NCBI GenBank assembly: GCA_000974665.1
Contig: BBSY01000002.1
Span: forward strand, 434,001-498,000
Length of the DNA: 64,000 nt
Reading direction: 5' to 3'
Source: an alpha proteobacterium U9-1i
GTDB lineage: Bacteria > Pseudomonadota > Alphaproteobacteria > Caulobacterales > Aquidulcibacteraceae
The translations under genes and the position numbers were made by a program. Shown here piece after piece: positions 1 through 64,000 of this stretch (the stretch's first letter is position 1; each line of letters opens with the position of its first letter). Below the pieces are notes generated by a model, which was given only the letters and a program-made list of their open reading frames with translations, was not told the DNA's origin and did not search any database.

Positions 1-507
1 GCGCGGGCCGAGTGCACGCGCTTGGATCGTCGGCGGACGCGCAGGCGTCGCGGCGACTGGCGCGCGCTGCTCAAGGATCGCCAGCGCGTCGGCCTTGGTG
101 ACGCGCCCCTCTCTGCCCGAGCCTGAGGCATTGGCTAGATCGAGATTGTTCTCGGCGGCGATGCGTTGCACCGACGGCGGCGCGGGCTTTGCGCCGTTCG
201 CTTCCGCGGCTTTCGCCGCCGGCGGTGGAGTCGGAGCGGCGGCCTTTGGGGCGGTCGGGGCAGCACCCGCGCCAGCGGCGCCAAGGCGGCCGAGGAGCGC
301 GCCGATGTTCACCGTTGCGCCAACTTCAGCGACAATCTCGCTGAGCGTGCCCGCTTCCGGCGCGGAGACCTCGACGGACACTTTGTCCGTCTCAAGCTCA
401 ACCAGCGTCTCGTCCTTGCGAACAGCGTCGCCAGACTTCTTCAGCCATTTGGCGACAGTCGCCTCGCTGACGCTTTCGCCCAAGGTCGGCACTACAATAT
501 CGGTCAT
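1..507 (-). CDS. sucB: 2-oxoglutarate dehydrogenase E2 (dihydrolipoyl succinyltransferase), N-terminal part, cut by window edge
   Basis: E2 core subunit of the 2-oxoglutarate dehydrogenase complex, which transfers the succinyl group from E1 to CoA in the cytoplasm. The 169 visible residues start MTDIVVPTLGESVSEATV. They contain a biotinyl/lipoyl domain with the lipoylation lysine in ETDKVSVEV (Lys42), an Ala/Pro-rich linker at about residues 78-110, and a peripheral subunit-binding domain (PSVQRIAAENNLDL...GREGRVTKADAL). The catalytic acyltransferase domain lies beyond position 1. It is downstream of sucA on the same strand, so the two are probably co-transcribed, with the GFA-family gene between them. 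Identification rests on the lipoyl/PSBD sequence plus adjacency to sucA. Confidence 0.93.
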   Translation of the reverse strand, partial: MTDIVVPTLGESVSEATVAKWLKKSGDAVRKDETLVELETDKVSVEVSAPEAGTLSEIVAEVGATVNIGALLGRLGAAGAGAAPTAPKAAAPTPPPAAKAAEANGAKPAPPSVQRIAAENNLDLANASGSGREGRVTKADALAILEQRAPVAATPARPPTIQARALGPR

Positions 508-516
508 GGCATCACT

Positions 517-915
517 CTAACTTGGCTCGTCGTGGCTCGGCAGCACCGGGCGGTCCGACTTGGTCCAGAACACATGATCATTGCCGTTGTTCTTCTGAAC
601 GACCGGCACTTGGGCGGGATGAAGCCCGCCCATCAAACGCGCATTGACGCCAATCTTCTCGGCGTCGGCGTCCCCGACGATCGTGAAGTGTGAGAAGCAT
701 CCGCACGTCTTGCAATGATGCATCTCCAGCATGCGGTCCCCCCACATGTAAACAAACGTATCGGGAGGCGTCTCGAACTTCACGTCGCGTTGCGGGTAGT
801 AGGCCCACAGCGGCCCATAGAGCCGACAGTGCGAGCAATTGCAGTCCATCACCCATTCGGGCGCCTGCTCGACCGTGTAGCGCACCGCGCCGCAATGACA
901 GGAAGCCGCTATCAT
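517..915 (-). CDS. GFA/CENP-V family zinc-binding protein
   Basis: A 132-residue protein of the glutathione-dependent formaldehyde-activating (GFA) fold. Visible zinc ligands are CHCGAVRY near the N terminus, CNCSHCRLYG at about residues 26-35, and CKTCGC near residue 70. These are the usual two cysteine clusters of the family. Most family members have no proven substrate, so formaldehyde/glutathione chemistry is only a family-level suggestion. The gene starts 2 bases after the sucA stop and ends 10 bases before sucB, so it sits inside the sucA-sucB transcription unit. That is an unusual position for it. Full length for the family. Confidence 0.85.
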   Translation of the reverse strand: MIAASCHCGAVRYTVEQAPEWVMDCNCSHCRLYGPLWAYYPQRDVKFETPPDTFVYMWGDRMLEMHHCKTCGCFSHFTIVGDADAEKIGVNARLMGGLHPAQVPVVQKNNGNDHVFWTKSDRPVLPSHDEPS

Positions 916-916
916 C

Positions 917-3886
917 TTAGCCCAGCGCGCCTTCCAGCAGCGCTTCCAATTCCTTCAGGTGCTTCGACATTTGACCGGCGGCGGTTGATGCGCTCGCTGG
1001 TCGGCCCGCATAGCGCGCACGCTTCGCTTTCAGGGGCAGCTTTTCAAGTGTCAGCTCAAGCCACGGATCAACGAAACTCCAGCCGCCCATGTTCTTGGGC
1101 TCTTCCTGGCACCACACCAGGTCCGCGTTCGGGAAACGCGACAGCTCGTGGCTGATCGATTTCATCGGCCACGGATAGAATTGTTCAAGCCGCAGCAGAT
1201 AGATGTCGTTGAGGCCGCGCTTCTCGCGTTCGTCCAGCAGATCGAAATAGACCTTGCCTGAGCACATCACGACGCGGTGGATTTGATCGTCCGGCTTTAG
1301 CGCCACGTTGGTGAGGCCGTTGCCGTTTTGCGCGTCATCCCAGAGCACACGGTGGAACGACGAGCCTTCGCCCATGTCGCTCAGCGCAGAGACAGCCTTC
1401 TTGTGACGCAGCAAGGATTTCGGCGTGAACACGATCAGCGGCTTGCGGAAATTACGGTGAATCTGACGGCGCAGCGCGTGGTAATAATTCGCCGGCGTCG
1501 TGCAATTCACAACCTGCATGTTGTCTTCCGCGCATTGCTGCAGGAAGCGCTCTATCCGCGCGGAGCTGTGTTCCGGTCCCTGCCCTTCATAGCCATGCGG
1601 CAGCAGCATCACGAGGCCGGACATACGCAGCCATTTGCGCTCGCCCGACGAGATGAACTGATCGATCACCACCTGCGCGCCGTTCACGAAATCGCCGAAC
1701 TGCGCCTCCCAGAGCGTCAGCGTGTTCGGCGCCGACGTGGTGTATCCGTACTCGAAGCCAAGCACTGCCTCTTCAGAAAGCAGCGAGTCGATCACTTCGT
1801 AATGGGCTTGGCCCTCGCGGATGTTGTTGAGCGGCGTGTAGCGCTCTTCGGTTTTCTGATCGACGAAGTGCGAGTGACGCTGACTGAATGTCCCGCGGCA
1901 GGAATCCTGGCCCGACAGGCGCACTTGAAAACCTTCATCGAGCAGCGACGCGAAGGCGAGGTGCTCGCCCAGCGCCCAATCGATGTTGGCCCCCTCTTCG
2001 ATCGCCTTGCGCCGGCCTTCGACAACGCGGGCGACGGTCTTGTGCATCTCGACATTCGGCGGAATGTCGGTGATGCGGCGCCCGAGCTCGCGAAGCTTGC
2101 TTTCACTTAGACCAGTGATGCCGCGCCGGTCGTCGTCGTCTGGCAAACCAAGCCCCGACCACACGCCGTCGAGCCAGTCGGCCTTGTTGGCGCGATAATT
2201 CTTGCCGGCGTCGAACTCGGCATCGAGAAAGCGGTCGAACTCCTCGGTCGTTTTCGCAACCTCGTCAGAGGTGACGACGCCTTCCTTGACCAAGCGCTCA
2301 GTGTACAGCGTGATGACCGAGGCGTGGTCCTTGATGCGCCGATACATCAAAGGCTGCGTCATCGTCGGGTCGTCGCCTTCGTTGTGCCCGAAGCGGCGAT
2401 AGCAGAACATGTCGACGACGACGTCCTTGCCGAAACGCTGGCGATATTCCGTGGCCACTTTGGCGGCGTAGGTCACGGCTTCTGGATCATCGCCGTTCAC
2501 GTGGAAAATCGGCGCCTGCACCATCAAGGCGACATCGGATGGATACGGCGACGAACGCGAATAATGCGGCGCGGTGGTGAAGCCGATCTGGTTGTTGATG
2601 ATGAAGTGCATCGTGCCGCCGGTGCGATAACCGCGCAGGCCCGAAAGCGCGAAGCACTCGGCGACAACGCCCTGCCCCGCGAACGCTGCATCGCCGTGGA
2701 TGAGCAGCGGCATCACGCGCGCGCGCAAGGCGTGCAGGTCTTCGTCCGCCTTCCAGGTTTGGCGCTGCGCCTGCTTGGCGCGCGCTTTGCCGAGAACAAC
2801 AGGATTGACGATTTCGAGGTGGCTCGGATTGGCGGCGAGCGACAAGTGGACGTTGTTGCCGTCAAACGCGCGATCGCTTGAGGCGCCCATGTGATATTTC
2901 ACATCGCCGGAGCCCTGCACGTCGTCGGGCTGCGACGAGCCGCCTTGGAATTCGTTGAAGATGGCCTGGTAAGGCTTGCCCATGACAGCGGCGAGAACGT
3001 TGAGGCGCCCACGGTGCGCCATACCGAGGATGATCTCCTCAACCCCGAGCGCTCCGCCGCGTTTGATGATTTGTTCGAGCGCGGGAAGCATGCTCTCGCC
3101 GCCATCGAGGCCGAAGCGTTTGGTGCCCGGATGGCGTTTGCCGACGAAACGCTCAAACGCTTCGCCTTCGATCAATTTGTTGAGGATGGCGCGTTTGCCC
3201 TCAGGCGTGAAGGCGATGGTTTTGTCCGGCCCTTCGATGCGTTCCTGAATCCACGCCTTCTCGGCCGGATCAGTGATGTGCATGAACTCGACGCCGACAT
3301 TCTCGCAGTAAGTCCGGCGCAGGATTGCAATCATCTCGTTGACGGTCGCGCTTTCAAGGCCGAGCACGCCATCGATGAAGATCGGCCGGTTGAGGTCGTT
3401 GGGCCCGAAGCCGTAGCTCGCAGGATCGAGTTCCGCCGGGGCCTCGCGCTGCTCGATGCCGAGCGGATCCAGGTGAGCGGCGAGATGCCCGCGCGTGCGA
3501 TAGGCGCGGATCATCATCAAAGCCCGCACGCTATCGCGAGCGGCGGTTTGCACGTCGACGATCGACGCTTGCGGCAATCGCTGGGCGATCTTCTTCTCGA
3601 CTTTCGTCGTGAGGCCCGCCCAATCGCCGTCGAGCAGACGCGTCAGCTCCGTCGTTTTGGGCTGCGCCAGTTCGGCGCGATACCAGGACGGACCGGTTGC
3701 AGCGGCACGCACGGCGCTTGGATCATCGCGCAATTGCGCGAAGAAGGCGCGCCAGGATGGATCGACCGAATTGGGATCGTCGAGATAGCGCGCGGCCATT
3801 TCCTCCACGAACGTTGCGTTCGCGCCGTAGAGAAAACTTGTCTCCAGAAGGGCCGTGTTCGACAGACTGCGGGCGTCATCCGCCAT
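917..3886 (-). CDS. sucA: 2-oxoglutarate dehydrogenase E1 component
   Basis: Thiamine-diphosphate-dependent decarboxylase that oxidatively decarboxylates 2-oxoglutarate and passes the succinyl group to lipoyl-E2. The 989-residue length is typical of alphaproteobacterial E1o. The N terminus has the E2-binding/E1 N-terminal segment (LETSFLYGANATFVEEM...DPSWRAFFAQL). The central region has GMAHRGRLNVL (about residue 287) and GDAAFAGQGVVAE. The transketolase-like pyrimidine-binding and C-terminal domains follow (LPHGYEGQGPEHSSARIER, QEEPKNMGGW). The ATG at 3886 fits the family N terminus. The gene leads a unit with the GFA gene and sucB. A 152-base gap with a short hairpin separates it from sucD upstream. 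Confidence 0.97.
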   Translation of the reverse strand: MADDARSLSNTALLETSFLYGANATFVEEMAARYLDDPNSVDPSWRAFFAQLRDDPSAVRAAATGPSWYRAELAQPKTTELTRLLDGDWAGLTTKVEKKIAQRLPQASIVDVQTAARDSVRALMMIRAYRTRGHLAAHLDPLGIEQREAPAELDPASYGFGPNDLNRPIFIDGVLGLESATVNEMIAILRRTYCENVGVEFMHITDPAEKAWIQERIEGPDKTIAFTPEGKRAILNKLIEGEAFERFVGKRHPGTKRFGLDGGESMLPALEQIIKRGGALGVEEIILGMAHRGRLNVLAAVMGKPYQAIFNEFQGGSSQPDDVQGSGDVKYHMGASSDRAFDGNNVHLSLAANPSHLEIVNPVVLGKARAKQAQRQTWKADEDLHALRARVMPLLIHGDAAFAGQGVVAECFALSGLRGYRTGGTMHFIINNQIGFTTAPHYSRSSPYPSDVALMVQAPIFHVNGDDPEAVTYAAKVATEYRQRFGKDVVVDMFCYRRFGHNEGDDPTMTQPLMYRRIKDHASVITLYTERLVKEGVVTSDEVAKTTEEFDRFLDAEFDAGKNYRANKADWLDGVWSGLGLPDDDDRRGITGLSESKLRELGRRITDIPPNVEMHKTVARVVEGRRKAIEEGANIDWALGEHLAFASLLDEGFQVRLSGQDSCRGTFSQRHSHFVDQKTEERYTPLNNIREGQAHYEVIDSLLSEEAVLGFEYGYTTSAPNTLTLWEAQFGDFVNGAQVVIDQFISSGERKWLRMSGLVMLLPHGYEGQGPEHSSARIERFLQQCAEDNMQVVNCTTPANYYHALRRQIHRNFRKPLIVFTPKSLLRHKKAVSALSDMGEGSSFHRVLWDDAQNGNGLTNVALKPDDQIHRVVMCSGKVYFDLLDEREKRGLNDIYLLRLEQFYPWPMKSISHELSRFPNADLVWCQEEPKNMGGWSFVDPWLELTLEKLPLKAKRARYAGRPASASTAAGQMSKHLKELEALLEGALG

Positions 3887-4038
3887 GATTGGGAGGACCT
3901 CTCGGAAAGTCGCGTGCGATAGCCGAGATATAGGCGTCGCCGCTAAGCGGCGCCCGTTCTAAAGTGCGTCGGCAAAGGATTGAAGGCCTGCGTTACCGCA
4001 AGGCGGAAAAAGCGCAGCGGCCAATAACTTAAGGCCGC
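3887..4038. other. sucD-sucA intergenic region with a short inverted repeat
   Basis: This is a 152-base spacer in the minus-strand TCA cluster. It contains a perfect 6-bp inverted repeat around a TAA loop (CGCCGC/GCGGCG, 3938-3952). No T-run follows it on the minus strand, so it is not a classical terminator. It could stabilise the sucA 5' transcript end or be incidental. No ORF is credible here. Confidence 0.35.
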
Positions 4039-4923
4039 TTAACCCTTGAGCACTTCAGCCATTGTGCGCCCGAGCGCGGCGGGATGCGGCGCGACCTTTA
4101 TGCCGGCGGCTTCCATCGCCGCGATCTTGCTCTCCGCGTCGCCTTTGCCGCCGGAAATGATGGCGCCCGCGTGGCCCATGCGGCGGCCGGGAGGCGCGGT
4201 GCGACCGGCGATGAAGCCAACCGTCGGTTTCCAGCGGCCCTTCTTCTTCTCGTCAGCCAGGAATTGCGCGGCGTCTTCCTCAGCCGAGCCGCCGATTTCG
4301 CCGATCATGATGATCGATTGGGTGTCAGCGTCCGCCAGGAACAGCTCAAGCATGTCGATGAACTCAGTGCCTTTCACCGGATCGCCGCCAATACCGACGG
4401 CTGTCGTCTGGCCCAGGCCCTCATTGGTGGTCTGGAACACCGCCTCATAGGTCAACGTGCCGGAGCGCGAGAGCACGCCGACTTTGCCCTTCGAGAAAAT
4501 CTGGCCCGGCATGATGCCGATCTTGCACTCGTTTGGCGTCAGTACGCCGGGGCAGTTCGGGCCGATGAGGCGCGACTTGGATTTTTCCAGCTTCGCCTTC
4601 ACGCGCACCATATCGAGCACCGGAATGCCCTCGGTGATGCAGATGATGAGGGGGATTTCCGCGTCGACCGCTTCTTCGATGGCGGCTGCCGCGCCTGGCG
4701 GCGGCACGTAGATCACTGTGGCGTCAGCGCCGGCTTTCTCCTTGGCCTCAGCAACGCTCGCGAACACCGGCAGACCCAGATGGGTCGTGCCGGCTTTGCC
4801 CGGCGAGACGCCGCCGGTCATGCGCGTGCCGTAGGCGATCGCCTGTTCGGAGTGGAACGTGCCGTTCTTGCCCGTGAAGCCCTGGCAGATGACCCGCGTC
4901 TGGGCATTGATGAGGATGGACAT
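4039..4923 (-). CDS. sucD: Succinyl-CoA synthetase alpha subunit (ADP-forming)
   Basis: Alpha subunit that binds CoA and carries the phosphohistidine of succinate-CoA ligase; it works with SucC. The 294-residue product starts [21 protein letters not shown]. The upstream in-frame extension (to 4992) is Arg/Pro-rich and unlike the family, and a G-rich ribosome-binding stretch (GGGGG) precedes this ATG. Visible features are the CoA-binding N-terminal Rossmann segment, [18 protein letters not shown] and the active-site histidine in [10 protein letters not shown]. Normally sucC-sucD are adjacent; here a VOC gene and a lectin-like gene lie between them, about 870 bases in total. Confidence 0.97.
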
Positions 4924-5036
4924 TTGGCCCCCGAACGGCGCTGCAACATGAAGGTTCGGCCAGCGGCATAACCTAGGCTGGCCGGCTTGCAAACCCTATG
5001 GAAAGCGCCCGCTTCAGTGGGTCGCGGGCCTGCGCT

Positions 5037-5405
5037 TTAACCCATGATGAAGGCGTTCAGCTTGTTGCCGTCCGGATCGCGGAAATAGGCGGCGTAGAAC
5101 GCATCGCTGCGCGGGCCGGGCGGGCCATCGCACGTGCCGCCATTCGCGAGTGCAATTTCATGCAGGCGATGGATTTGGTCCTTGTCCTTGGCTTCAAGCG
5201 CGACCATCACGCCGTTGCCAACCGTCGCCACCTGACCGTTGAAAGGCTTTGTCAGCCCGATGCCCGCGCCGCCGCCCGGCGTGCCCCACGCAATCGCGCC
5301 AGGCCATTCCATCATCCGCCCCGTGCCGAGTTCAGCGGCGAGCGCATCATAAAATTTCGCGGCGCGTTCGAGGTCGTTGGTGCCGAGTGTGACGTAGCCG
5401 ATCAT
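5037..5405 (-). CDS. VOC (glyoxalase/bleomycin-resistance fold) family protein
   Basis: A 122-residue protein of the vicinal oxygen chelate superfamily. It shows the beta-alpha-beta-beta-beta module start MIGYVTLGTNDLERAAKFYDAL and the closing FRDPDGNKLNAF. Members include glyoxalases, isomerases and resistance proteins; the substrate here cannot be told from sequence. The ATG at 5405 was preferred because it coincides with the family start. The in-frame extension to 5582 overlaps the neighbouring gene and is Arg-rich. It lies between sucC and sucD on the same strand, so it is probably expressed with them. Confidence 0.85.
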   Translation of the reverse strand: MIGYVTLGTNDLERAAKFYDALAAELGTGRMMEWPGAIAWGTPGGGAGIGLTKPFNGQVATVGNGVMVALEAKDKDQIHRLHEIALANGGTCDGPPGPRSDAFYAAYFRDPDGNKLNAFIMG

Positions 5406-5433
5406 TTTTTGTCCTCCGATCACGGGCGATGCG

Positions 5434-5787
5434 TCATTTCCAAAGGTCCAGAACGTTGGGCGCCCAGCGCAACTCAACCATAGTCGCGTACAACGCCAGA
5501 ATGCCCCCCAGGCCCGCGGCGATTCTGAAGAATCCGAGCGCAAAGTGCTCGGCCTCTCCCGTCGCCTCCCATTCCAACGCATAATTTCGGACGAACGGGA
5601 TTGCGTTTACTTTCACGAAGAATGAGCTGCGCGAAACGTGTTCTGGCTCCAGGCGTCGCAGACCGGTGCTGAGCTTCGCCGTGACAACAACGTGAGGTTT
5701 GTCCGAGAAGCGACGCTGAAATCGTACACGAACAGATTTTTGGTCCTTCGCTACTTCTTCGCTTCCCGTGAGCGTCACGTCCCCCAT
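5434..5787 (-). CDS. Small protein with H-type-lectin-like domain and a C-terminal membrane segment
   Basis: A 117-residue product (ATG 5787; a GTG at 5793 is also possible). Residues of about 15-80 have the spacing of the H-type lectin domain: SVRVRFQRRFSDKPHVVVTA, then an F-V-V strand pattern, ending ALEWEATGE. The C-terminal third (FALGFFRIAAGLGGILALYATMV) is a hydrophobic segment long enough to cross the membrane. The start follows the sucC stop within about 10 bases, which suggests co-transcription. The lectin assignment is by pattern only; a generic beta-sandwich is the alternative. There is no signal peptide, so orientation and location are uncertain. Confidence 0.6.
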   Translation of the reverse strand: MGDVTLTGSEEVAKDQKSVRVRFQRRFSDKPHVVVTAKLSTGLRRLEPEHVSRSSFFVKVNAIPFVRNYALEWEATGEAEHFALGFFRIAAGLGGILALYATMVELRWAPNVLDLWK

Positions 5788-5794
5788 AGCCACC

Positions 5795-6991
<1,197 letters not shown>

Positions 6992-7066
6992 CTGAGAGCC
7001 CCGGAGAGGAAAGGTCGCGTGTTCGGGTCAGCCTATAGCAGCGCCCGCGCCGGGCTCAAATCCGGC

Positions 7067-8308
7067 TCAGGGCTTGGGGCGCGGCGTGTCGTCGCCATAG
7101 GCGATCTCGCCCGCCGCGACGCTGGTGCCAAGCTGAGGCGAGAATTCCTCTTTGACAGCGGAGGCCGTCTGCTCCCGCGCCGAACGGCGCCAGAACATGG
7201 CGATGGCGACGAACAGAGCCCCTCCCCCGGCGAACCAGAACATGCCCTCAATGCCGAACAGGTCCACCACCGGGCCTTGCACGATTGGGCCGATGATCGA
7301 GCCCGCCGCCCACACGAACAATAGCCCCGCAGCGGATTGCGCCAGCGTTCCCGGCGCGGCGCGATCGGCCATATGCGCGACGGCGATGCCGTAAAAACTC
7401 AAGGCGCCGGCGCCCCACGCAAAGAATGTAAGCACCGCCGCATATTCGGGCATGCGCCCGCCGAACAAGGCCAGCGCGAACGCCGAGATGGTCGCGATGA
7501 AGGTCAATGCGAAAATGATCAGACGCCGATCCATCCGATCCGACATCCGGCCCGCGGGCCACTGCAGCAGGAGCGAGCCGGCCCAGGCGGCGGAGTAAAA
7601 TTCCGTCGCTGCGCCCTCGCCGTAATGCTGTTGCGCGTAGATAGGGGCGAGCGTCAGCACGCCCGAATTGACCAAGCCCGCGCCAAAGGCGGCGATGACA
7701 GCGGCGGGCGCGGTGGCGAATTGCTCCACAAGAGCGAGCGGCTGCGCTTTCGGCGGCTCCGGCTCGGCGGTTGACGTGAAGCACACCGGTAGCATCGACA
7801 GAGCCGCGAGGCCGGCCGCGATCATCCACGGCTCCGCCGCGCTGGGCGCGTCGTAGAAGGCGAAGTACGGTCCAAGCGCAAGCGCGGCCTTGGTGAGCAC
7901 CATGTAGACGCTCATCACCTCGCCGCGCGCGCCGGGCGTGATGGAGGAGCTCATCCAGCTTTCCATGGTCGCGAACATGAGTGCGACGACCACGCCAGCG
8001 ACGATGCGCGCCAGGCTCCAGGCCCAAATGTCGTTGCTGAAATGGAGCGCGAGAATGGTTGTGGCGAACACGGCCGCGCAGGCGGCGTAAACGCGGATGT
8101 GGCCGACACGCGCGAGCAACGTCGTCGCCACCACAGCACCGACCATGAAGCCAGCGGAATAGCTCGCGGCGATCAGGCCCAACACGGTAGAGGAATGCCC
8201 ATCCGCAATCACGGCAAGCGGCAGTCGCACGCCAAGCAGCCCGCTCGCGAGCTGAAGGATGGTCAAAGCAGCGATGAGCGCGGCGACGTTGCGCAGGAGG
8301 CTCGTCAT
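7067..8308 (-). CDS. MFS transporter
   Basis: A 413-residue major facilitator superfamily permease with about 12 hydrophobic segments. It has the loop motif between TM2 and TM3 (ATTLLARVGHIRVY) and a second-half counterpart (GRMSDRMDRRLIIF). Its overall pattern resembles the YcaD/YfkF-like drug or sugar-phosphate efflux group, but the substrate is unknown. The start at 8308 (MTSLLRNVAAL) places the first helix at the N terminus; an upstream ATG at 8353 would add 15 polar residues. It is a monocistronic-looking gene between sucC and a small membrane protein. Confidence 0.88.
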   Translation of the reverse strand: MTSLLRNVAALIAALTILQLASGLLGVRLPLAVIADGHSSTVLGLIAASYSAGFMVGAVVATTLLARVGHIRVYAACAAVFATTILALHFSNDIWAWSLARIVAGVVVALMFATMESWMSSSITPGARGEVMSVYMVLTKAALALGPYFAFYDAPSAAEPWMIAAGLAALSMLPVCFTSTAEPEPPKAQPLALVEQFATAPAAVIAAFGAGLVNSGVLTLAPIYAQQHYGEGAATEFYSAAWAGSLLLQWPAGRMSDRMDRRLIIFALTFIATISAFALALFGGRMPEYAAVLTFFAWGAGALSFYGIAVAHMADRAAPGTLAQSAAGLLFVWAAGSIIGPIVQGPVVDLFGIEGMFWFAGGGALFVAIAMFWRRSAREQTASAVKEEFSPQLGTSVAAGEIAYGDDTPRPKP

Positions 8309-8439
8309 TGCGCCGAGGTGTAGGCGTGATTCTGCTCCGGCGGAACGCGTCAAAGCGGCCAGCTAGGCCAAGAAAAACGCATAGACGAGCTGGCCCGATT
8401 GAATGTGAGCAGGCTGCAACGATCGGGCCGTTGGCCGGC

Positions 8440-8826
8440 TCAGATTTTGGCGGCAGGCCGGCCGAGGATGAGACAGAGCGCGAACAGCGCCACGAACACG
8501 GAATCGACGATCACCGGCGTACGCAGTCCGTCTAAGTAGCGATCGCCCTGCTGCAGCACGAGGGCGATGAACGCGATCTTGCTTGTGCCGGCGATCACCA
8601 GCGCGGCGCGGCGCGCGGCCGGGTGAAACGCCCCGTAGAGGAGAAGCGCGCCCATCAGGCCAATCAAGACGCCCCAGTTCGGCACCACGATTGACGCAAA
8701 GGCGCCCTCCGGCGTTTCGCCGAACATTTGCTGAGACGCCGCTTCCGGCGCGATGGCGGCGTAAAGCATCGTCAGCGTAAGCACGCCGGCGATGGCCATG
8801 ATCCACGGGATGAGTTTGTTGAACAT
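8440..8826 (-). CDS. Small four-helix membrane protein, function unknown
   Basis: A 128-residue protein with four hydrophobic segments at about residues 5-25, 46-66, 72-92 and 103-123. There is little charge except GRPAAKI at the C terminus. A strong purine-rich ribosome-binding site (GGGAGGGG) lies upstream of the ATG at 8826. No family is recognised with confidence. It is likely an inner-membrane protein. The flanking gap 8309-8439 holds nothing identifiable. Confidence 0.72.
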   Translation of the reverse strand: MFNKLIPWIMAIAGVLTLTMLYAAIAPEAASQQMFGETPEGAFASIVVPNWGVLIGLMGALLLYGAFHPAARRAALVIAGTSKIAFIALVLQQGDRYLDGLRTPVIVDSVFVALFALCLILGRPAAKI

Positions 8827-8883
8827 GGGCCCGCCCCTCCCCGAGCGGATCTCCAGTTTCGGCCTAGACCTGGCTCAGATCAA

Positions 8884-9396
8884 TCAGAGCGGCGCGCGCG
8901 TAAGGCGCAGAATCTGCTCGCGGGCGCCGTCCGGATAACGGATTGTGACAACGAACTCCGCTTCGGTGTCGCTGATTCGCCGTAGACGCAGCCCTTGGAA
9001 CGCGAGCTCATTGGCGCTGGCGGAAACAGGCTCGAAGGAATGCCAGCCATCCTTTTCCTCCCAGCCGGTAAAATCTGGATTGAAATGCTTCAAACGCAAG
9101 CGAAGGCCAGCCTCGGTGACATCGAGGAGCATCAGTTCGTAAAATTCCGGCGCACCGTCACGCACCAAGCGGAAATGGCCCACCATCTGCCCGCCCGCGG
9201 CGGAGGACCATGTTTCCTCGATCACTCCGCCTAGGCCCTCGCCGACCCAACGCCCCGCGAGCCAGCTCGCGATTTCGATTTGCCCGACCGCAGCCGATGG
9301 CGGAGACGCGGCTTGCCCGCGCTCGGACGTTTGCGCGGCAGCGCTTGCACCTAGCCAGGCGCACATGGCGAAAGCGGCGAGGATTGTCTTCAGCAT
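8884..9396 (-). CDS. Exported DUF6265-like protein
   Basis: A 170-residue protein. It starts with a signal peptide (MLKTILAAFAMCAWLGASAAAQ) and is predicted periplasmic. The mature part (WLAGRWVGEG...EETWSSAAGGQMVGHFRLVRDG...FYELMLLDV) has the pattern of DUF6265, a lipocalin-like beta-barrel domain of unknown function. The ATG at 9396 was chosen because the signal peptide begins there; the in-frame extension to 9447 is Arg-rich. It follows the M28 peptidase gene and is probably co-transcribed with it. Confidence 0.78.
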   Translation of the reverse strand: MLKTILAAFAMCAWLGASAAAQTSERGQAASPPSAAVGQIEIASWLAGRWVGEGLGGVIEETWSSAAGGQMVGHFRLVRDGAPEFYELMLLDVTEAGLRLRLKHFNPDFTGWEEKDGWHSFEPVSASANELAFQGLRLRRISDTEAEFVVTIRYPDGAREQILRLTRAPL

Positions 9397-9446
9397 GACG
9401 AACTCCCTTCGCCTGTGATGACGCGTCCGTCGCCGCCATTTCGACA

Positions 9447-10850
9447 TCAGGGCGCGGGCGTGAACACCCAGTCGCTGTCCGCCACGAGGTAAGCGAAGGT
9501 CGCGTAGGCGGCGATGTTTTGCTGGAGGTCGGCCGGATCGATCTTATCGAGCGTGTCATCCGGCGTGTGGTGCAGGTCGAAATACTGCAAGCCGTTCTGG
9601 CTGAGATCGGCGACCGGCACGCCTGTGCGACGCAAAGCGCCGATGTCGGCGCCGCCGCCAGCAGTGTTGTCACCCGGCAGCACGCCGAGCGGCGCGAGGG
9701 CGCGCTGGATACGGCGCGCGTAAGGCAAAGCCGGCTCGGCAAAACGCGATTGGAACTGCCAGACGCGGCCCGAGCCGAAATCGCTTTCGGCAGCAACAAT
9801 GTGAGTTTCGTTGGCGTGGACGCGCGCGTATTCAGCGCCGCCATGGACGCCGTTTTCTTCCGCGCCGGACAGCAACAGACGAATGGTGCGCCGTGGACGG
9901 CGTGGCAATTGCTGGATTAAGCGCGCCGCAGCGGTGACGATTGCAACGCCGGCGCCGTCGTCGATGGCGCCTGTGCCTGTGTCCCAGGAATCCAAGTGCG
10001 CGGCGAGCAGGACAATTTCTTCCGGATGCTCACGGCCGCGAATTTCGGCGATGACATTACCAGACGGCGCGTTGTCGCGAATGTCGGCCTCGATGTTGAT
10101 GCGCACGCGCACTGGGCCCCGCGTAAGCAGTCGTGCGAGCTGATCGGCGTCCGGCGCGGAAAGCGCAGCGGCGGGAAGCGATGCGCCGTCAGGCTGGCGT
10201 GACGAGCCGCCTTGGTGCGGGAAACGATGCGAATCCGTGCCGGCGGAGCGGATCAGGCACGCGGCGGCGCCTTTCGGCTGCGCCACCGGCGCACAACGCC
10301 CGCGCTTTGCGACAGCGACGCCATAGCCCGAGCCATCCTGCGTGCGCTGCATGATCTCATCGATAAAGACGATGCGCCCAGCGACCGCGCTGTTCGGCGC
10401 TTCTTGAAGTTCGGCCATGCTGGTGAAGCGCACGATCTCGGCTTCGACGCCGCCGGCGGGCGTAGCCGGTGAACCGCCGAGCGCGACGATGCGCAAAGGC
10501 TGCGGCGACGGCGAAATCACGTGCGCCTCTTCGCGCGTCGCATCCCAATACGGGATCGTGAACGGCTCGATGCGGACATTGGTGAAGCCATTGGCGCGCA
10601 ACATCGCAACCGCCCAATCGCGCGCGCGCGCTTCGGCTTCGCTACCAGCCAGGCGCGGGCCAACCTCGGTGGTGAGACTTTCGACGATGTCGTAGCCCAG
10701 ATCACTTTCAAGCGCGCTCGCTTGCAGACGATCGACGGTGCGCTGCGTTTCGGCGCTGATCGGCGCAACCGCTGGAGGCGCGGCCTGCTGCGCGCCGGCA
10801 GACGCGGACATGAGTGCGCCCGTCGCGAGCGCGGCCAGTAGCTTCTTCAT
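9447..10850 (-). CDS. Secreted M28-family zinc metallopeptidase
   Basis: A 467-residue exported aminopeptidase/carboxypeptidase-like enzyme. The signal peptide is MKKLLAALATGALMSASAGA, followed by a PA-domain-like insert at about residues 100-230 and the M28 catalytic domain. Co-catalytic zinc ligands are visible: His and Asp in LLAAHLDSWDTGTGAIDDG, Glu-Glu in SGAEENG, Asp in AAESDFGSG, and His in FDLHHTPDDT. It probably cleaves N-terminal residues or dipeptides in the periplasm. The start at 10850 is set by the signal peptide. Confidence 0.9.
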   Translation of the reverse strand: MKKLLAALATGALMSASAGAQQAAPPAVAPISAETQRTVDRLQASALESDLGYDIVESLTTEVGPRLAGSEAEARARDWAVAMLRANGFTNVRIEPFTIPYWDATREEAHVISPSPQPLRIVALGGSPATPAGGVEAEIVRFTSMAELQEAPNSAVAGRIVFIDEIMQRTQDGSGYGVAVAKRGRCAPVAQPKGAAACLIRSAGTDSHRFPHQGGSSRQPDGASLPAAALSAPDADQLARLLTRGPVRVRINIEADIRDNAPSGNVIAEIRGREHPEEIVLLAAHLDSWDTGTGAIDDGAGVAIVTAAARLIQQLPRRPRRTIRLLLSGAEENGVHGGAEYARVHANETHIVAAESDFGSGRVWQFQSRFAEPALPYARRIQRALAPLGVLPGDNTAGGGADIGALRRTGVPVADLSQNGLQYFDLHHTPDDTLDKIDPADLQQNIAAYATFAYLVADSDWVFTPAP

Positions 10851-10899
10851 ATTGATCCCCACACCTATTGTTCTTTGGCGCCCGCCGCTTTCGGACAAG

Positions 10900-11451
10900 C
10901 TAGCGCGCGCGTGCGCGCCATTGTGCTTTGGATTGGCCGTAAATGTCGACCATGTAGATATCGAACGGCGGCGGTAGCGGCAGGTTTTCTTGCTCGCGTT
11001 TCGAGCCGAGCCGCTCCGCCAGTTTGATAGAGGGCGCGTTCTCTTTGTCGATGCAATGGATCACGTGATCCCAGCCGAGATTGTCGAACGCCCAATCGAT
11101 CGCTGCGATCGCGCCCTCCTGCGCGAAGCCCTGCCCCGCTGCGCTTTTCTTCACGCCCCAACCCACTTCGTCACCGGGCCAGCCGCCTTCCTTGCCACCC
11201 GGACGCCATGGCCCAAGCCGCCCGATCCACTCGCCGGTGTCGCGACGCAAAACCGAGAACATGCCGTAGCCGAGCAACGCCCACGAACCCGCGAGTGTCG
11301 AGAGGCTGCGCCACGCCGCATCGCGCGGCGCCGTGCCGCCGATGAAACGCATCGTGTCCTCTTCCGTGGACATCTCGGCGAAGCCGTCGAAATCCGCGTG
11401 CGTTGGCGGACGGAGGATGAGGCGTTCGGTGGTGAGGGTTGGGCCGTTCAT
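10900..11451 (-). CDS. GNAT family N-acetyltransferase (RimJ/RimL type)
   Basis: A 183-residue acetyltransferase. The N-terminal TERLILRPPTHADFDGFAEM is typical of the RimJ/RimL-like group (Acetyltransf_3). The acetyl-CoA segment around GWGVKKSAAGQGFAQEGAIAAIDWAF carries the QGxA-like pyrophosphate loop. It ends NLGWDHVIHCIDKENAPSIKLAERLG, the usual C-terminal part of the fold. The acceptor (ribosomal protein N terminus, small amine or antibiotic) is unknown. It stands alone between the M28 peptidase and a short hypothetical gene. Confidence 0.88.
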   Translation of the reverse strand: MNGPTLTTERLILRPPTHADFDGFAEMSTEEDTMRFIGGTAPRDAAWRSLSTLAGSWALLGYGMFSVLRRDTGEWIGRLGPWRPGGKEGGWPGDEVGWGVKKSAAGQGFAQEGAIAAIDWAFDNLGWDHVIHCIDKENAPSIKLAERLGSKREQENLPLPPPFDIYMVDIYGQSKAQWRARAR

Positions 11452-11504
11452 ACGGGCGATGTAGCGGGTGACGCGCGAGCGCGGAAGCAGATTGCGACGG
11501 TAAG

Positions 11505-12927
<1,423 letters not shown>

Positions 12928-12967
12928 CTAAACCTGCCCGGCGCTCGGTGCAACGCGGCGGAAACGC

Positions 12968-13639
12968 CTATTTCTTCACGATGATCATCAGCCCGTCGCC
13001 GACGCCGGTCATGGTGGCGTGCACACGGGGATCGGCTTTGGCTTTGCCCGCCAGCGCTCGAAGCGCGACTGTGTCCGGCGTTTTGTCGCTCGGATCGGCA
13101 ACACGACCGGACCAGAGCATGTTGTCGAACAGCATCACGCCGCCTGGGCGCAGCAGCTTCAGGCCACGCTCGTAGTAAGCGTCGTAGCCAGTTTTATCGG
13201 CATCGATGAAGCCAAAATCATAGCGGTCGGCTTCGCGCGCCTGAATGCGCCGATCGAGAGTTTCGGCGGCCGGGGCGAGGTTGAGATCGATGATCCCGTC
13301 AACTGCGGCTTCGCGCCAATAGGTCTGCGCCTTAGCGGTCCAGTCCTCGTCGATGTCGCAGGCGAGCAGCCGCGCTGCACCGCCATGCATGTCCTTCATC
13401 GCGAGCGCCGTCGCCAGTGCTGAATACCCTGTGAAGACGCCGACTTCGAACGCGCGCTTGGCGCTGATCATGCGGACGATCGATTGCATGAAAGCGCCCT
13501 GCTCGGCGCTGATCTGCATTTGCGCCTGAGGCAAACGCGAAGTTTCGGCGCGGCAGCGCGCGAGCACCGGGTGCTCCGGCGGGTTGGCGTGAGCTAAGTA
13601 GGCAATGACTTCCGGGGAAAGGCCGAGCGACGAGGACAT
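12968..13639 (-). CDS. Class I SAM-dependent O-methyltransferase
   Basis: A 223-residue methyltransferase of the caffeoyl-CoA/catechol O-methyltransferase family (Methyltransf_3). Motif I is FEVGVFTGYSALATALAM, followed by the acidic ribose-binding residue in LLACDID. The FIDADKTGYDAYYERGLKLLRPGG segment is family-typical and includes metal-binding positions. The aromatic acceptor is unknown. It lies 9 bases downstream of metK on the same strand, so the gene that uses SAM is directly linked to the gene that makes it. Confidence 0.88.
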   Translation of the reverse strand: MSSSLGLSPEVIAYLAHANPPEHPVLARCRAETSRLPQAQMQISAEQGAFMQSIVRMISAKRAFEVGVFTGYSALATALAMKDMHGGAARLLACDIDEDWTAKAQTYWREAAVDGIIDLNLAPAAETLDRRIQAREADRYDFGFIDADKTGYDAYYERGLKLLRPGGVMLFDNMLWSGRVADPSDKTPDTVALRALAGKAKADPRVHATMTGVGDGLMIIVKK

Positions 13640-13648
13640 CGCTTGAGC

Positions 13649-14872
13649 CTACGCCAAACGGCGCAACTCCTCCACCAGATCGGTGCGTTCCCAGGAGAAA
13701 CCACCCTCGTTGTCCGGCGTGCGGCCGAAATGGCCGTAAGCGGCGGTGCGAGCGTAGATCGGGCGGTTAAGCTTGAGGTGCGTTCGGATCGCGCGCGGCG
13801 TGCAGCCGTCCATCAGTTCCGGCAGCTTGGCTTCGAGGATGGCGGGATCGATCGTGTCGGCGCCGTGGAGATCAACGTAGAAGCTCGTCGGCGCGGCCAC
13901 GCCGATGGCGTAGCTGATCTGAATAGTGCAGCGCTGCGCGAGCCCCGCAGCCACAACGTTCTTTGCGAGGTACCGGCAGGCGTAAGCGGCGGAGCGATCG
14001 ACCTTGGTTGGATCCTTGCCGGAGAACGCGCCGCCGCCGTGCGCGCTCGCGCCGCCATAGGTGTCGACAATGATCTTTCGGCCGGTGAGACCGCTGTCGC
14101 CATCGGGGCCGCCGATCTCGAACTTGCCGGTCGGATTGATGTGCCACTTTGTTTTCTTGGTGATCAGGCCGTCCGGAAACACCGAGGTCGCGTAGGGTTT
14201 CACCAGATCCGCAAAGCGCGACTGCGTGTAGCTCTTCTCGCCGAGCTTCTTCTTGTGCTGGTGGCTGACGACGATCGCGACAACTTCGACCGGTTTGCCA
14301 TTCTCGTAGCGCAAGGTGACTTGGCTTTTTGCGTCCGGCTCTAGCTCATCGCGTTCGCCGGAATGACGGGCGTCGGCCAGGCGCTTCAAGATGTTGTGCG
14401 AGTATTGCAAGGTCGCCGGCATGAGCTCCGGCGTTTCACCGCAAGCGTAGCCGAACATGATGCCCTGGTCGCCGGCGCCTTCGTCCTTCTTGCCGTTTGC
14501 GTCGACGCCTTGAGCGATGTGCGCGGACTGGCCGTGCAGATAATTCGCGTACTTGGCCTTTTCCCAGTGAAAGCCCTTTTGCGCGTAGCCGATGTCCTTC
14601 ACTGCAGCGCGCACCTTGGGCTGCAGCGAGGCGATAATCTCTTTCGTGAACGCCTTGTTCTTGGCCTTGTCGCGGCCGTCGCCGGTCTTCGCGCGGACTT
14701 CGCCAGCCAAAATGATGCGGTTCGTCGTCACCATGGTTTCACACGCAACGCGCGATTCCGGATCCGCCTCGATGAAGGCGTCTACAACCGTGTCGGAGAT
14801 CCGGTCCGCGACTTTGTCGGGGTGGCCTTCGGATACACTTTCGCTAGTGAACACGTACGAGTTTCGGGCCAC
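13649..14872 (-). CDS. metK: S-adenosylmethionine synthetase
   Basis: Makes SAM from methionine and ATP. The 407-residue product starts from GTG at 14872 ([26 protein letters not shown]). The frame is open further upstream, but that sequence is non-homologous and overlaps the HTH gene. Family motifs include [41 protein letters not shown] and [21 protein letters not shown]. Several insertions relative to the enterobacterial enzyme are typical of alphaproteobacteria. The 76-base leader was inspected for a SAM riboswitch and none could be recognised. Confidence 0.96.
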
Positions 14873-14948
14873 GCGGATTCTCCGAGTCGGGAAAAGTGCG
14901 CTCGTACTATGGAAAGCCGCCGTCTCGCGCAATCGGAGCGGGTGCGGC

Positions 14949-15365
14949 TTAGCCGCGCTTGGTGGCTTCTGGGTCGTCAGAGAGCGCCTTAACCAGCTCA
15001 ACCACACGGCGGCGCACCTTGGAATTCTTGATCGCCGCAAACAGCGCGATCAGCTGGGCGCCCTCCGGAGTTGCAAGCGCGTCGTGGATATAATCGTCGT
15101 CGGTCTCGGCGACCCCGGGGCCCAGACGAACCGAACTAAGGCCCTCAAAGAAGCGGGCGACCGGCATATCCAATGCGGCCGAAATATCGAAAAGGCGGCT
15201 CGCAGCAATGCGATTGACGCCCTTTTCGTATTTCTGGACCTGCTGAAAGGTTACCCCAAGCAATTCGGCGAGCTTTTCTTGGCTCATACCGATTTCAAGG
15301 CGGCGAGTACGAACGCGCTGCCCCAATCGTCTGTCGACTGCATTGGCCGCCCGCTCGTCATTCAT
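14949..15365 (-). CDS. XRE/Cro-type helix-turn-helix regulator
   Basis: A 138-residue DNA-binding protein. The N-terminal Cro/C1 HTH is [43 protein letters not shown]. The C-terminal tail ([26 protein letters not shown]) is shared with the conserved regulator found next to lnt and metK in Caulobacter-like bacteria. The ATG at 15365 overlaps the lnt stop by 4 bases (ATGA), implying translational coupling. The target is unknown; its position suggests methionine/SAM or envelope control. Confidence 0.88.
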
Positions 15366-16996
15366 GCCCTGACCCTCTCGCCTTCTGCCGGTCGAGGTAT
15401 AAACCGAAGTGTCGCAATGATTACAAGTAGTCCAAGGAGCAACCACACTCCCCAATCCGTATAAAGTGTACCACGGAGTGCAGGCGGCAATTGAGATTCT
15501 GTCCCGCCACCCGCCTGAATTGTCATACGGACGGCGCGGCCAAAGGAATCAATGATCCCCGAAACGCCGCCCGAAGCCGCCCGGGCCATGGGCAGGCCCT
15601 CCTCAATGCTCCGATAGCGGGCCATGGCGAAATGCTGCCAAGGGCCGGTGAAGCGGTCGAGCCTGCCGAACCAGGCGTCGTTGGTCACGACCACAATCCA
15701 GCCAGGTCGGCCCTCCCCGCGCGGCACCATGCCGGGGAAGATCGCCTCGTAACAAATCAGCACAATCGCAGGCGCCGCTTCCGGCACGATCACGCGGCTT
15801 GGCCGCGGACCGGACTCGAAGCCGGCGCCAATGCGTTGCAACGGCGCGATGTTGAGGTCGCTCACCAACGACCACAGCGGAATGTATTCGCCAAACGGCA
15901 CGAGGTGATGCTTGTCGTAGATCTGGCTGAGGCGCGGCGCGCCGCTGACGCCATCGATCACGGCGGCGGAGTTGAAATAGAGCAGCTCGCTTCCGCGCAG
16001 CTCGCGGCGCGTCAGGCCAACGATCAACGCGCGGTCACCGAGGCCGCGTCCGAGCGCATCGAGAAATTGCTGGTTCTCGAGCATGAAAAAATTGACGACC
16101 GGGATCGCGCCTTCAGGCCACACCAAAATCGAAGCGCGCGAGTCTTCAGCTGCGCCGCTCGCCGCAAGATAGCGGCCAAGCACACGCCATTCCTGATCAG
16201 GACGCACACGCCACTTTTCGGCTTGGCTGAGACCGGAATCCGCAACGCGCACGATGGGCTGGGCGCCGGGCGGCTCCACGGGTGCGTTGGCTATACGTTG
16301 CGCTCCCCACCCCCACGCCATGCCGCCCACCAAACCCGCCAACACCATGGGCGCGAAGCGAAAAGCAGCAGAGTCCTGGCGATCCGCCATCGTCGCCGGC
16401 GCGGCCGCGAGCAACAGCGTAATCGCTGAAAGGCCGTAAATTCCAAAGACTGACGCGAGTTGTGAGAACGGTTCGCCTGGCGTCCACACGTAGCCCGGCA
16501 ACAGCCACGGAAAGCCGCCGAACAAATGTCCGCGCAACCACTCCGTCGCGAACATCGCCAGTGCAAACGCTGGGATGCGGCGAAAGTCGCGCGTCCACAA
16601 CGACATCGCGAGCATCGCGCCGAGGCCCCAGTAAATGGCGTTGCCGGCCGCCAACGCGAACGTTGCGGGCACGCCCCACATCGGCCCCCACACGTCGGAC
16701 TCGACCAGGAACGCCGACGACGCCCAATACAGCCCTGTGATGAAGTGCCCCAGCCCCAGCCACCACCCGGCTGCAAATGCAGAGCCGAGCCGAGATGTGC
16801 GCGCGTAGGCCGCGTCGAGCAACCAAACCAGCACCATTATCGCCAGCACATAGGCGAGCGGGAACTGGAATGGCGCGTGGCCCAGGGTCGCCAACGCGCC
16901 AGCAAAAAACGCGATGCCGCGGCGTTGCCACGGCGTGCGCGCGCCCATCCAATCGCCGATGCGTGAATGGCCGATTTCGGCAGCGTTGGCGATCAA
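15362..16996 (-). CDS. lnt: Apolipoprotein N-acyltransferase
   Basis: Inner-membrane enzyme that N-acylates the lipid-modified cysteine of lipoproteins, the last maturation step. The 544 residues comprise about eight N-terminal hydrophobic segments and a periplasmic nitrilase-like domain. The nitrilase Glu-Lys-Cys triad is visible: Glu in VWPEGAIPV, Lys in YDKHHLVPFGEY, and Cys in VLICYEAIF. The start is a TTG at 16996 with AGAGG 8 bases upstream; an internal ATG at 16948 is the alternative. It is in the conserved phoH-ybeY-corC-lnt run. Confidence 0.95.
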   Translation of the reverse strand: MIANAAEIGHSRIGDWMGARTPWQRRGIAFFAGALATLGHAPFQFPLAYVLAIMVLVWLLDAAYARTSRLGSAFAAGWWLGLGHFITGLYWASSAFLVESDVWGPMWGVPATFALAAGNAIYWGLGAMLAMSLWTRDFRRIPAFALAMFATEWLRGHLFGGFPWLLPGYVWTPGEPFSQLASVFGIYGLSAITLLLAAAPATMADRQDSAAFRFAPMVLAGLVGGMAWGWGAQRIANAPVEPPGAQPIVRVADSGLSQAEKWRVRPDQEWRVLGRYLAASGAAEDSRASILVWPEGAIPVVNFFMLENQQFLDALGRGLGDRALIVGLTRRELRGSELLYFNSAAVIDGVSGAPRLSQIYDKHHLVPFGEYIPLWSLVSDLNIAPLQRIGAGFESGPRPSRVIVPEAAPAIVLICYEAIFPGMVPRGEGRPGWIVVVTNDAWFGRLDRFTGPWQHFAMARYRSIEEGLPMARAASGGVSGIIDSFGRAVRMTIQAGGGTESQLPPALRGTLYTDWGVWLLLGLLVIIATLRFIPRPAEGERVRA

Positions 16997-17085
16997 GCCT
17001 TGGTCCTCTTGAGAGCGACGCGCCCGAAATTTCGGGGCGCAAATCGGAGCGGCGGAATGGAGCCCCTTGGCGCGCGTCCGTCAAC

Positions 17086-18030
17086 CTAGGCTTTTGCCGC
17101 CCGGCCCTCATGCGGAGGGGCATTTGCCGGCTCGGGCGCGTCTGCGGCGCGGCGCAAGCGGAGGCGCTTCACCCGGCGCGGATCAGCATCGGTGACTTCG
17201 ACGTCGAAGCCGGCGGGATGTCTCAGGATTTCTCCCCTTTGAGGCAAGCGCCCCGCCAACGCGACGGCGAGGCCGGCCGCAGTGTCAAACTCGTCCTCAT
17301 GGTCAGGAAGGGCTAGGCTGCCACCGAGCTTGCGCTCCAGCGCCTCGATAGACGCCCGCCCATCGACTTCGAAAGCGCCGCCCGCACGCTCTTGAACGAG
17401 GTCGGCGTCGATATCGTGCTCATCCTCGATGGCGCCGACGATTTGCTCAACCAGATCTTCCATCGAGACAAGGCCATCGGTGCCGCCATATTCGTCGACA
17501 ACCAGCGCCAAGTGAATCCGACTTGACTGCATTTTGAGGAACAGGGTCGAGAGGCTCATGGACGCGGGCACGAACAGGATGTCGCGTTTGATGCGCGTCA
17601 AAGTGCAATCGTCGAACGTTGCCTTCGCCACACCCGCTTCGTTCGGCGCAAGTTGCGCCATCACATCGCGCACGTGCACGAAGCCGATCGGGTCATCCAG
17701 CGTCTCGCCGTACATCGGCAAACGCGAATGTTGGCTGTCCGAAAAAATACGCGCGGCTTCGCCCAGCGTAGCAGACGCCTCGACGCCAACGATGTCGGCG
17801 CGCGGCCGCATGACATCGATCACCTTGAGCCGATCAAAGCGCGCCGCGCGCAGGATCATATCCTTCTGCGGGCCTTCGATTTCGCCGCCGCTATCTTCGC
17901 GCGCGCGCAGCGCTTCTTCCACCGCTTCGGCGTGGCCAGATTGCGCGCCTGTCAGCAGGCGCCCAAGCCGTTTGATCAGTCCCGCGCGCTTCCTACTGGA
18001 AGGCTCGGTTTCGTCAGCGGCATCAACCAT
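17086..18030 (-). CDS. corC: CorC/HlyC-type CBS-domain protein
   Basis: A 314-residue soluble member of the hemolysin-C/CorC family, linked to magnesium/cobalt homeostasis. It lacks an N-terminal DUF21 membrane domain. It has a paired CBS module at about residues 70-200 (VMRPRADIVGVEASATLGEAARIF..., VPASMSLSTLFLKMQSSRIHLALVVDEYGGTDGLV) and a C-terminal transporter-associated domain (FEVDGRASIEALERKLG...). It follows ybeY and precedes lnt, as in many proteobacteria. Confidence 0.92.
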   Translation of the reverse strand: MVDAADETEPSSRKRAGLIKRLGRLLTGAQSGHAEAVEEALRAREDSGGEIEGPQKDMILRAARFDRLKVIDVMRPRADIVGVEASATLGEAARIFSDSQHSRLPMYGETLDDPIGFVHVRDVMAQLAPNEAGVAKATFDDCTLTRIKRDILFVPASMSLSTLFLKMQSSRIHLALVVDEYGGTDGLVSMEDLVEQIVGAIEDEHDIDADLVQERAGGAFEVDGRASIEALERKLGGSLALPDHEDEFDTAAGLAVALAGRLPQRGEILRHPAGFDVEVTDADPRRVKRLRLRRAADAPEPANAPPHEGRAAKA

Positions 18031-18063
18031 TGCGGTGCGTCACACTCCTCATAACTCGGGCCG

Positions 18064-18513
18064 TCAGTAGGGATCTTCGATCCCTAACGACGCCAATATG
18101 GCGCGCTCGCGCGATTCCATCTTGGTCGCGTCCGCGTCGTTCTCATGATCATAGCCCAGAAGGTGCAGAAATCCGTGCACGACCAGATGGACGGCGTGGT
18201 TATCAAAGCTTTTGCCCTGAAATTCCGCTTCCTGGACAATGGTTTCCGCCGCCAATGCGATGTCACCCAGGAAGCCCGGCTCCGCTCCGTGCGCCGCGGG
18301 TGGGAAGGACAACACGTTCGTGGGTTGGTCTTTCCCGCGAAAATCACGGTTAAGCGCCTGCACGGCGTAGTCGTCTCCCAACAGCAGCGAGACAGCGCCG
18401 TGCTTGCCCTCGGCGACAGCCGCGGCGGCGAGTGCGCTGGCGAGCTTGTCCTCGCGCCCTCGCCACAACTCGGACGTGGCTACGACGTCAACTTCGAGGT
18501 TCTGCTCAGGCAC
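18064..18513 (-). CDS. ybeY: Endoribonuclease/rRNA maturation factor YbeY
   Basis: Zinc-dependent single-strand RNase involved in 16S rRNA 3' maturation and ribosome quality control. The signature is present: [26 protein letters not shown], carrying the three zinc-binding histidines (H-x3-H-x5-H). The product is 149 residues if it starts at GTG 18513, which overlaps the end of phoH by 8 bases. An ATG further upstream (18576) would place 21 unlikely residues inside phoH. Confidence 0.93.
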
Positions 18514-19510
18514 GACCGCTCTCGTCGCGGTGATAGGCCTCGACGATCTGCGCGACGAGGCGATGGCGCACGACATCTTGCGTCACGAAGCGGATCACCT
18601 CGACGCCGCGTATGTCCTCAAGGATGCCCACCGCATGCGCTAGCCCTGACATATCCGCGCGCGGCAAATCGATCTGCGACGGATCACCTGTGACAACCAT
18701 GCGCGAACCCTCCCCCAACCGGGTGAGCACCATCTTCATTTGCAGAACGGTGGCGTTTTGCGCTTCGTCGACGATGACAAACGCATTGGCGAGCGTGCGC
18801 CCGCGCATGAAGGCCAGCGGCGCCACTTCGATCTGCTTGCGCTCGCGGCGCGCCTTCAGATCGTTCTCCCCCATCTGCGACCGGAACGCGTCCCAGATCG
18901 GTTGCAAGTAGGGATCAACCTTTTCAGCGAGATCGCCGGGCAAATAGCCAAGCTTCTCCCCTGCTTCGATTGCTGGGCGCGTGACAATGATCTTGTCCAC
19001 GCGTTCCTGCTTCAAGGCTTCCACAGCGCAGGCGACAGCCAAAAACGTCTTGCCCGTGCCGGCTGGGCCGACGCCGAAAATAAGGTCGAGGTTTTCGTCT
19101 CGCAGCGCTTCGACGTAGTGAACTTGCCGGGGCGTGCGCAATGTGAGGCCGCCAACATGAGGCAGCATCATCGGCCCGCGATCTTCGCGCGGATCTTCGG
19201 AAAACGAGATCGCCGCCAACACTTCGCCTTCGCGGATGCGGCCCTTGCGACGCGCGAGGTCGGTCAACGCATCGATAATGCGCTGCACGCGATCAAGGTC
19301 GGCCGCCCCGTCGGCGCGCGCGCGCACCGTGAGCTGATCCCCCTGGGCATCGAGAGTGACGCGGTATGCCGGCTGCCCACGCGGTGCGCTAGGGTCGCGA
19401 AAGGCTTCCTGGATGTGCGCCAGATGGCGATGCAGCGGCCCGAACACGGCTTGCGCGATTTGCGAGTCGGCGAGATCGATCACGCGTACGAGGTCGACTT
19501 CCTTGTTCAC
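18506..19510 (-). CDS. ybeZ: PhoH-like ATPase (YbeZ)
   Basis: P-loop ATPase of the PhoH family; in enterobacteria YbeZ partners with YbeY in RNA metabolism. The 334 residues have an N-terminal KH-like segment, a Walker A motif in [21 protein letters not shown], an acidic box [23 protein letters not shown], and [15 protein letters not shown]. The start overlaps the end of miaB by 4 bases and the end overlaps ybeY, so it is tightly coupled in the miaB-ybeZ-ybeY-corC-lnt operon. Confidence 0.95.
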
Positions 19511-20859
19511 GCAACCTCCGTGGGGCGCACCGCGCCAACAAGCGAACCGCTCAACGAGCCTTGCGTCGCCGCGTCAATGCCAACCGATACGACATCGCCG
19601 GGACGTGCGCTTGTGTCGGCAAAGTGCACGCCCTGCTGATACGGCGAGCGGCCCTGCATTTGCCCCGGCCTGCGTCCGCGACCTGTGACAAGGATCGGCA
19701 GCGCGCGACCGACCATGCTGGCATTGAACGCTCGCTGCTGCTCGCTCAACAATGCCGTCAATCGTGACAGACGTTCCGTTTTCACCGCTTCATCAATTTG
19801 GCTGCCCATGCCCGACGCGGGCGTGCCCGGGCGCGGCGAATATTTGAACGAATATGCGGCGGCAAAGCCGATATCGCGCACCAGAGCCAATGTCGCGTCG
19901 AAATCCTTCTCGGTTTCACCGGGAAAGCCAACGATGAAATCACTCGACAGGGCAATATCCGGCCGTGCGGCACGCAAACGCTCGATGATGCCGCGATAGT
20001 GCGCCCCATCGTGCTTGCGGTTCATGGCCTTCAGAATGCGGTCGGAACCGGATTGCACCGGCAGATGAAGATACGGCATGACCTTCGGCTCTTCACCGTG
20101 GAGCGCGATCAGGTCGTCCGTCATCTCCATGGGATGGGAGGTCGTGTAGCGAAGGCGCGCCAGACCATCGATCTTCGCCAGCTCCCGCAGCAGCTGCGCG
20201 AAAGGCGCGCCGCCATGATACGCATTGACGTTCTGGCCAAGCAGAGTCACTTCGCGCACGCCCTGCTCCGCAAGCGAGCGCGCTTCGGCGAGCACATCGG
20301 CCATCGGCCGCGAGTACTCGGCGCCGCGCGTGTAAGGCACGACGCAGAACGTGCAAAACTTGTCGCAGCCCTCTTGGATCGAGAGAAACGCTGTCACGCC
20401 GTCCGGCGCGCGCGCCGGCAACGCGTCAAACTTTTCCTGCGCGGTGAAATCGAATGCCAGCGCTTCGCCTTTGGCGCGGGCGGCGCGCGCGATCAGTTCC
20501 GGCAGCTTGTGATAGGCCTGCGGGCCAACGACGAGATCGACCTCGGGCGCGCGGCGCATGATCTCCTCGCCTTCGGCCTGCGCAACGCAGCCGGCGATGG
20601 CGATGGTGGTGGCCTTGCCCTCGCCGGCGCGCCGCTCCTTGTGGGCGCGCAGACGGCCGATTTCTGAATAGATCTTCTCCGTCGCCTTCTCACGGATGTG
20701 GCAGGTGTTCAGCACGACAAGGTCGGCGTCGTCAGGCTTGGGTGTTGGCGCATAGCCTAGCGGAGCGAGCACATCGCGCATGCGCTCGCTGTCGTAAACA
20801 TTCATCTGGCAGCCATAGGTCTCGATGAAGAGACGCTTGGGCGCTTCAGGTTCGGACAT
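19507..20859 (-). CDS. miaB: tRNA-2-methylthio-N6-dimethylallyladenosine synthase
   Basis: Radical-SAM methylthiotransferase that modifies A37 of tRNAs reading UNN codons. The 450-residue protein has an N-terminal UPF0004 domain with three cluster cysteines ([39 protein letters not shown]). The radical-SAM CxxxCxxC is in [16 protein letters not shown], and a C-terminal TRAM domain ends at about residue 440. Its ATG overlaps the fur stop by one base (TGATG). Confidence 0.96.
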
Positions 20860-21287
20860 CAGCGCTTGCCGGCCTTCGCCTTTTCGTCGAGCGGGACGCC
20901 GTAAAGTTCGAGCCGGTGATCCACCAATTTGAAGCCGAGGCGGCGCGCGATCTCTTGCTGCAACCGCTCGATCTCAGGATCCATGAACTCGATCACCTTG
21001 CCGGACTTCATATCTATCAAGTGATCGTGGTGCTGCTCGGGCGCTTCTTCATAGCGCGACCGGCCATCCCGGAAGTCATGGCGCTCCAGAATGCCGGCTT
21101 CTTCGAACAGACGCACCGTCCGGTACACGGTCGCGATCGAGATGCCGGAATCCACCGCGGCGGCGCGGCGATGCAATTCCTCCACGTCGGGGTGATCATG
21201 CGACACGGAGATGATGCGCGCGATGACCTTGCGCTGCTCGGTCATCCGCATGCCCTTCTCGATGCAAAGCTTCTCGACGCGATCCAT
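20859..21287 (-). CDS. fur: Ferric uptake regulator (Fur family)
   Basis: Metal-responsive repressor, 142 residues from the ATG at 21287. A TTG 6 bases earlier gives only two extra residues. The winged-helix part includes [13 protein letters not shown] and [25 protein letters not shown]. The metal-binding/dimerisation part has [18 protein letters not shown]. It lacks the C-terminal CxxC structural zinc cysteines of E. coli Fur, which is usual for Caulobacter-type Fur. Its position before miaB suggests it is read with the downstream tRNA-modification genes. Confidence 0.93.
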
Positions 21288-21353
21288 TCTCAATCCTTGA
21301 TGCGGCGCCGCAAAATACCCTGCCGTGGGCGGCGATGTCCAGGAAAGGACGGC

Positions 21354-21800
21354 TCAAATCACCGGGCGCGGCAACGCACGGCGCATGACAATGGCGTCAG
21401 TCGCCCCGCCGGCGCCGGCATAATAGCCGCCGCGGCGGCCAACTTGCTCGAAGCCAAGCTTGGAATAGAGGGCGCGCGCGGCGGAATTGGTCTCCCCCAC
21501 CTCCAGCAGCATGGAGGCCGAGCCGCGCAGCAACGCAGCCGCGCCGGCGCCTGAAACCAGGCCGCCGCCAATGCCTTTGCGTCGAGCCTCTGGCACGACA
21601 GCGAGCGTCAAAATTTCGGATTCCGCCGCCACCGCCCATGCGAGCACAAATCCCAGCACCGCGTCGCCGTCGCGCCAAATAAGTGCAAATGCCGAAGGGT
21701 TGTCCAGGAGTCGCGCGATCGCATCGGCGCTCCACGGCTTCTCGAACGCGCGCGCATGCAACGCCGCCAGCATCTCAGAATCGGTCGAGCCTTCAATCAT
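21354..21800 (-). CDS. rimI: Ribosomal-protein-alanine N-acetyltransferase RimI-like
   Basis: A 148-residue GNAT protein. The acetyl-CoA-binding loop is LAVVPEARRKGIGGGLVSGAGAAALLRG, and the C-terminal segment EVGETNSAARALYSKLGFEQVGRRGGYY is the RimI hallmark. RimI classically acetylates the N terminus of ribosomal protein S18. It overlaps tsaB by 4 bases; tsaB-rimI is a common pair. Activity on S18 is a family inference. Confidence 0.9.
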   Translation of the reverse strand: MIEGSTDSEMLAALHARAFEKPWSADAIARLLDNPSAFALIWRDGDAVLGFVLAWAVAAESEILTLAVVPEARRKGIGGGLVSGAGAAALLRGSASMLLEVGETNSAARALYSKLGFEQVGRRGGYYAGAGGATDAIVMRRALPRPVI

Positions 21801-22369
21801 GACGGCAGCGTGACATGCGGCGCACGAAGGTATGCGGGGTCCGGCGGGTAGAGCGCGGGATCCAGCAATGCGGCGCGGCGCGCCAGCGCGACGATATCAA
21901 CCAGCACGCCGGGACCGGTTAGCGCCGCATCGGCGCCCAGCGCGACATGAGCGCCGCGTTCGATTGGGCGCGGCTCAACACTGGGCGCGCCATCTTGGTA
22001 GAGGGCGAAATAGGCCGCGCCCGGCGTTTCGATGAGCGCCGCACGCGCACCGCCCTCACCGCCTTGCAACGCGAGCGCTTCAAGCGTCGACACACCGACG
22101 CACGGCTTGGACAGCGCCAGCGCCAGCGCGCGGGCAAACGACAAGCCGACACGCACGCCGGTGAAGGAACCCGGGCCGGTCGTCACCGCGATACGATCAA
22201 GGGACGCGAACGTCATGCCCGCTTCAGCCATCGTCTCCCGCACCATCGGCGCGAGGCGCTCGGCTTGGCCTTTGTCCATGCGCTCGCTGAGTGCGGCCAA
22301 CGCTTCGCCGTCGCGCGTGAGCGCTACCGAACATGCGTCGAGAGCGGTGTCGATGGCGAGAACAATCAT
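21797..22369 (-). CDS. tsaB: tRNA threonylcarbamoyladenosine biosynthesis protein TsaB
   Basis: Partner of TsaD/TsaE in making t6A37 in ANN-decoding tRNAs. The 190-residue, ASKHA-fold, inactive paralogue of TsaD has VLAIDTALDACSVAL at the N terminus and the family signature TTGPGSFTGVRVGLSFARALALAL. The C-terminal half is short, as usual for TsaB. It leads the tsaB-rimI-fur-miaB cluster; its start is 19 bases from the nfu gene stop. Confidence 0.94.
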   Translation of the reverse strand: MIVLAIDTALDACSVALTRDGEALAALSERMDKGQAERLAPMVRETMAEAGMTFASLDRIAVTTGPGSFTGVRVGLSFARALALALSKPCVGVSTLEALALQGGEGGARAALIETPGAAYFALYQDGAPSVEPRPIERGAHVALGADAALTGPGVLVDIVALARRAALLDPALYPPDPAYLRAPHVTLPS

Positions 22370-22388
22370 GCGCTGGAGTTTAGCGCGA

Positions 22389-22964
22389 TCAGACCACCTG
22401 CTCCACCGCCAGCACCTCGGGAACGTAGTGGCGGAGCATGTTTTCGATACCCTGCTTCAGGGTCAGCGTCGAAGACGGGCAGCCGGCGCAGGAGCCGCGC
22501 ATGTTGAGACGAACGATTCCCTGCGCATGATCCCAGGAATGGAAGGTGATGTCGCCGCCATCGCGCGCGACGGCCGGGCGCACACGCGCTTCTATGATCT
22601 CTTTAAGCTCTTTGACGATGTCGGCCGCTTCGCCTTCATAGGCGATATCCGCCTGGTCGCTTTCTTCAACCGCGCCCTGCTCAGCCAATATTGGCCGGCC
22701 GGTCGTGAAGTGATCCATGATCGCCGCCAGCACGTGCGGCTTCAAGTGCGGCCATTCAATCGCCTCGGCCTTTGTGACGGTGACGAAATCGCCGCCGAGA
22801 TAAACGCGCTCAACGCCATCGACGGCAAACAAAGCCTCTGCCAATGGCGACGCGTGCGCCGCCCCCGCATCTTGAAAGTCGCGGCTGCCCGCGCCCAAAA
22901 CGTCACGGCCAGGCAGGAACTTCAGTGTGCGCGGGTTTGGCGTGGATTCGGTCTGGATAAACAT
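22389..22964 (-). CDS. NifU-family Fe-S scaffold/carrier protein
   Basis: A 191-residue Nfu-type protein with an N-terminal Nfu_N domain (MFIQTESTPNPRTLKFLPGRDVL) and a C-terminal NifU domain carrying the CxxC cluster site in GSCAGCPSSTLTLKQGIENML. It delivers 4Fe-4S clusters to targets such as lipoate synthase or aconitase. The start at 22964 is fixed by the conserved N terminus; the frame extends upstream into the neighbouring gene. Mitochondrial NFU1 has the same architecture. Confidence 0.93.
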   Translation of the reverse strand: MFIQTESTPNPRTLKFLPGRDVLGAGSRDFQDAGAAHASPLAEALFAVDGVERVYLGGDFVTVTKAEAIEWPHLKPHVLAAIMDHFTTGRPILAEQGAVEESDQADIAYEGEAADIVKELKEIIEARVRPAVARDGGDITFHSWDHAQGIVRLNMRGSCAGCPSSTLTLKQGIENMLRHYVPEVLAVEQVV

Positions 22965-22995
22965 GGAGCTGAGGTGGGGCTTTCGGCGCTGCGGA

Positions 22996-23517
22996 TCAAG
23001 CAGCGGGTGGTGTCGTTGGATCAAGCGCTGAGCCGACGGAGAGCGCAAGGGCGCGCACCTCGTCCTTCGTCAAAGCGCCGGGCACCACCAAGACCGGCAC
23101 CGGCCGGTTGCCGAGGCCGGCGCTTTTGGCGAGTGCGGAAACCAACGGCCCAGGCCCACCGGCGCCCGCAGCCGCGGCGAGCACCACCAGCTTGATCGAG
23201 TGATCCTCGTCCAACAGCTTGCGGATCTCAGGCCGCACTTCGCCTTCGCGGATGACGGTTTCCATCGTGACGCCGCATTCGGCCCAAGCTTCCGCAGCGA
23301 AGCGCTGGGCGAGGCTTTCGGCGCCCGATTGGGCTTGCCGGCGCATTTCTTCGCTGATGGAGGCCCATGGCGCGGGATCCGCGGGTTCGATCACACGAAG
23401 CATCACCAAGCGCCAGCCGGCGCTTTTGGTTAACAGCGACGCATAGGTGAGCGCGTCCGGGAATTCCTCGCTCTCGTCGGCAATGACAAGGCAGGCGAAA
23501 CTCTTCGCATCACTCAT
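22996..23517 (-). CDS. Universal stress protein (UspA fold)
   Basis: A 173-residue Usp-domain protein: FACLVIADESEEFPDAL at the first strand, a helix-rich middle with GVTMETVIREGEVRPEIRKLLDED, and a nucleotide-loop region GLGNRPVPVLVVPGAL. The canonical G-2x-G-9x-G-S/T ATP loop is altered here (VVLAAAAGAGGPGPLVSALAKSAG), so ATP binding is uncertain. It lies upstream of nfu and tsaB, possibly as the first gene of that transcription unit. Confidence 0.85.
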   Translation of the reverse strand: MSDAKSFACLVIADESEEFPDALTYASLLTKSAGWRLVMLRVIEPADPAPWASISEEMRRQAQSGAESLAQRFAAEAWAECGVTMETVIREGEVRPEIRKLLDEDHSIKLVVLAAAAGAGGPGPLVSALAKSAGLGNRPVPVLVVPGALTKDEVRALALSVGSALDPTTPPAA

Positions 23518-23549
23518 TCGCGGTAGTTTCGCTCAAAGCGCGAATGTTC

Positions 23550-24584
23550 TCAAGCTTTCCACAGGCCGACGACGTCGCGCACGTCAGCCATGATCGGTTC
23601 GGCGATTGCGCGCGCGCGTTCGGCGCCGTCTTTCAACACCGCGTCCACAGCGCCGGGATCGGCGTTCAAGCGCCGCATTTCAGCGGCGATTGGTGAGAGC
23701 TCCGCGACCAGCAAATCCGCCAATGCTGGCTTGAATTTGCCGAAGCCGTGGCCGCCGAATTCGCTCAACACGTCGTCCACGCTTCGCCCGGACGCTGCCG
23801 AATAGATGCCGACAAGGTTCTCGACCTCAGCTCTGCCCTTCAGTCCTTCAGCGCTTTCCGGAAGCGGGTTCGGGTCGGTCGTCGCCTTCTTGATTTTCTG
23901 GGTGATGGTGTCGGCATCGTCCGTCAAATTAATGCGCGTCATGTCCGAGGGGTCGGACTTGGACATCTTTTTTGATCCCTCGCGCAGCGACATGATCCGC
24001 GCGCCAGGCCCGAGGATCACTGGCTCCGGCAGCGGGAAAAAGCCGGGCGCGTCGTGGTCGTTGTTGAACTTCTGGGCGATGTCGCGCGAGAGTTCGAGGT
24101 GCTGCTTCTGGTCCTCGCCGACCGGCACGTGCGTGCCTTTGTAGAGGAGGATGTCCGCGGCTTGCAGCACCGGATAATCGAAAAGGCCAACCGACATGCG
24201 CTCTTCGTGCTTGCCGGCCTTGTCCTTGAACTGCGTCATGCGCTCGACCCAACCCATGCGGGCGACGCAATTGAAAATCCAGGCAAGCTCGGTGTGTTCG
24301 CGCACTGCCGATTGCACAAAGATGATGGCGCGCTTCGGATCGACGCCGGCGGCCATGTAAGCGGCGGCGACCTCGCGGCAGCGGCTGACGAGATTTTTGG
24401 GATCGGGCCCAGTCGTGATCGCGTGCAGATCAACGACGCAATAAATGCTCTCGAAGCGATCCTGCAGGCTCACCCAATTCTTCAAGGCGCCCAGATAATT
24501 GCCGAGGTGCAGGCCATTGGTTGGCTGCATGCCTGAAAATACGCGCTTCGGGCCCTGATAGGCGGGCGGGGCGGCTTCGGTCAT
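23550..24584 (-). CDS. trpS: Tryptophanyl-tRNA synthetase
   Basis: Class Ic aminoacyl-tRNA synthetase charging tRNA-Trp. The 344-residue product starts [38 protein letters not shown]. This includes the HIGH-equivalent segment ([11 protein letters not shown]). The KMSKS loop is seen as [14 protein letters not shown] longer in-frame start at 24629 adds a non-homologous leader. It follows murJ on the same strand. Confidence 0.96.
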
Positions 24585-24691
24585 TGGAAACTCCAGAACA
24601 TGAGGGCGCGCGGCGGCGCGTTGGATCAAAGGCGCGTGCTCAGGCCCGCCATCGTCCGTGGTGATCGCTCATGGTCATGTCGCGCTTCCTA

Positions 24692-26296
24692 TCAGCCGTC
24701 CAAGCCTGGCGGCAAGGCGCCTCCCCCGCCCGTTGCGCCGCGTTCGCGCCGGAAAGCGGCGCGAACCTCGGAAATGGTCACCGCGCGCACCAGGAACGCG
24801 ACAACGAAATACAATGAACCGCAGCCCAGAATAACCAGCGCGACGACCGCCTCTTTCGAGCCAAGCTGCGCCTCCAGGTAGCTGCGATTGGCGACCGCGA
24901 ACCACATCATCGCAAACAGAATCGCGGAGGCGAGGAGGATACGGAACAGGCGGCCGATCGCCGCCGGCGTCGGGCCGTAGGCGCCGGACTTGAGCAGCGC
25001 GCGGATCATCAGCAGCGCGTTGAGCCAAGCCGCTGCCGAAGTGGCGATCGCGAGACCTGGAAAGCCCGGCACGCCCAACTGCCGCAAACCGAAGAACAAC
25101 GCCGCACCAAGCACGACGTTGAGCACCATCGAGGTGATGGCAAAGCGCATTGGCGCTTTGGTGTCCTCGCGCGCGAAGAAAGCCGGCGCGTAAATCTTCG
25201 CGAGCACGAAAGCGGGCACGCCCCAGCCGTAGTGAAACAGCGCCTGACCGACGTTAGCGGCGTCCTGCGCCGTGAATGCGCCACGGGCGAACAGGCCCTC
25301 GATCAGAAACGTCGGAACCGCGAGCAAAGCTGCGGCGGACGGCAGCGTAAACGCCATTGACAGGGCAACCGCTTCGTCAAGCGCATTGCGCGCTCCGGGG
25401 CCATCCCCCTCCTGCACCATACGCGACAAGCGCGGCAGCATCGCCACGCCGACGGCGATGCCGATCAGCCCAAGCGGCAATTGGTACAAGCGATCGGCGA
25501 CGTTGAGATAAGTGATCGCGCCTTGCTCAAACGATGCGAGTGCTTGGCTAACCAACACGTTGATCTGCAGCGCGCCACCGGCGAGCGCGCCTGGTACGGC
25601 AAGTGCGACGAGGCGCTTTACGCCAGCTGTGACGCGCGGGGCGCCGAGCCCAGCCTTGGCGCCGGCGCGCGCGGCGCCCGCCCACACCCAGATCGCTTGC
25701 AGCACGCCCGAAACGGTGACGGCGATTGCGGCGGCGTAAGCCGCGGTTTGCGGATCATCGCGAAACGGCCAGACCCCAACGAGCAAACAGAGGTTCAGCA
25801 AAATGGGCGCGGCGGCAGCGACGAAAAACTTGCCCCGCGCGTTCAACACACCAGAGAACAACGTCGCCGCCGTCATGCAGACGAGATACGGCATGGTGAT
25901 CTGCGTTAGTGTGGTCGCAAGATTGAAGGCCGCTGGATTGTCGATGTAGCCGACAAACAGAACGCGATTGATCCACGGCATCGCCAGCATGGCGAGGCCA
26001 GCGAGCGCGCCCGTAACCACAAGCAATACCGAGAGCGCTTCGCCGGCGAGCCGGTCGGCCGCCTCCTGCCCTTCCGACGCGAGCGTTTTGGAGTAGACCG
26101 GTACGAAAGCCTGGCTGAACGCCCCTTCGGCGAACAAACGACGGAAGAGGTTTGGGAAACGCAAAGCGGCGAAGAACGCATCGGCGACGGGGCCTGCGCC
26201 AAGCGCGGCGGCGAGGATCAAATCGCGCGCGAAACCTAGGACGCGGGAAATCAGGGTCAGGCCGCCAATGACGGCGGTGTTACGCGCAAGGCTCAC
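24692..26296 (-). CDS. murJ: Lipid II flippase MurJ
   Basis: Polytopic inner-membrane MOP-superfamily exporter that flips lipid II for peptidoglycan synthesis. The 534 residues hold about 14 hydrophobic segments. Conserved elements include GGLTLISRVLGFARDLILAAALG at the N terminus, FFAALRFPNLFRRLFAEGAFSQAFVPVYS, and LPLGLIGIAVGVAMLPRLSR. It starts 28 bases downstream of glnD, as in many alphaproteobacteria. Confidence 0.95.
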   Translation of the reverse strand: MSLARNTAVIGGLTLISRVLGFARDLILAAALGAGPVADAFFAALRFPNLFRRLFAEGAFSQAFVPVYSKTLASEGQEAADRLAGEALSVLLVVTGALAGLAMLAMPWINRVLFVGYIDNPAAFNLATTLTQITMPYLVCMTAATLFSGVLNARGKFFVAAAAPILLNLCLLVGVWPFRDDPQTAAYAAAIAVTVSGVLQAIWVWAGAARAGAKAGLGAPRVTAGVKRLVALAVPGALAGGALQINVLVSQALASFEQGAITYLNVADRLYQLPLGLIGIAVGVAMLPRLSRMVQEGDGPGARNALDEAVALSMAFTLPSAAALLAVPTFLIEGLFARGAFTAQDAANVGQALFHYGWGVPAFVLAKIYAPAFFAREDTKAPMRFAITSMVLNVVLGAALFFGLRQLGVPGFPGLAIATSAAAWLNALLMIRALLKSGAYGPTPAAIGRLFRILLASAILFAMMWFAVANRSYLEAQLGSKEAVVALVILGCGSLYFVVAFLVRAVTISEVRAAFRRERGATGGGGALPPGLDG

Positions 26297-26323
26297 GTGA
26301 TTCCCCGTTGGCGGCTGCGCTAG

Positions 26324-29131
26324 TTAGCGCGCCGTCGAGGCGCGCGCCACCGCCAAGGGCTGACGCGCGGGATCCGCTGGCGCCGCCGGTTCCGCCGCGC
26401 CGAGCACGGCGACCAGGCCATCATGCACCGCCTTGATGCGCGCGCCGTCGCACAATTGGCCGCCATCCGCCTGGACGTAGAACACGTCCGACGCGCGCGC
26501 GCCGTGCGAGTCAATGTGCGCGGTTGCGATCGAGAGCCCCGCATCGGCGATGACGCGTGCGAGTTCCGCCAGCAGGCCTTGACGATCTCGCCCGGAGGCT
26601 TCGATCACCGTCGAGGTTGTGGCGACTTCGTTGTCGATGCGCACCCATGGATCAATCGCAAACGCCGCCGCGCGACGCGACGCAGGTTTGGGCCCCGGGG
26701 GCGCGTGGTCGCGAGTGGTGGCGTCAACCACCCGGGCCACCAGGGCAGCAAGCGCGTCTGGATGCTCAAGTCCGAACGGACGACGATCGCCAGTTTGGAT
26801 GGAGAAGACGTCGAACGCGGCGCGGTCTTTCGTCGTGTGCACACGGGCGTCGGCAATATCGGCGCCGCAGGCGGAGATTGCGGCGGCGAGGCTGGCAAAC
26901 AAGCCGGGGCGATCTTGGCAGTAGATCAGCACGTCAGTGACGCCTTGCACCGGTCGAAAGCGCGCCGCGACATGGGCCACGTCGCCCGCCTTGCGTCCGG
27001 AGATCACTTCGCGCGCGTGCCAGGCCAACGCTTCGGAATCGTGGTTCAGCCAGTAAGCGTCATCAAAGGAGTGCAGCCATTCCTCGATCGTCTCGATCTT
27101 GCCGACATCATGGAGCAATTGCGTCTTCGCGTCCGCCGCGAGCACTGCGAGGTGCTCACGAACGCCATCCTCGTCTGAGCGGCCGCCGTGCAGCGTGGCT
27201 TCGGTGAGCCGATAAAGATCGCGGAGCAATTGCCCCTTCCAATTGTTCCAAACACCAGGGCCGACGGCGCGAATGTCGGCGACTGTCAGCACGAGCAACA
27301 AGCGCAAGCGCTCCACCGAGCCGACGATTTCAGTGAACTGGGCAACCGTCCGCGGGTCGGCGATATCGCGCTTCTGGGCAAAATCGCTCATCACCAAATG
27401 ATGGCCGACGAGCCAACCGACGAGGTCGACCTCATCGGCCGGCAAACCGAGGCGCTCGCAAGCGGCGCGCGCAGATATCTCTCCCTCGATCTGCTGATCG
27501 CCTTCGCCCTTGCCTGTGTCGTGAAGCAGCATCGCCAAGTAGAGCGCGCGGCGATTGATGATCTTTGGGAAGATGTCCGTCGCGAGCGGATGCTGTTCCT
27601 TGTGGATGCCGCGCTCGATTTCTGAAATCGCATCGACAGCGCGCAGCGTGTGCTCATCCACCGTAAAGTGATGATACATGTTGAACTGCATCTGCGCCAC
27701 GATGCGGCCAAATTCCGGCACGAAGCGACCGAGCACGCCGGCTTCGTTCATCAGCCGCAAGGTTGCTGCAGGATGATGCTTGGAGGTGGCCACGCTTAGG
27801 AAGGCGTCACGCGCCGCCGCGTTGTGACGTATGCCGGGCGTGATCTCCTTGGCGCGCTTTGCGGCTTCGCCAAACGCAGCGGGATGTACGTCAAGATTGT
27901 TCGCATCAGCCAGTTGGAACAATCGAATGAGGTTCACGGGATCGTCGAGCACGTCGGGTGCGGTGACATCAAGACGCCCCCTCTCCACACGAAACCCCGG
28001 AGCCGATACGGCAAGCGGTTTCGGGCCGCCCCCGAACAAGCGTTGTAAGCCCTGTGGCGCGCGCTTGGCTTGGTCGGCCTCAAGCTTCGCGCACAATGTG
28101 CGCGTCAACGCCCCTACTTCGCGCGCGACGAGGAAGTAACGGCGCATGAAGCGCTCGACCGACGTGTTGTTTGTGCGCGCGGCGTAGCCGAGGCGTTTGG
28201 CGAGTTCGGGCTGGAGATCGAACGTAAGGCGCTCCTCGCCGCGACCGGTGACGAAATGCAAATGGCAGCGCACGCTCCAGAGAAACTCGAGTGCGCGAAG
28301 GAAGCGATGAGTTTCGGCGGGCGTGAATACGCCAGCGGCGATGTAGTCGCGCTGGCGGTCGAAGCCGTAACGATGCGCGGCCATCCAGAAGAGCGTGTGC
28401 AAGTCTCGCAGACCGCCCTTACCCTCCTTGATGTTGGGCTCCACCATATAGCGCGAGGCGCCGGCGCGGAGGTGGCGCTCGTCGCGCTCGCGCAGTTTCT
28501 CGGCGATGAACTCGGCGTGGCTGTTGGCGGCGACATCCTTTCGAAACCGCGTCACCAATTCTTGCTGCAGACTGGCGTCGCCGGCGACGAGATGCTGTTC
28601 CAGCAGCGCCGTCTGGAAGGTGAAGTCCTCCTTCGCAAACTTCAGCGACTCGTTGATCGTCCGGGATGAATGGCCGACTTTGAGACCGAGATCCCAAAGC
28701 ATGTAGAGCATGTACTCGGTCACGCTCTCGGCGAACGGCGTCTGTTTGTAGGCGCGCAAGAAAAGCAGATCGAGATCAGACGACGGCGCGAGCTGACCGC
28801 GTCCGTACCCGCCTACCGCGACCACAGCGAACCGCTCGCCTTCGGTAGGGTTGCGCGCGCGGAAAACGTGCGTGGTCGTGTAGTCATAAAGCGCCGAAAC
28901 GACCTCATCGGCGACCTTGGCGAGAAGGCGCGCAACCGCGAGGCCATTCTCGCCGGCCTCCAGACGCTCTTTGGCGATCATGCGCCCGCGAAACAGCGCG
29001 CCGTGTAGCAGTGTCCGCACACGGGCCCGGGCGTTCTCGCCGTCGCTCAAAGCAGCGGCGGTCAGCTGCGCGCGCAGCCGGACCCCATCGACAACGTGTT
29101 CAATGCGTGCGGGTTTTAGAAGCGCCGGCAT
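26324..29131 (-). CDS. glnD: Bifunctional PII uridylyltransferase/uridylyl-removing enzyme
   Basis: Nitrogen-status sensor that uridylylates PII (GlnB/GlnK) under nitrogen limitation and reverses this when glutamine is high. The 935 residues run as follows: nucleotidyltransferase domain with GGYGRGQLAPSSDLDL at residues 107-121, GlnD-specific PII-UT region, HD hydrolase domain with LLHDTGKGEGDQ (His537-Asp538), and two C-terminal ACT domains from about residue 735. All catalytic motifs look intact. It precedes murJ. Confidence 0.96.
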   Translation of the reverse strand: MPALLKPARIEHVVDGVRLRAQLTAAALSDGENARARVRTLLHGALFRGRMIAKERLEAGENGLAVARLLAKVADEVVSALYDYTTTHVFRARNPTEGERFAVVAVGGYGRGQLAPSSDLDLLFLRAYKQTPFAESVTEYMLYMLWDLGLKVGHSSRTINESLKFAKEDFTFQTALLEQHLVAGDASLQQELVTRFRKDVAANSHAEFIAEKLRERDERHLRAGASRYMVEPNIKEGKGGLRDLHTLFWMAAHRYGFDRQRDYIAAGVFTPAETHRFLRALEFLWSVRCHLHFVTGRGEERLTFDLQPELAKRLGYAARTNNTSVERFMRRYFLVAREVGALTRTLCAKLEADQAKRAPQGLQRLFGGGPKPLAVSAPGFRVERGRLDVTAPDVLDDPVNLIRLFQLADANNLDVHPAAFGEAAKRAKEITPGIRHNAAARDAFLSVATSKHHPAATLRLMNEAGVLGRFVPEFGRIVAQMQFNMYHHFTVDEHTLRAVDAISEIERGIHKEQHPLATDIFPKIINRRALYLAMLLHDTGKGEGDQQIEGEISARAACERLGLPADEVDLVGWLVGHHLVMSDFAQKRDIADPRTVAQFTEIVGSVERLRLLLVLTVADIRAVGPGVWNNWKGQLLRDLYRLTEATLHGGRSDEDGVREHLAVLAADAKTQLLHDVGKIETIEEWLHSFDDAYWLNHDSEALAWHAREVISGRKAGDVAHVAARFRPVQGVTDVLIYCQDRPGLFASLAAAISACGADIADARVHTTKDRAAFDVFSIQTGDRRPFGLEHPDALAALVARVVDATTRDHAPPGPKPASRRAAAFAIDPWVRIDNEVATTSTVIEASGRDRQGLLAELARVIADAGLSIATAHIDSHGARASDVFYVQADGGQLCDGARIKAVHDGLVAVLGAAEPAAPADPARQPLAVARASTAR

Positions 29132-29321
29132 GTCACCGCTTCATCACAATGCACAGAGTTCGGGCGACACACATTTGTTCACATAACTTCTTCGTAAATT
29201 CGCAACCGCAAACTTGCCTCATTTCGCGGGCAAAGCCAAAGTTAGCATAGGATGGGCTGTGTGGGCATGTTGCAGAGGGCGCGCATAGCCTCCATATCCG
29301 TTGCGTAATGGAGACCGCTTG
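29132..29321. other. glnD / small membrane protein divergent intergenic region
   Basis: A 190-base divergent spacer that is more AT-rich than its surroundings (for example around 29165-29200). It must hold the promoters of glnD (minus) and of the gene at 29322 (plus). No clear -35/-10 pair or palindrome was recognised. Confidence 0.35.
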
Positions 29322-29678
29322 ATGCGCAGCCGTGGCGGCAGAACGATCAAGGTTAGCCCTGTCGATGAGGATTCTCACCAGGTGCAAGACCATCCTGACC
29401 GCGGGCGCATCGAAGCGCTTATGGACCAGAACCTGTTCCGCATGCACATCCGCCGTGAACGGTCTTCGGCTTATTGGTTTGCGGCCACGTTGTGGGGCGT
29501 CAGCGGCCTTGTCCTGGGCGCGCTGCTGGGCGGGTTCATGATGTTCCAGGCCTATGTCGGGCTCACCGACCCTGTGCGTGACACCTTGGTTCAGGGCCAG
29601 GCCATCCGCGAGGCGACCGAAAGCGTGAACGCCCGCGATCCGATCGTGAGCCGCGAACAGGCCGAGCCGAACCAGTAG
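29322..29678 (+). CDS. Small single-pass membrane protein, function unknown
   Basis: A 118-residue protein. A charged cytoplasmic N-terminal half (about residues 1-50, rich in Arg, Asp and His) is followed by one transmembrane segment (YWFAATLWGVSGLVLGALLGGFMMFQAYV without interruption by charge). A short polar tail follows. The ATG at 29322 has GGAG about 9 bases upstream. No domain is recognised. It converges on mutS; both stop codons sit in one small hairpin. Confidence 0.68.
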   Translation: MRSRGGRTIKVSPVDEDSHQVQDHPDRGRIEALMDQNLFRMHIRRERSSAYWFAATLWGVSGLVLGALLGGFMMFQAYVGLTDPVRDTLVQGQAIREATESVNARDPIVSREQAEPNQ

Positions 29679-29689
29679 GCTTCGGCCTA
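29676..29689. terminator. Short UUCG-loop hairpin containing both convergent stop codons
   Basis: TAGGC-TTCG-GCCTA forms a 5-bp stem capped by a UUCG tetraloop when read on the plus strand. The left arm begins with the TAG stop of the membrane-protein gene; the right arm, read on the minus strand, begins with the TAG stop of mutS. There is no strong T-run, so termination strength is doubtful. It may act as a bidirectional 3'-end stabiliser. Confidence 0.45.
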
Positions 29690-32371
29690 ATTCTCCTCGG
29701 ACGCGATCCGTTTGAGCTCGTAGAGCAGCTCAAGCGCGTCCTTGGGCGACAAGCTGTCCGGCTGCACCCGCGCCAAGGCTGTCTCGAGCGCTGAGGGCGC
29801 GTTCTCATCCATCACTTGCGCGAACAGCGGCAGATCATCGACGATCTCGACTTGCGTTGAGCCCCCATTTGCCTCCAACCGCGCAAGCACGGCGCGGGCG
29901 CGCTCAACAGCTGTCTTCGGCAAGCCAGCGAGCTTGGCGACCTGAATGCCGTAAGAGCGATCCGCCGCGCCGGGCGAGACTTCGTGCAGGAATACGAGGT
30001 CGCCTTTCCATTCCTTGGCGCGCAGATGTGCATTGGCGCCGGCTTCTAGCTTGTCAGCCAAGCGCGTGAGTTCGTGATAGTGGGTGGCGAAGACGGCCCG
30101 GCATTTGTTGGCTTCATGCAAATGCTCGGCGACCGCCCAGGCGATGGCAAGGCCGTCGAAGGTTGCGGTGCCGCGACCGATCTCATCGAGCACCACGAGC
30201 GCGCGCGGCCCGGCTTGATGCAGGATCGCGGCGGTTTCAACCATCTCGGTCATGAACGTGGAGCGCCCGCGCGCCAAATCATCCGACGCGCCGACACGCG
30301 CGAACACACGATCGACAATGCCCAGTCGCAGCTTCTTCGCCGGCACGTAAGAGCCCGCCTGAGCAAGAACGGCGAGCAACGCAATTTGACGGAGGTACGT
30401 GCTCTTGCCGGCCATGTTCGGGCCGGTGACGACCATCAGGCGCGGACCCGACTTGCCCTCGGCGTCGAGGCGGCAATCGTTTGGGGTGAAGCCGCGGCCG
30501 TCGCGGCGCACGCCCTCCTCCACCACAGGATGGCGCCCCCCTTCAGCCAGCAGCGCCGCTGTTTCATCGATCTCCGGCCGCGTGGCACGCGCTTCTTCGG
30601 CCCACTGCGCGAGCCCAGCAGCGACGTCCAGCGCAGCCAGCGCGTCAGCGGCGGCGCGGATCGCGGTTTCATTCGCCGCCGCACTGGCTGCGAATTCCTT
30701 GAACAACACTGTCTCGCGTCCGAGGGTTGCGTCTCCCGCCCGAGCGATTTTGGCGTCGAGCTCGACCAACTCGTTGGTCGTGAACTTCACTGAACCGGCA
30801 TTGGTTTGCCTGTGAATGAAGCTCGCGCTGAGCGGTGGACGCATCAACGCTTCCGCCTGCTTCGATGTCGCGTCGATATGGTAGCCCAACTGATTGTTGT
30901 GTTTCAGCTTCAGCCCCGCGATGCCGGTTTCTTCGGCATAGCGCGTCTGCAGCGCGGCGATGACACGGCGGCTGTCGTCTCGCAGAGCGCGGCTTTCTTC
31001 TAACGTCGCATCAAATCCCTGGGCGATGAAGCCGCCGTCACGCGTAAGCAACGGCAACTCCGGCGCAAGCGCTCGCTCCAGTGTCTGCGCGAGGCTTGCG
31101 AGGGGCGGATGGGTCGCGAGCGTCAGCGCGGCGCAAGAACGCGCAACACCAGAAGGCGCCTCCGCGCCGAGGCCCAAGCAGCGTGCAGCGGCGCGGTCGC
31201 CTGCAAGCAAACCGTCACGGAGGGCGGCCAGATCGCGCGGTCCGCCGCGACCGAGCGCCAGTCGCGTGAGCGAGCGCGCCAGATCGCCTGCCGCTTTCAG
31301 TTCGTGACGCACGCCGGCGCGTCGGTCCGCCGCGGCGAGGAAAAACGTCACTTCGTCGAGACGGGCGTTGATCGTCTTCGGGTCGGTGAGCGGGCGCGCC
31401 ACACGTTCTGCCAACAGGCGACCGCCGGGCGCTGACACGGTGCGATCAACGGTCGCCAGCAACGTGCCATCACGCCCGCCGCGAACGGAGCGCTCTATCT
31501 CGAGCGCCGCGCGGGTGGCCGCGTCGATCGCCATGAACGCACGCTCGGGCGCGCGTCGCGGCGGCGCCAGCCGAGGCGCTGCGCCAGCCTGCGTGAGTTC
31601 AACATAGTCGAGCACCAGGCCCATCGCCGAGAGTTCGGCGCTGGTGAAATCGCCGAACGCATCGAGCGCCGCGACTTGGAACGCTTCCTTGATGCGGCGC
31701 GCGGCGGCCTTTGCGTCGGCCTTCACGTTCGGGCGCAATGTCAGCGCAGCGCCGCTGACGCGGACGGCTTCACGCAGGGCGGCCGCATCCGCTTCCGTGA
31801 CAATGAGTTCGGCCGGCGCAAGCGCGGCGAGTTCCTCCTCGACGTCGGCAGCGCGCACGGCGCGCGCCTCAAACGCGCCCGTCGAAACATCGGCCCACGC
31901 AATCGCCGCGCTCTCCCCGGCGATCACGCACGCCGCCAAGCGGTTCGCTGCGCGCGCGTCGAGCAAGCCGTCTTCGGTCAGCGTGCCTGGCGTGACGACG
32001 CGCACCACGCCGCGCGCGACGATCGACTTCGAGCCGCGCTTCTTGGCCTCGGCAGGATCCTCAAGCTGTTCGCACACGGCAACCTTGAAGCCGGCGCGAA
32101 TGAGTTTGGCGAGATAACCCTCGGCCTGATGCCAAGGCACGCCGGCCATCGGGATCGGCTCACCGCCGTGCTGACCTCGCTTTGTCAGGGTGATGCCGAG
32201 CGCACCGGCGGCTTTCTCCGCGTCCTCGAAAAACAGTTCGTAGAAATCGCCCATGCGGAAGAACACGAGCGCTTCGGGATGCTCGGCCTTCGCGGCGAGG
32301 TACTGCGCCATGAACGGCGAGGCGCGCACCGGCGCTTGCTGCGCTTCGGGGGTGGAGCTGGAATCGGCCAC
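29687..32371 (-). CDS. mutS: DNA mismatch repair protein MutS
   Basis: Mismatch-recognition ATPase that starts methyl-independent or MutL-dependent repair. It is 894 residues from the GTG at 32371; the frame stays open to 32443, but that extension is not family-like. The N-terminal mismatch-binding domain has [33 protein letters not shown] with the Phe-x-Glu mismatch wedge (FYE). The ATPase domain has [14 protein letters not shown] (about residue 647), [16 protein letters not shown] and ATHYHEL. Family-typical length. It is divergent from maeB. Confidence 0.95.
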
Positions 32372-32478
32372 GGGCCCGTATACCCAAATGCGGCCCTGAC
32401 TTCCATTGACGGCATCGGGCCCCAGACTAGGGTGACGCCGCAAATCACCACAAAAAGACGCTGGGAATCCGCTGCTCT
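32372..32478. promoter_or_regulatory. mutS-maeB divergent promoter region
   Basis: About 107 bases separate the mutS start (minus) and the maeB start (plus). It must contain both promoters. No clear -10/-35 pair or operator was recognised. Confidence 0.4.
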
Positions 32479-34748
<2,270 letters not shown>

Positions 34749-34752
<4 letters not shown>

Positions 34753-36470
34753 GCGGGCGCCGGCGCAGACCCAGCCGACACTTCGGCCCGTTTCAGTTTG
34801 CGCGCAATGATCAGCGCCAGGATGAGCGCAGCGACGCCGATAAGGCACGAATAGAGGAAGAAGACGATATAGCCCGCGCCGAGCGATGCGGGCGCCACGC
34901 CGATATCCGACGCGCGCGCGAACGAGCCGGCGGGCAAGTTCGTGAAAAAGCCCGAGAGAGCGGCGAACGGTCCGCCCGGTTCAGCGGCGCGCGCCGAGCC
35001 TTCGATGATGCCGCCGCCCTGCGCGGCGATCAGTTTGCCCGGAAGCGCGTAGAGCGACGAGAACAGCGCATATTGTGTCGCCGTGAAGCCGGCGCTGGTC
35101 AGGCTCGACATATAGGCGATCAGCACCGTCCCGCAGAAGCCGGCAGTAACGTTGTCAACGGCGATCGCCGCCGCGAACGCGCGCCAGTCCGGCCCAGTGG
35201 TGGCGAGCCACGCGAACATGAGGTTCGAGACGGGCCCAACGATTGCACCACCGATCAGCGATTTCAGCAATCCAAACCGCGCAATCGCCCAACCGGCGAC
35301 GCCGACGCCGATAGACAGCATGATCACGCCGAAGCCTTTGCGCACTTCCGCGATGCGTTCGAGATCAAACCCAACATCGAGGTAGAACGGGTTCATGATG
35401 TTGAGCACGAAATCGCTCAGCCGGTAGCAGCAGATCATTGCGAGGATCAGCACCGCCGTGCCTTCGAAGCGCTTGAAGAAGTCCGCGATCGGCTCCCCGT
35501 AAGAGCGCTGAAAATACACGCCAGGTCGCGTTTTCTTGCCGGGCATCGGGAACGCCGCGAACACAATCAAGGCGAGACCCGCAAACGCGAATGCGACTTG
35601 AATAAACACGCCCAGCGGACGCTCATCCCACGACGCCTGCAGGCCATCGAGTGCGCCGCCTAAGCCAACGAAACTCAGCGCCCCTTGCAAGAAAACAAAC
35701 TGCCCCGTGAAGCCCGCGCCAAACACCACCGCGCCAATGAGCACCATTGCCAAACGGACGATCCACTCGATCGCCTCCTCCGCCGGTTTCGCGGGCATGT
35801 CCGTTGGCATCAACGGCTGCATGACTGGCCGCGCTTTTTCCTTGGGCGCCGCGAGCACCGCAAGGATGCCGACCACCATGAGCACCGACATTGTCGCGTA
35901 GGCCACGCCCCAATTGATTCTCGAAGCGAGAAACAGCGGCACGATGCCGGCCGTGAGAATCGCGATGCGGTAGCCCCATTGGTAGGCCGCCGCCATCACG
36001 CCTTGACGCTCTTCTCCAGCGGCCTCGATGCGCCAAGCGTCGATGACGATATCCTGCGTCGCGGAGGTAAACGCCACGAACACAGCGAACGCCGCGACGA
36101 GCCCGAGATTCACGGTGGGGTTCGAACCAGAAATAAGCCACAGACCGAAAATGAGAAGGCCTTGGCACACAAGCATCCAAGCGCGCCTGTGCCCAAGCAT
36201 CGGACCAAGCACCGGCACAGTCGTGCGATCGATCAACGGCGCCCACAAGAATTTGAGCGAGTAGGACAAGGTCGCAAGCGCGAAGAAGCCGATCAGTTGC
36301 AGCGAGACGCCCGACGTGCGCAGCCAAGCCGAGAGCGTGTCGAAGACGAGCAGATTCGGCAGGCCAGCCGCGAAGCCAAGCGCCAGCATCACCAACGAAC
36401 GGCGTTCGAAAAACACCGCGAGCGCGGACCATGTCGAGCGCTTTGGCGCAGGTGCGGTTTGATCGGTCAT
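34749..36470 (-). CDS. ampG: AmpG-like muropeptide permease (MFS)
   Basis: A 573-residue MFS permease resembling AmpG, which imports anhydro-muropeptides for peptidoglycan recycling. The family-specific N-terminal region is present (LALGFAAGLPNLLVFDTLSAWLR, followed by FFALATLSYSLKFLWAPLIDR). TSATQDIVIDAWRIE matches the AmpG signature. It has an inserted loop in the middle (about residues 190-260) and around 14 hydrophobic segments. The start at 36470 gives the family N terminus. The substrate is inferred from family. Confidence 0.85.
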
Positions 36471-36489
36471 TTGCGCTCCTCCGGAGGCA

Positions 36490-38286
36490 TCAGTCGGCGG
36501 CGAACGTGGCGGGGTTCGGGCGGGTCGTAAAGCGCGCTGCGACAGCAAGCAGACGCTCAGCGTCAATCGGCTTGGTGATGAACTCGTTCATCCCGGCCTT
36601 GAGCGCGCGGGTGCGATCTTCCTCGCCAGCGTCGGCGGTCAGCGCAACAATCGGGGTCTTGCCGATGGCGCCGCCGAGCGCGCGGATGCGTCGAGCCGCT
36701 TCGAGCCCATCGACGCGCGGCATGCGGACGTCGAGCAACATCAAATCGTAAGGCGCTGAGGAAGCGGCCACCACCGCCTCCTCACCATCATGAACGACAT
36801 CAACGATGCAGCCTTGGCGCGTCAGCAAAGTTCGAGCGAGCAGCGCGTTGATCGGATTGTCCTCGGCCAGCAGGACGCGCAATCCGACGAGCGCCTCGGC
36901 GCTATGTTCCTGTGGCCCCTGCATGCTCGGTTGCGCGTCGCCGCTCAAGCCAAGCGCGATGCGTATACGCTCCGCGAGCGCCCGCCGACGCAGGGGCTTC
37001 AGGGCGTAATGCTGCAACCCAGCAGCGCGGCATCGCTCGATCGCGGCGCGATTTTCCTGCGCGATGATGGCGATCATCGCCGGCGCCATTGTTTGCAGGC
37101 CCGCGATCTCTTCGCCGTCAGGCTCGCCGCGCCAGTCATACAAGATGAGATCGGGGCGATCATCGCGCGCTACGGCCAGGCCGCCGAAAGACGTAATGAT
37201 TGCGCGCAGAGCTTGCGACAGGATTTGCGCTTCGCTGATGATTGCGACGCGCACGCCTTGCAGCGCGATCGGCGTTTCGCCGGATGGCGCCGCCGACAGC
37301 GGCAGTTCGACCCAAAAGCTTGAGCCTTGATCGACGCGGCTCGTGAGCCCCACCTCGCCACCCATTGCCTGCGCGAGGCGCTTGACGATTGCGAGACCGA
37401 GGCCGGCGCCTCCAAATCTGCGCGCGACGCCTTCGTCGGCTTGCGAAAACTCCTCGAAGATCATCGCTTGCTTTTCCGCAGCGATGCCCGGGCCGGTATC
37501 GCGCACGGTGAAGCGCAACCGGCCTTCCCCGCGCGGCGCGAGATCAATCAAGACGCCGCCACTTGTGGTGAACTTGACCGCATTGCCAGCCAGGTTGAAC
37601 AGGATTTGGCGCAAGCGTCCGTCATCGCCAATCACGCGCGCGGGCGTGTCGGAACGAACGCTCACGGCGATGTCGAGACCCTTTTCGTACGCTTTGGGAG
37701 AGAGCAATTCGGCGACGGCCTGCATCGCCGCCTCCGGATCGAACGGCGTTTGCTCAAGCTGAATGCGGCCCGCTTCAAGGCGCGAATAATCGAGGATCTC
37801 GGTGATGAGATCGAGGAGGTGTTCGCCAGATTGACGGATGGCGTCGAGATAGGAGCGCGGCGCGGGTTCAAGCTTGGTTTGGGCCAACAGTCCGGTTATG
37901 CCGAGAATGCCGTTAAGCGGTGTGCGTAACTCATGCGTGAGCGTCGCGAACAACGTGGTCTTGGCGCGCAGCGATTCTTCGGCGGCGCGCGTGTGGCGCG
38001 TCACATCGCGGGCGGTGACGAAACGCGCACCATCGGGGAGCAGGCGGTCGATCCACTCGAACGTCCGACCGTCCGGCGCCGGCGCATCGAAGCGACGCTC
38101 GCCGTTTTCGAACGCGGGCGGCTGCACGCGCCCCCAAGGCGCCCGGTTGGGGCCGATCCAGTGACGAAACGTTTGCCGGAAGTTGGCGTTGGCGCGCAGC
38201 AACGCTCCGTCCGGTGCGAGAATCGCAGCGGGATCGGGCAGCGCTTCGAACGCGTCGAAGGCTTGCGAAGCGGCAGGCAGCGCCAT
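36490..38286 (-). CDS. Hybrid sensor histidine kinase with pseudo-receiver and receiver domains
   Basis: A 598-residue soluble hybrid kinase with no transmembrane segment. Order: a PAS-like N terminus (residues about 10-95), HisKA with the phospho-His in FATLTHELRTPLNG (His118), and HATPase_c with DDGRLRQILFNLAGNAVKFT, DTGPGI (263-268) and FGGAGLGLAIVKRL. Next comes a degenerate receiver (about 343-447, with D384 and K430 but no N-terminal acidic pair). A C-terminal canonical receiver follows (VLLAEDNPINALLARTLL, phospho-Asp 519 in LLLDVRMPRVDG). No separate response regulator is adjacent. The signal is unknown. Confidence 0.92.
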   Translation of the reverse strand: MALPAASQAFDAFEALPDPAAILAPDGALLRANANFRQTFRHWIGPNRAPWGRVQPPAFENGERRFDAPAPDGRTFEWIDRLLPDGARFVTARDVTRHTRAAEESLRAKTTLFATLTHELRTPLNGILGITGLLAQTKLEPAPRSYLDAIRQSGEHLLDLITEILDYSRLEAGRIQLEQTPFDPEAAMQAVAELLSPKAYEKGLDIAVSVRSDTPARVIGDDGRLRQILFNLAGNAVKFTTSGGVLIDLAPRGEGRLRFTVRDTGPGIAAEKQAMIFEEFSQADEGVARRFGGAGLGLAIVKRLAQAMGGEVGLTSRVDQGSSFWVELPLSAAPSGETPIALQGVRVAIISEAQILSQALRAIITSFGGLAVARDDRPDLILYDWRGEPDGEEIAGLQTMAPAMIAIIAQENRAAIERCRAAGLQHYALKPLRRRALAERIRIALGLSGDAQPSMQGPQEHSAEALVGLRVLLAEDNPINALLARTLLTRQGCIVDVVHDGEEAVVAASSAPYDLMLLDVRMPRVDGLEAARRIRALGGAIGKTPIVALTADAGEEDRTRALKAGMNEFITKPIDAERLLAVAARFTTRPNPATFAAD

Positions 38287-38320
38287 GCCGCGATCAGAAG
38301 CTGGCGCGGTTAGCCGCCGG

Positions 38321-39847
38321 TTAAGAAACCTTTGCGATTCCGCCCTGCTCGGCGCCGGCCCAGTGGCGGCGCAAGCTCAGCGCCTCAGCAATATGGATGC
38401 GCTTGACGGCGTCCGCACCGTCAAGATCGGCAACGGACCGGGCGACTTTCATCGTACGGTGGTAGGCGCGCGCTGAGAGCGACAGCGTTTCCGCGGCTTT
38501 GCTCAGAAGCGCCGCGCCGGCGGCATCGGGCGCCGCCCACTTCTCGAGCGAGTCCAGATCCAGCCGCGCGTTGAGCCCCGCCGCGCGTTCGGCTTGGGCC
38601 CCGCGCGCGTGCAAAACGCGATTGGCGGCTTCGGCGGTGCCTTCAATCGGCGCCGGCAGCGACAGGTCAGCGGCGGTGACGGGCGGCACGTCGAGTTGGA
38701 TGTCGATACGATCGAGCAGCGGGCCAGAGAGGCGCGCTTGGTAATCGATCGCGCAGCGCGGGCCGCGCCGGCACATGCCAGCTCCGGGCCCGCCGCCGCA
38801 GCGGCAGGGATTCATGGCCGCCGCCAGCACGATGCGTGCGGGATAGGTCACGTGATGGTTTGCGCGGGCGATCATCACCGAGCCGTTCTCAAGCGGCTGA
38901 CGCAACGCGTCGAGCGCTTGCGGGCTGAACTCCGGCAATTCATCGAGAAACAACACGCCATGGTGTGCGAGCGATATCTCGCCCGGCTTGGCGCGCAACC
39001 CGCCGCCGACAAGCGCCGCCATCGAGGCCGAATGGTGCGGCGCGCGGAACGGACGCGTGCGTGTGAGCTGGCCGCGCTCCAACAACCCCGCCACCGAATG
39101 CAGCATCGACACTTCGAGCAATTCTTCGCTCGCCAGCGGCGGCAAAAGCCCCGGCAAACGCTGCGCAAGCATGGATTTTCCCGCGCCGGGCGGGCCGACG
39201 AAAAGGATGTTGTGGCCGCCAGCAGCAGCAATTTCGAGCGCGCGCTTGGCTTGCTCTTGGCCGCGCACGTCGCGCAAATCCGGTACGCCCTCGCCGGCGA
39301 TAAGCTCGCCGCGTTCCGGCGGCTGCAATTGCGCGCCGCCGCGGAAATGGTTCACCAGCGACAAGAGCGACGGCGCGGCGAGCACTTCGCCCCCGGCCCA
39401 CGCTGCTTCAGCGCCACAGCTTGCCGGGCAGATGAAGCCGAGCCCCATGCCGTGCGCAGCCATTGCGGCGGGCAATGCGCCCGGCGACGCGGCCAGCGAA
39501 CCGTCGAGCCCTACTTCGCCGAATGCGACCACGCCATCGAGCGCGTCGTGCGGGAGCGCGCCAATCGCCGCCATCATCGCGAGCGCGATCGGTAGATCGT
39601 AATGCGTGCCTTCCTTGGGCAAATCGGCGGGTGCGAGATTGACGATCAAGCGCCCAGCGGGGATCGACAGACCAATCGAGGCGAACGCTGCGCGCACGCG
39701 TTCGCGGCTCTCAGAAACGGCTTTGTCCCCTAGCCCGACGATTACGATGCCGTGGACGCCGCCGGCCAGCTGCACCTGAACTTCGACGCGCTTGGCCTCA
39801 AGCCCAGAGAAGGCGACGGTTATTGCGGTGGCGCACGATGATGACAT
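38321..39847 (-). CDS. comM: YifB/ComM family Mg-chelatase-like ATPase
   Basis: A 508-residue AAA+ protein. In naturally competent bacteria ComM is a branch-migration helicase that aids integration of incoming DNA. An N-terminal Lon-protease-like (ChlI) domain (VEVQVQLAGGVHGIVIVGLGDKAVSESRERV) is followed by Walker A GPPGAGKSMLAQRLPGLLPPL, Walker B GVLFLDELPEF, a CxC...C region (PCRCGGGPGAGMCRRGPRCAI) and a C-terminal Mg_chelatase_C domain. It is full length. Whether this organism is competent cannot be told here. Confidence 0.94.
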   Translation of the reverse strand: MSSSCATAITVAFSGLEAKRVEVQVQLAGGVHGIVIVGLGDKAVSESRERVRAAFASIGLSIPAGRLIVNLAPADLPKEGTHYDLPIALAMMAAIGALPHDALDGVVAFGEVGLDGSLAASPGALPAAMAAHGMGLGFICPASCGAEAAWAGGEVLAAPSLLSLVNHFRGGAQLQPPERGELIAGEGVPDLRDVRGQEQAKRALEIAAAGGHNILFVGPPGAGKSMLAQRLPGLLPPLASEELLEVSMLHSVAGLLERGQLTRTRPFRAPHHSASMAALVGGGLRAKPGEISLAHHGVLFLDELPEFSPQALDALRQPLENGSVMIARANHHVTYPARIVLAAAMNPCRCGGGPGAGMCRRGPRCAIDYQARLSGPLLDRIDIQLDVPPVTAADLSLPAPIEGTAEAANRVLHARGAQAERAAGLNARLDLDSLEKWAAPDAAGAALLSKAAETLSLSARAYHRTMKVARSVADLDGADAVKRIHIAEALSLRRHWAGAEQGGIAKVS

Positions 39848-40058
39848 GGCGAGTTGTCCTCAGCCTTTATCCACAGGCCGGGCTCTATTTGGTACAGATT
39901 TAGAACAAATCCGCAACATAAAACGAACACGCTCGCGCGGTTCGTTGCTCCACCTGGAAAACTTACCCCCAAACGCGAGGCGCGCAAGCGCAATCGCCGT
40001 CCATTGCGAACGATTTATCGCATTCTCGCGTCAGTTGGACTTGTCGTTCAGCCGGCGC
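39848..40058. other. comM upstream region, low coding potential
   Basis: About 210 bases between the comM start and the BON-lipoprotein stop. The comM-proximal part (39860-39960) is AT-rich relative to the genome and contains one consensus DnaA box. A 96-codon plus-strand frame (39854-40144) is open here but overlaps the BON gene antisense and has no recognisable domain, so it is not called as a gene. Confidence 0.4.
39867..39875 (+). promoter_or_regulatory. Consensus DnaA box
   Basis: TTATCCACA matches the bacterial DnaA 9-mer exactly and lies about 20 bases upstream of the comM start codon. No second box was noticed close by, so this is not an origin; a regulatory DnaA site or chance are both possible. 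Confidence 0.4.
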
Positions 40059-40700
40059 TTATTGAACAGGCGCGCCACGAAATTCCGGGGCTGGCGGAAG
40101 CGCCGCAGCGAAAGTCGGATTGTTCAGTGGCCGAACTTGCATGAATGACACGACGCGCTGAACGCCCGGCACCACGCTCGCGATTTCGGCGGCGCGTTGA
40201 AGCTCCTGATCCGTTCGAGCGATTCCCATCAGGTACACGTTGCCCTGGAATGTTTCGATATTGACGTTGATCGCGCGAACGTTGCGGCTCGCGGTGAGGC
40301 GCGTGCGAATTTGCGCGGTGATCAGCTCATCGGCGGCGCCGCGCATGAATGTCGAACGCGGGCCGACGAAAATCTCGTTGTAGACATTGTCCACGCTTTG
40401 GATGTTGCGGGCGATCATTTCCGCGGCTTGCTTGTGCTGCTCGCTTGGAGCGACGCCGGAAAGCAACAAGCTGCCATTGGCGACTTCGACATCCACTTCC
40501 GCGAAGCCCACGCTGTCTGCCGCTAAGAGGCGCGTCTTTACTTCTTGTGAAGCTGTGGCGTCGTCGATGCCTTCACCGATGGTGCGATCCTGGAGCGCAA
40601 ACACGCCCACGCCGGCCGCCGCGCCCGCAACGGCGGTGATGCACCCGCTCGACAAGCAACAAGCGCCAAGCGCCGCAACCAGGAATACAGACTTACGCAT
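40059..40700 (-). CDS. BON-domain lipoprotein
   Basis: A 213-residue protein with a lipoprotein signal (MRKSVFLVAALGACCLSSGC; acylated Cys in SSGC). Two tandem BON domains follow (about residues 50-110 and 125-190), each with the pattern of conserved hydrophobics and Gly (NGSLLLSGVAPSEQHKQAAEMIA; QGNVYLMGIARTDQELQRAAEIA). It is DolP/OsmY-like: in E. coli DolP is an outer-membrane lipoprotein that supports envelope integrity. It is the last gene of the rsmI-yraN-BON run, matching the E. coli order rsmI...yraN-diaA-dolP minus diaA. Confidence 0.9.
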   Translation of the reverse strand: MRKSVFLVAALGACCLSSGCITAVAGAAAGVGVFALQDRTIGEGIDDATASQEVKTRLLAADSVGFAEVDVEVANGSLLLSGVAPSEQHKQAAEMIARNIQSVDNVYNEIFVGPRSTFMRGAADELITAQIRTRLTASRNVRAINVNIETFQGNVYLMGIARTDQELQRAAEIASVVPGVQRVVSFMQVRPLNNPTFAAALPPAPEFRGAPVQ

Positions 40701-40735
40701 GTGCGCGAGCGTGCCACTGGATCGTTTCGGCACGC

Positions 40736-41104
40736 TTAACGGCGTGGCTCGATCATCCAGGCCGCGCGTTCATGTTTCGGCAATAAACCCGCGCCGACCA
40801 CGATCAAATCGAAGCGGATCGGCGCGGAATTGAGCCGCCAGCGGCCCGCCAGAACTTCTGCGGCGCGGCCAATGCGCTGTTGCGCCTGCGGGTGCACGGC
40901 ATAGGCGCCAGCGTCATAGGTCTTACGGGCTTTCACTTCGACGATGACGAGCACGCCTTGTTTCCACGCTGCGAGATCAACTTCGCCGAACGGCGTGCGC
41001 AAGCGTTGGCCCAGCACACGATATCCTTTGAGCGTGAGCCACAACGCGGCGATCAGTTCTGCCGCGCGACCGCGCGTTTCGGCGGCGCGGCGCTTCCTTG
41101 TCAT
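40736..41104 (-). CDS. yraN: UPF0102/YraN family putative endonuclease
   Basis: A 122-residue protein of the YraN family (restriction-endonuclease-like fold). The catalytic-type residues appear in RLRTPFGEVDLAAWKQGVLVIVEVKARK, with E-D-(x)-E-x-K spacing. The biological substrate is unknown; the family often lies near rsmI. It overlaps the rsmI stop by 4 bases and so is translationally coupled to it. Confidence 0.92.
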   Translation of the reverse strand: MTRKRRAAETRGRAAELIAALWLTLKGYRVLGQRLRTPFGEVDLAAWKQGVLVIVEVKARKTYDAGAYAVHPQAQQRIGRAAEVLAGRWRLNSAPIRFDLIVVGAGLLPKHERAAWMIEPRR

Positions 41105-42003
41105 TCGTCTTTGAGCTCAAGCGCGCGAGCATAGGCGGTGCGGCGTGGAACGTTTAGGCTCTCTGCTGCAGCGCTCGCGGCCTCCTTCACGCTCATGGCC
41201 GCAAGCGCGCCGCGCAAGAACGCGTCGAGTTCCTCGACACTGGCTTCCGGCGCCTCAGGCGGCGGCGCGATCAACACCACGATCTCGCCTTTTGGCGCCC
41301 CGGCGCGCGCGTAATGCGCAGCGAGTTCGTCGAGCGGTGCGCGGCGCACCTCCTCGAACAGCTTCGTCAGCTCTCGCGCAACCACGCCAGCGCGAGGCCC
41401 GAGGGTTTCGGCCATGTCCGCCAGGCTGTCGGCGAGGCGAGGCCCGCTTTCAAACAGGATCAACGTCGCGTCGATCTCGCCGAGTTCCGCGAGCGCCGCC
41501 CGGCGTGCGTGCTGCTTGTTGGGCAGAAAGCCCGCGAAGAGAAACCGATCGCTTGGCAAACCGGAGGCAACCAACGCGGCGAGGGGCGACGAGGCGCCGG
41601 GTATTGGGATTACTTTGTGCCCGGCTTCGATCGCCGCGCGCGCCAGCTTGAAGCCTGGGTCGGAGACAAGCGGCGTGCCGGCGTCAGAGATCAGGGCGAC
41701 CGCTTCCCCGCCGGCCAGTGCTTCGAGGATCTCGGCGCGCGCGCCCTCGGCGCTGTGGTCGTGATAGGCGGCAAGCTTGGGCTTCAGCCCATAAGCATCC
41801 AGGAGCTTCCGCGCGACACGCGTGTCCTCAGCGTAAACTCTGTGAACGCCGCCCAAAATATCCAATGCCCGCAGGGTGATATCGCGCAAATTGCCGATTG
41901 GCGTGGCCACCACATAAAGGCCCGCTTCCGGCGGTGGACTGGGCAAACGGGCGCCACTACGGTCGCGCGCGGTTGGATCGGGGTCCGACAGAGGGTTTTT
42001 CAT
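41101..42003 (-). CDS. rsmI: 16S rRNA (cytidine1402-2'-O)-methyltransferase
   Basis: Methylates the 2'-O of C1402 in 16S rRNA. The 300 residues are a tetrapyrrole-methylase-fold protein: GLYVVATPIGNLRDITLRALDIL at the N terminus, VYAEDTRVARKLLDAYG, VALISDAGTPLVSDPGFKLARAA and PIPGASSPLAALVASGLPSDRFLFAGFLP are all RsmI hallmarks. A proline-rich 28-residue leader precedes the domain. The ATG at 42003 overlaps the ATG of the divergent lipoprotein gene (CATG). Confidence 0.95.
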   Translation of the reverse strand: MKNPLSDPDPTARDRSGARLPSPPPEAGLYVVATPIGNLRDITLRALDILGGVHRVYAEDTRVARKLLDAYGLKPKLAAYHDHSAEGARAEILEALAGGEAVALISDAGTPLVSDPGFKLARAAIEAGHKVIPIPGASSPLAALVASGLPSDRFLFAGFLPNKQHARRAALAELGEIDATLILFESGPRLADSLADMAETLGPRAGVVARELTKLFEEVRRAPLDELAAHYARAGAPKGEIVVLIAPPPEAPEASVEELDAFLRGALAAMSVKEAASAAAESLNVPRRTAYARALELKDE

Positions 42004-43243
42004 GGTCTCGTTCAGATCATCGTCGCGCGCACTCGCCGCGCCAAGCTTGAAGATGGCGGTGGCCGTGAGCCTCGCCGCTTTAATGGCCGCATGCGGCACA
42101 ACCGGGGGGCCAATCGGTCCGACCGTCCCCGGCCCAGTTGTCGGTCCCGTAGAACCGGGCGCGACGCAAGTGCAAACCCGTGACGGGGTTACGCCGCCGC
42201 ACATGGCGGGCCGTCCCATTGTTCGCGTGGGGCTGTTGCTGCCGTTTTCACTGCGCCCGCAAGACGCCGCCGCGCTCTACAGCGCCGCAGAGCTCGCGCT
42301 GTTCGACCACGGCGATCAAAACACGTTGTTGATCCCGCGCGACGCCGGCTCAACGGAGGCGGAAGCCGCCGCCGCTGCGCGCGCGCTGGTGAATGATGGC
42401 GCTGACATCATCATCGGCCCAGTGCTGCGCGAAGGCGTCGCCGGCGCCGCCTCGGCCGTGCGCGCCAACAACATTCCCGTGATCGGATTCTCGTCAGACC
42501 GCACCGTCGCCGGCAACGGCGTGTATCTGTTGAGCTTCCAGCTCGAAGATGAAGTTTCGCGTATGATCGCCTTCGCAGCCAGCCGCAATTTGCGCTCGAT
42601 TGCGCTGATCGCGCCATCAAACGAATATGGACGTCGCGTCGAGCAAACGTTCCGTGAAGTGGCGCGCCAGAACAACGTGGCTGTGCCCGCGGTTGAACTC
42701 TACAGCCGCAGCGATGCCGAAGCGACGGCGGCGGCTGGCCGGCTTGCGGCGACATTACGGGCAAACCCGGCGCAAGCGGTGATGATCGCCGATAGCGGCG
42801 GGCCGCTGCGCGCAATAGCCGGCGCGTTGACGCGCGCTGGCGTGGACCCGCGGCAGGTGCGCTTCATGGGAACCAGCGCGTGGGCCGGCGAAGCCCAACG
42901 CGAACCTTCGCTCAATGGCGGCTGGTACGTCACCACCGACCCTGCCGCGCGCGCCGATTACGAGGGACGCTACCAAACGGTGTTCTCGCGCGAGCCGACG
43001 CGGCTTTCGAGCTTGGCCTACGACGCAGTGGCTTTGGCGAGCCTGCTCTCGCGCGATTCCGGCGCCCGCGGCTTTAGCCGGACGGGCCTGGAGAACAGCG
43101 ATGGCTTTATGGGCTCGGACGGCCTCTTCCGCTTCCGCGCCGATGGCGCATTGGAGCGTGGGCTCGCGATCATGGAAGTGCGCGGCAACGCAGTGGCGCC
43201 GCTTGAGGCCGCGCCTCGCCGCTTCCCTGGCGCAACCGGCTAG
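42002..43243 (+). CDS. LppC/LpoA-like lipoprotein, penicillin-binding protein activator
   Basis: A 413-residue outer-membrane lipoprotein candidate. A hydrophobic segment ending in LAALMAACG is a lipobox (an internal ATG at 42053 would also give a signal peptide). A periplasmic-binding-protein-like domain follows: VGLLLPFSLRPQDAAALYSAAELALFD, IGPVLREGVAGAASAVRANNIPVIGFSSD and VQLEDEV-type hinge regions. This is the LppC/LpoA group, whose E. coli member activates PBP1A. It lies next to rsmI as in other proteobacteria. Confidence 0.88.
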   Translation: MVSFRSSSRALAAPSLKMAVAVSLAALMAACGTTGGPIGPTVPGPVVGPVEPGATQVQTRDGVTPPHMAGRPIVRVGLLLPFSLRPQDAAALYSAAELALFDHGDQNTLLIPRDAGSTEAEAAAAARALVNDGADIIIGPVLREGVAGAASAVRANNIPVIGFSSDRTVAGNGVYLLSFQLEDEVSRMIAFAASRNLRSIALIAPSNEYGRRVEQTFREVARQNNVAVPAVELYSRSDAEATAAAGRLAATLRANPAQAVMIADSGGPLRAIAGALTRAGVDPRQVRFMGTSAWAGEAQREPSLNGGWYVTTDPAARADYEGRYQTVFSREPTRLSSLAYDAVALASLLSRDSGARGFSRTGLENSDGFMGSDGLFRFRADGALERGLAIMEVRGNAVAPLEAAPRRFPGATG

Positions 43244-44376
43244 AACGCGATCTCGGCAGCGATTTTGTTGGCGAGCGGTTTGCCTAATGCGGTGAGCCGC
43301 ACGCGGCCGTCGTTCAGCGTGACGAAGCCTTGCTCTTCCAGCCAGGCGAGCGCCTGCGGATCGATCGGCTTGGCACGCAGCGCGTTGAGCCGTGCAACCT
43401 GCACGCCTTCATCTATACGGAGGCCCATGATCAGCAATTCATCGGCGCTTTCCTCGTTGGTAAGCGGCGTTTCGCTCAACCAGCCGAAGCCATTCTCGCG
43501 CACCGCGTCGATGTAGTCCGCGGGGCGGCGATGGGCTTCGGTAGCATAACGCTTGTTCTCGTAGGTAACGCGACCGTGCGCGCCCGGGCCCACGCCAAGC
43601 CAATCTCCGCCGCGCCAATAAATCAGATTGTGGCGCGCGCGCGCGCCGGGGCTTCGCGCGTGATTGGAGATTTCGTAGCCGGTGAAGCCGGCTCTCTCGC
43701 ATTCCTCTTGTGTCGCTTTATACAATTCTGCCGCGGCGTCGGCATCCGGTGGCGTCAAAGCCCCGCGTGCGACTTTGCGGGCGAACGCCGTGTCCGGCTC
43801 AATGGTGAGTTGATAGAGCGAGACATGCTCTGCCGGCAGCGCCAGCGCGCGCGCGAGTTCGGCGCGCCAAGCGTCAACGCTTTGCCCCTCGCGCGCATAG
43901 ATGAGATCGAGCGAGACGCGCGCGCCCGTTTTTTCCGCCGCCGCGACGGCGTGGAGCGCTGAGGCTGAGCTGTGTCTGCGGCCGAGCGCTTTGAGCGCCG
44001 CATCGTCGAGCGATTGAACGCCGATCGAAACGCGATTGATCCCGGCGCTCACTTGCTCCGCCAGTAAAGCCGCATCTTCCGGATTGCACTCCAATGTGAT
44101 TTCGCAATCGGAGGTGATGTCGTATGCGCGCGCGCATGTCGCGATTAGACGTTCGATCTCCGCGCCCCGCAGCAACGACGGCGTGCCTCCGCCGAGGAAG
44201 ATGCTTTGCGCTTGGCGCTTGCCGAAGCGCTCGGCGTGGGCAGTAATGTCGGCTTCGATCGCGCCCAGCAAGGCGTCGTTATCCTGGTGGCGGGCCCGAT
44301 AGACGTTGAAATCGCAATACGGGCAAATCGCCGTGCAGTACGGCCAATGCACGTAGATGCCGAAGCCGCCGCTCAT
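43240..44376 (-). CDS. hemW: Radical SAM heme chaperone HemW
   Basis: A 378-residue radical-SAM protein, often annotated as oxygen-independent coproporphyrinogen oxidase-like. The cluster motif is CTAICPYC at residues 14-21 (CxxxCxxC) within [28 protein letters not shown] and the HemN C-terminal domain ([17 protein letters not shown]) follow. The third cysteine is followed by D-F, which is the HemW rather than HemN pattern. It overlaps rdgB by 4 bases and converges on the LppC-like gene. Confidence 0.93.
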
Positions 44377-44981
44377 GCGAGCGCGGCCAGGAATTTCTCA
44401 AACGCGCGCGCGCGGTGCGTTAGCGGCAACTTTTCATCGGGGGACATTTCGCCAAATGTGCGCGCGTGACCGTCGGGCACGAACATTGGATCGTAGCCGA
44501 AGCCCTTCTCCCCGCGCGGCGGCCACACGATCTGGCCGCGCACTTCGCCCTCAAAACTTTCCGCCTTGCCACCCGGTTCGCAGAGCGAGAGCGCGCACAC
44601 GAAGCGAGCCGACAAATCGGTCGCGCGACGTTCGCCCAGTTCACGCCAGACCCGCTCCATCGCGGCGCGAAAATTCTTGTCCGGCCCAGCCCAGCGGGCC
44701 GAGTAGACTCCAGGCGCTCCGCCGAGGCCAAACACCTCAAGACCAGAATCGTCTGCAAGTGAAAGCAACCCCGACACTTCGGCGGCCGCGCGCGCCTTCA
44801 ACGCCGCATTACCGACGAAGGTGGTTTCCGTCTCTTCCGGCTCAGGCAGGCCGAGGCTGGCGGCGGACACCACATCCACGCCGAACGGCGCCAGCAGCGC
44901 CTGAATTTCCCGAGCTTTGCCCTGGTTGTGACTGGCGATGACCAGCCGGCGGCCGGCCAGTTTGTCGATAGAACTGCGCAT
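44373..44981 (-). CDS. rdgB: Non-canonical purine NTP pyrophosphatase (dITP/XTP)
   Basis: House-cleaning hydrolase that removes dITP/XTP from nucleotide pools. The 202 residues include [19 protein letters not shown] (Ham1 N-terminal motif), [44 protein letters not shown] and a C-terminal [10 protein letters not shown]-like helix ([11 protein letters not shown]). It starts at the ATG at 44981; the upstream TTG/ATG extension to 45014 is not conserved. Followed by hemW. Confidence 0.95.
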
Positions 44982-45024
44982 TCTCACGATCACCTGTTTG
45001 ACTGCGAGCGTCACAGTCTATATC

Positions 45025-45038
45025 GTTTATCAATAAAC
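45025..45038. promoter_or_regulatory. Perfect palindrome upstream of DUF2975-XRE pair (operator candidate)
   Basis: GTTTAT-CA-ATAAAC has 6-bp perfect arms with a 2-base spacer, 53 bases before the DUF2975 start codon. It sits in the AT-rich rdgB/DUF2975 divergent region. The gene pair encodes a small Cro-type repressor, so an autoregulatory operator is a natural reading but not demonstrated. Confidence 0.45.
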
Positions 45039-45090
45039 CCGAGCTAGGTATCGGGGATAACACCGCCGCGAAGCAGCGTATGGATACCCC

Positions 45091-45702
45091 ATGAAAGCCC
45101 TCGGCAAAGGTTCTGTGGCCTCGATTGTGAAGGTCGGCCTGAACATAGCCTGGGTGATCCTATGGATCGCCCTCGGCGGCCTTATCATTGCGGCATTGGG
45201 CTATGCCGGCCTGCTGGCTGCGATTTCTGCGGGATACGTAGACGCCAACATTCTGACCGGCGGGGGCGGCGATATCCGGGTCGGCGATTCCGACGGGAGC
45301 AATTTCAACATCACCTACGACGAGCCAGGGGGCGCTACCTGGCCGGTCGTCGTTCCTGCTTTGATGATCGGCGCGGTGGTGATTGTCGGTGGCTTGGTGA
45401 TCGTCAGGCGGCTTGGCAAATTGTTCGACAGCTTCACCTCGGGCGAGCCGTTCCGGCGCGAGAACGCCACGCACCTGCGCTACATATGGATCGCGATGCT
45501 GGTCATCGAGCTCGCACGCTACGTGCTGTTTGCGCTCACGGGCGTTTTGCTCGCCGCGTTTGGCACGCCGGAAGGCACCACCGCCAAGTTCGAGGCGGAT
45601 ATCGACCTCACCAATTGGATGGCGATCCTCGTTTTGATCGTTCTCGCTGAAGTCTTCCGTGAAGGCGCGCGCCTCAAGGAAGAGCAGGAGCTGACGATCT
45701 GA
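45091..45702 (+). CDS. DUF2975 membrane protein
   Basis: A 203-residue integral membrane protein with four hydrophobic segments at about residues 12-42, 86-110, 128-155 and 165-185. The loop PFRRENATHLRYIWIAM before TM3 is the DUF2975 pattern (usually F..ENA..LR.IG), and FREGARLKEEQELTI is the typical cytoplasmic tail. The function of the family is unknown. It is followed by a coupled small XRE gene (1-base overlap TGATG), the standard DUF2975-YozG pairing. Confidence 0.85.
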   Translation: MKALGKGSVASIVKVGLNIAWVILWIALGGLIIAALGYAGLLAAISAGYVDANILTGGGGDIRVGDSDGSNFNITYDEPGGATWPVVVPALMIGAVVIVGGLVIVRRLGKLFDSFTSGEPFRRENATHLRYIWIAMLVIELARYVLFALTGVLLAAFGTPEGTTAKFEADIDLTNWMAILVLIVLAEVFREGARLKEEQELTI

Positions 45703-45950
45703 TGACGATCCGCGTCACCCTCGACCGCATCCTGCTCGAACGGCGCATGTCGTTGACGGATTTGAGCGAACGCGTGGGCGTTACGCTCGCGAACCTCTCG
45801 ATCCTGAAAACCGGCAAGGCCAAAGCCATCCGTTTCTCAACGCTCAATGCGCTTTGCCGCGTACTCGAATGTCAGCCTGGCGAGCTGTTGAGCTACGAGC
45901 CAAGCGAAAACGATGCACTCGAAGAAGCGGCGGATACAGCCGCAGAGTAG
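45702..45950 (+). CDS. Small XRE-type regulator (YozG-like) paired with DUF2975
   Basis: An 82-residue HTH protein, MTIRVTLDRILLERRMSLTDLSERVGVTLANLSILKTGKAKAIRFSTLNALCRVLECQPGELLSYEP. It is the HTH_26/YozG-type Cro regulator that almost always follows DUF2975 genes. It probably controls its own operon; the palindrome at 45025 is a candidate site. The membrane protein may modulate the regulator, by analogy with other two-gene membrane/XRE pairs, but this is inference. Confidence 0.9.
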   Translation: MTIRVTLDRILLERRMSLTDLSERVGVTLANLSILKTGKAKAIRFSTLNALCRVLECQPGELLSYEPSENDALEEAADTAAE

Positions 45951-46030
45951 CGCAATTCAACCACTGCGCGAATACGCTTTTGACGGGAATGTCGGTGTGC
46001 AGGATGCGCTCCCCTGGGGAGGGAGGACGT

Positions 46031-47869
46031 ATGCCGAACAGCTTTGCCGCGCGGCCGAAAATGCTGACCAGCGAGTATTTCTACGAATACTCCGAGCCCC
46101 ATCGGCGGCGGCCGACGATCTTCGAGTTTCCCGCCCTCACCATCCACACGGCGACCTACTACACCGAGAATGGCCCAGCCGCCGCGCGGAAGGCGTCGGA
46201 CCCAGAGACTGACGAGCGTCGCTTCGCCACTTTTCTGAACTGCTTCATTGGGTGGACGACCTGGACGCGCACGCCGCATAGCGCGTCATCGCGGCACGAA
46301 CAACGCACCGTGAGCCTCGATTTCATCCAAGGCTTCGCGCGCTACCTGAAAACCGATCACGGCGCTAACGACGGCGATCGGCCGAGAGACGAGGTGCATT
46401 CATTTGAGTGCGCACAATCCCCGAACGCGCCGCTCGCCGTGCGAGTTGAGGTGCATCGCGAGTATTTCTCACTCACCATCTTTTGCAGATTGCGGTTCGA
46501 CCTGCCGACCGGCGGTTCAACTGTGGTTATTTCGAGCGATGCGCTGTCCCCGGTCTGCCCGGCGTTTCACCGCGAAGTTCAACGCGGCCAATCGTTAGCC
46601 CTTCAACCTGATGGGACTTACATTCCAGGCGTCCTCGACGTCGTCTTCGGCGACGTTCGCGAACGTTTGCTCCATCACCTCAACGCTCACCCGCTGGACT
46701 TGTTCGCAACGATTGAACGCCTCTTTCCGCGCTGCACCTTCGCCAATTTTCACGGCCTCACGATGCCCGCGACGGCCATGCACAAACCTGGCGGACCGGC
46801 GCCGCAAATGTGTAGGACGGACCAAGGTAAATTGGAGGCCAAAACCTCCTACGGCGACACGCAGGCGTTCCTCTCTAATGCTTGGCCGGAGCTCCGGCGG
46901 GTTCTGTTTGCACCTGGCACTGACGACGTCATCGCCTGCTATCTCCAACATGGGCACGCGATCTACGTTTCGTCGCTGGGCTCGCAATCGAGCGCCGTTG
47001 AAATCGATGATCTCCGTTATGTGCTTTTTTACAACGGCGTCTCGTCGGCCCCAGAGCAACTGCCCTTGCTTGAGCAGCACCTGTGGAAAGCGCCAGATCG
47101 GCAAAAGAATTGGCGCGTCAGCCGTCTCGTTTATCGCCTGCATGAAGCCGGAACGCTGCGCCTGGCCGGACTCCGCAAACTGCGAAGACTGCGCCGATCA
47201 ATGGTGAGGCTGGCCGGCGCCGAGCAACACGTTGTCGAGCATGCGTGGCCGAACTTTTTGGGCTTGCTGTTTGCGCGGCATGTGAAACGCACCACCGAGA
47301 TGCTGTTTCAGATCGGCGCTGAAATCGGCGAGCCGATCCAGTACCGGCTTTCGCGCAGCCGATATTATTTTCATCGCGCGCGCTCGAACGTCGAAGAGAT
47401 GGGGATCGAAAAGATCCCCGGCTGGCAATCCTACAGTGAGTTTCTCAAGCGCCGCGTCTATCTGACCTACGAACAGATCGACGCGATGGGTCCGCGTATG
47501 GACCGCGTTTTGCGCTTCATACAAACGCAGAATGACGCGCTGCGTAACGCACAGGCGATCTTCTGGCAGTTCATGGGCGCGCTCGCCGCGATTATTGTCC
47601 TGCCGTACTACGTGGGCGATTTGTTCGACAAAATGAATATCGCGTGGCCACTGACGAGCGGCGCGTGGAAGGATCCTGGCGTTGGCGACGCCTGGAAGAA
47701 CCCTGTTGGCGAATGGCGAACCGGATATTTCGCTGGACTCGTCGGACTCATCGGCATTGCGCTAACGGGCACTGCGATTTGGGGCAATTCGGTCATGAAG
47801 GAACGTCACAAGCGCAAGGAAGCGCGCGGCATGCTGACCGACGGCGAAGACGCTATCGACAATGGCTAG
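46031..47869 (+). CDS. Large protein with C-terminal membrane helices, family uncertain (possibly DUF3422-like)
   Basis: A 612-residue product. The ATG at 46031 has an excellent ribosome-binding site (GGGAGG, 5-base spacing); the frame is open earlier but overlaps the XRE gene. The N-terminal 400 residues are soluble and resemble no family I can name. A basic helical stretch at about 420-440 (LRKLRRLRRSMVRL) is followed by a region SYSEFLKRRVYLTYEQID...RVLRFIQTQNDALRNAQ and two hydrophobic segments (about 525-545 and 575-595). The C-terminal layout resembles DUF3422 (helical part, then 'QN' and a membrane hairpin), but this is weak. It is downstream of DUF2975-XRE and may not belong to that unit. 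Confidence 0.7.
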   Translation: MPNSFAARPKMLTSEYFYEYSEPHRRRPTIFEFPALTIHTATYYTENGPAAARKASDPETDERRFATFLNCFIGWTTWTRTPHSASSRHEQRTVSLDFIQGFARYLKTDHGANDGDRPRDEVHSFECAQSPNAPLAVRVEVHREYFSLTIFCRLRFDLPTGGSTVVISSDALSPVCPAFHREVQRGQSLALQPDGTYIPGVLDVVFGDVRERLLHHLNAHPLDLFATIERLFPRCTFANFHGLTMPATAMHKPGGPAPQMCRTDQGKLEAKTSYGDTQAFLSNAWPELRRVLFAPGTDDVIACYLQHGHAIYVSSLGSQSSAVEIDDLRYVLFYNGVSSAPEQLPLLEQHLWKAPDRQKNWRVSRLVYRLHEAGTLRLAGLRKLRRLRRSMVRLAGAEQHVVEHAWPNFLGLLFARHVKRTTEMLFQIGAEIGEPIQYRLSRSRYYFHRARSNVEEMGIEKIPGWQSYSEFLKRRVYLTYEQIDAMGPRMDRVLRFIQTQNDALRNAQAIFWQFMGALAAIIVLPYYVGDLFDKMNIAWPLTSGAWKDPGVGDAWKNPVGEWRTGYFAGLVGLIGIALTGTAIWGNSVMKERHKRKEARGMLTDGEDAIDNG

Positions 47870-48339
47870 AGCGACGCGCCGACCTCGAGCGCAAATTGCG
47901 TGATCTCTGGGTCATCCAGCGCGATCGCCCAAATCCAGTCCGCTTCGCCGAAGAGCGCGAGCTGTTTGCCGCCGGCGTCGAATACGTAGCCGACGTCGAC
48001 GCGGTATGGATTGGTCATTATCAGGCGACGCGGGTTGGTCAGTGAAGCGCCTTCGAGCCAAGGCAGATCCAACGTTTCATGGCCCCAATCGCGTTCGATC
48101 GCGGCGAAGGTGGCTGGCTCTTCAGCGCGCAAGTGCCCGTAGGCGTGCTCAATGAGCGGCCCTTCGCCCACGTCAATGTCGGTAGCGCCTTCAAAGCCGA
48201 TATCTACGTAAAATACTGCGCCGGACTCAAAGAAGATTTCAAGCGGGTCGTCGCCTTTGAACGGTGCGTACCCCACGCGCGAGATCGATGTGATCGGCCC
48301 GGCGGCGCAGAGTTTTTCGATGATCGACGGCGCGCTCAC
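47866..48339 (-). CDS. Hypothetical protein coupled to rph
   Basis: A 157-residue soluble acidic protein with no recognised domain. It has a run of predicted beta strands ([45 protein letters not shown]). A GTG start at 48339 overlaps the rph stop in the GTGA arrangement, so translation is likely coupled to RNase PH; an ATG at 48378 would intrude 43 bases into rph. It converges on the 612-residue gene with a 4-base overlap. Confidence 0.65.
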
Positions 48340-49049
48340 GCAATCGCCCGCTTCTGTGCTTCGAACAATTGGCCGCACCCGAGCTTCGCTAGGCGTAGCA
48401 TTTCGGCGAATTCCTCTTCGCTGAACGGCCGCTGCTCACCCGTCGCTTGCAACTCGATCATGCGGCCATCGCCGGCCATGACGAAGTTACAATCAACCTC
48501 GGCGTTGGAATCTTCGGCGTAGTCGATGTCCAGCACTGGCGCGCCCGCGAACACGCCGCACGAAATCGCCGCGACTTGGCCGGTGAGCGGATCGGCTTTG
48601 ATCACTTTCTCTTCGACCAGATATTTACACGCGCGCGCGAGCGCGACCCACGCGCCAGTGATGGCCGCGGTGCGGGTGCCGCCGTCCGCTTGAATGACAT
48701 CGCAATCGAGCGTGATCGTGCGATCGCCCAAGGCTTTGAGATCGATCACCGAGCGCAAACTGCGGCCGATCAGGCGTTGGATTTCCTGCGTGCGGCCGGA
48801 TTGCTTGCCTTGGGCTGCTTCGCGGCGGCCACGCGTGTGAGTAGCGCGGGGCAGCATGCCGTATTCCCCTGTGACCCAGCCCTTGCCCTGACCCTTGAGC
48901 CAGCCGGGCACGCCCTGTTCGACAGAGGCGGTGCAGAGCACATGGGTTTGCCCGAACTTGGCCAGGCAAGATCCTTCGGCGTAACGGGATACCTGCGTTT
49001 CGAGACTGATGTCGCGCAACTGGTCAGGCGCGCGGCCGGAAGGGCGCAT
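48336..49049 (-). CDS. rph: Ribonuclease PH
   Basis: Phosphorolytic 3'-5' exoribonuclease that trims tRNA 3' ends. The 237 residues start [111 protein letters not shown] and [10 protein letters not shown]-type phosphate-site residues are present. The upstream region carries the CCTAAC/TATA repeat array shared with the divergent ATPase gene. Confidence 0.96.
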
Positions 49050-49065
49050 GGGACGATCCTGTGCT

Positions 49066-49246
49066 CTATAGGATTATTAGGTCAATTTGACCTAACTTGC
49101 CCTAACAATCCTATACTTGCCAGCCCAGCCGGCCTCTATAGGAATTTTAGGGGCAGTTAGGGCGAGTCGGCCTAACGGCTAAGCCCTATACGGAAGTTAG
49201 GTCGAGTTAGGCCGAACGACCCTAACGTTACCTAACAATACTATAA
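49066..49246. repeat. Array of five composite CCTAAC-CCTAAC-TATA repeats in the rph/ATPase divergent region
   Basis: The unit reads CCTAAC, 4 bases, CCTAAC, 5 bases, TATA(G/C/A). Plus-strand copies are at 49091-49116 and 49221-49246. Minus-strand copies are at 49186-49211, 49136-49161 (second box CCTAAA) and a partial one at 49066-49081 (one box plus TATA). In total ten TTAGG/CCTAA boxes occur between 49077 and 49235, paired boxes always starting exactly 10 bp apart, i.e. on one helix face. One lone CCTAAC is at 49171. Minus-strand copies point to rph, plus-strand copies to the ATPase gene. It looks like two sets of regulated promoters with a direct-repeat binding site ahead of a -10 element. 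The nearest ends are 17 bases from the rph start and 11 bases from the ATPase start. Confidence 0.8.
49077..49095. promoter_or_regulatory. 19-bp perfect inverted repeat within the array
   Basis: TTAGGTCAA-T-TTGACCTAA: two perfect 9-bp arms around one base, formed where a minus-oriented and a plus-oriented repeat unit face each other. It is a candidate dimer-binding operator positioned about 28 bases upstream of the rph start codon. Confidence 0.6.
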
Positions 49247-49256
49247 AGGAGCCTGC

Positions 49257-50450
49257 GTGAAGGCGGCGCACAATCCCTATAATCCAGGCGCCGGCACCCC
49301 TCCTCCGGAGCTGGCGGGCCGTGACCCGCTGATCGCGCAGGCGCGGCTCGCGATCGAACGCGTCAAGCTTGGGCGGCCGTCGAAGAGCTTCGTGATGCTG
49401 GGCCTGCGCGGCGTCGGCAAGACAGTCCTGTTGAACGAGTTCGAGCAGGTGGCCGAGCAGCTGGGCTGCCAAACCGCAATGCTCGAAACCGATCCCGAAA
49501 AGCCACTGGCGCAACAACTTGCCCCGCAACTGCATCGCATCTTGCTGCGGCTGGACCGCATCAAGAAAGCCGGCGCGGACATGCAGGCCGCTTTTGGCGC
49601 GCTGCGTTCATTCGCCAGCGCCTTCAAGGTTCAGCTCGGCGAGCTTGAATTTGGCCTCGCGATGACGCCGGCGACCGGAGATCTGATCGTTGATCTCACC
49701 GATCTCTTCATCGCCATGGGCGAAGCGGCGAAGAAGCGCGACACCGCTGTCGTGCTGCTGATCGACGAAATCCAATACATCCAAAAGCCCGATCTGGGCG
49801 CCTTGATCATGGCGCTGCACAAAATCTCGCAGCGTCAATTGCCGGTGCTGTTGTTCGGCGGTGGATTGCCCCAATTGGCGAAGCTCGCGGGCGATGCGAA
49901 GTCCTATGCCGAGAGGCTGTTCGACTATCCAGCCATCGGCCCGCTTGATCCCGAAAGCGCACGCCGCGCCGTCGCCACTCCTGCCGAGCGCGACAACGTC
50001 GTCTATACTGACGAGGCGCTTGACTACATCGTCGAGCAGACGGGGCGTTATCCGTTTTTTTTGCAAGTGTGGGGCTCGCATTGCTGGGAGCACGCGGCGA
50101 AGTCGCCGATCACACTGAAGGACGCCAAGGAAGCAAGCGCGCGCGCCATCGTGGCGCTCGACGAAGGCATCTTCAAAGTACGCTTGGCGCGCCTCACCGA
50201 CAGGCAAAAGGCTTATGCACGCGCCATGGCGGAGTTCGGCGGTGAACCGGCAAACTCGTCGGAAGTGGCGAAAATCCTGGGTTTGACGGTCGCGCAATCG
50301 GCGCCGATCCGCGACGAGCTGATCCGCAAAGGGATGGCTTACTCGCCCGAACGCGGTCTCATCGGCTTCACCGTCCCAAAGTTCGACGAGTACATGCGCC
50401 GCGCCATGCCCTCCCCCACGCCCAAAGCGGCGCGCGCAAAGAAAGCGTAA
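49257..50450 (+). CDS. Stand-alone AAA/Orc-like ATPase with C-terminal winged-helix-like domain
   Basis: A 397-residue P-loop ATPase of the archaeal-type/AAA_16 group. Walker A is GLRGVGKT (residues 49-56) and Walker B is VVLLIDEIQ (Asp170, Glu171). A sensor-1-like LLFGGGLP (199-206) and an arginine-bearing SYAERLFDYPAIGPL (216-230) follow. The C-terminal part from about residue 311 (LTDRQKAYARAMAEFGGEPANSSEVAKILGL..., IRDELIRKGMAYSPERGLIGFTVPKFDEYM, no break) has winged-helix spacing and could bind DNA; a Lys/Ala-rich tail ends it. The GTG start has AAAGGAG at good spacing. No partner gene is adjacent; its role is unknown. Confidence 0.85.
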   Translation: MKAAHNPYNPGAGTPPPELAGRDPLIAQARLAIERVKLGRPSKSFVMLGLRGVGKTVLLNEFEQVAEQLGCQTAMLETDPEKPLAQQLAPQLHRILLRLDRIKKAGADMQAAFGALRSFASAFKVQLGELEFGLAMTPATGDLIVDLTDLFIAMGEAAKKRDTAVVLLIDEIQYIQKPDLGALIMALHKISQRQLPVLLFGGGLPQLAKLAGDAKSYAERLFDYPAIGPLDPESARRAVATPAERDNVVYTDEALDYIVEQTGRYPFFLQVWGSHCWEHAAKSPITLKDAKEASARAIVALDEGIFKVRLARLTDRQKAYARAMAEFGGEPANSSEVAKILGLTVAQSAPIRDELIRKGMAYSPERGLIGFTVPKFDEYMRRAMPSPTPKAARAKKA

Positions 50451-50451
50451 G

Positions 50452-51318
50452 CTAGCCCGCGCAGCGCAGCGTCATGCGCCGCGTTTGTCGGTTGACGCTG
50501 ATCGAGCTGCAGCCAGCGAGCGCGTCACGGCCAAGCATCACCGCCGCAGGCGCGGCGTTCTCCGCCTCTGCCTGCACGACGATGGCGTCCGCTTCGTCGG
50601 CGCCGAGCAAAGGTGAATTGGTGCGTGCGAATGTTGGGCCGAGCGATAACCGCTCCACCGTGAGCTCGGTGCGCACGGGCTGCATCAAGGTGCGCAAGCC
50701 GAGGATCAGATGGCGCTCCGCCAGCTCGCCGTTCGAGACGATCGCACCACTGGCGTCCAGGTGGCGCGCGGCGGTGCGGTTGAACACGCTGTCTCCGTGG
50801 GCGAGATCGAAGCTCACACGCATGGTCTCGCCGCCGACTTGGGTTTCGCCGATCCACACGTCCGCATCTTCAAGCGTAAAGACGATGTCGCGTGCGGCGG
50901 CGGGCTCGGGCCCGAGCGTCACGGTGACGATGTCGTGGGGCAGCGCACCGGGACCGATGACGCCATCGGCGCGCGTGGTCACGGGCGCTTGGAAAACTGC
51001 TGTCCACGCGCGTGATGCTTCATCGCCAAACTCGATCCGCGGACGCGCGACGCGGCCACGCAGAGAGGCGCCGCCATCCACGCCGACCCGAACGCCGACG
51101 AGCGGAAGCCGCCGCACCCGCAATCGCTCCGAGGAAGCGCCGCTCAGCGCCAAGCCGCTCGGAAAGCGCAAATCCACCTCAAGGCGCACGGGTCTTCCGT
51201 TGATCTCTGCATTGACGATCGGAACCGGGTCCGCCGGGATCGTGATGCTTGTCTGCGCGTGCGCTACCGCGGCTCCACCCGCTAAGGCGGCAATTGCGAC
51301 GAAAATTGTTCGAAACAT
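50452..51318 (-). CDS. Secreted retropepsin-like protein with degenerate active site
   Basis: A 288-residue protein with a signal peptide (MFRTIFVAIAALAGGAAVAHAQ). The mature part has the strand-flap pattern of aspartyl protease-like folds: VNAEINGRPVRLEVDLRFPSGLALS in the place of the usual VDTGA, then GVIGPGALPHDIVTVTLGP resembling the family's second motif. A possible second lobe is VGGETMRVSFDLAHGDSVFN. A D-T/S-G triad is missing in both, so protease activity is doubtful. It converges tail to tail on the ATPase gene. Confidence 0.6.
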   Translation of the reverse strand: MFRTIFVAIAALAGGAAVAHAQTSITIPADPVPIVNAEINGRPVRLEVDLRFPSGLALSGASSERLRVRRLPLVGVRVGVDGGASLRGRVARPRIEFGDEASRAWTAVFQAPVTTRADGVIGPGALPHDIVTVTLGPEPAAARDIVFTLEDADVWIGETQVGGETMRVSFDLAHGDSVFNRTAARHLDASGAIVSNGELAERHLILGLRTLMQPVRTELTVERLSLGPTFARTNSPLLGADEADAIVVQAEAENAAPAAVMLGRDALAGCSSISVNRQTRRMTLRCAG

Positions 51319-51348
51319 GAGACCCGCTCCCCTGCTCGGCCTCCGATA

Positions 51349-51365
51349 TTATCGAATTACGATAA
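51349..51365. promoter_or_regulatory. Palindrome in the hrcA divergent promoter region
   Basis: TTATCG-AATTA-CGATAA has perfect 6-bp arms with a 5-base spacer, between the secreted protein gene (minus) and hrcA (plus), about 70 bases before hrcA. It is not a CIRCE element. It may be an operator for either gene. Confidence 0.4.
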
Positions 51366-51433
51366 AATCGTGGCGCGATCGGCAGGCGGCGCCGGTTGCG
51401 CGACCGGCGACCCTCGCTAGTTAAAGGAGCGCC

Positions 51434-52510
51434 ATGCCAGCACCGAACGCTCCAGATCTTTCAACGCTCGATGGGCGGGCCCGCGAGGTGTTCCGCGAGA
51501 TCGTCGAGGCGTACCTGGCCACCGGCGAGCCGGTCGGTTCTCGCACCCTGTCGAAACATGGCGCGATGGGGCTTTCCGCAGCTTCGATCCGCAACACGAT
51601 GGCCGATTTGGTTGGCCTCGGCCTTTTGGACGCCCCCCACGCGATGGCCGGCCGGCGGCCGACGCAGCAGGGCTTGCGCTTCTTCGTGGATAGTCTGCTT
51701 CAGCTCGGTGAGGCGCCGGACGAAGAGAAGCGCGAGATCGACGCACGCATCGGCGGCGCCGGCGCCAATCCCGGCGACGTTCTCTCCGCTGCTTCGGAAT
51801 TGCTCTCCGGTCTAGCGGGGGGCGCAGGGCTTGTTGTGTCGCCGGAGCGCGAAGCGCCGGTGCGGCACGCCGAAATCGTCTCGATCGGCCCCGGCCAAGC
51901 ACTGTTGGTGCTCGTGTTCGAGGACAACCAAGTTGAAAATCGCGTCATTGCTACGCCGGCCGACCTGCCCGCCGCCGCCTTGGTGGAGGCGACGAACTTT
52001 CTGAACGCGCGCTTCAAGGGCAAGACGCTGGTGGAGGCGCGCGCCGCCGCGGGCGACGCGCTTGCGCGCGATCGCGCGGCCTTGGATCAAGCGGCGGCGA
52101 AGTTGGTGAAAGCGGGCCTCGTCGACTGGTCCGGCGAAGACCCGACCGCCGGGCGCTCGTTGATCGTGCGCGGCCGCGCCAATTTGCTGGCTGACCCCGA
52201 GGCATTGGCCGATCTGGAGCTTGCGCGTCGGCTGTTCGACGACCTGGAAAAGACCCGCGAACTGATCCAGGTGCTCGACCTCGCCAAGGCTGGAGAGAGC
52301 GTTCGCATCTATATTGGCTCGGAAAACCCGCTTTTTTCGCTTTCGGGGTCGAGCCTGATCGTGGCGCCCTATATGAACGCCGAAAGACGGGTGGTCGGCG
52401 CTCTGGGCGTCATCGGCCCCACCCGGCTCAATTACGCCCGGGTGATCCCCGTGGTGGACTATACCGCCCGCGTCATCGGCCGTGTGCTGGACGGACGCGG
52501 CGAGCGTTAG
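51434..52510 (+). CDS. hrcA: Heat-inducible transcription repressor HrcA
   Basis: Repressor that binds CIRCE operators ahead of class I heat-shock genes. The 358 residues include an N-terminal winged helix (LDGRAREVFREIVEAYLATGEPVGSRTLSKHGAMGLSAASIRNTMADLVGLGLL), a GAF-like middle domain and the C-terminal GALGVIGPTRLNYARVIPVVDYTARVIG. The start has AAAGGAG upstream. It is followed by grpE with a 19-base gap, the usual hrcA-grpE pair. No CIRCE was found in this window. Confidence 0.96.
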   Translation: MPAPNAPDLSTLDGRAREVFREIVEAYLATGEPVGSRTLSKHGAMGLSAASIRNTMADLVGLGLLDAPHAMAGRRPTQQGLRFFVDSLLQLGEAPDEEKREIDARIGGAGANPGDVLSAASELLSGLAGGAGLVVSPEREAPVRHAEIVSIGPGQALLVLVFEDNQVENRVIATPADLPAAALVEATNFLNARFKGKTLVEARAAAGDALARDRAALDQAAAKLVKAGLVDWSGEDPTAGRSLIVRGRANLLADPEALADLELARRLFDDLEKTRELIQVLDLAKAGESVRIYIGSENPLFSLSGSSLIVAPYMNAERRVVGALGVIGPTRLNYARVIPVVDYTARVIGRVLDGRGER

Positions 52511-52529
52511 AGGAAACAGGAACGTAGGA

Positions 52530-53075
52530 ATGACGGACGAATCCAACGCCCAAACGCAAGACGCGCCCACCGAGGCGCCGGCCCTGGACGTGAGCGCGCT
52601 TGAAGCCGAAGTGGCGAAGGCGCGGGACGAAATGCTGCGCGCCATGGCCGAAGCAGAAAACACCCGCCGCCGCGCCGAGCGCCAAGCGCAGGAGGCGCGC
52701 GCCTACGCCATCGACCGCTTCGCGCGCGATTTGTTGCCGGTTGCCGACACGCTGACGCGTGCGCTCGCCGCCGCACCGGCCGATGCAGACGAAGCCATCA
52801 AGAACGTACTCGCCGGTATCGAGCTGACCGAACGGGCAATGATTGAGGCATTCGCGCGCCACGGATTGAAGCGCGTCGGGGCCAAGGGTGACGCGTTCGA
52901 TCCGAACCTGCACCAAGCAGTCGCGCAACAGCCATCGGACCAGCCAGCCAACACGGTGCTTGAGGTGCTCCAGCCCGGTTACGTCCTCGGCGACCGGACC
53001 CTGCGGGCGGCGATGGTGTTGGTTTCAGCCGGCGCCGCGGCGACCGCGACGGCCGGCGTCGATATCAAAGTCTGA
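52530..53075 (+). CDS. grpE: Nucleotide exchange factor GrpE
   Basis: Releases ADP from DnaK in the Hsp70 cycle. The 181-residue product starts from the ATG at 52530 (the open frame upstream overlaps hrcA). It has an acidic N-terminal tail, a long coiled-coil helix (EVAKARDEMLRAMAEAENTRRRAERQAQEAR) and a C-terminal beta domain with FDPNLHQAVAQQPSDQPANTVLEVLQPGYVLGDRTLRAAMVLVS, the GrpE signature. It is co-transcribed with hrcA; its partner dnaK is about 4.8 kb downstream. Confidence 0.96.
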   Translation: MTDESNAQTQDAPTEAPALDVSALEAEVAKARDEMLRAMAEAENTRRRAERQAQEARAYAIDRFARDLLPVADTLTRALAAAPADADEAIKNVLAGIELTERAMIEAFARHGLKRVGAKGDAFDPNLHQAVAQQPSDQPANTVLEVLQPGYVLGDRTLRAAMVLVSAGAAATATAGVDIKV

Positions 53076-53225
53076 CCCCCCTCGCCTGCACGAAAACTGT
53101 TGAACGCGGCGCCGTTTCGCCGTGATGCCGCTTTGCGCCCAACATGAATGATCGGTAACCATAGCGACGCACGGCTTTCGTCGTGGTCATGTGGCCGCCG
53201 ATTCGGTGGTGCGGAGGAGGCAGAA

Positions 53226-55418
53226 ATGCGGGGCAAGTTCCTGTTTGGCGCGGCGAGCGCGGCGCTTTTGGTCGGCTTAGGGTTTGCCGGCTCAGCCTCG
53301 GCGCAGCAGGCTGATCCGCCTGGCGATAACACGACACAGGTCGTCCTCGCGCCCGGCCAAGAGACTTCCGGAACGCTCTACCCCGCGGGGGACAAGGATT
53401 GGTACCGCCTCAACGTTACTCCAGGCCAACGCTATAGCTTCACCCTGAACGGCGTCACCGAAGGCGAGACAACGCTCGACCCGGTGCTGGCGATCTACAA
53501 TGCGGCGGGTGAGCAAATCGCCGGCAATGACGACGCCAACGGTTCGTTGAATGCAGCGCTAAACTTCACGCCCACGGAAGCTGGTTTCGTGTTCGTCGAA
53601 GCGCGCGGCTTCTCGGAAGACGCGGCCGGCGGCTACGTCCTCAATGTCAGCGCTGGGCCCGTTCCACCCGATGACGCGGGCAACGACGCGACAACGCGGG
53701 CGCGTGTAACGCCTGGCGGCGCCGTTAGCGGCACGCTCGAAAGCGAAGGCGATGTCGATTGGTACCGCCTCAGCGCGCGCACCAGCCAACGCTACCGCAT
53801 CGCGCTCAACGGCGCTGACGGCGACGGCGCTTTGGGTGACCCAGTGCTGCGTGTCATCGATAGCAACGGCGTCGAGGTCGCGGCGAACGACGACAGCGAG
53901 ACAGGTCTTAATTCACTGCTCGAGTTCTCACCCAACGCGAACGGCGACGTTTTTATTGAAGCGGGCGGCTTTGGCGGCCAGGCCACCGGCGCCTACACGC
54001 TGAACGTGACCGCCGAACGCGCGCCGACCGATTCCGTGGCGGGCGACAGCCACACGCGCGGACGTCTTGCGCTGGACGCCAGCGTCAGCGACGGGCTCGA
54101 CTTCGCGGGCGATCGCGATTGGCGGCGCATTCGCCTCGAAGGCGGGCAATCCTATCGCTTCACGTTGAACAGCAACACCGACGCGGCGACGCCACTCACC
54201 GATCCGTTGATCAAGATCTTCGGCAACGACAGCGTTGAACTCGCTGCCGATGACGATGGTGGCGATGGCTTCAACTCATATCTTGAGTTCACGGCGCCGG
54301 AATCGGGCAATTATTTCGTTGAGGCGCGCGGCTTCGGCGACGATGCGACTGGCGGCTATACGCTGACAGCGCGCGCCGGCGACATTCCCGCCGACGCATC
54401 GACGGACGCAAGTCTGAGCGCCGACGGCGATTTCCGCTCTGGCGTACTCTCTCCTGCTGGCGATCGCGATTGGTACCGCATCGAGCTTGCCGAGGGTCAA
54501 GGACTGCGCCTCGCGGTCGCGGGAGCGGAGGGCGTTCCGGGCGGCGTACTGAGCGATCCTTATATCGCGCTCTACGGTCCAGACGGAAATGTCGTCGCTG
54601 AGAATGACGACGCCAACGGCGATCTCAATTCATGGCTAGAATACTCAGCTGCGGCGGCTGGCGCCCATTACCTTGAAGTGCGCGGCTTCTCAGCCGAAAC
54701 GGCGGAAGGCGCATATACGATCCAACTCACGGCTGGCGAGATCGGCGCCAGCAGCGACACCGCCGAGTACATCATGGCCGCGGGCGCGCCGCGCCAGAGT
54801 ACAATCGCCACCGCGGGCGATGCCGATTGGTATGGCATCGATCTGGTCGAAGGCCGCGCTTACCGCATAAACCTCGTCTCAAGCGATGGGACGCTGGACC
54901 CGGTCGTTACGCTCTTCAATGCCGAAGGCCAGGCGATCGCCACTGACGATGACGGCGGGACAGGCGTCAACGCGTACCTGACCTATGTGCCGATCACTGG
55001 AGGAACGCACTACATCGCGGCGGCGGCCTACGAGAGCCAGACGACTGGCGGCTACATGCTCACAATCAACGACACCGAGGTTCTGGGTTCGCCGGGCAGT
55101 GACGAGATGCTCGACGCCAACGGGGATGATCGGTTGAGCCGTATCGACATGCCGGGCGATCTCGACGCTTACGGCGTGACGCTCGAAGGTGGCGTGCGCT
55201 ACACGATCGAAGTGCGTGGCGAGGGCGACAATCCGCTCACCGATGCGTTCGTGGCTGTGCTCGATTCATCAGGCGCACGCGTAGCTTCCGACGACGATAG
55301 CGGCCCGGGCCTCGACGCACGGGTGACCTTCACCGCCGCCGCGACAGACCAATTCTACATCCAAGCCAGCGGCTTGGGCGGCGGCACGGGTTGGTATCGC
55401 GTTTCGATCGCGCGCTGA
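53226..55418 (+). CDS. Secreted protein with six PPC-like beta-sandwich repeats
   Basis: A 730-residue exported protein. The signal peptide is MRGKFLFGAASAALLVGLGF...ASAQ. The rest consists of six tandem repeats of about 113-120 residues. Each opens with a G-x-L/I-(D)WYRL-type strand (Asp at residues 58, 178, 298, 415, 534 and 647) and contains an NDD-ANG-LNA/F-x(T) acidic loop and a V-E-A-R-GF...GGYxLxV strand. This matches bacterial pre-peptidase C-terminal (PPC) domains, common in secreted proteases, but no catalytic domain is present. The acidic loops may bind calcium. Cell-surface or periplasmic scaffold is the best guess. The ribosome-binding site is GGAGGAGG. Confidence 0.85.
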   Translation: MRGKFLFGAASAALLVGLGFAGSASAQQADPPGDNTTQVVLAPGQETSGTLYPAGDKDWYRLNVTPGQRYSFTLNGVTEGETTLDPVLAIYNAAGEQIAGNDDANGSLNAALNFTPTEAGFVFVEARGFSEDAAGGYVLNVSAGPVPPDDAGNDATTRARVTPGGAVSGTLESEGDVDWYRLSARTSQRYRIALNGADGDGALGDPVLRVIDSNGVEVAANDDSETGLNSLLEFSPNANGDVFIEAGGFGGQATGAYTLNVTAERAPTDSVAGDSHTRGRLALDASVSDGLDFAGDRDWRRIRLEGGQSYRFTLNSNTDAATPLTDPLIKIFGNDSVELAADDDGGDGFNSYLEFTAPESGNYFVEARGFGDDATGGYTLTARAGDIPADASTDASLSADGDFRSGVLSPAGDRDWYRIELAEGQGLRLAVAGAEGVPGGVLSDPYIALYGPDGNVVAENDDANGDLNSWLEYSAAAAGAHYLEVRGFSAETAEGAYTIQLTAGEIGASSDTAEYIMAAGAPRQSTIATAGDADWYGIDLVEGRAYRINLVSSDGTLDPVVTLFNAEGQAIATDDDGGTGVNAYLTYVPITGGTHYIAAAAYESQTTGGYMLTINDTEVLGSPGSDEMLDANGDDRLSRIDMPGDLDAYGVTLEGGVRYTIEVRGEGDNPLTDAFVAVLDSSGARVASDDDSGPGLDARVTFTAAATDQFYIQASGLGGGTGWYRVSIAR

Positions 55419-55437
55419 TTTCAGCCTGGTACGATTG

Positions 55438-55467
55438 CGGCGGCGCTCGTTTGAGCGTCGCCGTTTT
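55438..55467 (+). terminator. Rho-independent terminator after the PPC gene
   Basis: An 11-bp GC-rich stem (with one G-T pair) is closed by the loop GTTT and followed by TTTT. It lies 20 bases after the stop codon of the PPC protein, in the plus orientation. Confidence 0.7.
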
Positions 55468-55634
55468 CGTGTTGAAGCGACGTTTTCTCAGCGCGGAGCT
55501 GGCATCGAGCGCGGCCTGTCGTCAGCCGACAATTCAAGCGCCTGCGCGCGCTAAGCGATCCGTCTTGTCGAACGTTTCGTTCGGGTTCTATCTTTGAGGG
55601 TCAGCGGATTGAGACTACGGGGTCGGGGGAAGAC

Positions 55635-56996
55635 ATGCGTTGGATGATCGCGATCGCGCTGTGTTTGGCGGCTTTTGCCGCGCCCGCTTACGCCGCACCC
55701 CTGCCCTTCGACCCTGAAGATGCGACGCGGGCTTGGCTCGCAACCATGGGACCGGAAGCCACGGAACGCTCGAATGCGTATTTCGAAGGCGGCTATTGGA
55801 TCGAGCTCGCGGGCACGGTGCTGTCGATCCTGGTCGCCGGGCTGATCTTGCTTCTAGGTTGGGCGCGCGGCGTGCGGGCTTGGCTCGAACGGACCGTGAA
55901 ATTCTATCCTCTAGTGGTGTTCGGCACGGCATTCTTCGTGCTGCTTGTCAGCAACGTGCTGACGACGCCGTTCTCCTGGTATGTCGGCTTTGTGCGCGAG
56001 CACGCGTTTGGCTTATCGACGCAGACGGTTGGCGAATGGTTCGGTGAATACCTGATGGGCGCCGGCATCGGCCTCGTGCTTGGGTCGATCTTCCTCACAG
56101 TGCTCTATCTCATCGTACGCGCAGCCAAGAAATCGTGGTGGGTGTGGGGCACGGGCGTAACAGTGGTGTTCGCCGCCATCCTGATCATGGCGAGCCCGGT
56201 GTTCATCGCGCCACTGTTCAACACCTATACGCCGATGCAGGAGGGCGAACTCAAGAGCGACATCCTCGCCATCGCCCAGGCCAATGGAGTGCCCGCGGAC
56301 AACGTCTATGTGTTCGATGTGTCGCGACAATCGAACCGCGTCACGGCCAACGTGTCGGGCTTGTTCGGCACCACGCGCATCTCGCTTTCCGACACGCTGC
56401 TGAGCCGCACCAGCCCCGAAGCCGTGCGCGCGGTTATGGGCCATGAGATCGGCCATTACGTCCTCGGGCACGTATATTCGCTGCTGGTGATGACAACGTT
56501 GATCATCTTGTTCACGTTCGCCGCTACGCATTTCAGCTTCCGGGCGCTGGCGAAAAATGAGCGCTGGGGCATACGCGATATCGCCGATCCTGCGGGTTTG
56601 CCGCTCATCATGGCGATCATTGCCGCGCTTGGTCTCGTTACCGCGCCGATGCAGCGAAATATGATCTATTTCCACGAAGTGCAGGCTGACATGTTCGGCT
56701 TGAACGCCGCACGCGGGCCCGATGGCTTCGCCGAAGCAGCGGTGCTGCTCTCCGAGTATCGCAAGATGGAGCCCTCCCCGCTGGAGGAATGGTTCTTCTA
56801 CGATCACCCGTCTGGCTGGAACCGCGTCCACAACGCGATGGTGTGGAAGGCGCATGAGATCGCCGCTGGCCGGTTGGCCGAGTCACCAGGCGGACCGCCG
56901 CCAGGCTGGCGTCCGGATTTCGTGGTCATGAGCGCGCGGCCGGAAAACGCGCCGCGCGCTACACCGGCTCCGTCACCCGCCTCAGAGTCAAATTGA
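55635..56996 (+). CDS. M48 family membrane metallopeptidase (Ste24-like)
   Basis: A 453-residue zinc protease with a signal-like N terminus and about five further hydrophobic segments. The zinc motif HEIGHYVLGH starts at His270 (HExxH), and the third ligand is likely in EVQADMFGLNAA. An N-terminal Peptidase_M48_N-type membrane region precedes it. The length fits the CAAX-protease/Ste24 type rather than HtpX. In bacteria these are envelope quality-control proteases. The 3' end overlaps alkB tail to tail by 38 bases. Confidence 0.92.
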   Translation: MRWMIAIALCLAAFAAPAYAAPLPFDPEDATRAWLATMGPEATERSNAYFEGGYWIELAGTVLSILVAGLILLLGWARGVRAWLERTVKFYPLVVFGTAFFVLLVSNVLTTPFSWYVGFVREHAFGLSTQTVGEWFGEYLMGAGIGLVLGSIFLTVLYLIVRAAKKSWWVWGTGVTVVFAAILIMASPVFIAPLFNTYTPMQEGELKSDILAIAQANGVPADNVYVFDVSRQSNRVTANVSGLFGTTRISLSDTLLSRTSPEAVRAVMGHEIGHYVLGHVYSLLVMTTLIILFTFAATHFSFRALAKNERWGIRDIADPAGLPLIMAIIAALGLVTAPMQRNMIYFHEVQADMFGLNAARGPDGFAEAAVLLSEYRKMEPSPLEEWFFYDHPSGWNRVHNAMVWKAHEIAAGRLAESPGGPPPGWRPDFVVMSARPENAPRATPAPSPASESN

Positions 56997-57585
56997 TCCG
57001 CCCGCCTTTCGGCAATAGTCGCGAAGTGCCGTTCATGATGCGATCGACGCCGTGATAGGCGCGCCGGCTTGGCCCGGCGAGCATGCACACATCGCCTGAC
57101 GCCAGCCGCACGCTGCGCGTCGGATCCGAACGCACGGGGCCGCCGATGCGAAACAGAGCGGTGTCGCCAAGCGAAATCGACAACACCGGCGCGTCCCACG
57201 CGTCTTCGTCGCTATCGACGTGCAGTCCCATGCGCGCGTCGCCTTCGTAGAGGTTCACGAGGCACGCCTCTGGCGGCGCCGGATAGCCGGACAATTCATT
57301 CCAGAGTTCGAGCACACGCGGCGGCATCTCCGGCCAGGGCCGGTCCGTCTCGGGATGGAAGGCCTGATAGCGATAGCCCTGCTCCTTGTCCGTCACCCAA
57401 CCGAGGGGCCCGAAATTGGTCATCCGCACGCGCATGGGCTGACCGGATTTGGGCATGCGCGGAATGTACAGCGGCCCGGCGCGCATGCGCTCGAACACCG
57501 CGTCACGAAGCGCCTCCTGTTCGGCCCTGCCGAGCAGGCCCGGCCAAAGCCGGAAACCATCGAGGTCTGCCGCGGGGCGCATCAT
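56959..57585 (-). CDS. alkB: Alkylated DNA repair dioxygenase AlkB
   Basis: Fe(II)/2-oxoglutarate dioxygenase that removes alkyl groups from damaged bases. The 208 residues include NLYEGDARMGLHVDSDEDAWDAPVLSISLGD with the His-x-Asp iron ligands (HVD), a second His in GPSRRAYHGVDRI, and a C-terminal arginine for 2OG (GGRINLTLRRV). The length matches the AlkB/ABH1-like group. Its 3' end overlaps the M48 gene. Confidence 0.93.
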   Translation of the reverse strand: MMRPAADLDGFRLWPGLLGRAEQEALRDAVFERMRAGPLYIPRMPKSGQPMRVRMTNFGPLGWVTDKEQGYRYQAFHPETDRPWPEMPPRVLELWNELSGYPAPPEACLVNLYEGDARMGLHVDSDEDAWDAPVLSISLGDTALFRIGGPVRSDPTRSVRLASGDVCMLAGPSRRAYHGVDRIMNGTSRLLPKGGRINLTLRRVTEPV

Positions 57586-57876
57586 TTGACGCTCAGCCCT
57601 CCACCGGTTCGGTTTCTTTTTTGTTCTCGCTCAAGGCGGGCTCCCTCCCCTGCGACCACTATTCCCCTGCATCGAATGCGGATAGGGGCTTGGGGCGGCT
57701 TGCGTTCCCAGTGGAATACACCACATGAACCACGGACATTTCGGGTCTGAGCTGTGGGGGCGATGACCCGGTCCATTGATTGAACGTGAGTGTTGGGACG
57801 TGCGTTTGAGGATGCCGCTGCGCGGGTCCACACAATCAGACGGCGCGCCGCCTTGAAAGGAATGAGGACAGAAGAG
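57586..57876. promoter_or_regulatory. alkB-dnaK divergent upstream region
   Basis: A 291-base spacer that should hold the alkB promoter (minus) and a heat-shock promoter for dnaK. It contains an imperfect hairpin, CCCCTGCAT-cga-ATGC-ggat-AGGGG (57664-57688). No convincing RpoH -35/-10 pair and no CIRCE were recognised. Confidence 0.4.
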
Positions 57877-59784
57877 ATGAGCAAAGTCATCGGGATCGAC
57901 TTGGGCACCACAAATTCGTGCGTCGCCGTCATGGAAGGCGGCCAACCCAAAGTCATCGTCAATTCCGAAGGCTCGAACACGACGCCCTCCGTCGTCGCGT
58001 TCACCGATAGCAGCGAGCGCCTTATGGGCATCCAAGCTGCGCGCCAAGCCATCACCAACCCGACCCACACCTATTACGCCGTGAAGCGCCTCATCGGCCG
58101 CTCGTTCGACGATCCGATCACCAAGAAGGACGTCGATCTGGTTCCGTATAAGATCGTGAAGGGCCCGAACGGCGACGCCTGGATTCAAGGCCGCGACAAG
58201 CAATACGCGCCGTCCGAAATCTCCGCGTTTGTGCTCCAGAAGATGAAGCAGACGGCGGAAGATTATCTGGGTGAGCAAGTCACACAGGCCGTCATCACCG
58301 TGCCGGCCTACTTCAACGACGCCCAGCGCCAAGCCACCAAGGACGCGGGCCGGATCGCCGGCCTCGAGGTGCTGCGCATCATCAACGAGCCTACAGCGGC
58401 CGCCCTCGCCTACGGCCTCGATAAGACCGGACAAAACAAAACCATCGCCGTGTACGATCTCGGCGGCGGCACGTTCGACGTCTCGATCCTCGAGATCGGC
58501 GATGGCGTGTTCGAAGTGCGCTCCACGAACGGCGACACATTCTTGGGCGGCGAGGATTTTGACATCCGCATCCTCAACTACATCGCCGACGAGTTCAAAA
58601 AGCAGAACGGCATCGATCTGCGCCAGGATAAGCTCGCACTGCAACGCCTGAAAGAAGTGTCCGAGCAGGCGAAGAAGGAGCTGTCGTCGCGCTCGGAGTT
58701 CGACATCAGCGTGCCGTTCATCACCGCGAACGCAAGCGGCCCGGTTCACCTGAACATGAAGCTGACGCGCGCCAAATATGAAAGCTTGGTCGAAGACCTC
58801 GTTCAGAAAACGCTCGGCCCCTGCAAAGCCGCGCTGAAGGACGCCGGTCTCTCGGCCAGCGACATTCAGGAAGTGGTGTTGGTCGGCGGCATGACGCGCA
58901 TGCCGAAGATCCAGCAGGTCGTGAAGGAATTCTTCGGCCGCGAGCCGCACAAGGGCGTCAACCCGGATGAAGTCGTGGCCGTTGGCGCCGCGATCCAAGC
59001 CGGCGTGCTGCAAGGCGACGTGAAGAACGTTGTCCTGCTCGACGTGACGCCGCTTTCGCTGGGCATCGAAACGCTCGGCGGCGTGTTCACGCGCCTGATC
59101 GAACGCAACACGACCATCCCCACGAAGAAGAGCCAAATCTTCTCGACCGCCGAGGACAATCAGAACGCGGTGACGATCCGTGTCTTCCAGGGTGAGCGCG
59201 AAATGGCGGCGGACAATCGTTCGCTCGGCGCGTTCGATCTCGTCGGCATTCCGCCCTCCCCGCGCGGCATGCCGCAGATCGAGGTTACCTTTGACATCGA
59301 CGCCAACGGCATCGTGTCCGTCGGCGCGAAAGACAAGGCGACCAACAAAGAGCAATCGATGCGCATCCAGCCGTCGGGCGGCCTCGCCGAAGGCGATATC
59401 GAACGCATGGTGCGTGAAGCCGCCGAACATGCCGGCGAAGACAAGGCCCGTCGTGAACTCGCCGAAGCAAAAAACCAAGGCGAGAGCTTGATCCACCAGA
59501 TCGAGAAGCAGCTGCAGGAAAACGGCGAGAAAATCCCCGCGGCGGACAAGTCTGGCATCGAGGCCGCGATCACGGAGCTTCGCGGCGCCCTCGGCACGGA
59601 AAACACCGCCGACATCGCCGCCAAGACGCAAAGCTTGGTGCAAGCGTCGATGAAGATCGGCGAAGCGCTCTATGGCGGCTCGCAACCGGGTGCGGCCGGT
59701 GAAGCCGAAGGCGGCGCCTCGCAAGACGGCGTGGTTGACGCCGAGTTCGAGGAAGTCGACGGCCAAAGCAAGAAAAGCGCGTAA
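57877..59784 (+). CDS. dnaK: Molecular chaperone DnaK (Hsp70)
   Basis: ATP-driven chaperone. The 635-residue product starts at the ATG 57877 ([22 protein letters not shown]); the ORF is open upstream but not homologous. The ATPase domain has the phosphate-1 loop [48 protein letters not shown] and [10 protein letters not shown]. The substrate-binding domain begins near residue 390 ([17 protein letters not shown]), and the C-terminal lid ends in a [15 protein letters not shown] tail. Followed by dnaJ. Confidence 0.98.
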
Positions 59785-59840
59785 CGCCATTCCGGGGCGG
59801 ATTGATGTACGTGCTCATCTCAAACGCTGAACGCAGACAG

Positions 59841-59861
59841 CTCTCCCTCTTGCAGGGAGAG
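59841..59861 (+). terminator. Hairpin between dnaK and dnaJ
   Basis: CTCTCCCT-CTTGC-AGGGAGAG is a perfect 8-bp stem with a 5-base loop, 56 bases after the dnaK stop. No T-run follows, so it may attenuate or protect dnaK mRNA rather than fully terminate. This could set unequal dnaK and dnaJ levels. Confidence 0.55.
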
Positions 59862-59887
59862 CGCGCCCTTCTCACTTCGGTGGCGTC

Positions 59888-61048
59888 ATGACCGCCACGC
59901 GCGACTATTACGAAATCCTGGGCGTTCCGCGCGACGCTGATGCGGCGACGATCAAGTCGTCGTTCCGCAAGCTCGCGATGAAGATGCACCCGGACCAAAA
60001 CCCGGGCTGCAAGATCTCCGAGGATAAGTTCAAGGAAATCGGCGAGGCGTATTCCGTGCTCTCCGACCCCGAAAAGCGCGCGCAGTACGATCGCTTCGGA
60101 AAAGCAGCGTTCCAGCAAGGCGCGGGGCCAGGCGGCTTCGGCCCCGGCGCGGCGGGCTTTGGCGACTTCTCCGACCTGTTCAGCGAAATCTTCGGCGACA
60201 TGGACGGCATGTTCGCGCGCGGGCGTGGTGGACCGCGCGGCGGGCCCGAACGCGGCGCCGACCTCCGCTACGACGTCGAAATCACATTGGAGCAAGCGTT
60301 TCGTGGCATGGAGCGCGAGATCGTCGTGCCGCGCGCGGCCGCATGCGAACCGTGCGGCGGCTCAGGTTCAGAAGCCAATGCACCGCTTGATACCTGCCGC
60401 ACCTGCAACGGCGCCGGCCAAGTGCGCACCAACCAAGGCATGTTCCGCGTGGTTCGCACGTGCCCCGGCTGTCACGGTCGTGGCCAGTCGATCAAGAACC
60501 CGTGCAAAAGCTGTGGCGGACGCGGTCTCACGCAGAAAGAGCGCAAACTCGCGGTGAAAATCCCGGTTGGCGTTGAGGACGGCACGCGCATCCGGCTTGC
60601 CGGTGAAGGCGATTCCGGCCCGCGCGGCGGCCCGCCCGGTGACCTTTATCTCTTCCTCTCGGTGAAGCCGCACCAATTGTTCGAACGCGACGGGCCGGAT
60701 CTGTATTGCCGAGCCCCCGCGCCGATGTGCAAAGCAGCGCTTGGCGGCGAGATGGAAATTCCAACCATCGACGGCGACCGCTCCAAGATCACCATCCCCG
60801 CCGGCGCGCAGACTGGGCGGCGCTTCCGCATCAAGGGCAAGGGCATGACGCAGCTTCGCTCGCGCGACCGCGGCGATCTGCATGTCGAGCTGCTGGTGGA
60901 AACGCCTGTAAATCTTAGCGCCAAGCAGAAAAAACTGCTCGAAGAGTTCGCCAAGGATTGCAGCGCCGAGGCGCACCCGCAAACTCAAGGCTTCTTCGAC
61001 AGTGTGAAGCGCTTCTTTGAAGCAAACGAAGAGCCTCCTGCCCGCTGA
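59888..61048 (+). CDS. dnaJ: Co-chaperone DnaJ (Hsp40)
   Basis: Stimulates DnaK ATPase. The 386-residue product starts MTATRDYYEILGVPRDADAATIKSSFRKLAMKMHPDQNPG, with the J-domain HPD. A Gly/Phe-rich linker (about residues 75-115) follows. The zinc domain has four C-x2-C motifs (CEPCGGSG, CRTCNGAG, CPGCHGRG, CKSCGGRG). A C-terminal substrate-binding domain follows. This is a canonical type A DnaJ. It precedes dapB by 60 bases. Confidence 0.97.
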   Translation: MTATRDYYEILGVPRDADAATIKSSFRKLAMKMHPDQNPGCKISEDKFKEIGEAYSVLSDPEKRAQYDRFGKAAFQQGAGPGGFGPGAAGFGDFSDLFSEIFGDMDGMFARGRGGPRGGPERGADLRYDVEITLEQAFRGMEREIVVPRAAACEPCGGSGSEANAPLDTCRTCNGAGQVRTNQGMFRVVRTCPGCHGRGQSIKNPCKSCGGRGLTQKERKLAVKIPVGVEDGTRIRLAGEGDSGPRGGPPGDLYLFLSVKPHQLFERDGPDLYCRAPAPMCKAALGGEMEIPTIDGDRSKITIPAGAQTGRRFRIKGKGMTQLRSRDRGDLHVELLVETPVNLSAKQKKLLEEFAKDCSAEAHPQTQGFFDSVKRFFEANEEPPAR

Positions 61049-61108
61049 GCTTGCGACACGGCGCGCCCGGTCTTGCCGGCGCGACGCCGGCGGTCCAAGA
61101 GACGGCAC

Positions 61109-61897
61109 ATGACTTTGTCCATCGCCATTGCCGGGGCCGCGGGGCATATGGGGCGCGCGCTGATCAGCGCGGCGCTCCAGCGCGGCATCCGCATATCAGG
61201 CGGCACCGAGCGCGCTGGCTCGCCGGTGCTCGGCGTCGACCTCGCGACCCTCGCCGGCCATGCGGCGATTGGAGCGGTTGTCACGACGGACGCCGCCGCG
61301 ATCCCTGCCGACGTATGGATCGATTTCACCACGCCTGCGGCCACTTTAGCGGCACTCGCCGCAACGCCCGCGCGCGCGGCCATTATCGGGACGACCGGTT
61401 TGAGTGAAAGCGACGAGGCGCGGATCCGCGCCGCCGCAAAGGTCAAAGCCATCGTTCGATCCGGCAATTTCAGCCTCGGCGTGAATCTGCTGGCGGCTCT
61501 CGTCGAGCAAGCGGCGGCGAAGCTCGGTCCCGAATGGGACATCGAGATCGTCGAGGCGCACCATCGCCGCAAGATCGACGCGCCGTCCGGCACAGCCTTG
61601 ATGCTGGGCGACGCGGCGGCGGCGGGGCGCAAAGTCGCACTCAAGGATAAGCGCCTCGCTCCCCGAGACGGCGTCAGCGGCGCCCGGCCCGAAGGCGGCA
61701 TCGGCTTTGCGGTGATCCGCGGCGGCGGCATCGTTGGCGAACACGACGTACGTTTTGCCTCGGAGCGTGAAGTGCTCACGCTTTCCCACCAGGCGCTTGA
61801 CCGTTCGCTGTTCGCCGATGGTGCTTTGGCGGCGGCGATCTGGGCCGCCGACAAACCGCCTGGGCTTTACTCGATGCGCGACGTGCTCGGGCTCTAA
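61109..61897 (+). CDS. dapB: 4-hydroxy-tetrahydrodipicolinate reductase
   Basis: NAD(P)H-dependent reductase in lysine/diaminopimelate synthesis. The 262-residue product starts MTLSIAIAGAAGHMGRALISAAL (dinucleotide-binding Gly loop). It has IIGTTGLSE, the active-site region EAHHRRKIDAPSGTALMLGD, and a C-terminal HDV-type loop with VGEHDVRFASE. The ATG at 61109 follows a rich leader. It ends 4 bases into the convergent DUF2244 gene. Confidence 0.95.
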   Translation: MTLSIAIAGAAGHMGRALISAALQRGIRISGGTERAGSPVLGVDLATLAGHAAIGAVVTTDAAAIPADVWIDFTTPAATLAALAATPARAAIIGTTGLSESDEARIRAAAKVKAIVRSGNFSLGVNLLAALVEQAAAKLGPEWDIEIVEAHHRRKIDAPSGTALMLGDAAAAGRKVALKDKRLAPRDGVSGARPEGGIGFAVIRGGGIVGEHDVRFASEREVLTLSHQALDRSLFADGALAAAIWAADKPPGLYSMRDVLGL

Positions 61898-62337
61898 TAG
61901 CCGCGCTTGGCGCGCCAGAGCGCGGCGGAAAGCGCCTCGGCGAACGCTGCGCGCTCATCGGGCGAAAGGAATGTCGCCATCCGCAATTGCTCCTTTCCGG
62001 AGCGGATCAACACGCCGCGCCCATCCTGTGTCACCCGCGCCCAGAGCGGGTTGAGCACCCAATGCACGCTTTCGCCATTGGGCTCACGCCGCTCGCAGTA
62101 GACTTGGCCGGCCGCCACCTGAACGCGCTCCAGAGCGCGGCCAGCGCGATAATTGACGCGAAACGCGATCCACAACGCGAGGACATCGAGCCCCAGGAAA
62201 CCCGCTACCGGAAATGCGCCCTGCGCCAAGAACACGGCCGCGAGGATCGCATTCACTGCGATCACGGCGATCAGCATCAATCTGAAGGCGGACGCGCTGA
62301 GGCTGCGGTGGGGCCTCAGTTCCGCATCCATAAACAA
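61894..62337 (-). CDS. DUF2244 membrane protein
   Basis: A 147-residue protein (145 if the second ATG at 62331 is used). LRPHRSLSASAFRLMLIAVIAVNAILAAVFLAQGAFPVAGFLGLDVLALWIAFRVNYR contains two membrane helices, followed by the RRE...VHWVLNPLWARV motif of DUF2244. The function is unknown. The neighbouring gene nth is also next to DUF2244 genes in Caulobacter-like genomes. Confidence 0.9.
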   Translation of the reverse strand: MFMDAELRPHRSLSASAFRLMLIAVIAVNAILAAVFLAQGAFPVAGFLGLDVLALWIAFRVNYRAGRALERVQVAAGQVYCERREPNGESVHWVLNPLWARVTQDGRGVLIRSGKEQLRMATFLSPDERAAFAEALSAALWRAKRGY

Positions 62338-62444
62338 CGTCTCTCCCTCGAACGAGGGCGGGGCGGGGCGGTGATGCGTTCCCAGCGGGGTGGCATGGCG
62401 GCTAGACTATCGCGCCGCGCCGCCGCGCCAAGGACCACCAGCAC

Positions 62445-63116
62445 GTGTCACGCGCCCGCAAACTTACAAAGGACGTCGCTGCGACGCTTTATGCGCGCCT
62501 GGCCACCTCGCGCCCCGATCCGAAAACCGAACTCGACTACGTCAACCCGTTCACCCTGCTCGTCGCGGTGGTGCTGTCGGCTCAATCCACCGACAAGGGG
62601 GTGAACAAGGCAACGAAGGATTTGTTCGCGCGCGCGGACACGCCAGAGAGGATGGTTGCACTCGGCGAAGCCGAGGTTGGGAAACACATTCAGACCATTG
62701 GCCTTTGGCGCAACAAAGCCAAGAATGTGATCGCGCTCTCACAGGCGCTGATTGCGCGACATGAAAGCAATGTGCCGCATGATCGCGAGGCGCTACAGGC
62801 GCTGCCGGGCGTCGGACGCAAAACGGCGAACGTCGTTCTGTCGGAAGCGTTTGGCGAGCATACGATCGCGGTGGATACTCACGTTTTCCGGGTCTCGAAC
62901 CGCACCGGTCTCGCGCCTGGCAAGACGCCCGATCACGTCGAAACCGCCTTGATGAAGATTACGCCGGCGGAATACCGGCACGGCGCGCACCACTGGCTCA
63001 TTCTGCACGGACGCTACGTCTGCATCGCGCGCAAGCCCGCCTGCCCGCGCTGCGTGATCGCCGACATCTGCCTCTATCGCGACAAGACCAAGCCCGCCGA
63101 CAATCCGCAGCGTTAG
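62445..63116 (+). CDS. nth: Endonuclease III
   Basis: Base-excision repair glycosylase/AP lyase for oxidised pyrimidines. The 223-residue product is read from GTG at 62445. It has the helix-hairpin-helix LPGVGRKTANVVLSEAFGE with the catalytic lysine, VDTHVFRVSNR with the catalytic aspartate, and a C-terminal 4Fe-4S site in C-x6-C-x2-C-x5-C (CIARKPACPRCVIADIC). The stop overlaps the downstream lipoprotein gene by 4 bases. Confidence 0.96.
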   Translation: MSRARKLTKDVAATLYARLATSRPDPKTELDYVNPFTLLVAVVLSAQSTDKGVNKATKDLFARADTPERMVALGEAEVGKHIQTIGLWRNKAKNVIALSQALIARHESNVPHDREALQALPGVGRKTANVVLSEAFGEHTIAVDTHVFRVSNRTGLAPGKTPDHVETALMKITPAEYRHGAHHWLILHGRYVCIARKPACPRCVIADICLYRDKTKPADNPQR

Positions 63117-63508
63117 GATCCAGCGCGCGCGTCCGCTTCAGCGGCGCATTGGTCAAGTGTTGGCGCTGATGCGCCAGCCCGACGGGGCCCAGGCGCAGCC
63201 TCGGCCAAGCGCATCGTGTTGCGCCCATCGGCCGTGAACAACAGCAGCAGCGCGCAATCCTGGTAGCGATAGGTCACCGCCGCGCCAGCGCCTTCTTGGC
63301 GTACAAGATCGGGCGCGCCCATCAAGCGCTCCACAGCATCCCGCGTCGGCGCACTCGCCCCGCCCGCTTGACGCAACAAAGCCGCAACTCGGGACGGCGC
63401 AGGCGCCGCCGCATTCGTAGGTTGGGTGGTGGCGACCGGCGTCGTTGGCGCTGTCGTCGCAGCACATGCGGCCAAGAATGCTACGCCGATCAAGCTGAAG
63501 AATCGCAT
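63113..63508 (-). CDS. Small hypothetical lipoprotein
   Basis: A 131-residue product. A lipoprotein signal MRFFSLIGVAFLAAC (lipobox LAAC) is followed by a Thr/Pro/Ala-rich linker. A C-terminal domain follows with VERLMGAPDLVRQEGAGAAVTYRYQDCALLLLF, which resembles the SmpA/OmlA-type 'GxP' outer-membrane-assembly fold. No further identification is possible. The ATG at 63508 is set by the lipobox; the frame extends to 63565. Confidence 0.75.
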   Translation of the reverse strand: MRFFSLIGVAFLAACAATTAPTTPVATTQPTNAAAPAPSRVAALLRQAGGASAPTRDAVERLMGAPDLVRQEGAGAAVTYRYQDCALLLLFTADGRNTMRLAEAAPGPRRAGASAPTLDQCAAEADARAGS

Positions 63509-63601
63509 GCGTCGAACATGCCGCCCAATCGCCGCACCTGCAATGCTGGACAGCCGCGTGGCCAAGCGCTTAAAGGCGTCTTCCCTTACAGGACGGATGG
63601 A

Positions 63602-64000
63602 ATGAGCAAAGCGCGCTATGACGTGGCCGGTATCGGCAACGCAATCATCGACATCATCCAGCCGGTGCCGGATTCGTTCCTTGTAAACGAAGGCATCGAG
63701 AAGGACTCGATGACTTTGATCGAGGAATCGCGCGCGGACTATCTAACCAGCAAGTTCACCAGCGCCACGGTCGCGCCTGGTGGCTCGGCCGCGAACACCA
63801 TGACGGGGATCGCCAGCTTCGGCGGCCGCGCCGCGTACATGGGCAAAGTCGCCGACGATGAGCTTGGCGCGCAATATCGCCGCGAGTTTGTGGCGTCGGG
63901 GGTCGATTTCCGGACGCCTCCCTATTCCGCACCTCCCGGCACGGCGCGTTCGTTGATCGCCGTGACGCCCGATGCGCATCGCTCGATGAACACATTCCTC
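63602..64000 (+). CDS. PfkB-family carbohydrate kinase (adenosine-kinase-like), partial
   Basis: The first 133 residues of a ribokinase-type kinase, cut by the window edge. MSKARYDVAGIGNAIIDIIQPVPDSFL is the start of the family, and APGGSAANTMTGIASFGGRAAYMGKVADDELG is the PfkB signature 1. This is the bacterial adenosine kinase-like/ribokinase group; the catalytic Asp lies beyond the window. A start at the ATG with an upstream GGATGGA fits. Confidence 0.88.
   Translation, partial: MSKARYDVAGIGNAIIDIIQPVPDSFLVNEGIEKDSMTLIEESRADYLTSKFTSATVAPGGSAANTMTGIASFGGRAAYMGKVADDELGAQYRREFVASGVDFRTPPYSAPPGTARSLIAVTPDAHRSMNTFL

Follow-up and report, generated by a model that had tools for sequence, protein, structure and literature searches.

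Which protein reads the dense array of TTAGG/CCTAA boxes that separates the divergently oriented genes for RNase PH (rph) and a solitary AAA+ ATPase in the alphaproteobacterium U9-1i, and which of the two genes does the array serve? Our preferred answer, reached by sequence comparison and given a probability of roughly 0.8, is that the array would be an operator through which the ATPase regulates its own gene, binding cooperatively with its C-terminal part. Throughout, the window is the whole 64-kb stretch of DNA that was analysed, and the genus is that of U9-1i.

All ten boxes that the sequence-only reading had counted in 159 bp are found within 49077-49235, and the 19-bp perfect palindrome that it had pointed out is present at 49077-49095, perfect about an unpaired central base. 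That reading had arranged the boxes as composite units, CCTAAC-N4-CCTAAC-N5-TATA, each facing one of the two genes. As a description of the sequence the composite array holds. The opposed boxes, however, pair as the arms of three dyads with starts at 49076, 49156 and 49206. With at most one mismatch, GTTNGG-N9-CCNAAC occurs at just three sites in the window, and these are the dyads of the operators that we call O1, O2 and O3 (Table 1). O3 is a complete four-box palindrome with no mismatch, and O1 and O2 each contain three good boxes. The array is better read as three palindromic operators of the form GTTNGG-N9-CCNAAC, extended by half-sites in 10-bp steps, than as a series of one-way promoter units.

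Table 1. Coordinates, in the window, of the array and the genes on either side of it.
Feature	Position	Strand	Remark
rph (RNase PH), divergent neighbour	48336..49049	-	
TATA, rph side of O1	49067..49070		possible weak outer half-site or possible rph -10
Operator O1, rph side	49076..49106		dyad ATTAGG-N9-CCTAAC (49076-49096) plus extra half-site CCTAAC (49101-49106)
TATA, ATPase side of O1	49112..49115		
TATA, rph side of O2	49137..49140		
Operator O2, middle	49146..49176		TTTAGG-N4-GTTAGG-N9-CCTAAC
GANTC (GAGTC) in the O2 centre	49164..49168		inside CGAGTCG, fits YGAKTCK
TATA between O2 and O3	49187..49190		candidate ATPase -10
Operator O3, ATPase side	49196..49236		GTTAGG-N4-GTTAGG-N9-CCTAAC-N4-CCTAAC
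TATA between O3 and the ATPase ribosome-binding site	49242..49245		not usable as a standard ATPase -10
TTAGG boxes	starts 49077, 49147, 49157, 49197, 49207		
CCTAA boxes	starts 49091, 49101, 49171, 49221, 49231		
Solitary AAA+ ATPase, 397 aa, PF13191, GTG start	49257..50450	+	candidate binder of the array, through about residues 300-378

The units could be taken instead as sigma-70 promoters, several per direction, in which an activator site would stand directly upstream of a -10 element (TATA), and the fixed distance of TATA from the last box in four units fits such an arrangement. But TATA is self-complementary and so gives no direction, and TATAGG/CCTATA, at 9 bp from the last box and with 3 of the 5 fixed bases in common with a box, may itself be a weak outer half-site. 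At the ATPase end, where TATA had been read as a -10, it is directly followed here by AAGGAG (49246-49251), with the GTG at 49257, and in 15 of the 19 genus loci it overlaps the ATPase start codon (TATG in 13, GATG in 2). A transcript that began 6-10 bp beyond it would lack the ribosome-binding site, so this TATA is no standard -10, and an ATPase -10 at the O3 end was ruled out by the adjoining AAGGAG and the start-codon overlap. The TATA between O2 and O3 is the better candidate. Promoters of this make are highly improbable as an account of the array. A strict sigma-70 scan of positions 48950-49350 found no promoter against 0.1 expected, so that it is little informative.

The divergent position of the two genes, with boxes on both sides, would also suit a different, host-encoded regulator whose binding to the array would place the ATPase and rph together in a small regulon. 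We consider such a regulator improbable, one point against it being that the genome has no further composite units. The sequence-only reading had asked whether the unit is limited to this locus or forms a regulon, and within its own genome the composite is confined to this locus. In the window, CCTAAC-N4-CCTAAC with at most two mismatches gave 5 matches against 0.92 expected; three exact matches and one with a single mismatch lie in the array, and one with two mismatches lies at 17302. Across the 4.05-Mb genome, the composite including TATA, again with at most two mismatches, gave 4 matches, all in the array, and the pattern read backwards, used as control, gave 1. A dispersed repeat element was ruled out by the same scan, which found no composite unit elsewhere in the genome. 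The four-box pattern, searched with at most three mismatches in 41 genomes (own included), has 17 sites inside ATPase arrays and 11 outside them, against 3 sites for the backward pattern. All 11 sites outside the arrays have three mismatches; six of them are a single repeat of genome G011 and three are one common sequence. The G011 repeat is a 41-bp stretch in six copies on six contigs and may mark the end of a repeated element; this genome has an ATPase fragment alone.

The array follows the ATPase gene rather than rph. Among the 30 genus genomes, counting the own one, the ATPase is matched strongly (E 1e-100 or better) in 22, by a fragment alone in one (G011) and not at all in seven. Three dyads with at most two mismatches are present upstream of the ATPase start in all 19 genus loci examined, which are kin and do not amount to 19 independent events. 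In five genus loci, some of them closely related (L005, L006, L010, L013 and L014), the array is separated from rph by a small gene and still adjoins the ATPase. That gene, which has no Pfam match, occupies 50452-51318 (minus strand) here, between the ATPase and hrcA; its shift in the five genomes is local shuffling around the ATPase. The rph upstream region was readable in six of the seven ATPase-less genomes (the rph match at L059 is too partial), and in five of these six (L046, L047, L048, L051 and L052) there is no dyad with at most one mismatch within 450 bp upstream of rph. The sixth, G022 (L049), which is 99% complete, keeps one O1-type operator 24-64 bp upstream of rph without an ATPase, as a host-encoded regulator would allow; this lone operator is unexplained and could be a scar of ATPase loss or have its own role at rph. 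G011 has one weak dyad, 236 bp from rph, and no dyad was found near rph in six genomes of other families. Because the rph upstream regions of ATPase-less genomes mostly have no dyad, and because a gene is interposed in five genomes, rph control is not a conserved purpose of the array. The joint control of rph and the ATPase that had been proposed from the sequence is not supported by these two observations, and on them an rph-centred regulon was rejected.

Some ATPase matches are damaged. The match is split over two frames in the genus genomes G014 (L019/L030) and G023 (L022/L029), and the one in G055 (L025) has an in-frame stop. Gene loss or sequencing error may lie behind all three; the arrays persist in G014 and G023 despite the split. 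A further split match, in G025 (L018), has a run of N inside it. The genus tables leave out L029-L038 and L045 as second copies of the same places, and L022 and L040 for their misplaced start.

The sequence-only reading had suggested aligning the upstream regions of ATPase homologues. Homologues at 38-66% identity frequently carry phased half-sites ahead of their own start, with sequences that differ from those here. Across 43 distant upstreams, the spacing of direct 5-mer repeats has sharp peaks at 9 bp (57) and 10 bp (83), against about 6.5 expected for each, and further peaks at 19-20 bp (25 and 35), against about 6 expected. Inverted pairs in the same upstreams are raised over many spacings without a single peak, so the 9-bp centre is a rule of the genus. 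When chains of phased half-sites were searched for automatically, 24 of the 42 distant upstreams had four or more and the other 18 had fewer; 30 of 630 shuffles reached that number. The half-site rule was rewritten for a later set, in which 13 of 23 upstreams had four or more: 3 of the 7 from phylum-level genomes and 10 of the 16 from viral relatives with an identity of 40% or higher. Shuffling gave 38 of 720; the shuffles were drawn from all 36 upstreams, including 13 of viral relatives under 40% identity. These 13 reach four half-sites in 3 cases, and their start was mostly not placed on a start codon. The 36 were left from 46 after L103 and near-duplicate upstreams had been filtered out. 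On plasmids, 12 ATPase upstreams were compared with 57 upstreams of other genes from the same stretches; they are richer in phased (p 7e-4) and in inverted repeats (p 3e-5), although 4 of them show no phased 5-mer repeat. This sample is 12 of 119 records, all from the best 30, with those from Rhodococcus, Arthrobacter and other actinobacteria left out. The repeat tests covered 80-110 bp upstream of the start (250 bp in the genus tables), and stretches of up to 330 bp were inspected. Loci whose match lacks the N-terminus were dropped from the upstream sets; L024, a protein cut by a contig end, is out of the 5-mer, plasmid and 42-upstream counts, and L092, with N in its upstream, is out of the plasmid and 42-upstream counts and kept among the 43 used for 5-mer spacing.

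The half-sites read GTTAGG or GTTTGG in the genus; elsewhere AGTTTA, AAGTTA, GTTATA, ATCTTA, GTTACG and further sequences occur. A single genome can hold two homologues with different half-sites, namely GTTTGG at L012 against a GTTTA type at L027 in G007, and GTTTGG at L021 against GTTACG at L028 in G028, which is a further point against a host-encoded regulator. In unrelated genomes an operator adjoins the gene of its proposed regulator for many homologues, not for all. To the extent that it can be judged from upstream sequences, the phased half-sites support the earlier suggestion of a helically phased and probably cooperative binding array.

If the ATPase binds its own operator, the DNA-reading part of the protein should covary with that operator. 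Among 55 non-genus proteins, operator similarity in 5-mers is correlated with the identity of residues 301-378 when the rest of the protein is held constant (partial r 0.255, reached in 0 of 300 permutations), compared with values of -0.06 to 0.06 for windows up to residue 228 and 0.12-0.17 for windows between residues 201 and 303. For the 52 of these proteins with all three stretches, the operator gave 0.249 with 5-mers and 0.220 with 6-mers, against -0.10 and -0.09 (5-mers) and -0.13 and -0.06 (6-mers) for two control stretches, one at -260 to -181 and one downstream. With all 72 proteins the C-terminal value is 0.205 (0 of 100 permutations), and the AAA part (residues 1-285) keeps a weak link of 0.095 (permutation p 0.01). 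The set of 72 excludes L018, L019, L022, L024, L025, L029-L038, L040, L045, L079 and L083-L086, as well as L088, L092, L103, L104, L112, L113, L143, L144 and the viral relatives under 40% identity. These values point to an operator that covaries, modestly, chiefly with the C-terminal third of the ATPase and far less with its AAA part. A host-encoded regulator would not be expected to make operator similarity track the C-terminal part of the ATPase. Autoregulation through that part, which the sequence-only reading had offered as one hypothesis, thus gains support from both the phased upstream repeats and the C-terminal covariation, as far as sequence comparison can carry it.

The ATPase scores 55.4 bits against PF13191 (AAA_16), above the gathering cut-off of 32.6, and its Walker A and B motifs are intact, with G49, G54, K55 and T56 and D170 and E171 invariant in 19 aligned homologues. 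Its score against the Orc1/Cdc6 model TIGR02928 is 20.6 bits, far under the family cut-off of 181.3. Weak Orc1/Cdc6 and Hda matches (E up to 0.1) occur in all 19 aligned members, and when the family profile was compared with solved structures, ORC4 chains were the best match (E 2e-4), with Cdc6 homologues further down, mixed with weaker matches and unrelated ones. By these scores the ATPase appears to be a solitary protein with weak Orc/Cdc6 similarity and is not a TIGR02928 member. Beyond AAA_16, searches of NCBIfam, PADLOC, PHROGs, the PDB by sequence and, for the C-terminus, Pfam returned nothing decisive; the one PHROGs family matched is of unknown function. No Pfam family matched the last 107 residues (291-397), so that our reading of the C-terminal part as a putative winged helix depends on the look of the sequence.

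The Orc/Cdc6-clade ATPases with a C-terminal winged helix, which include archaeal Orc1/Cdc6, eukaryotic ORC4 and BrxC, have in common with the ATPase here an AAA+ core with Walker A and B. In BrxC, the BREX ATPase, the ORC/Cdc6-clade part is followed by a winged helix-turn-helix (PMC12839542). Unlike these proteins, the ATPase here is a solitary bacterial gene product with a phased operator of its own and an Orc1/Cdc6 score below the cut-off.

Besides Pseudomonadota, the homologues come from contigs assigned to CPR bacteria, from a plasmid of Chlamydiota and many other plasmids, and from viral contigs. Of 385 class-level genomes 22 have one (E up to 1e-40), as do 10 of 398 at phylum level (E up to 1e-60); both counts include the own genome and have one further genome in common. 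Homologues were also found in 119 plasmid records, one phage record and 40 viral-contig loci, the last down to 26% identity. Among the matches listed, annotated records name them 'ATP-binding protein', 'ATPase' or 'AAA family ATPase' alone. One homologue of 62% identity, with half-sites GTTAGG/GTTTGG, lies on a contig filed under Pontiella (L039, JARFRL010000073.1), which may have been mis-binned from an alphaproteobacterium. In a study of a Pseudoalteromonas plasmid, one passage mentions a PF13191 ATPase and reports no test of it there (PMC11858219). Titles and abstract openings of the open-access literature, a scope with subscription papers mostly outside it, gave no description of an operator of this ATPase family.

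Alternatively, the array might be a nucleation or origin-like site, at which an Orc/Cdc6-like ATPase would act on DNA in replication start, recombination, partition or incompatibility, as at iteron or DnaA-box regions, with autoregulation as a side effect. The weak Orc/Cdc6 and Hda matches of all aligned members, the ORC4 structure match and the homologues on plasmids and in viral contigs would agree with this, as would the phased repeats in the homologue upstreams, which were sought upstream of the ATPase start alone. A ParA-type gene adjoins the homologue in 2 of 11 annotated plasmid stretches (L062 and L066); yet in the other nine no partition gene is next to it, the neighbours differ among the 11, and the copy here sits between rph and hrcA. 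We give an origin-like function a small chance of being right. BREX gene names were absent from the 11 annotated plasmid stretches; one further plasmid record carries no annotation.

On the preferred reading, autoregulation by the ATPase, each GTTNGG/CCNAAC half-site would be bound by the winged-helix-like C-terminal domain of one protomer. Half-site steps of 10 bp would place the protomers on one face of the helix, so that their AAA+ domains could touch and assemble cooperatively, probably in a nucleotide-dependent manner, and in the genus the 9-bp centre would bring two such arms together head to head. With O2 and O3 occupied, the promoter and start region would be covered and the gene switched off, and the divergent neighbour (rph here, another gene elsewhere) would be affected, if at all, by proximity. 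Physical binding, the winged helix and the role of ATP are what we infer from the comparisons above, and repression rather than activation as the outcome is argued from position alone. DnaA is an autoregulated DNA-binding ATPase that acts on repeats. The ParA proteins of type Ia partition systems are ATPases that regulate their own promoter (PMC8465637), as is proposed for the ATPase here on sequence grounds. Unlike ParA systems, the present one would use an AAA_16-type ATPase, and its half-sites lie 10 bp apart in dyad arms.

The sequence-only reading held that no Caulobacterales promoter type fits the array, and thereby overlooked an invariant GANTC, of the CcrM/GcrA type, in O2. In all 19 genus loci the O2 centre contains GASTC and matches YGAKTCK on one of its strands, whereas O1 and O3 have variable centres; the upstream of L022, left out of the genus tables, has the same O2 centre. 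GANTC is rare in the window, with 81 sites against 290 expected, an avoidance that would presumably fit a CcrM-carrying genome, and at this density the chance of a GANTC in a 9-bp centre is about 0.6%. CTATAC, at the TATA between O2 and O3, begins 17 bp after GAGTC. The genome has gcrA (PF07750, 175 bits; the same model also matched one Sulfolobus control genome). A conserved GANTC in the promoter region together with gcrA in the genome is what marks CcrM/GcrA-type promoters, and both are found here, the site fitting YGAKTCK, the extended GANTC motif used for GcrA (PMC7987155). The same paper reports that GcrA of B. subvibrioides has little preference beyond GANTC, and cautions that an extended GANTC is by itself a poor proxy of GcrA control. 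Among the sequence-divergent homologues of the genus, two of three (L027 and L028) have GAATC inside the dyad, and the 110 bp of L021 lack GANTC. The site is not general beyond the genus: 12 of 44 distant upstreams, L027 and L028 among them, contain one anywhere in 110 bp. A precedent for a repressor that hides GANTC from CcrM is MucR (PMC5172544). Unlike CcrM/GcrA and MucR-occluded sites, the GANTC here lies inside a palindromic site proposed for the encoded ATPase.

The invariant GANTC in the O2 centre and the GAATC in the dyads of two of the three divergent homologues lead to a bolder reading, which we regard as speculative and rather unlikely: the genus array would be a methylation-linked memory switch, and the family a large bacterial Orc-like class on private phased DNA platforms carried from host to host. 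Assembly of the ATPase on O2 and O3 would hide GANTC from CcrM and GcrA, and methylation together with GcrA would open the promoter at a defined point in the cell cycle; the Orc/Cdc6-like ATPase and CcrM would thereby set each other's state. The Dam/OxyR and Dam/Lrp switches would be the counterparts of such a GANTC switch, which here would be made from an ATPase resembling a replication initiator. In the wider form of this reading, the Orc-like family would assemble under nucleotide control on its private, helically phased platforms.

For the preferred reading, autoregulation through a phased operator, the operator gives a testable handle on a family of solitary AAA+ ATPases, since the promoter of the gene itself suggests what the ATPase may bind. 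The diverged half-sites would be natural specificity pairs. The genus array may link the ATPase to the CcrM/GcrA cell-cycle methylation circuit. If true, a phased Orc/Cdc6-like complex on its own operator would join initiator-like assembly with the autoregulation of a bacterial gene.
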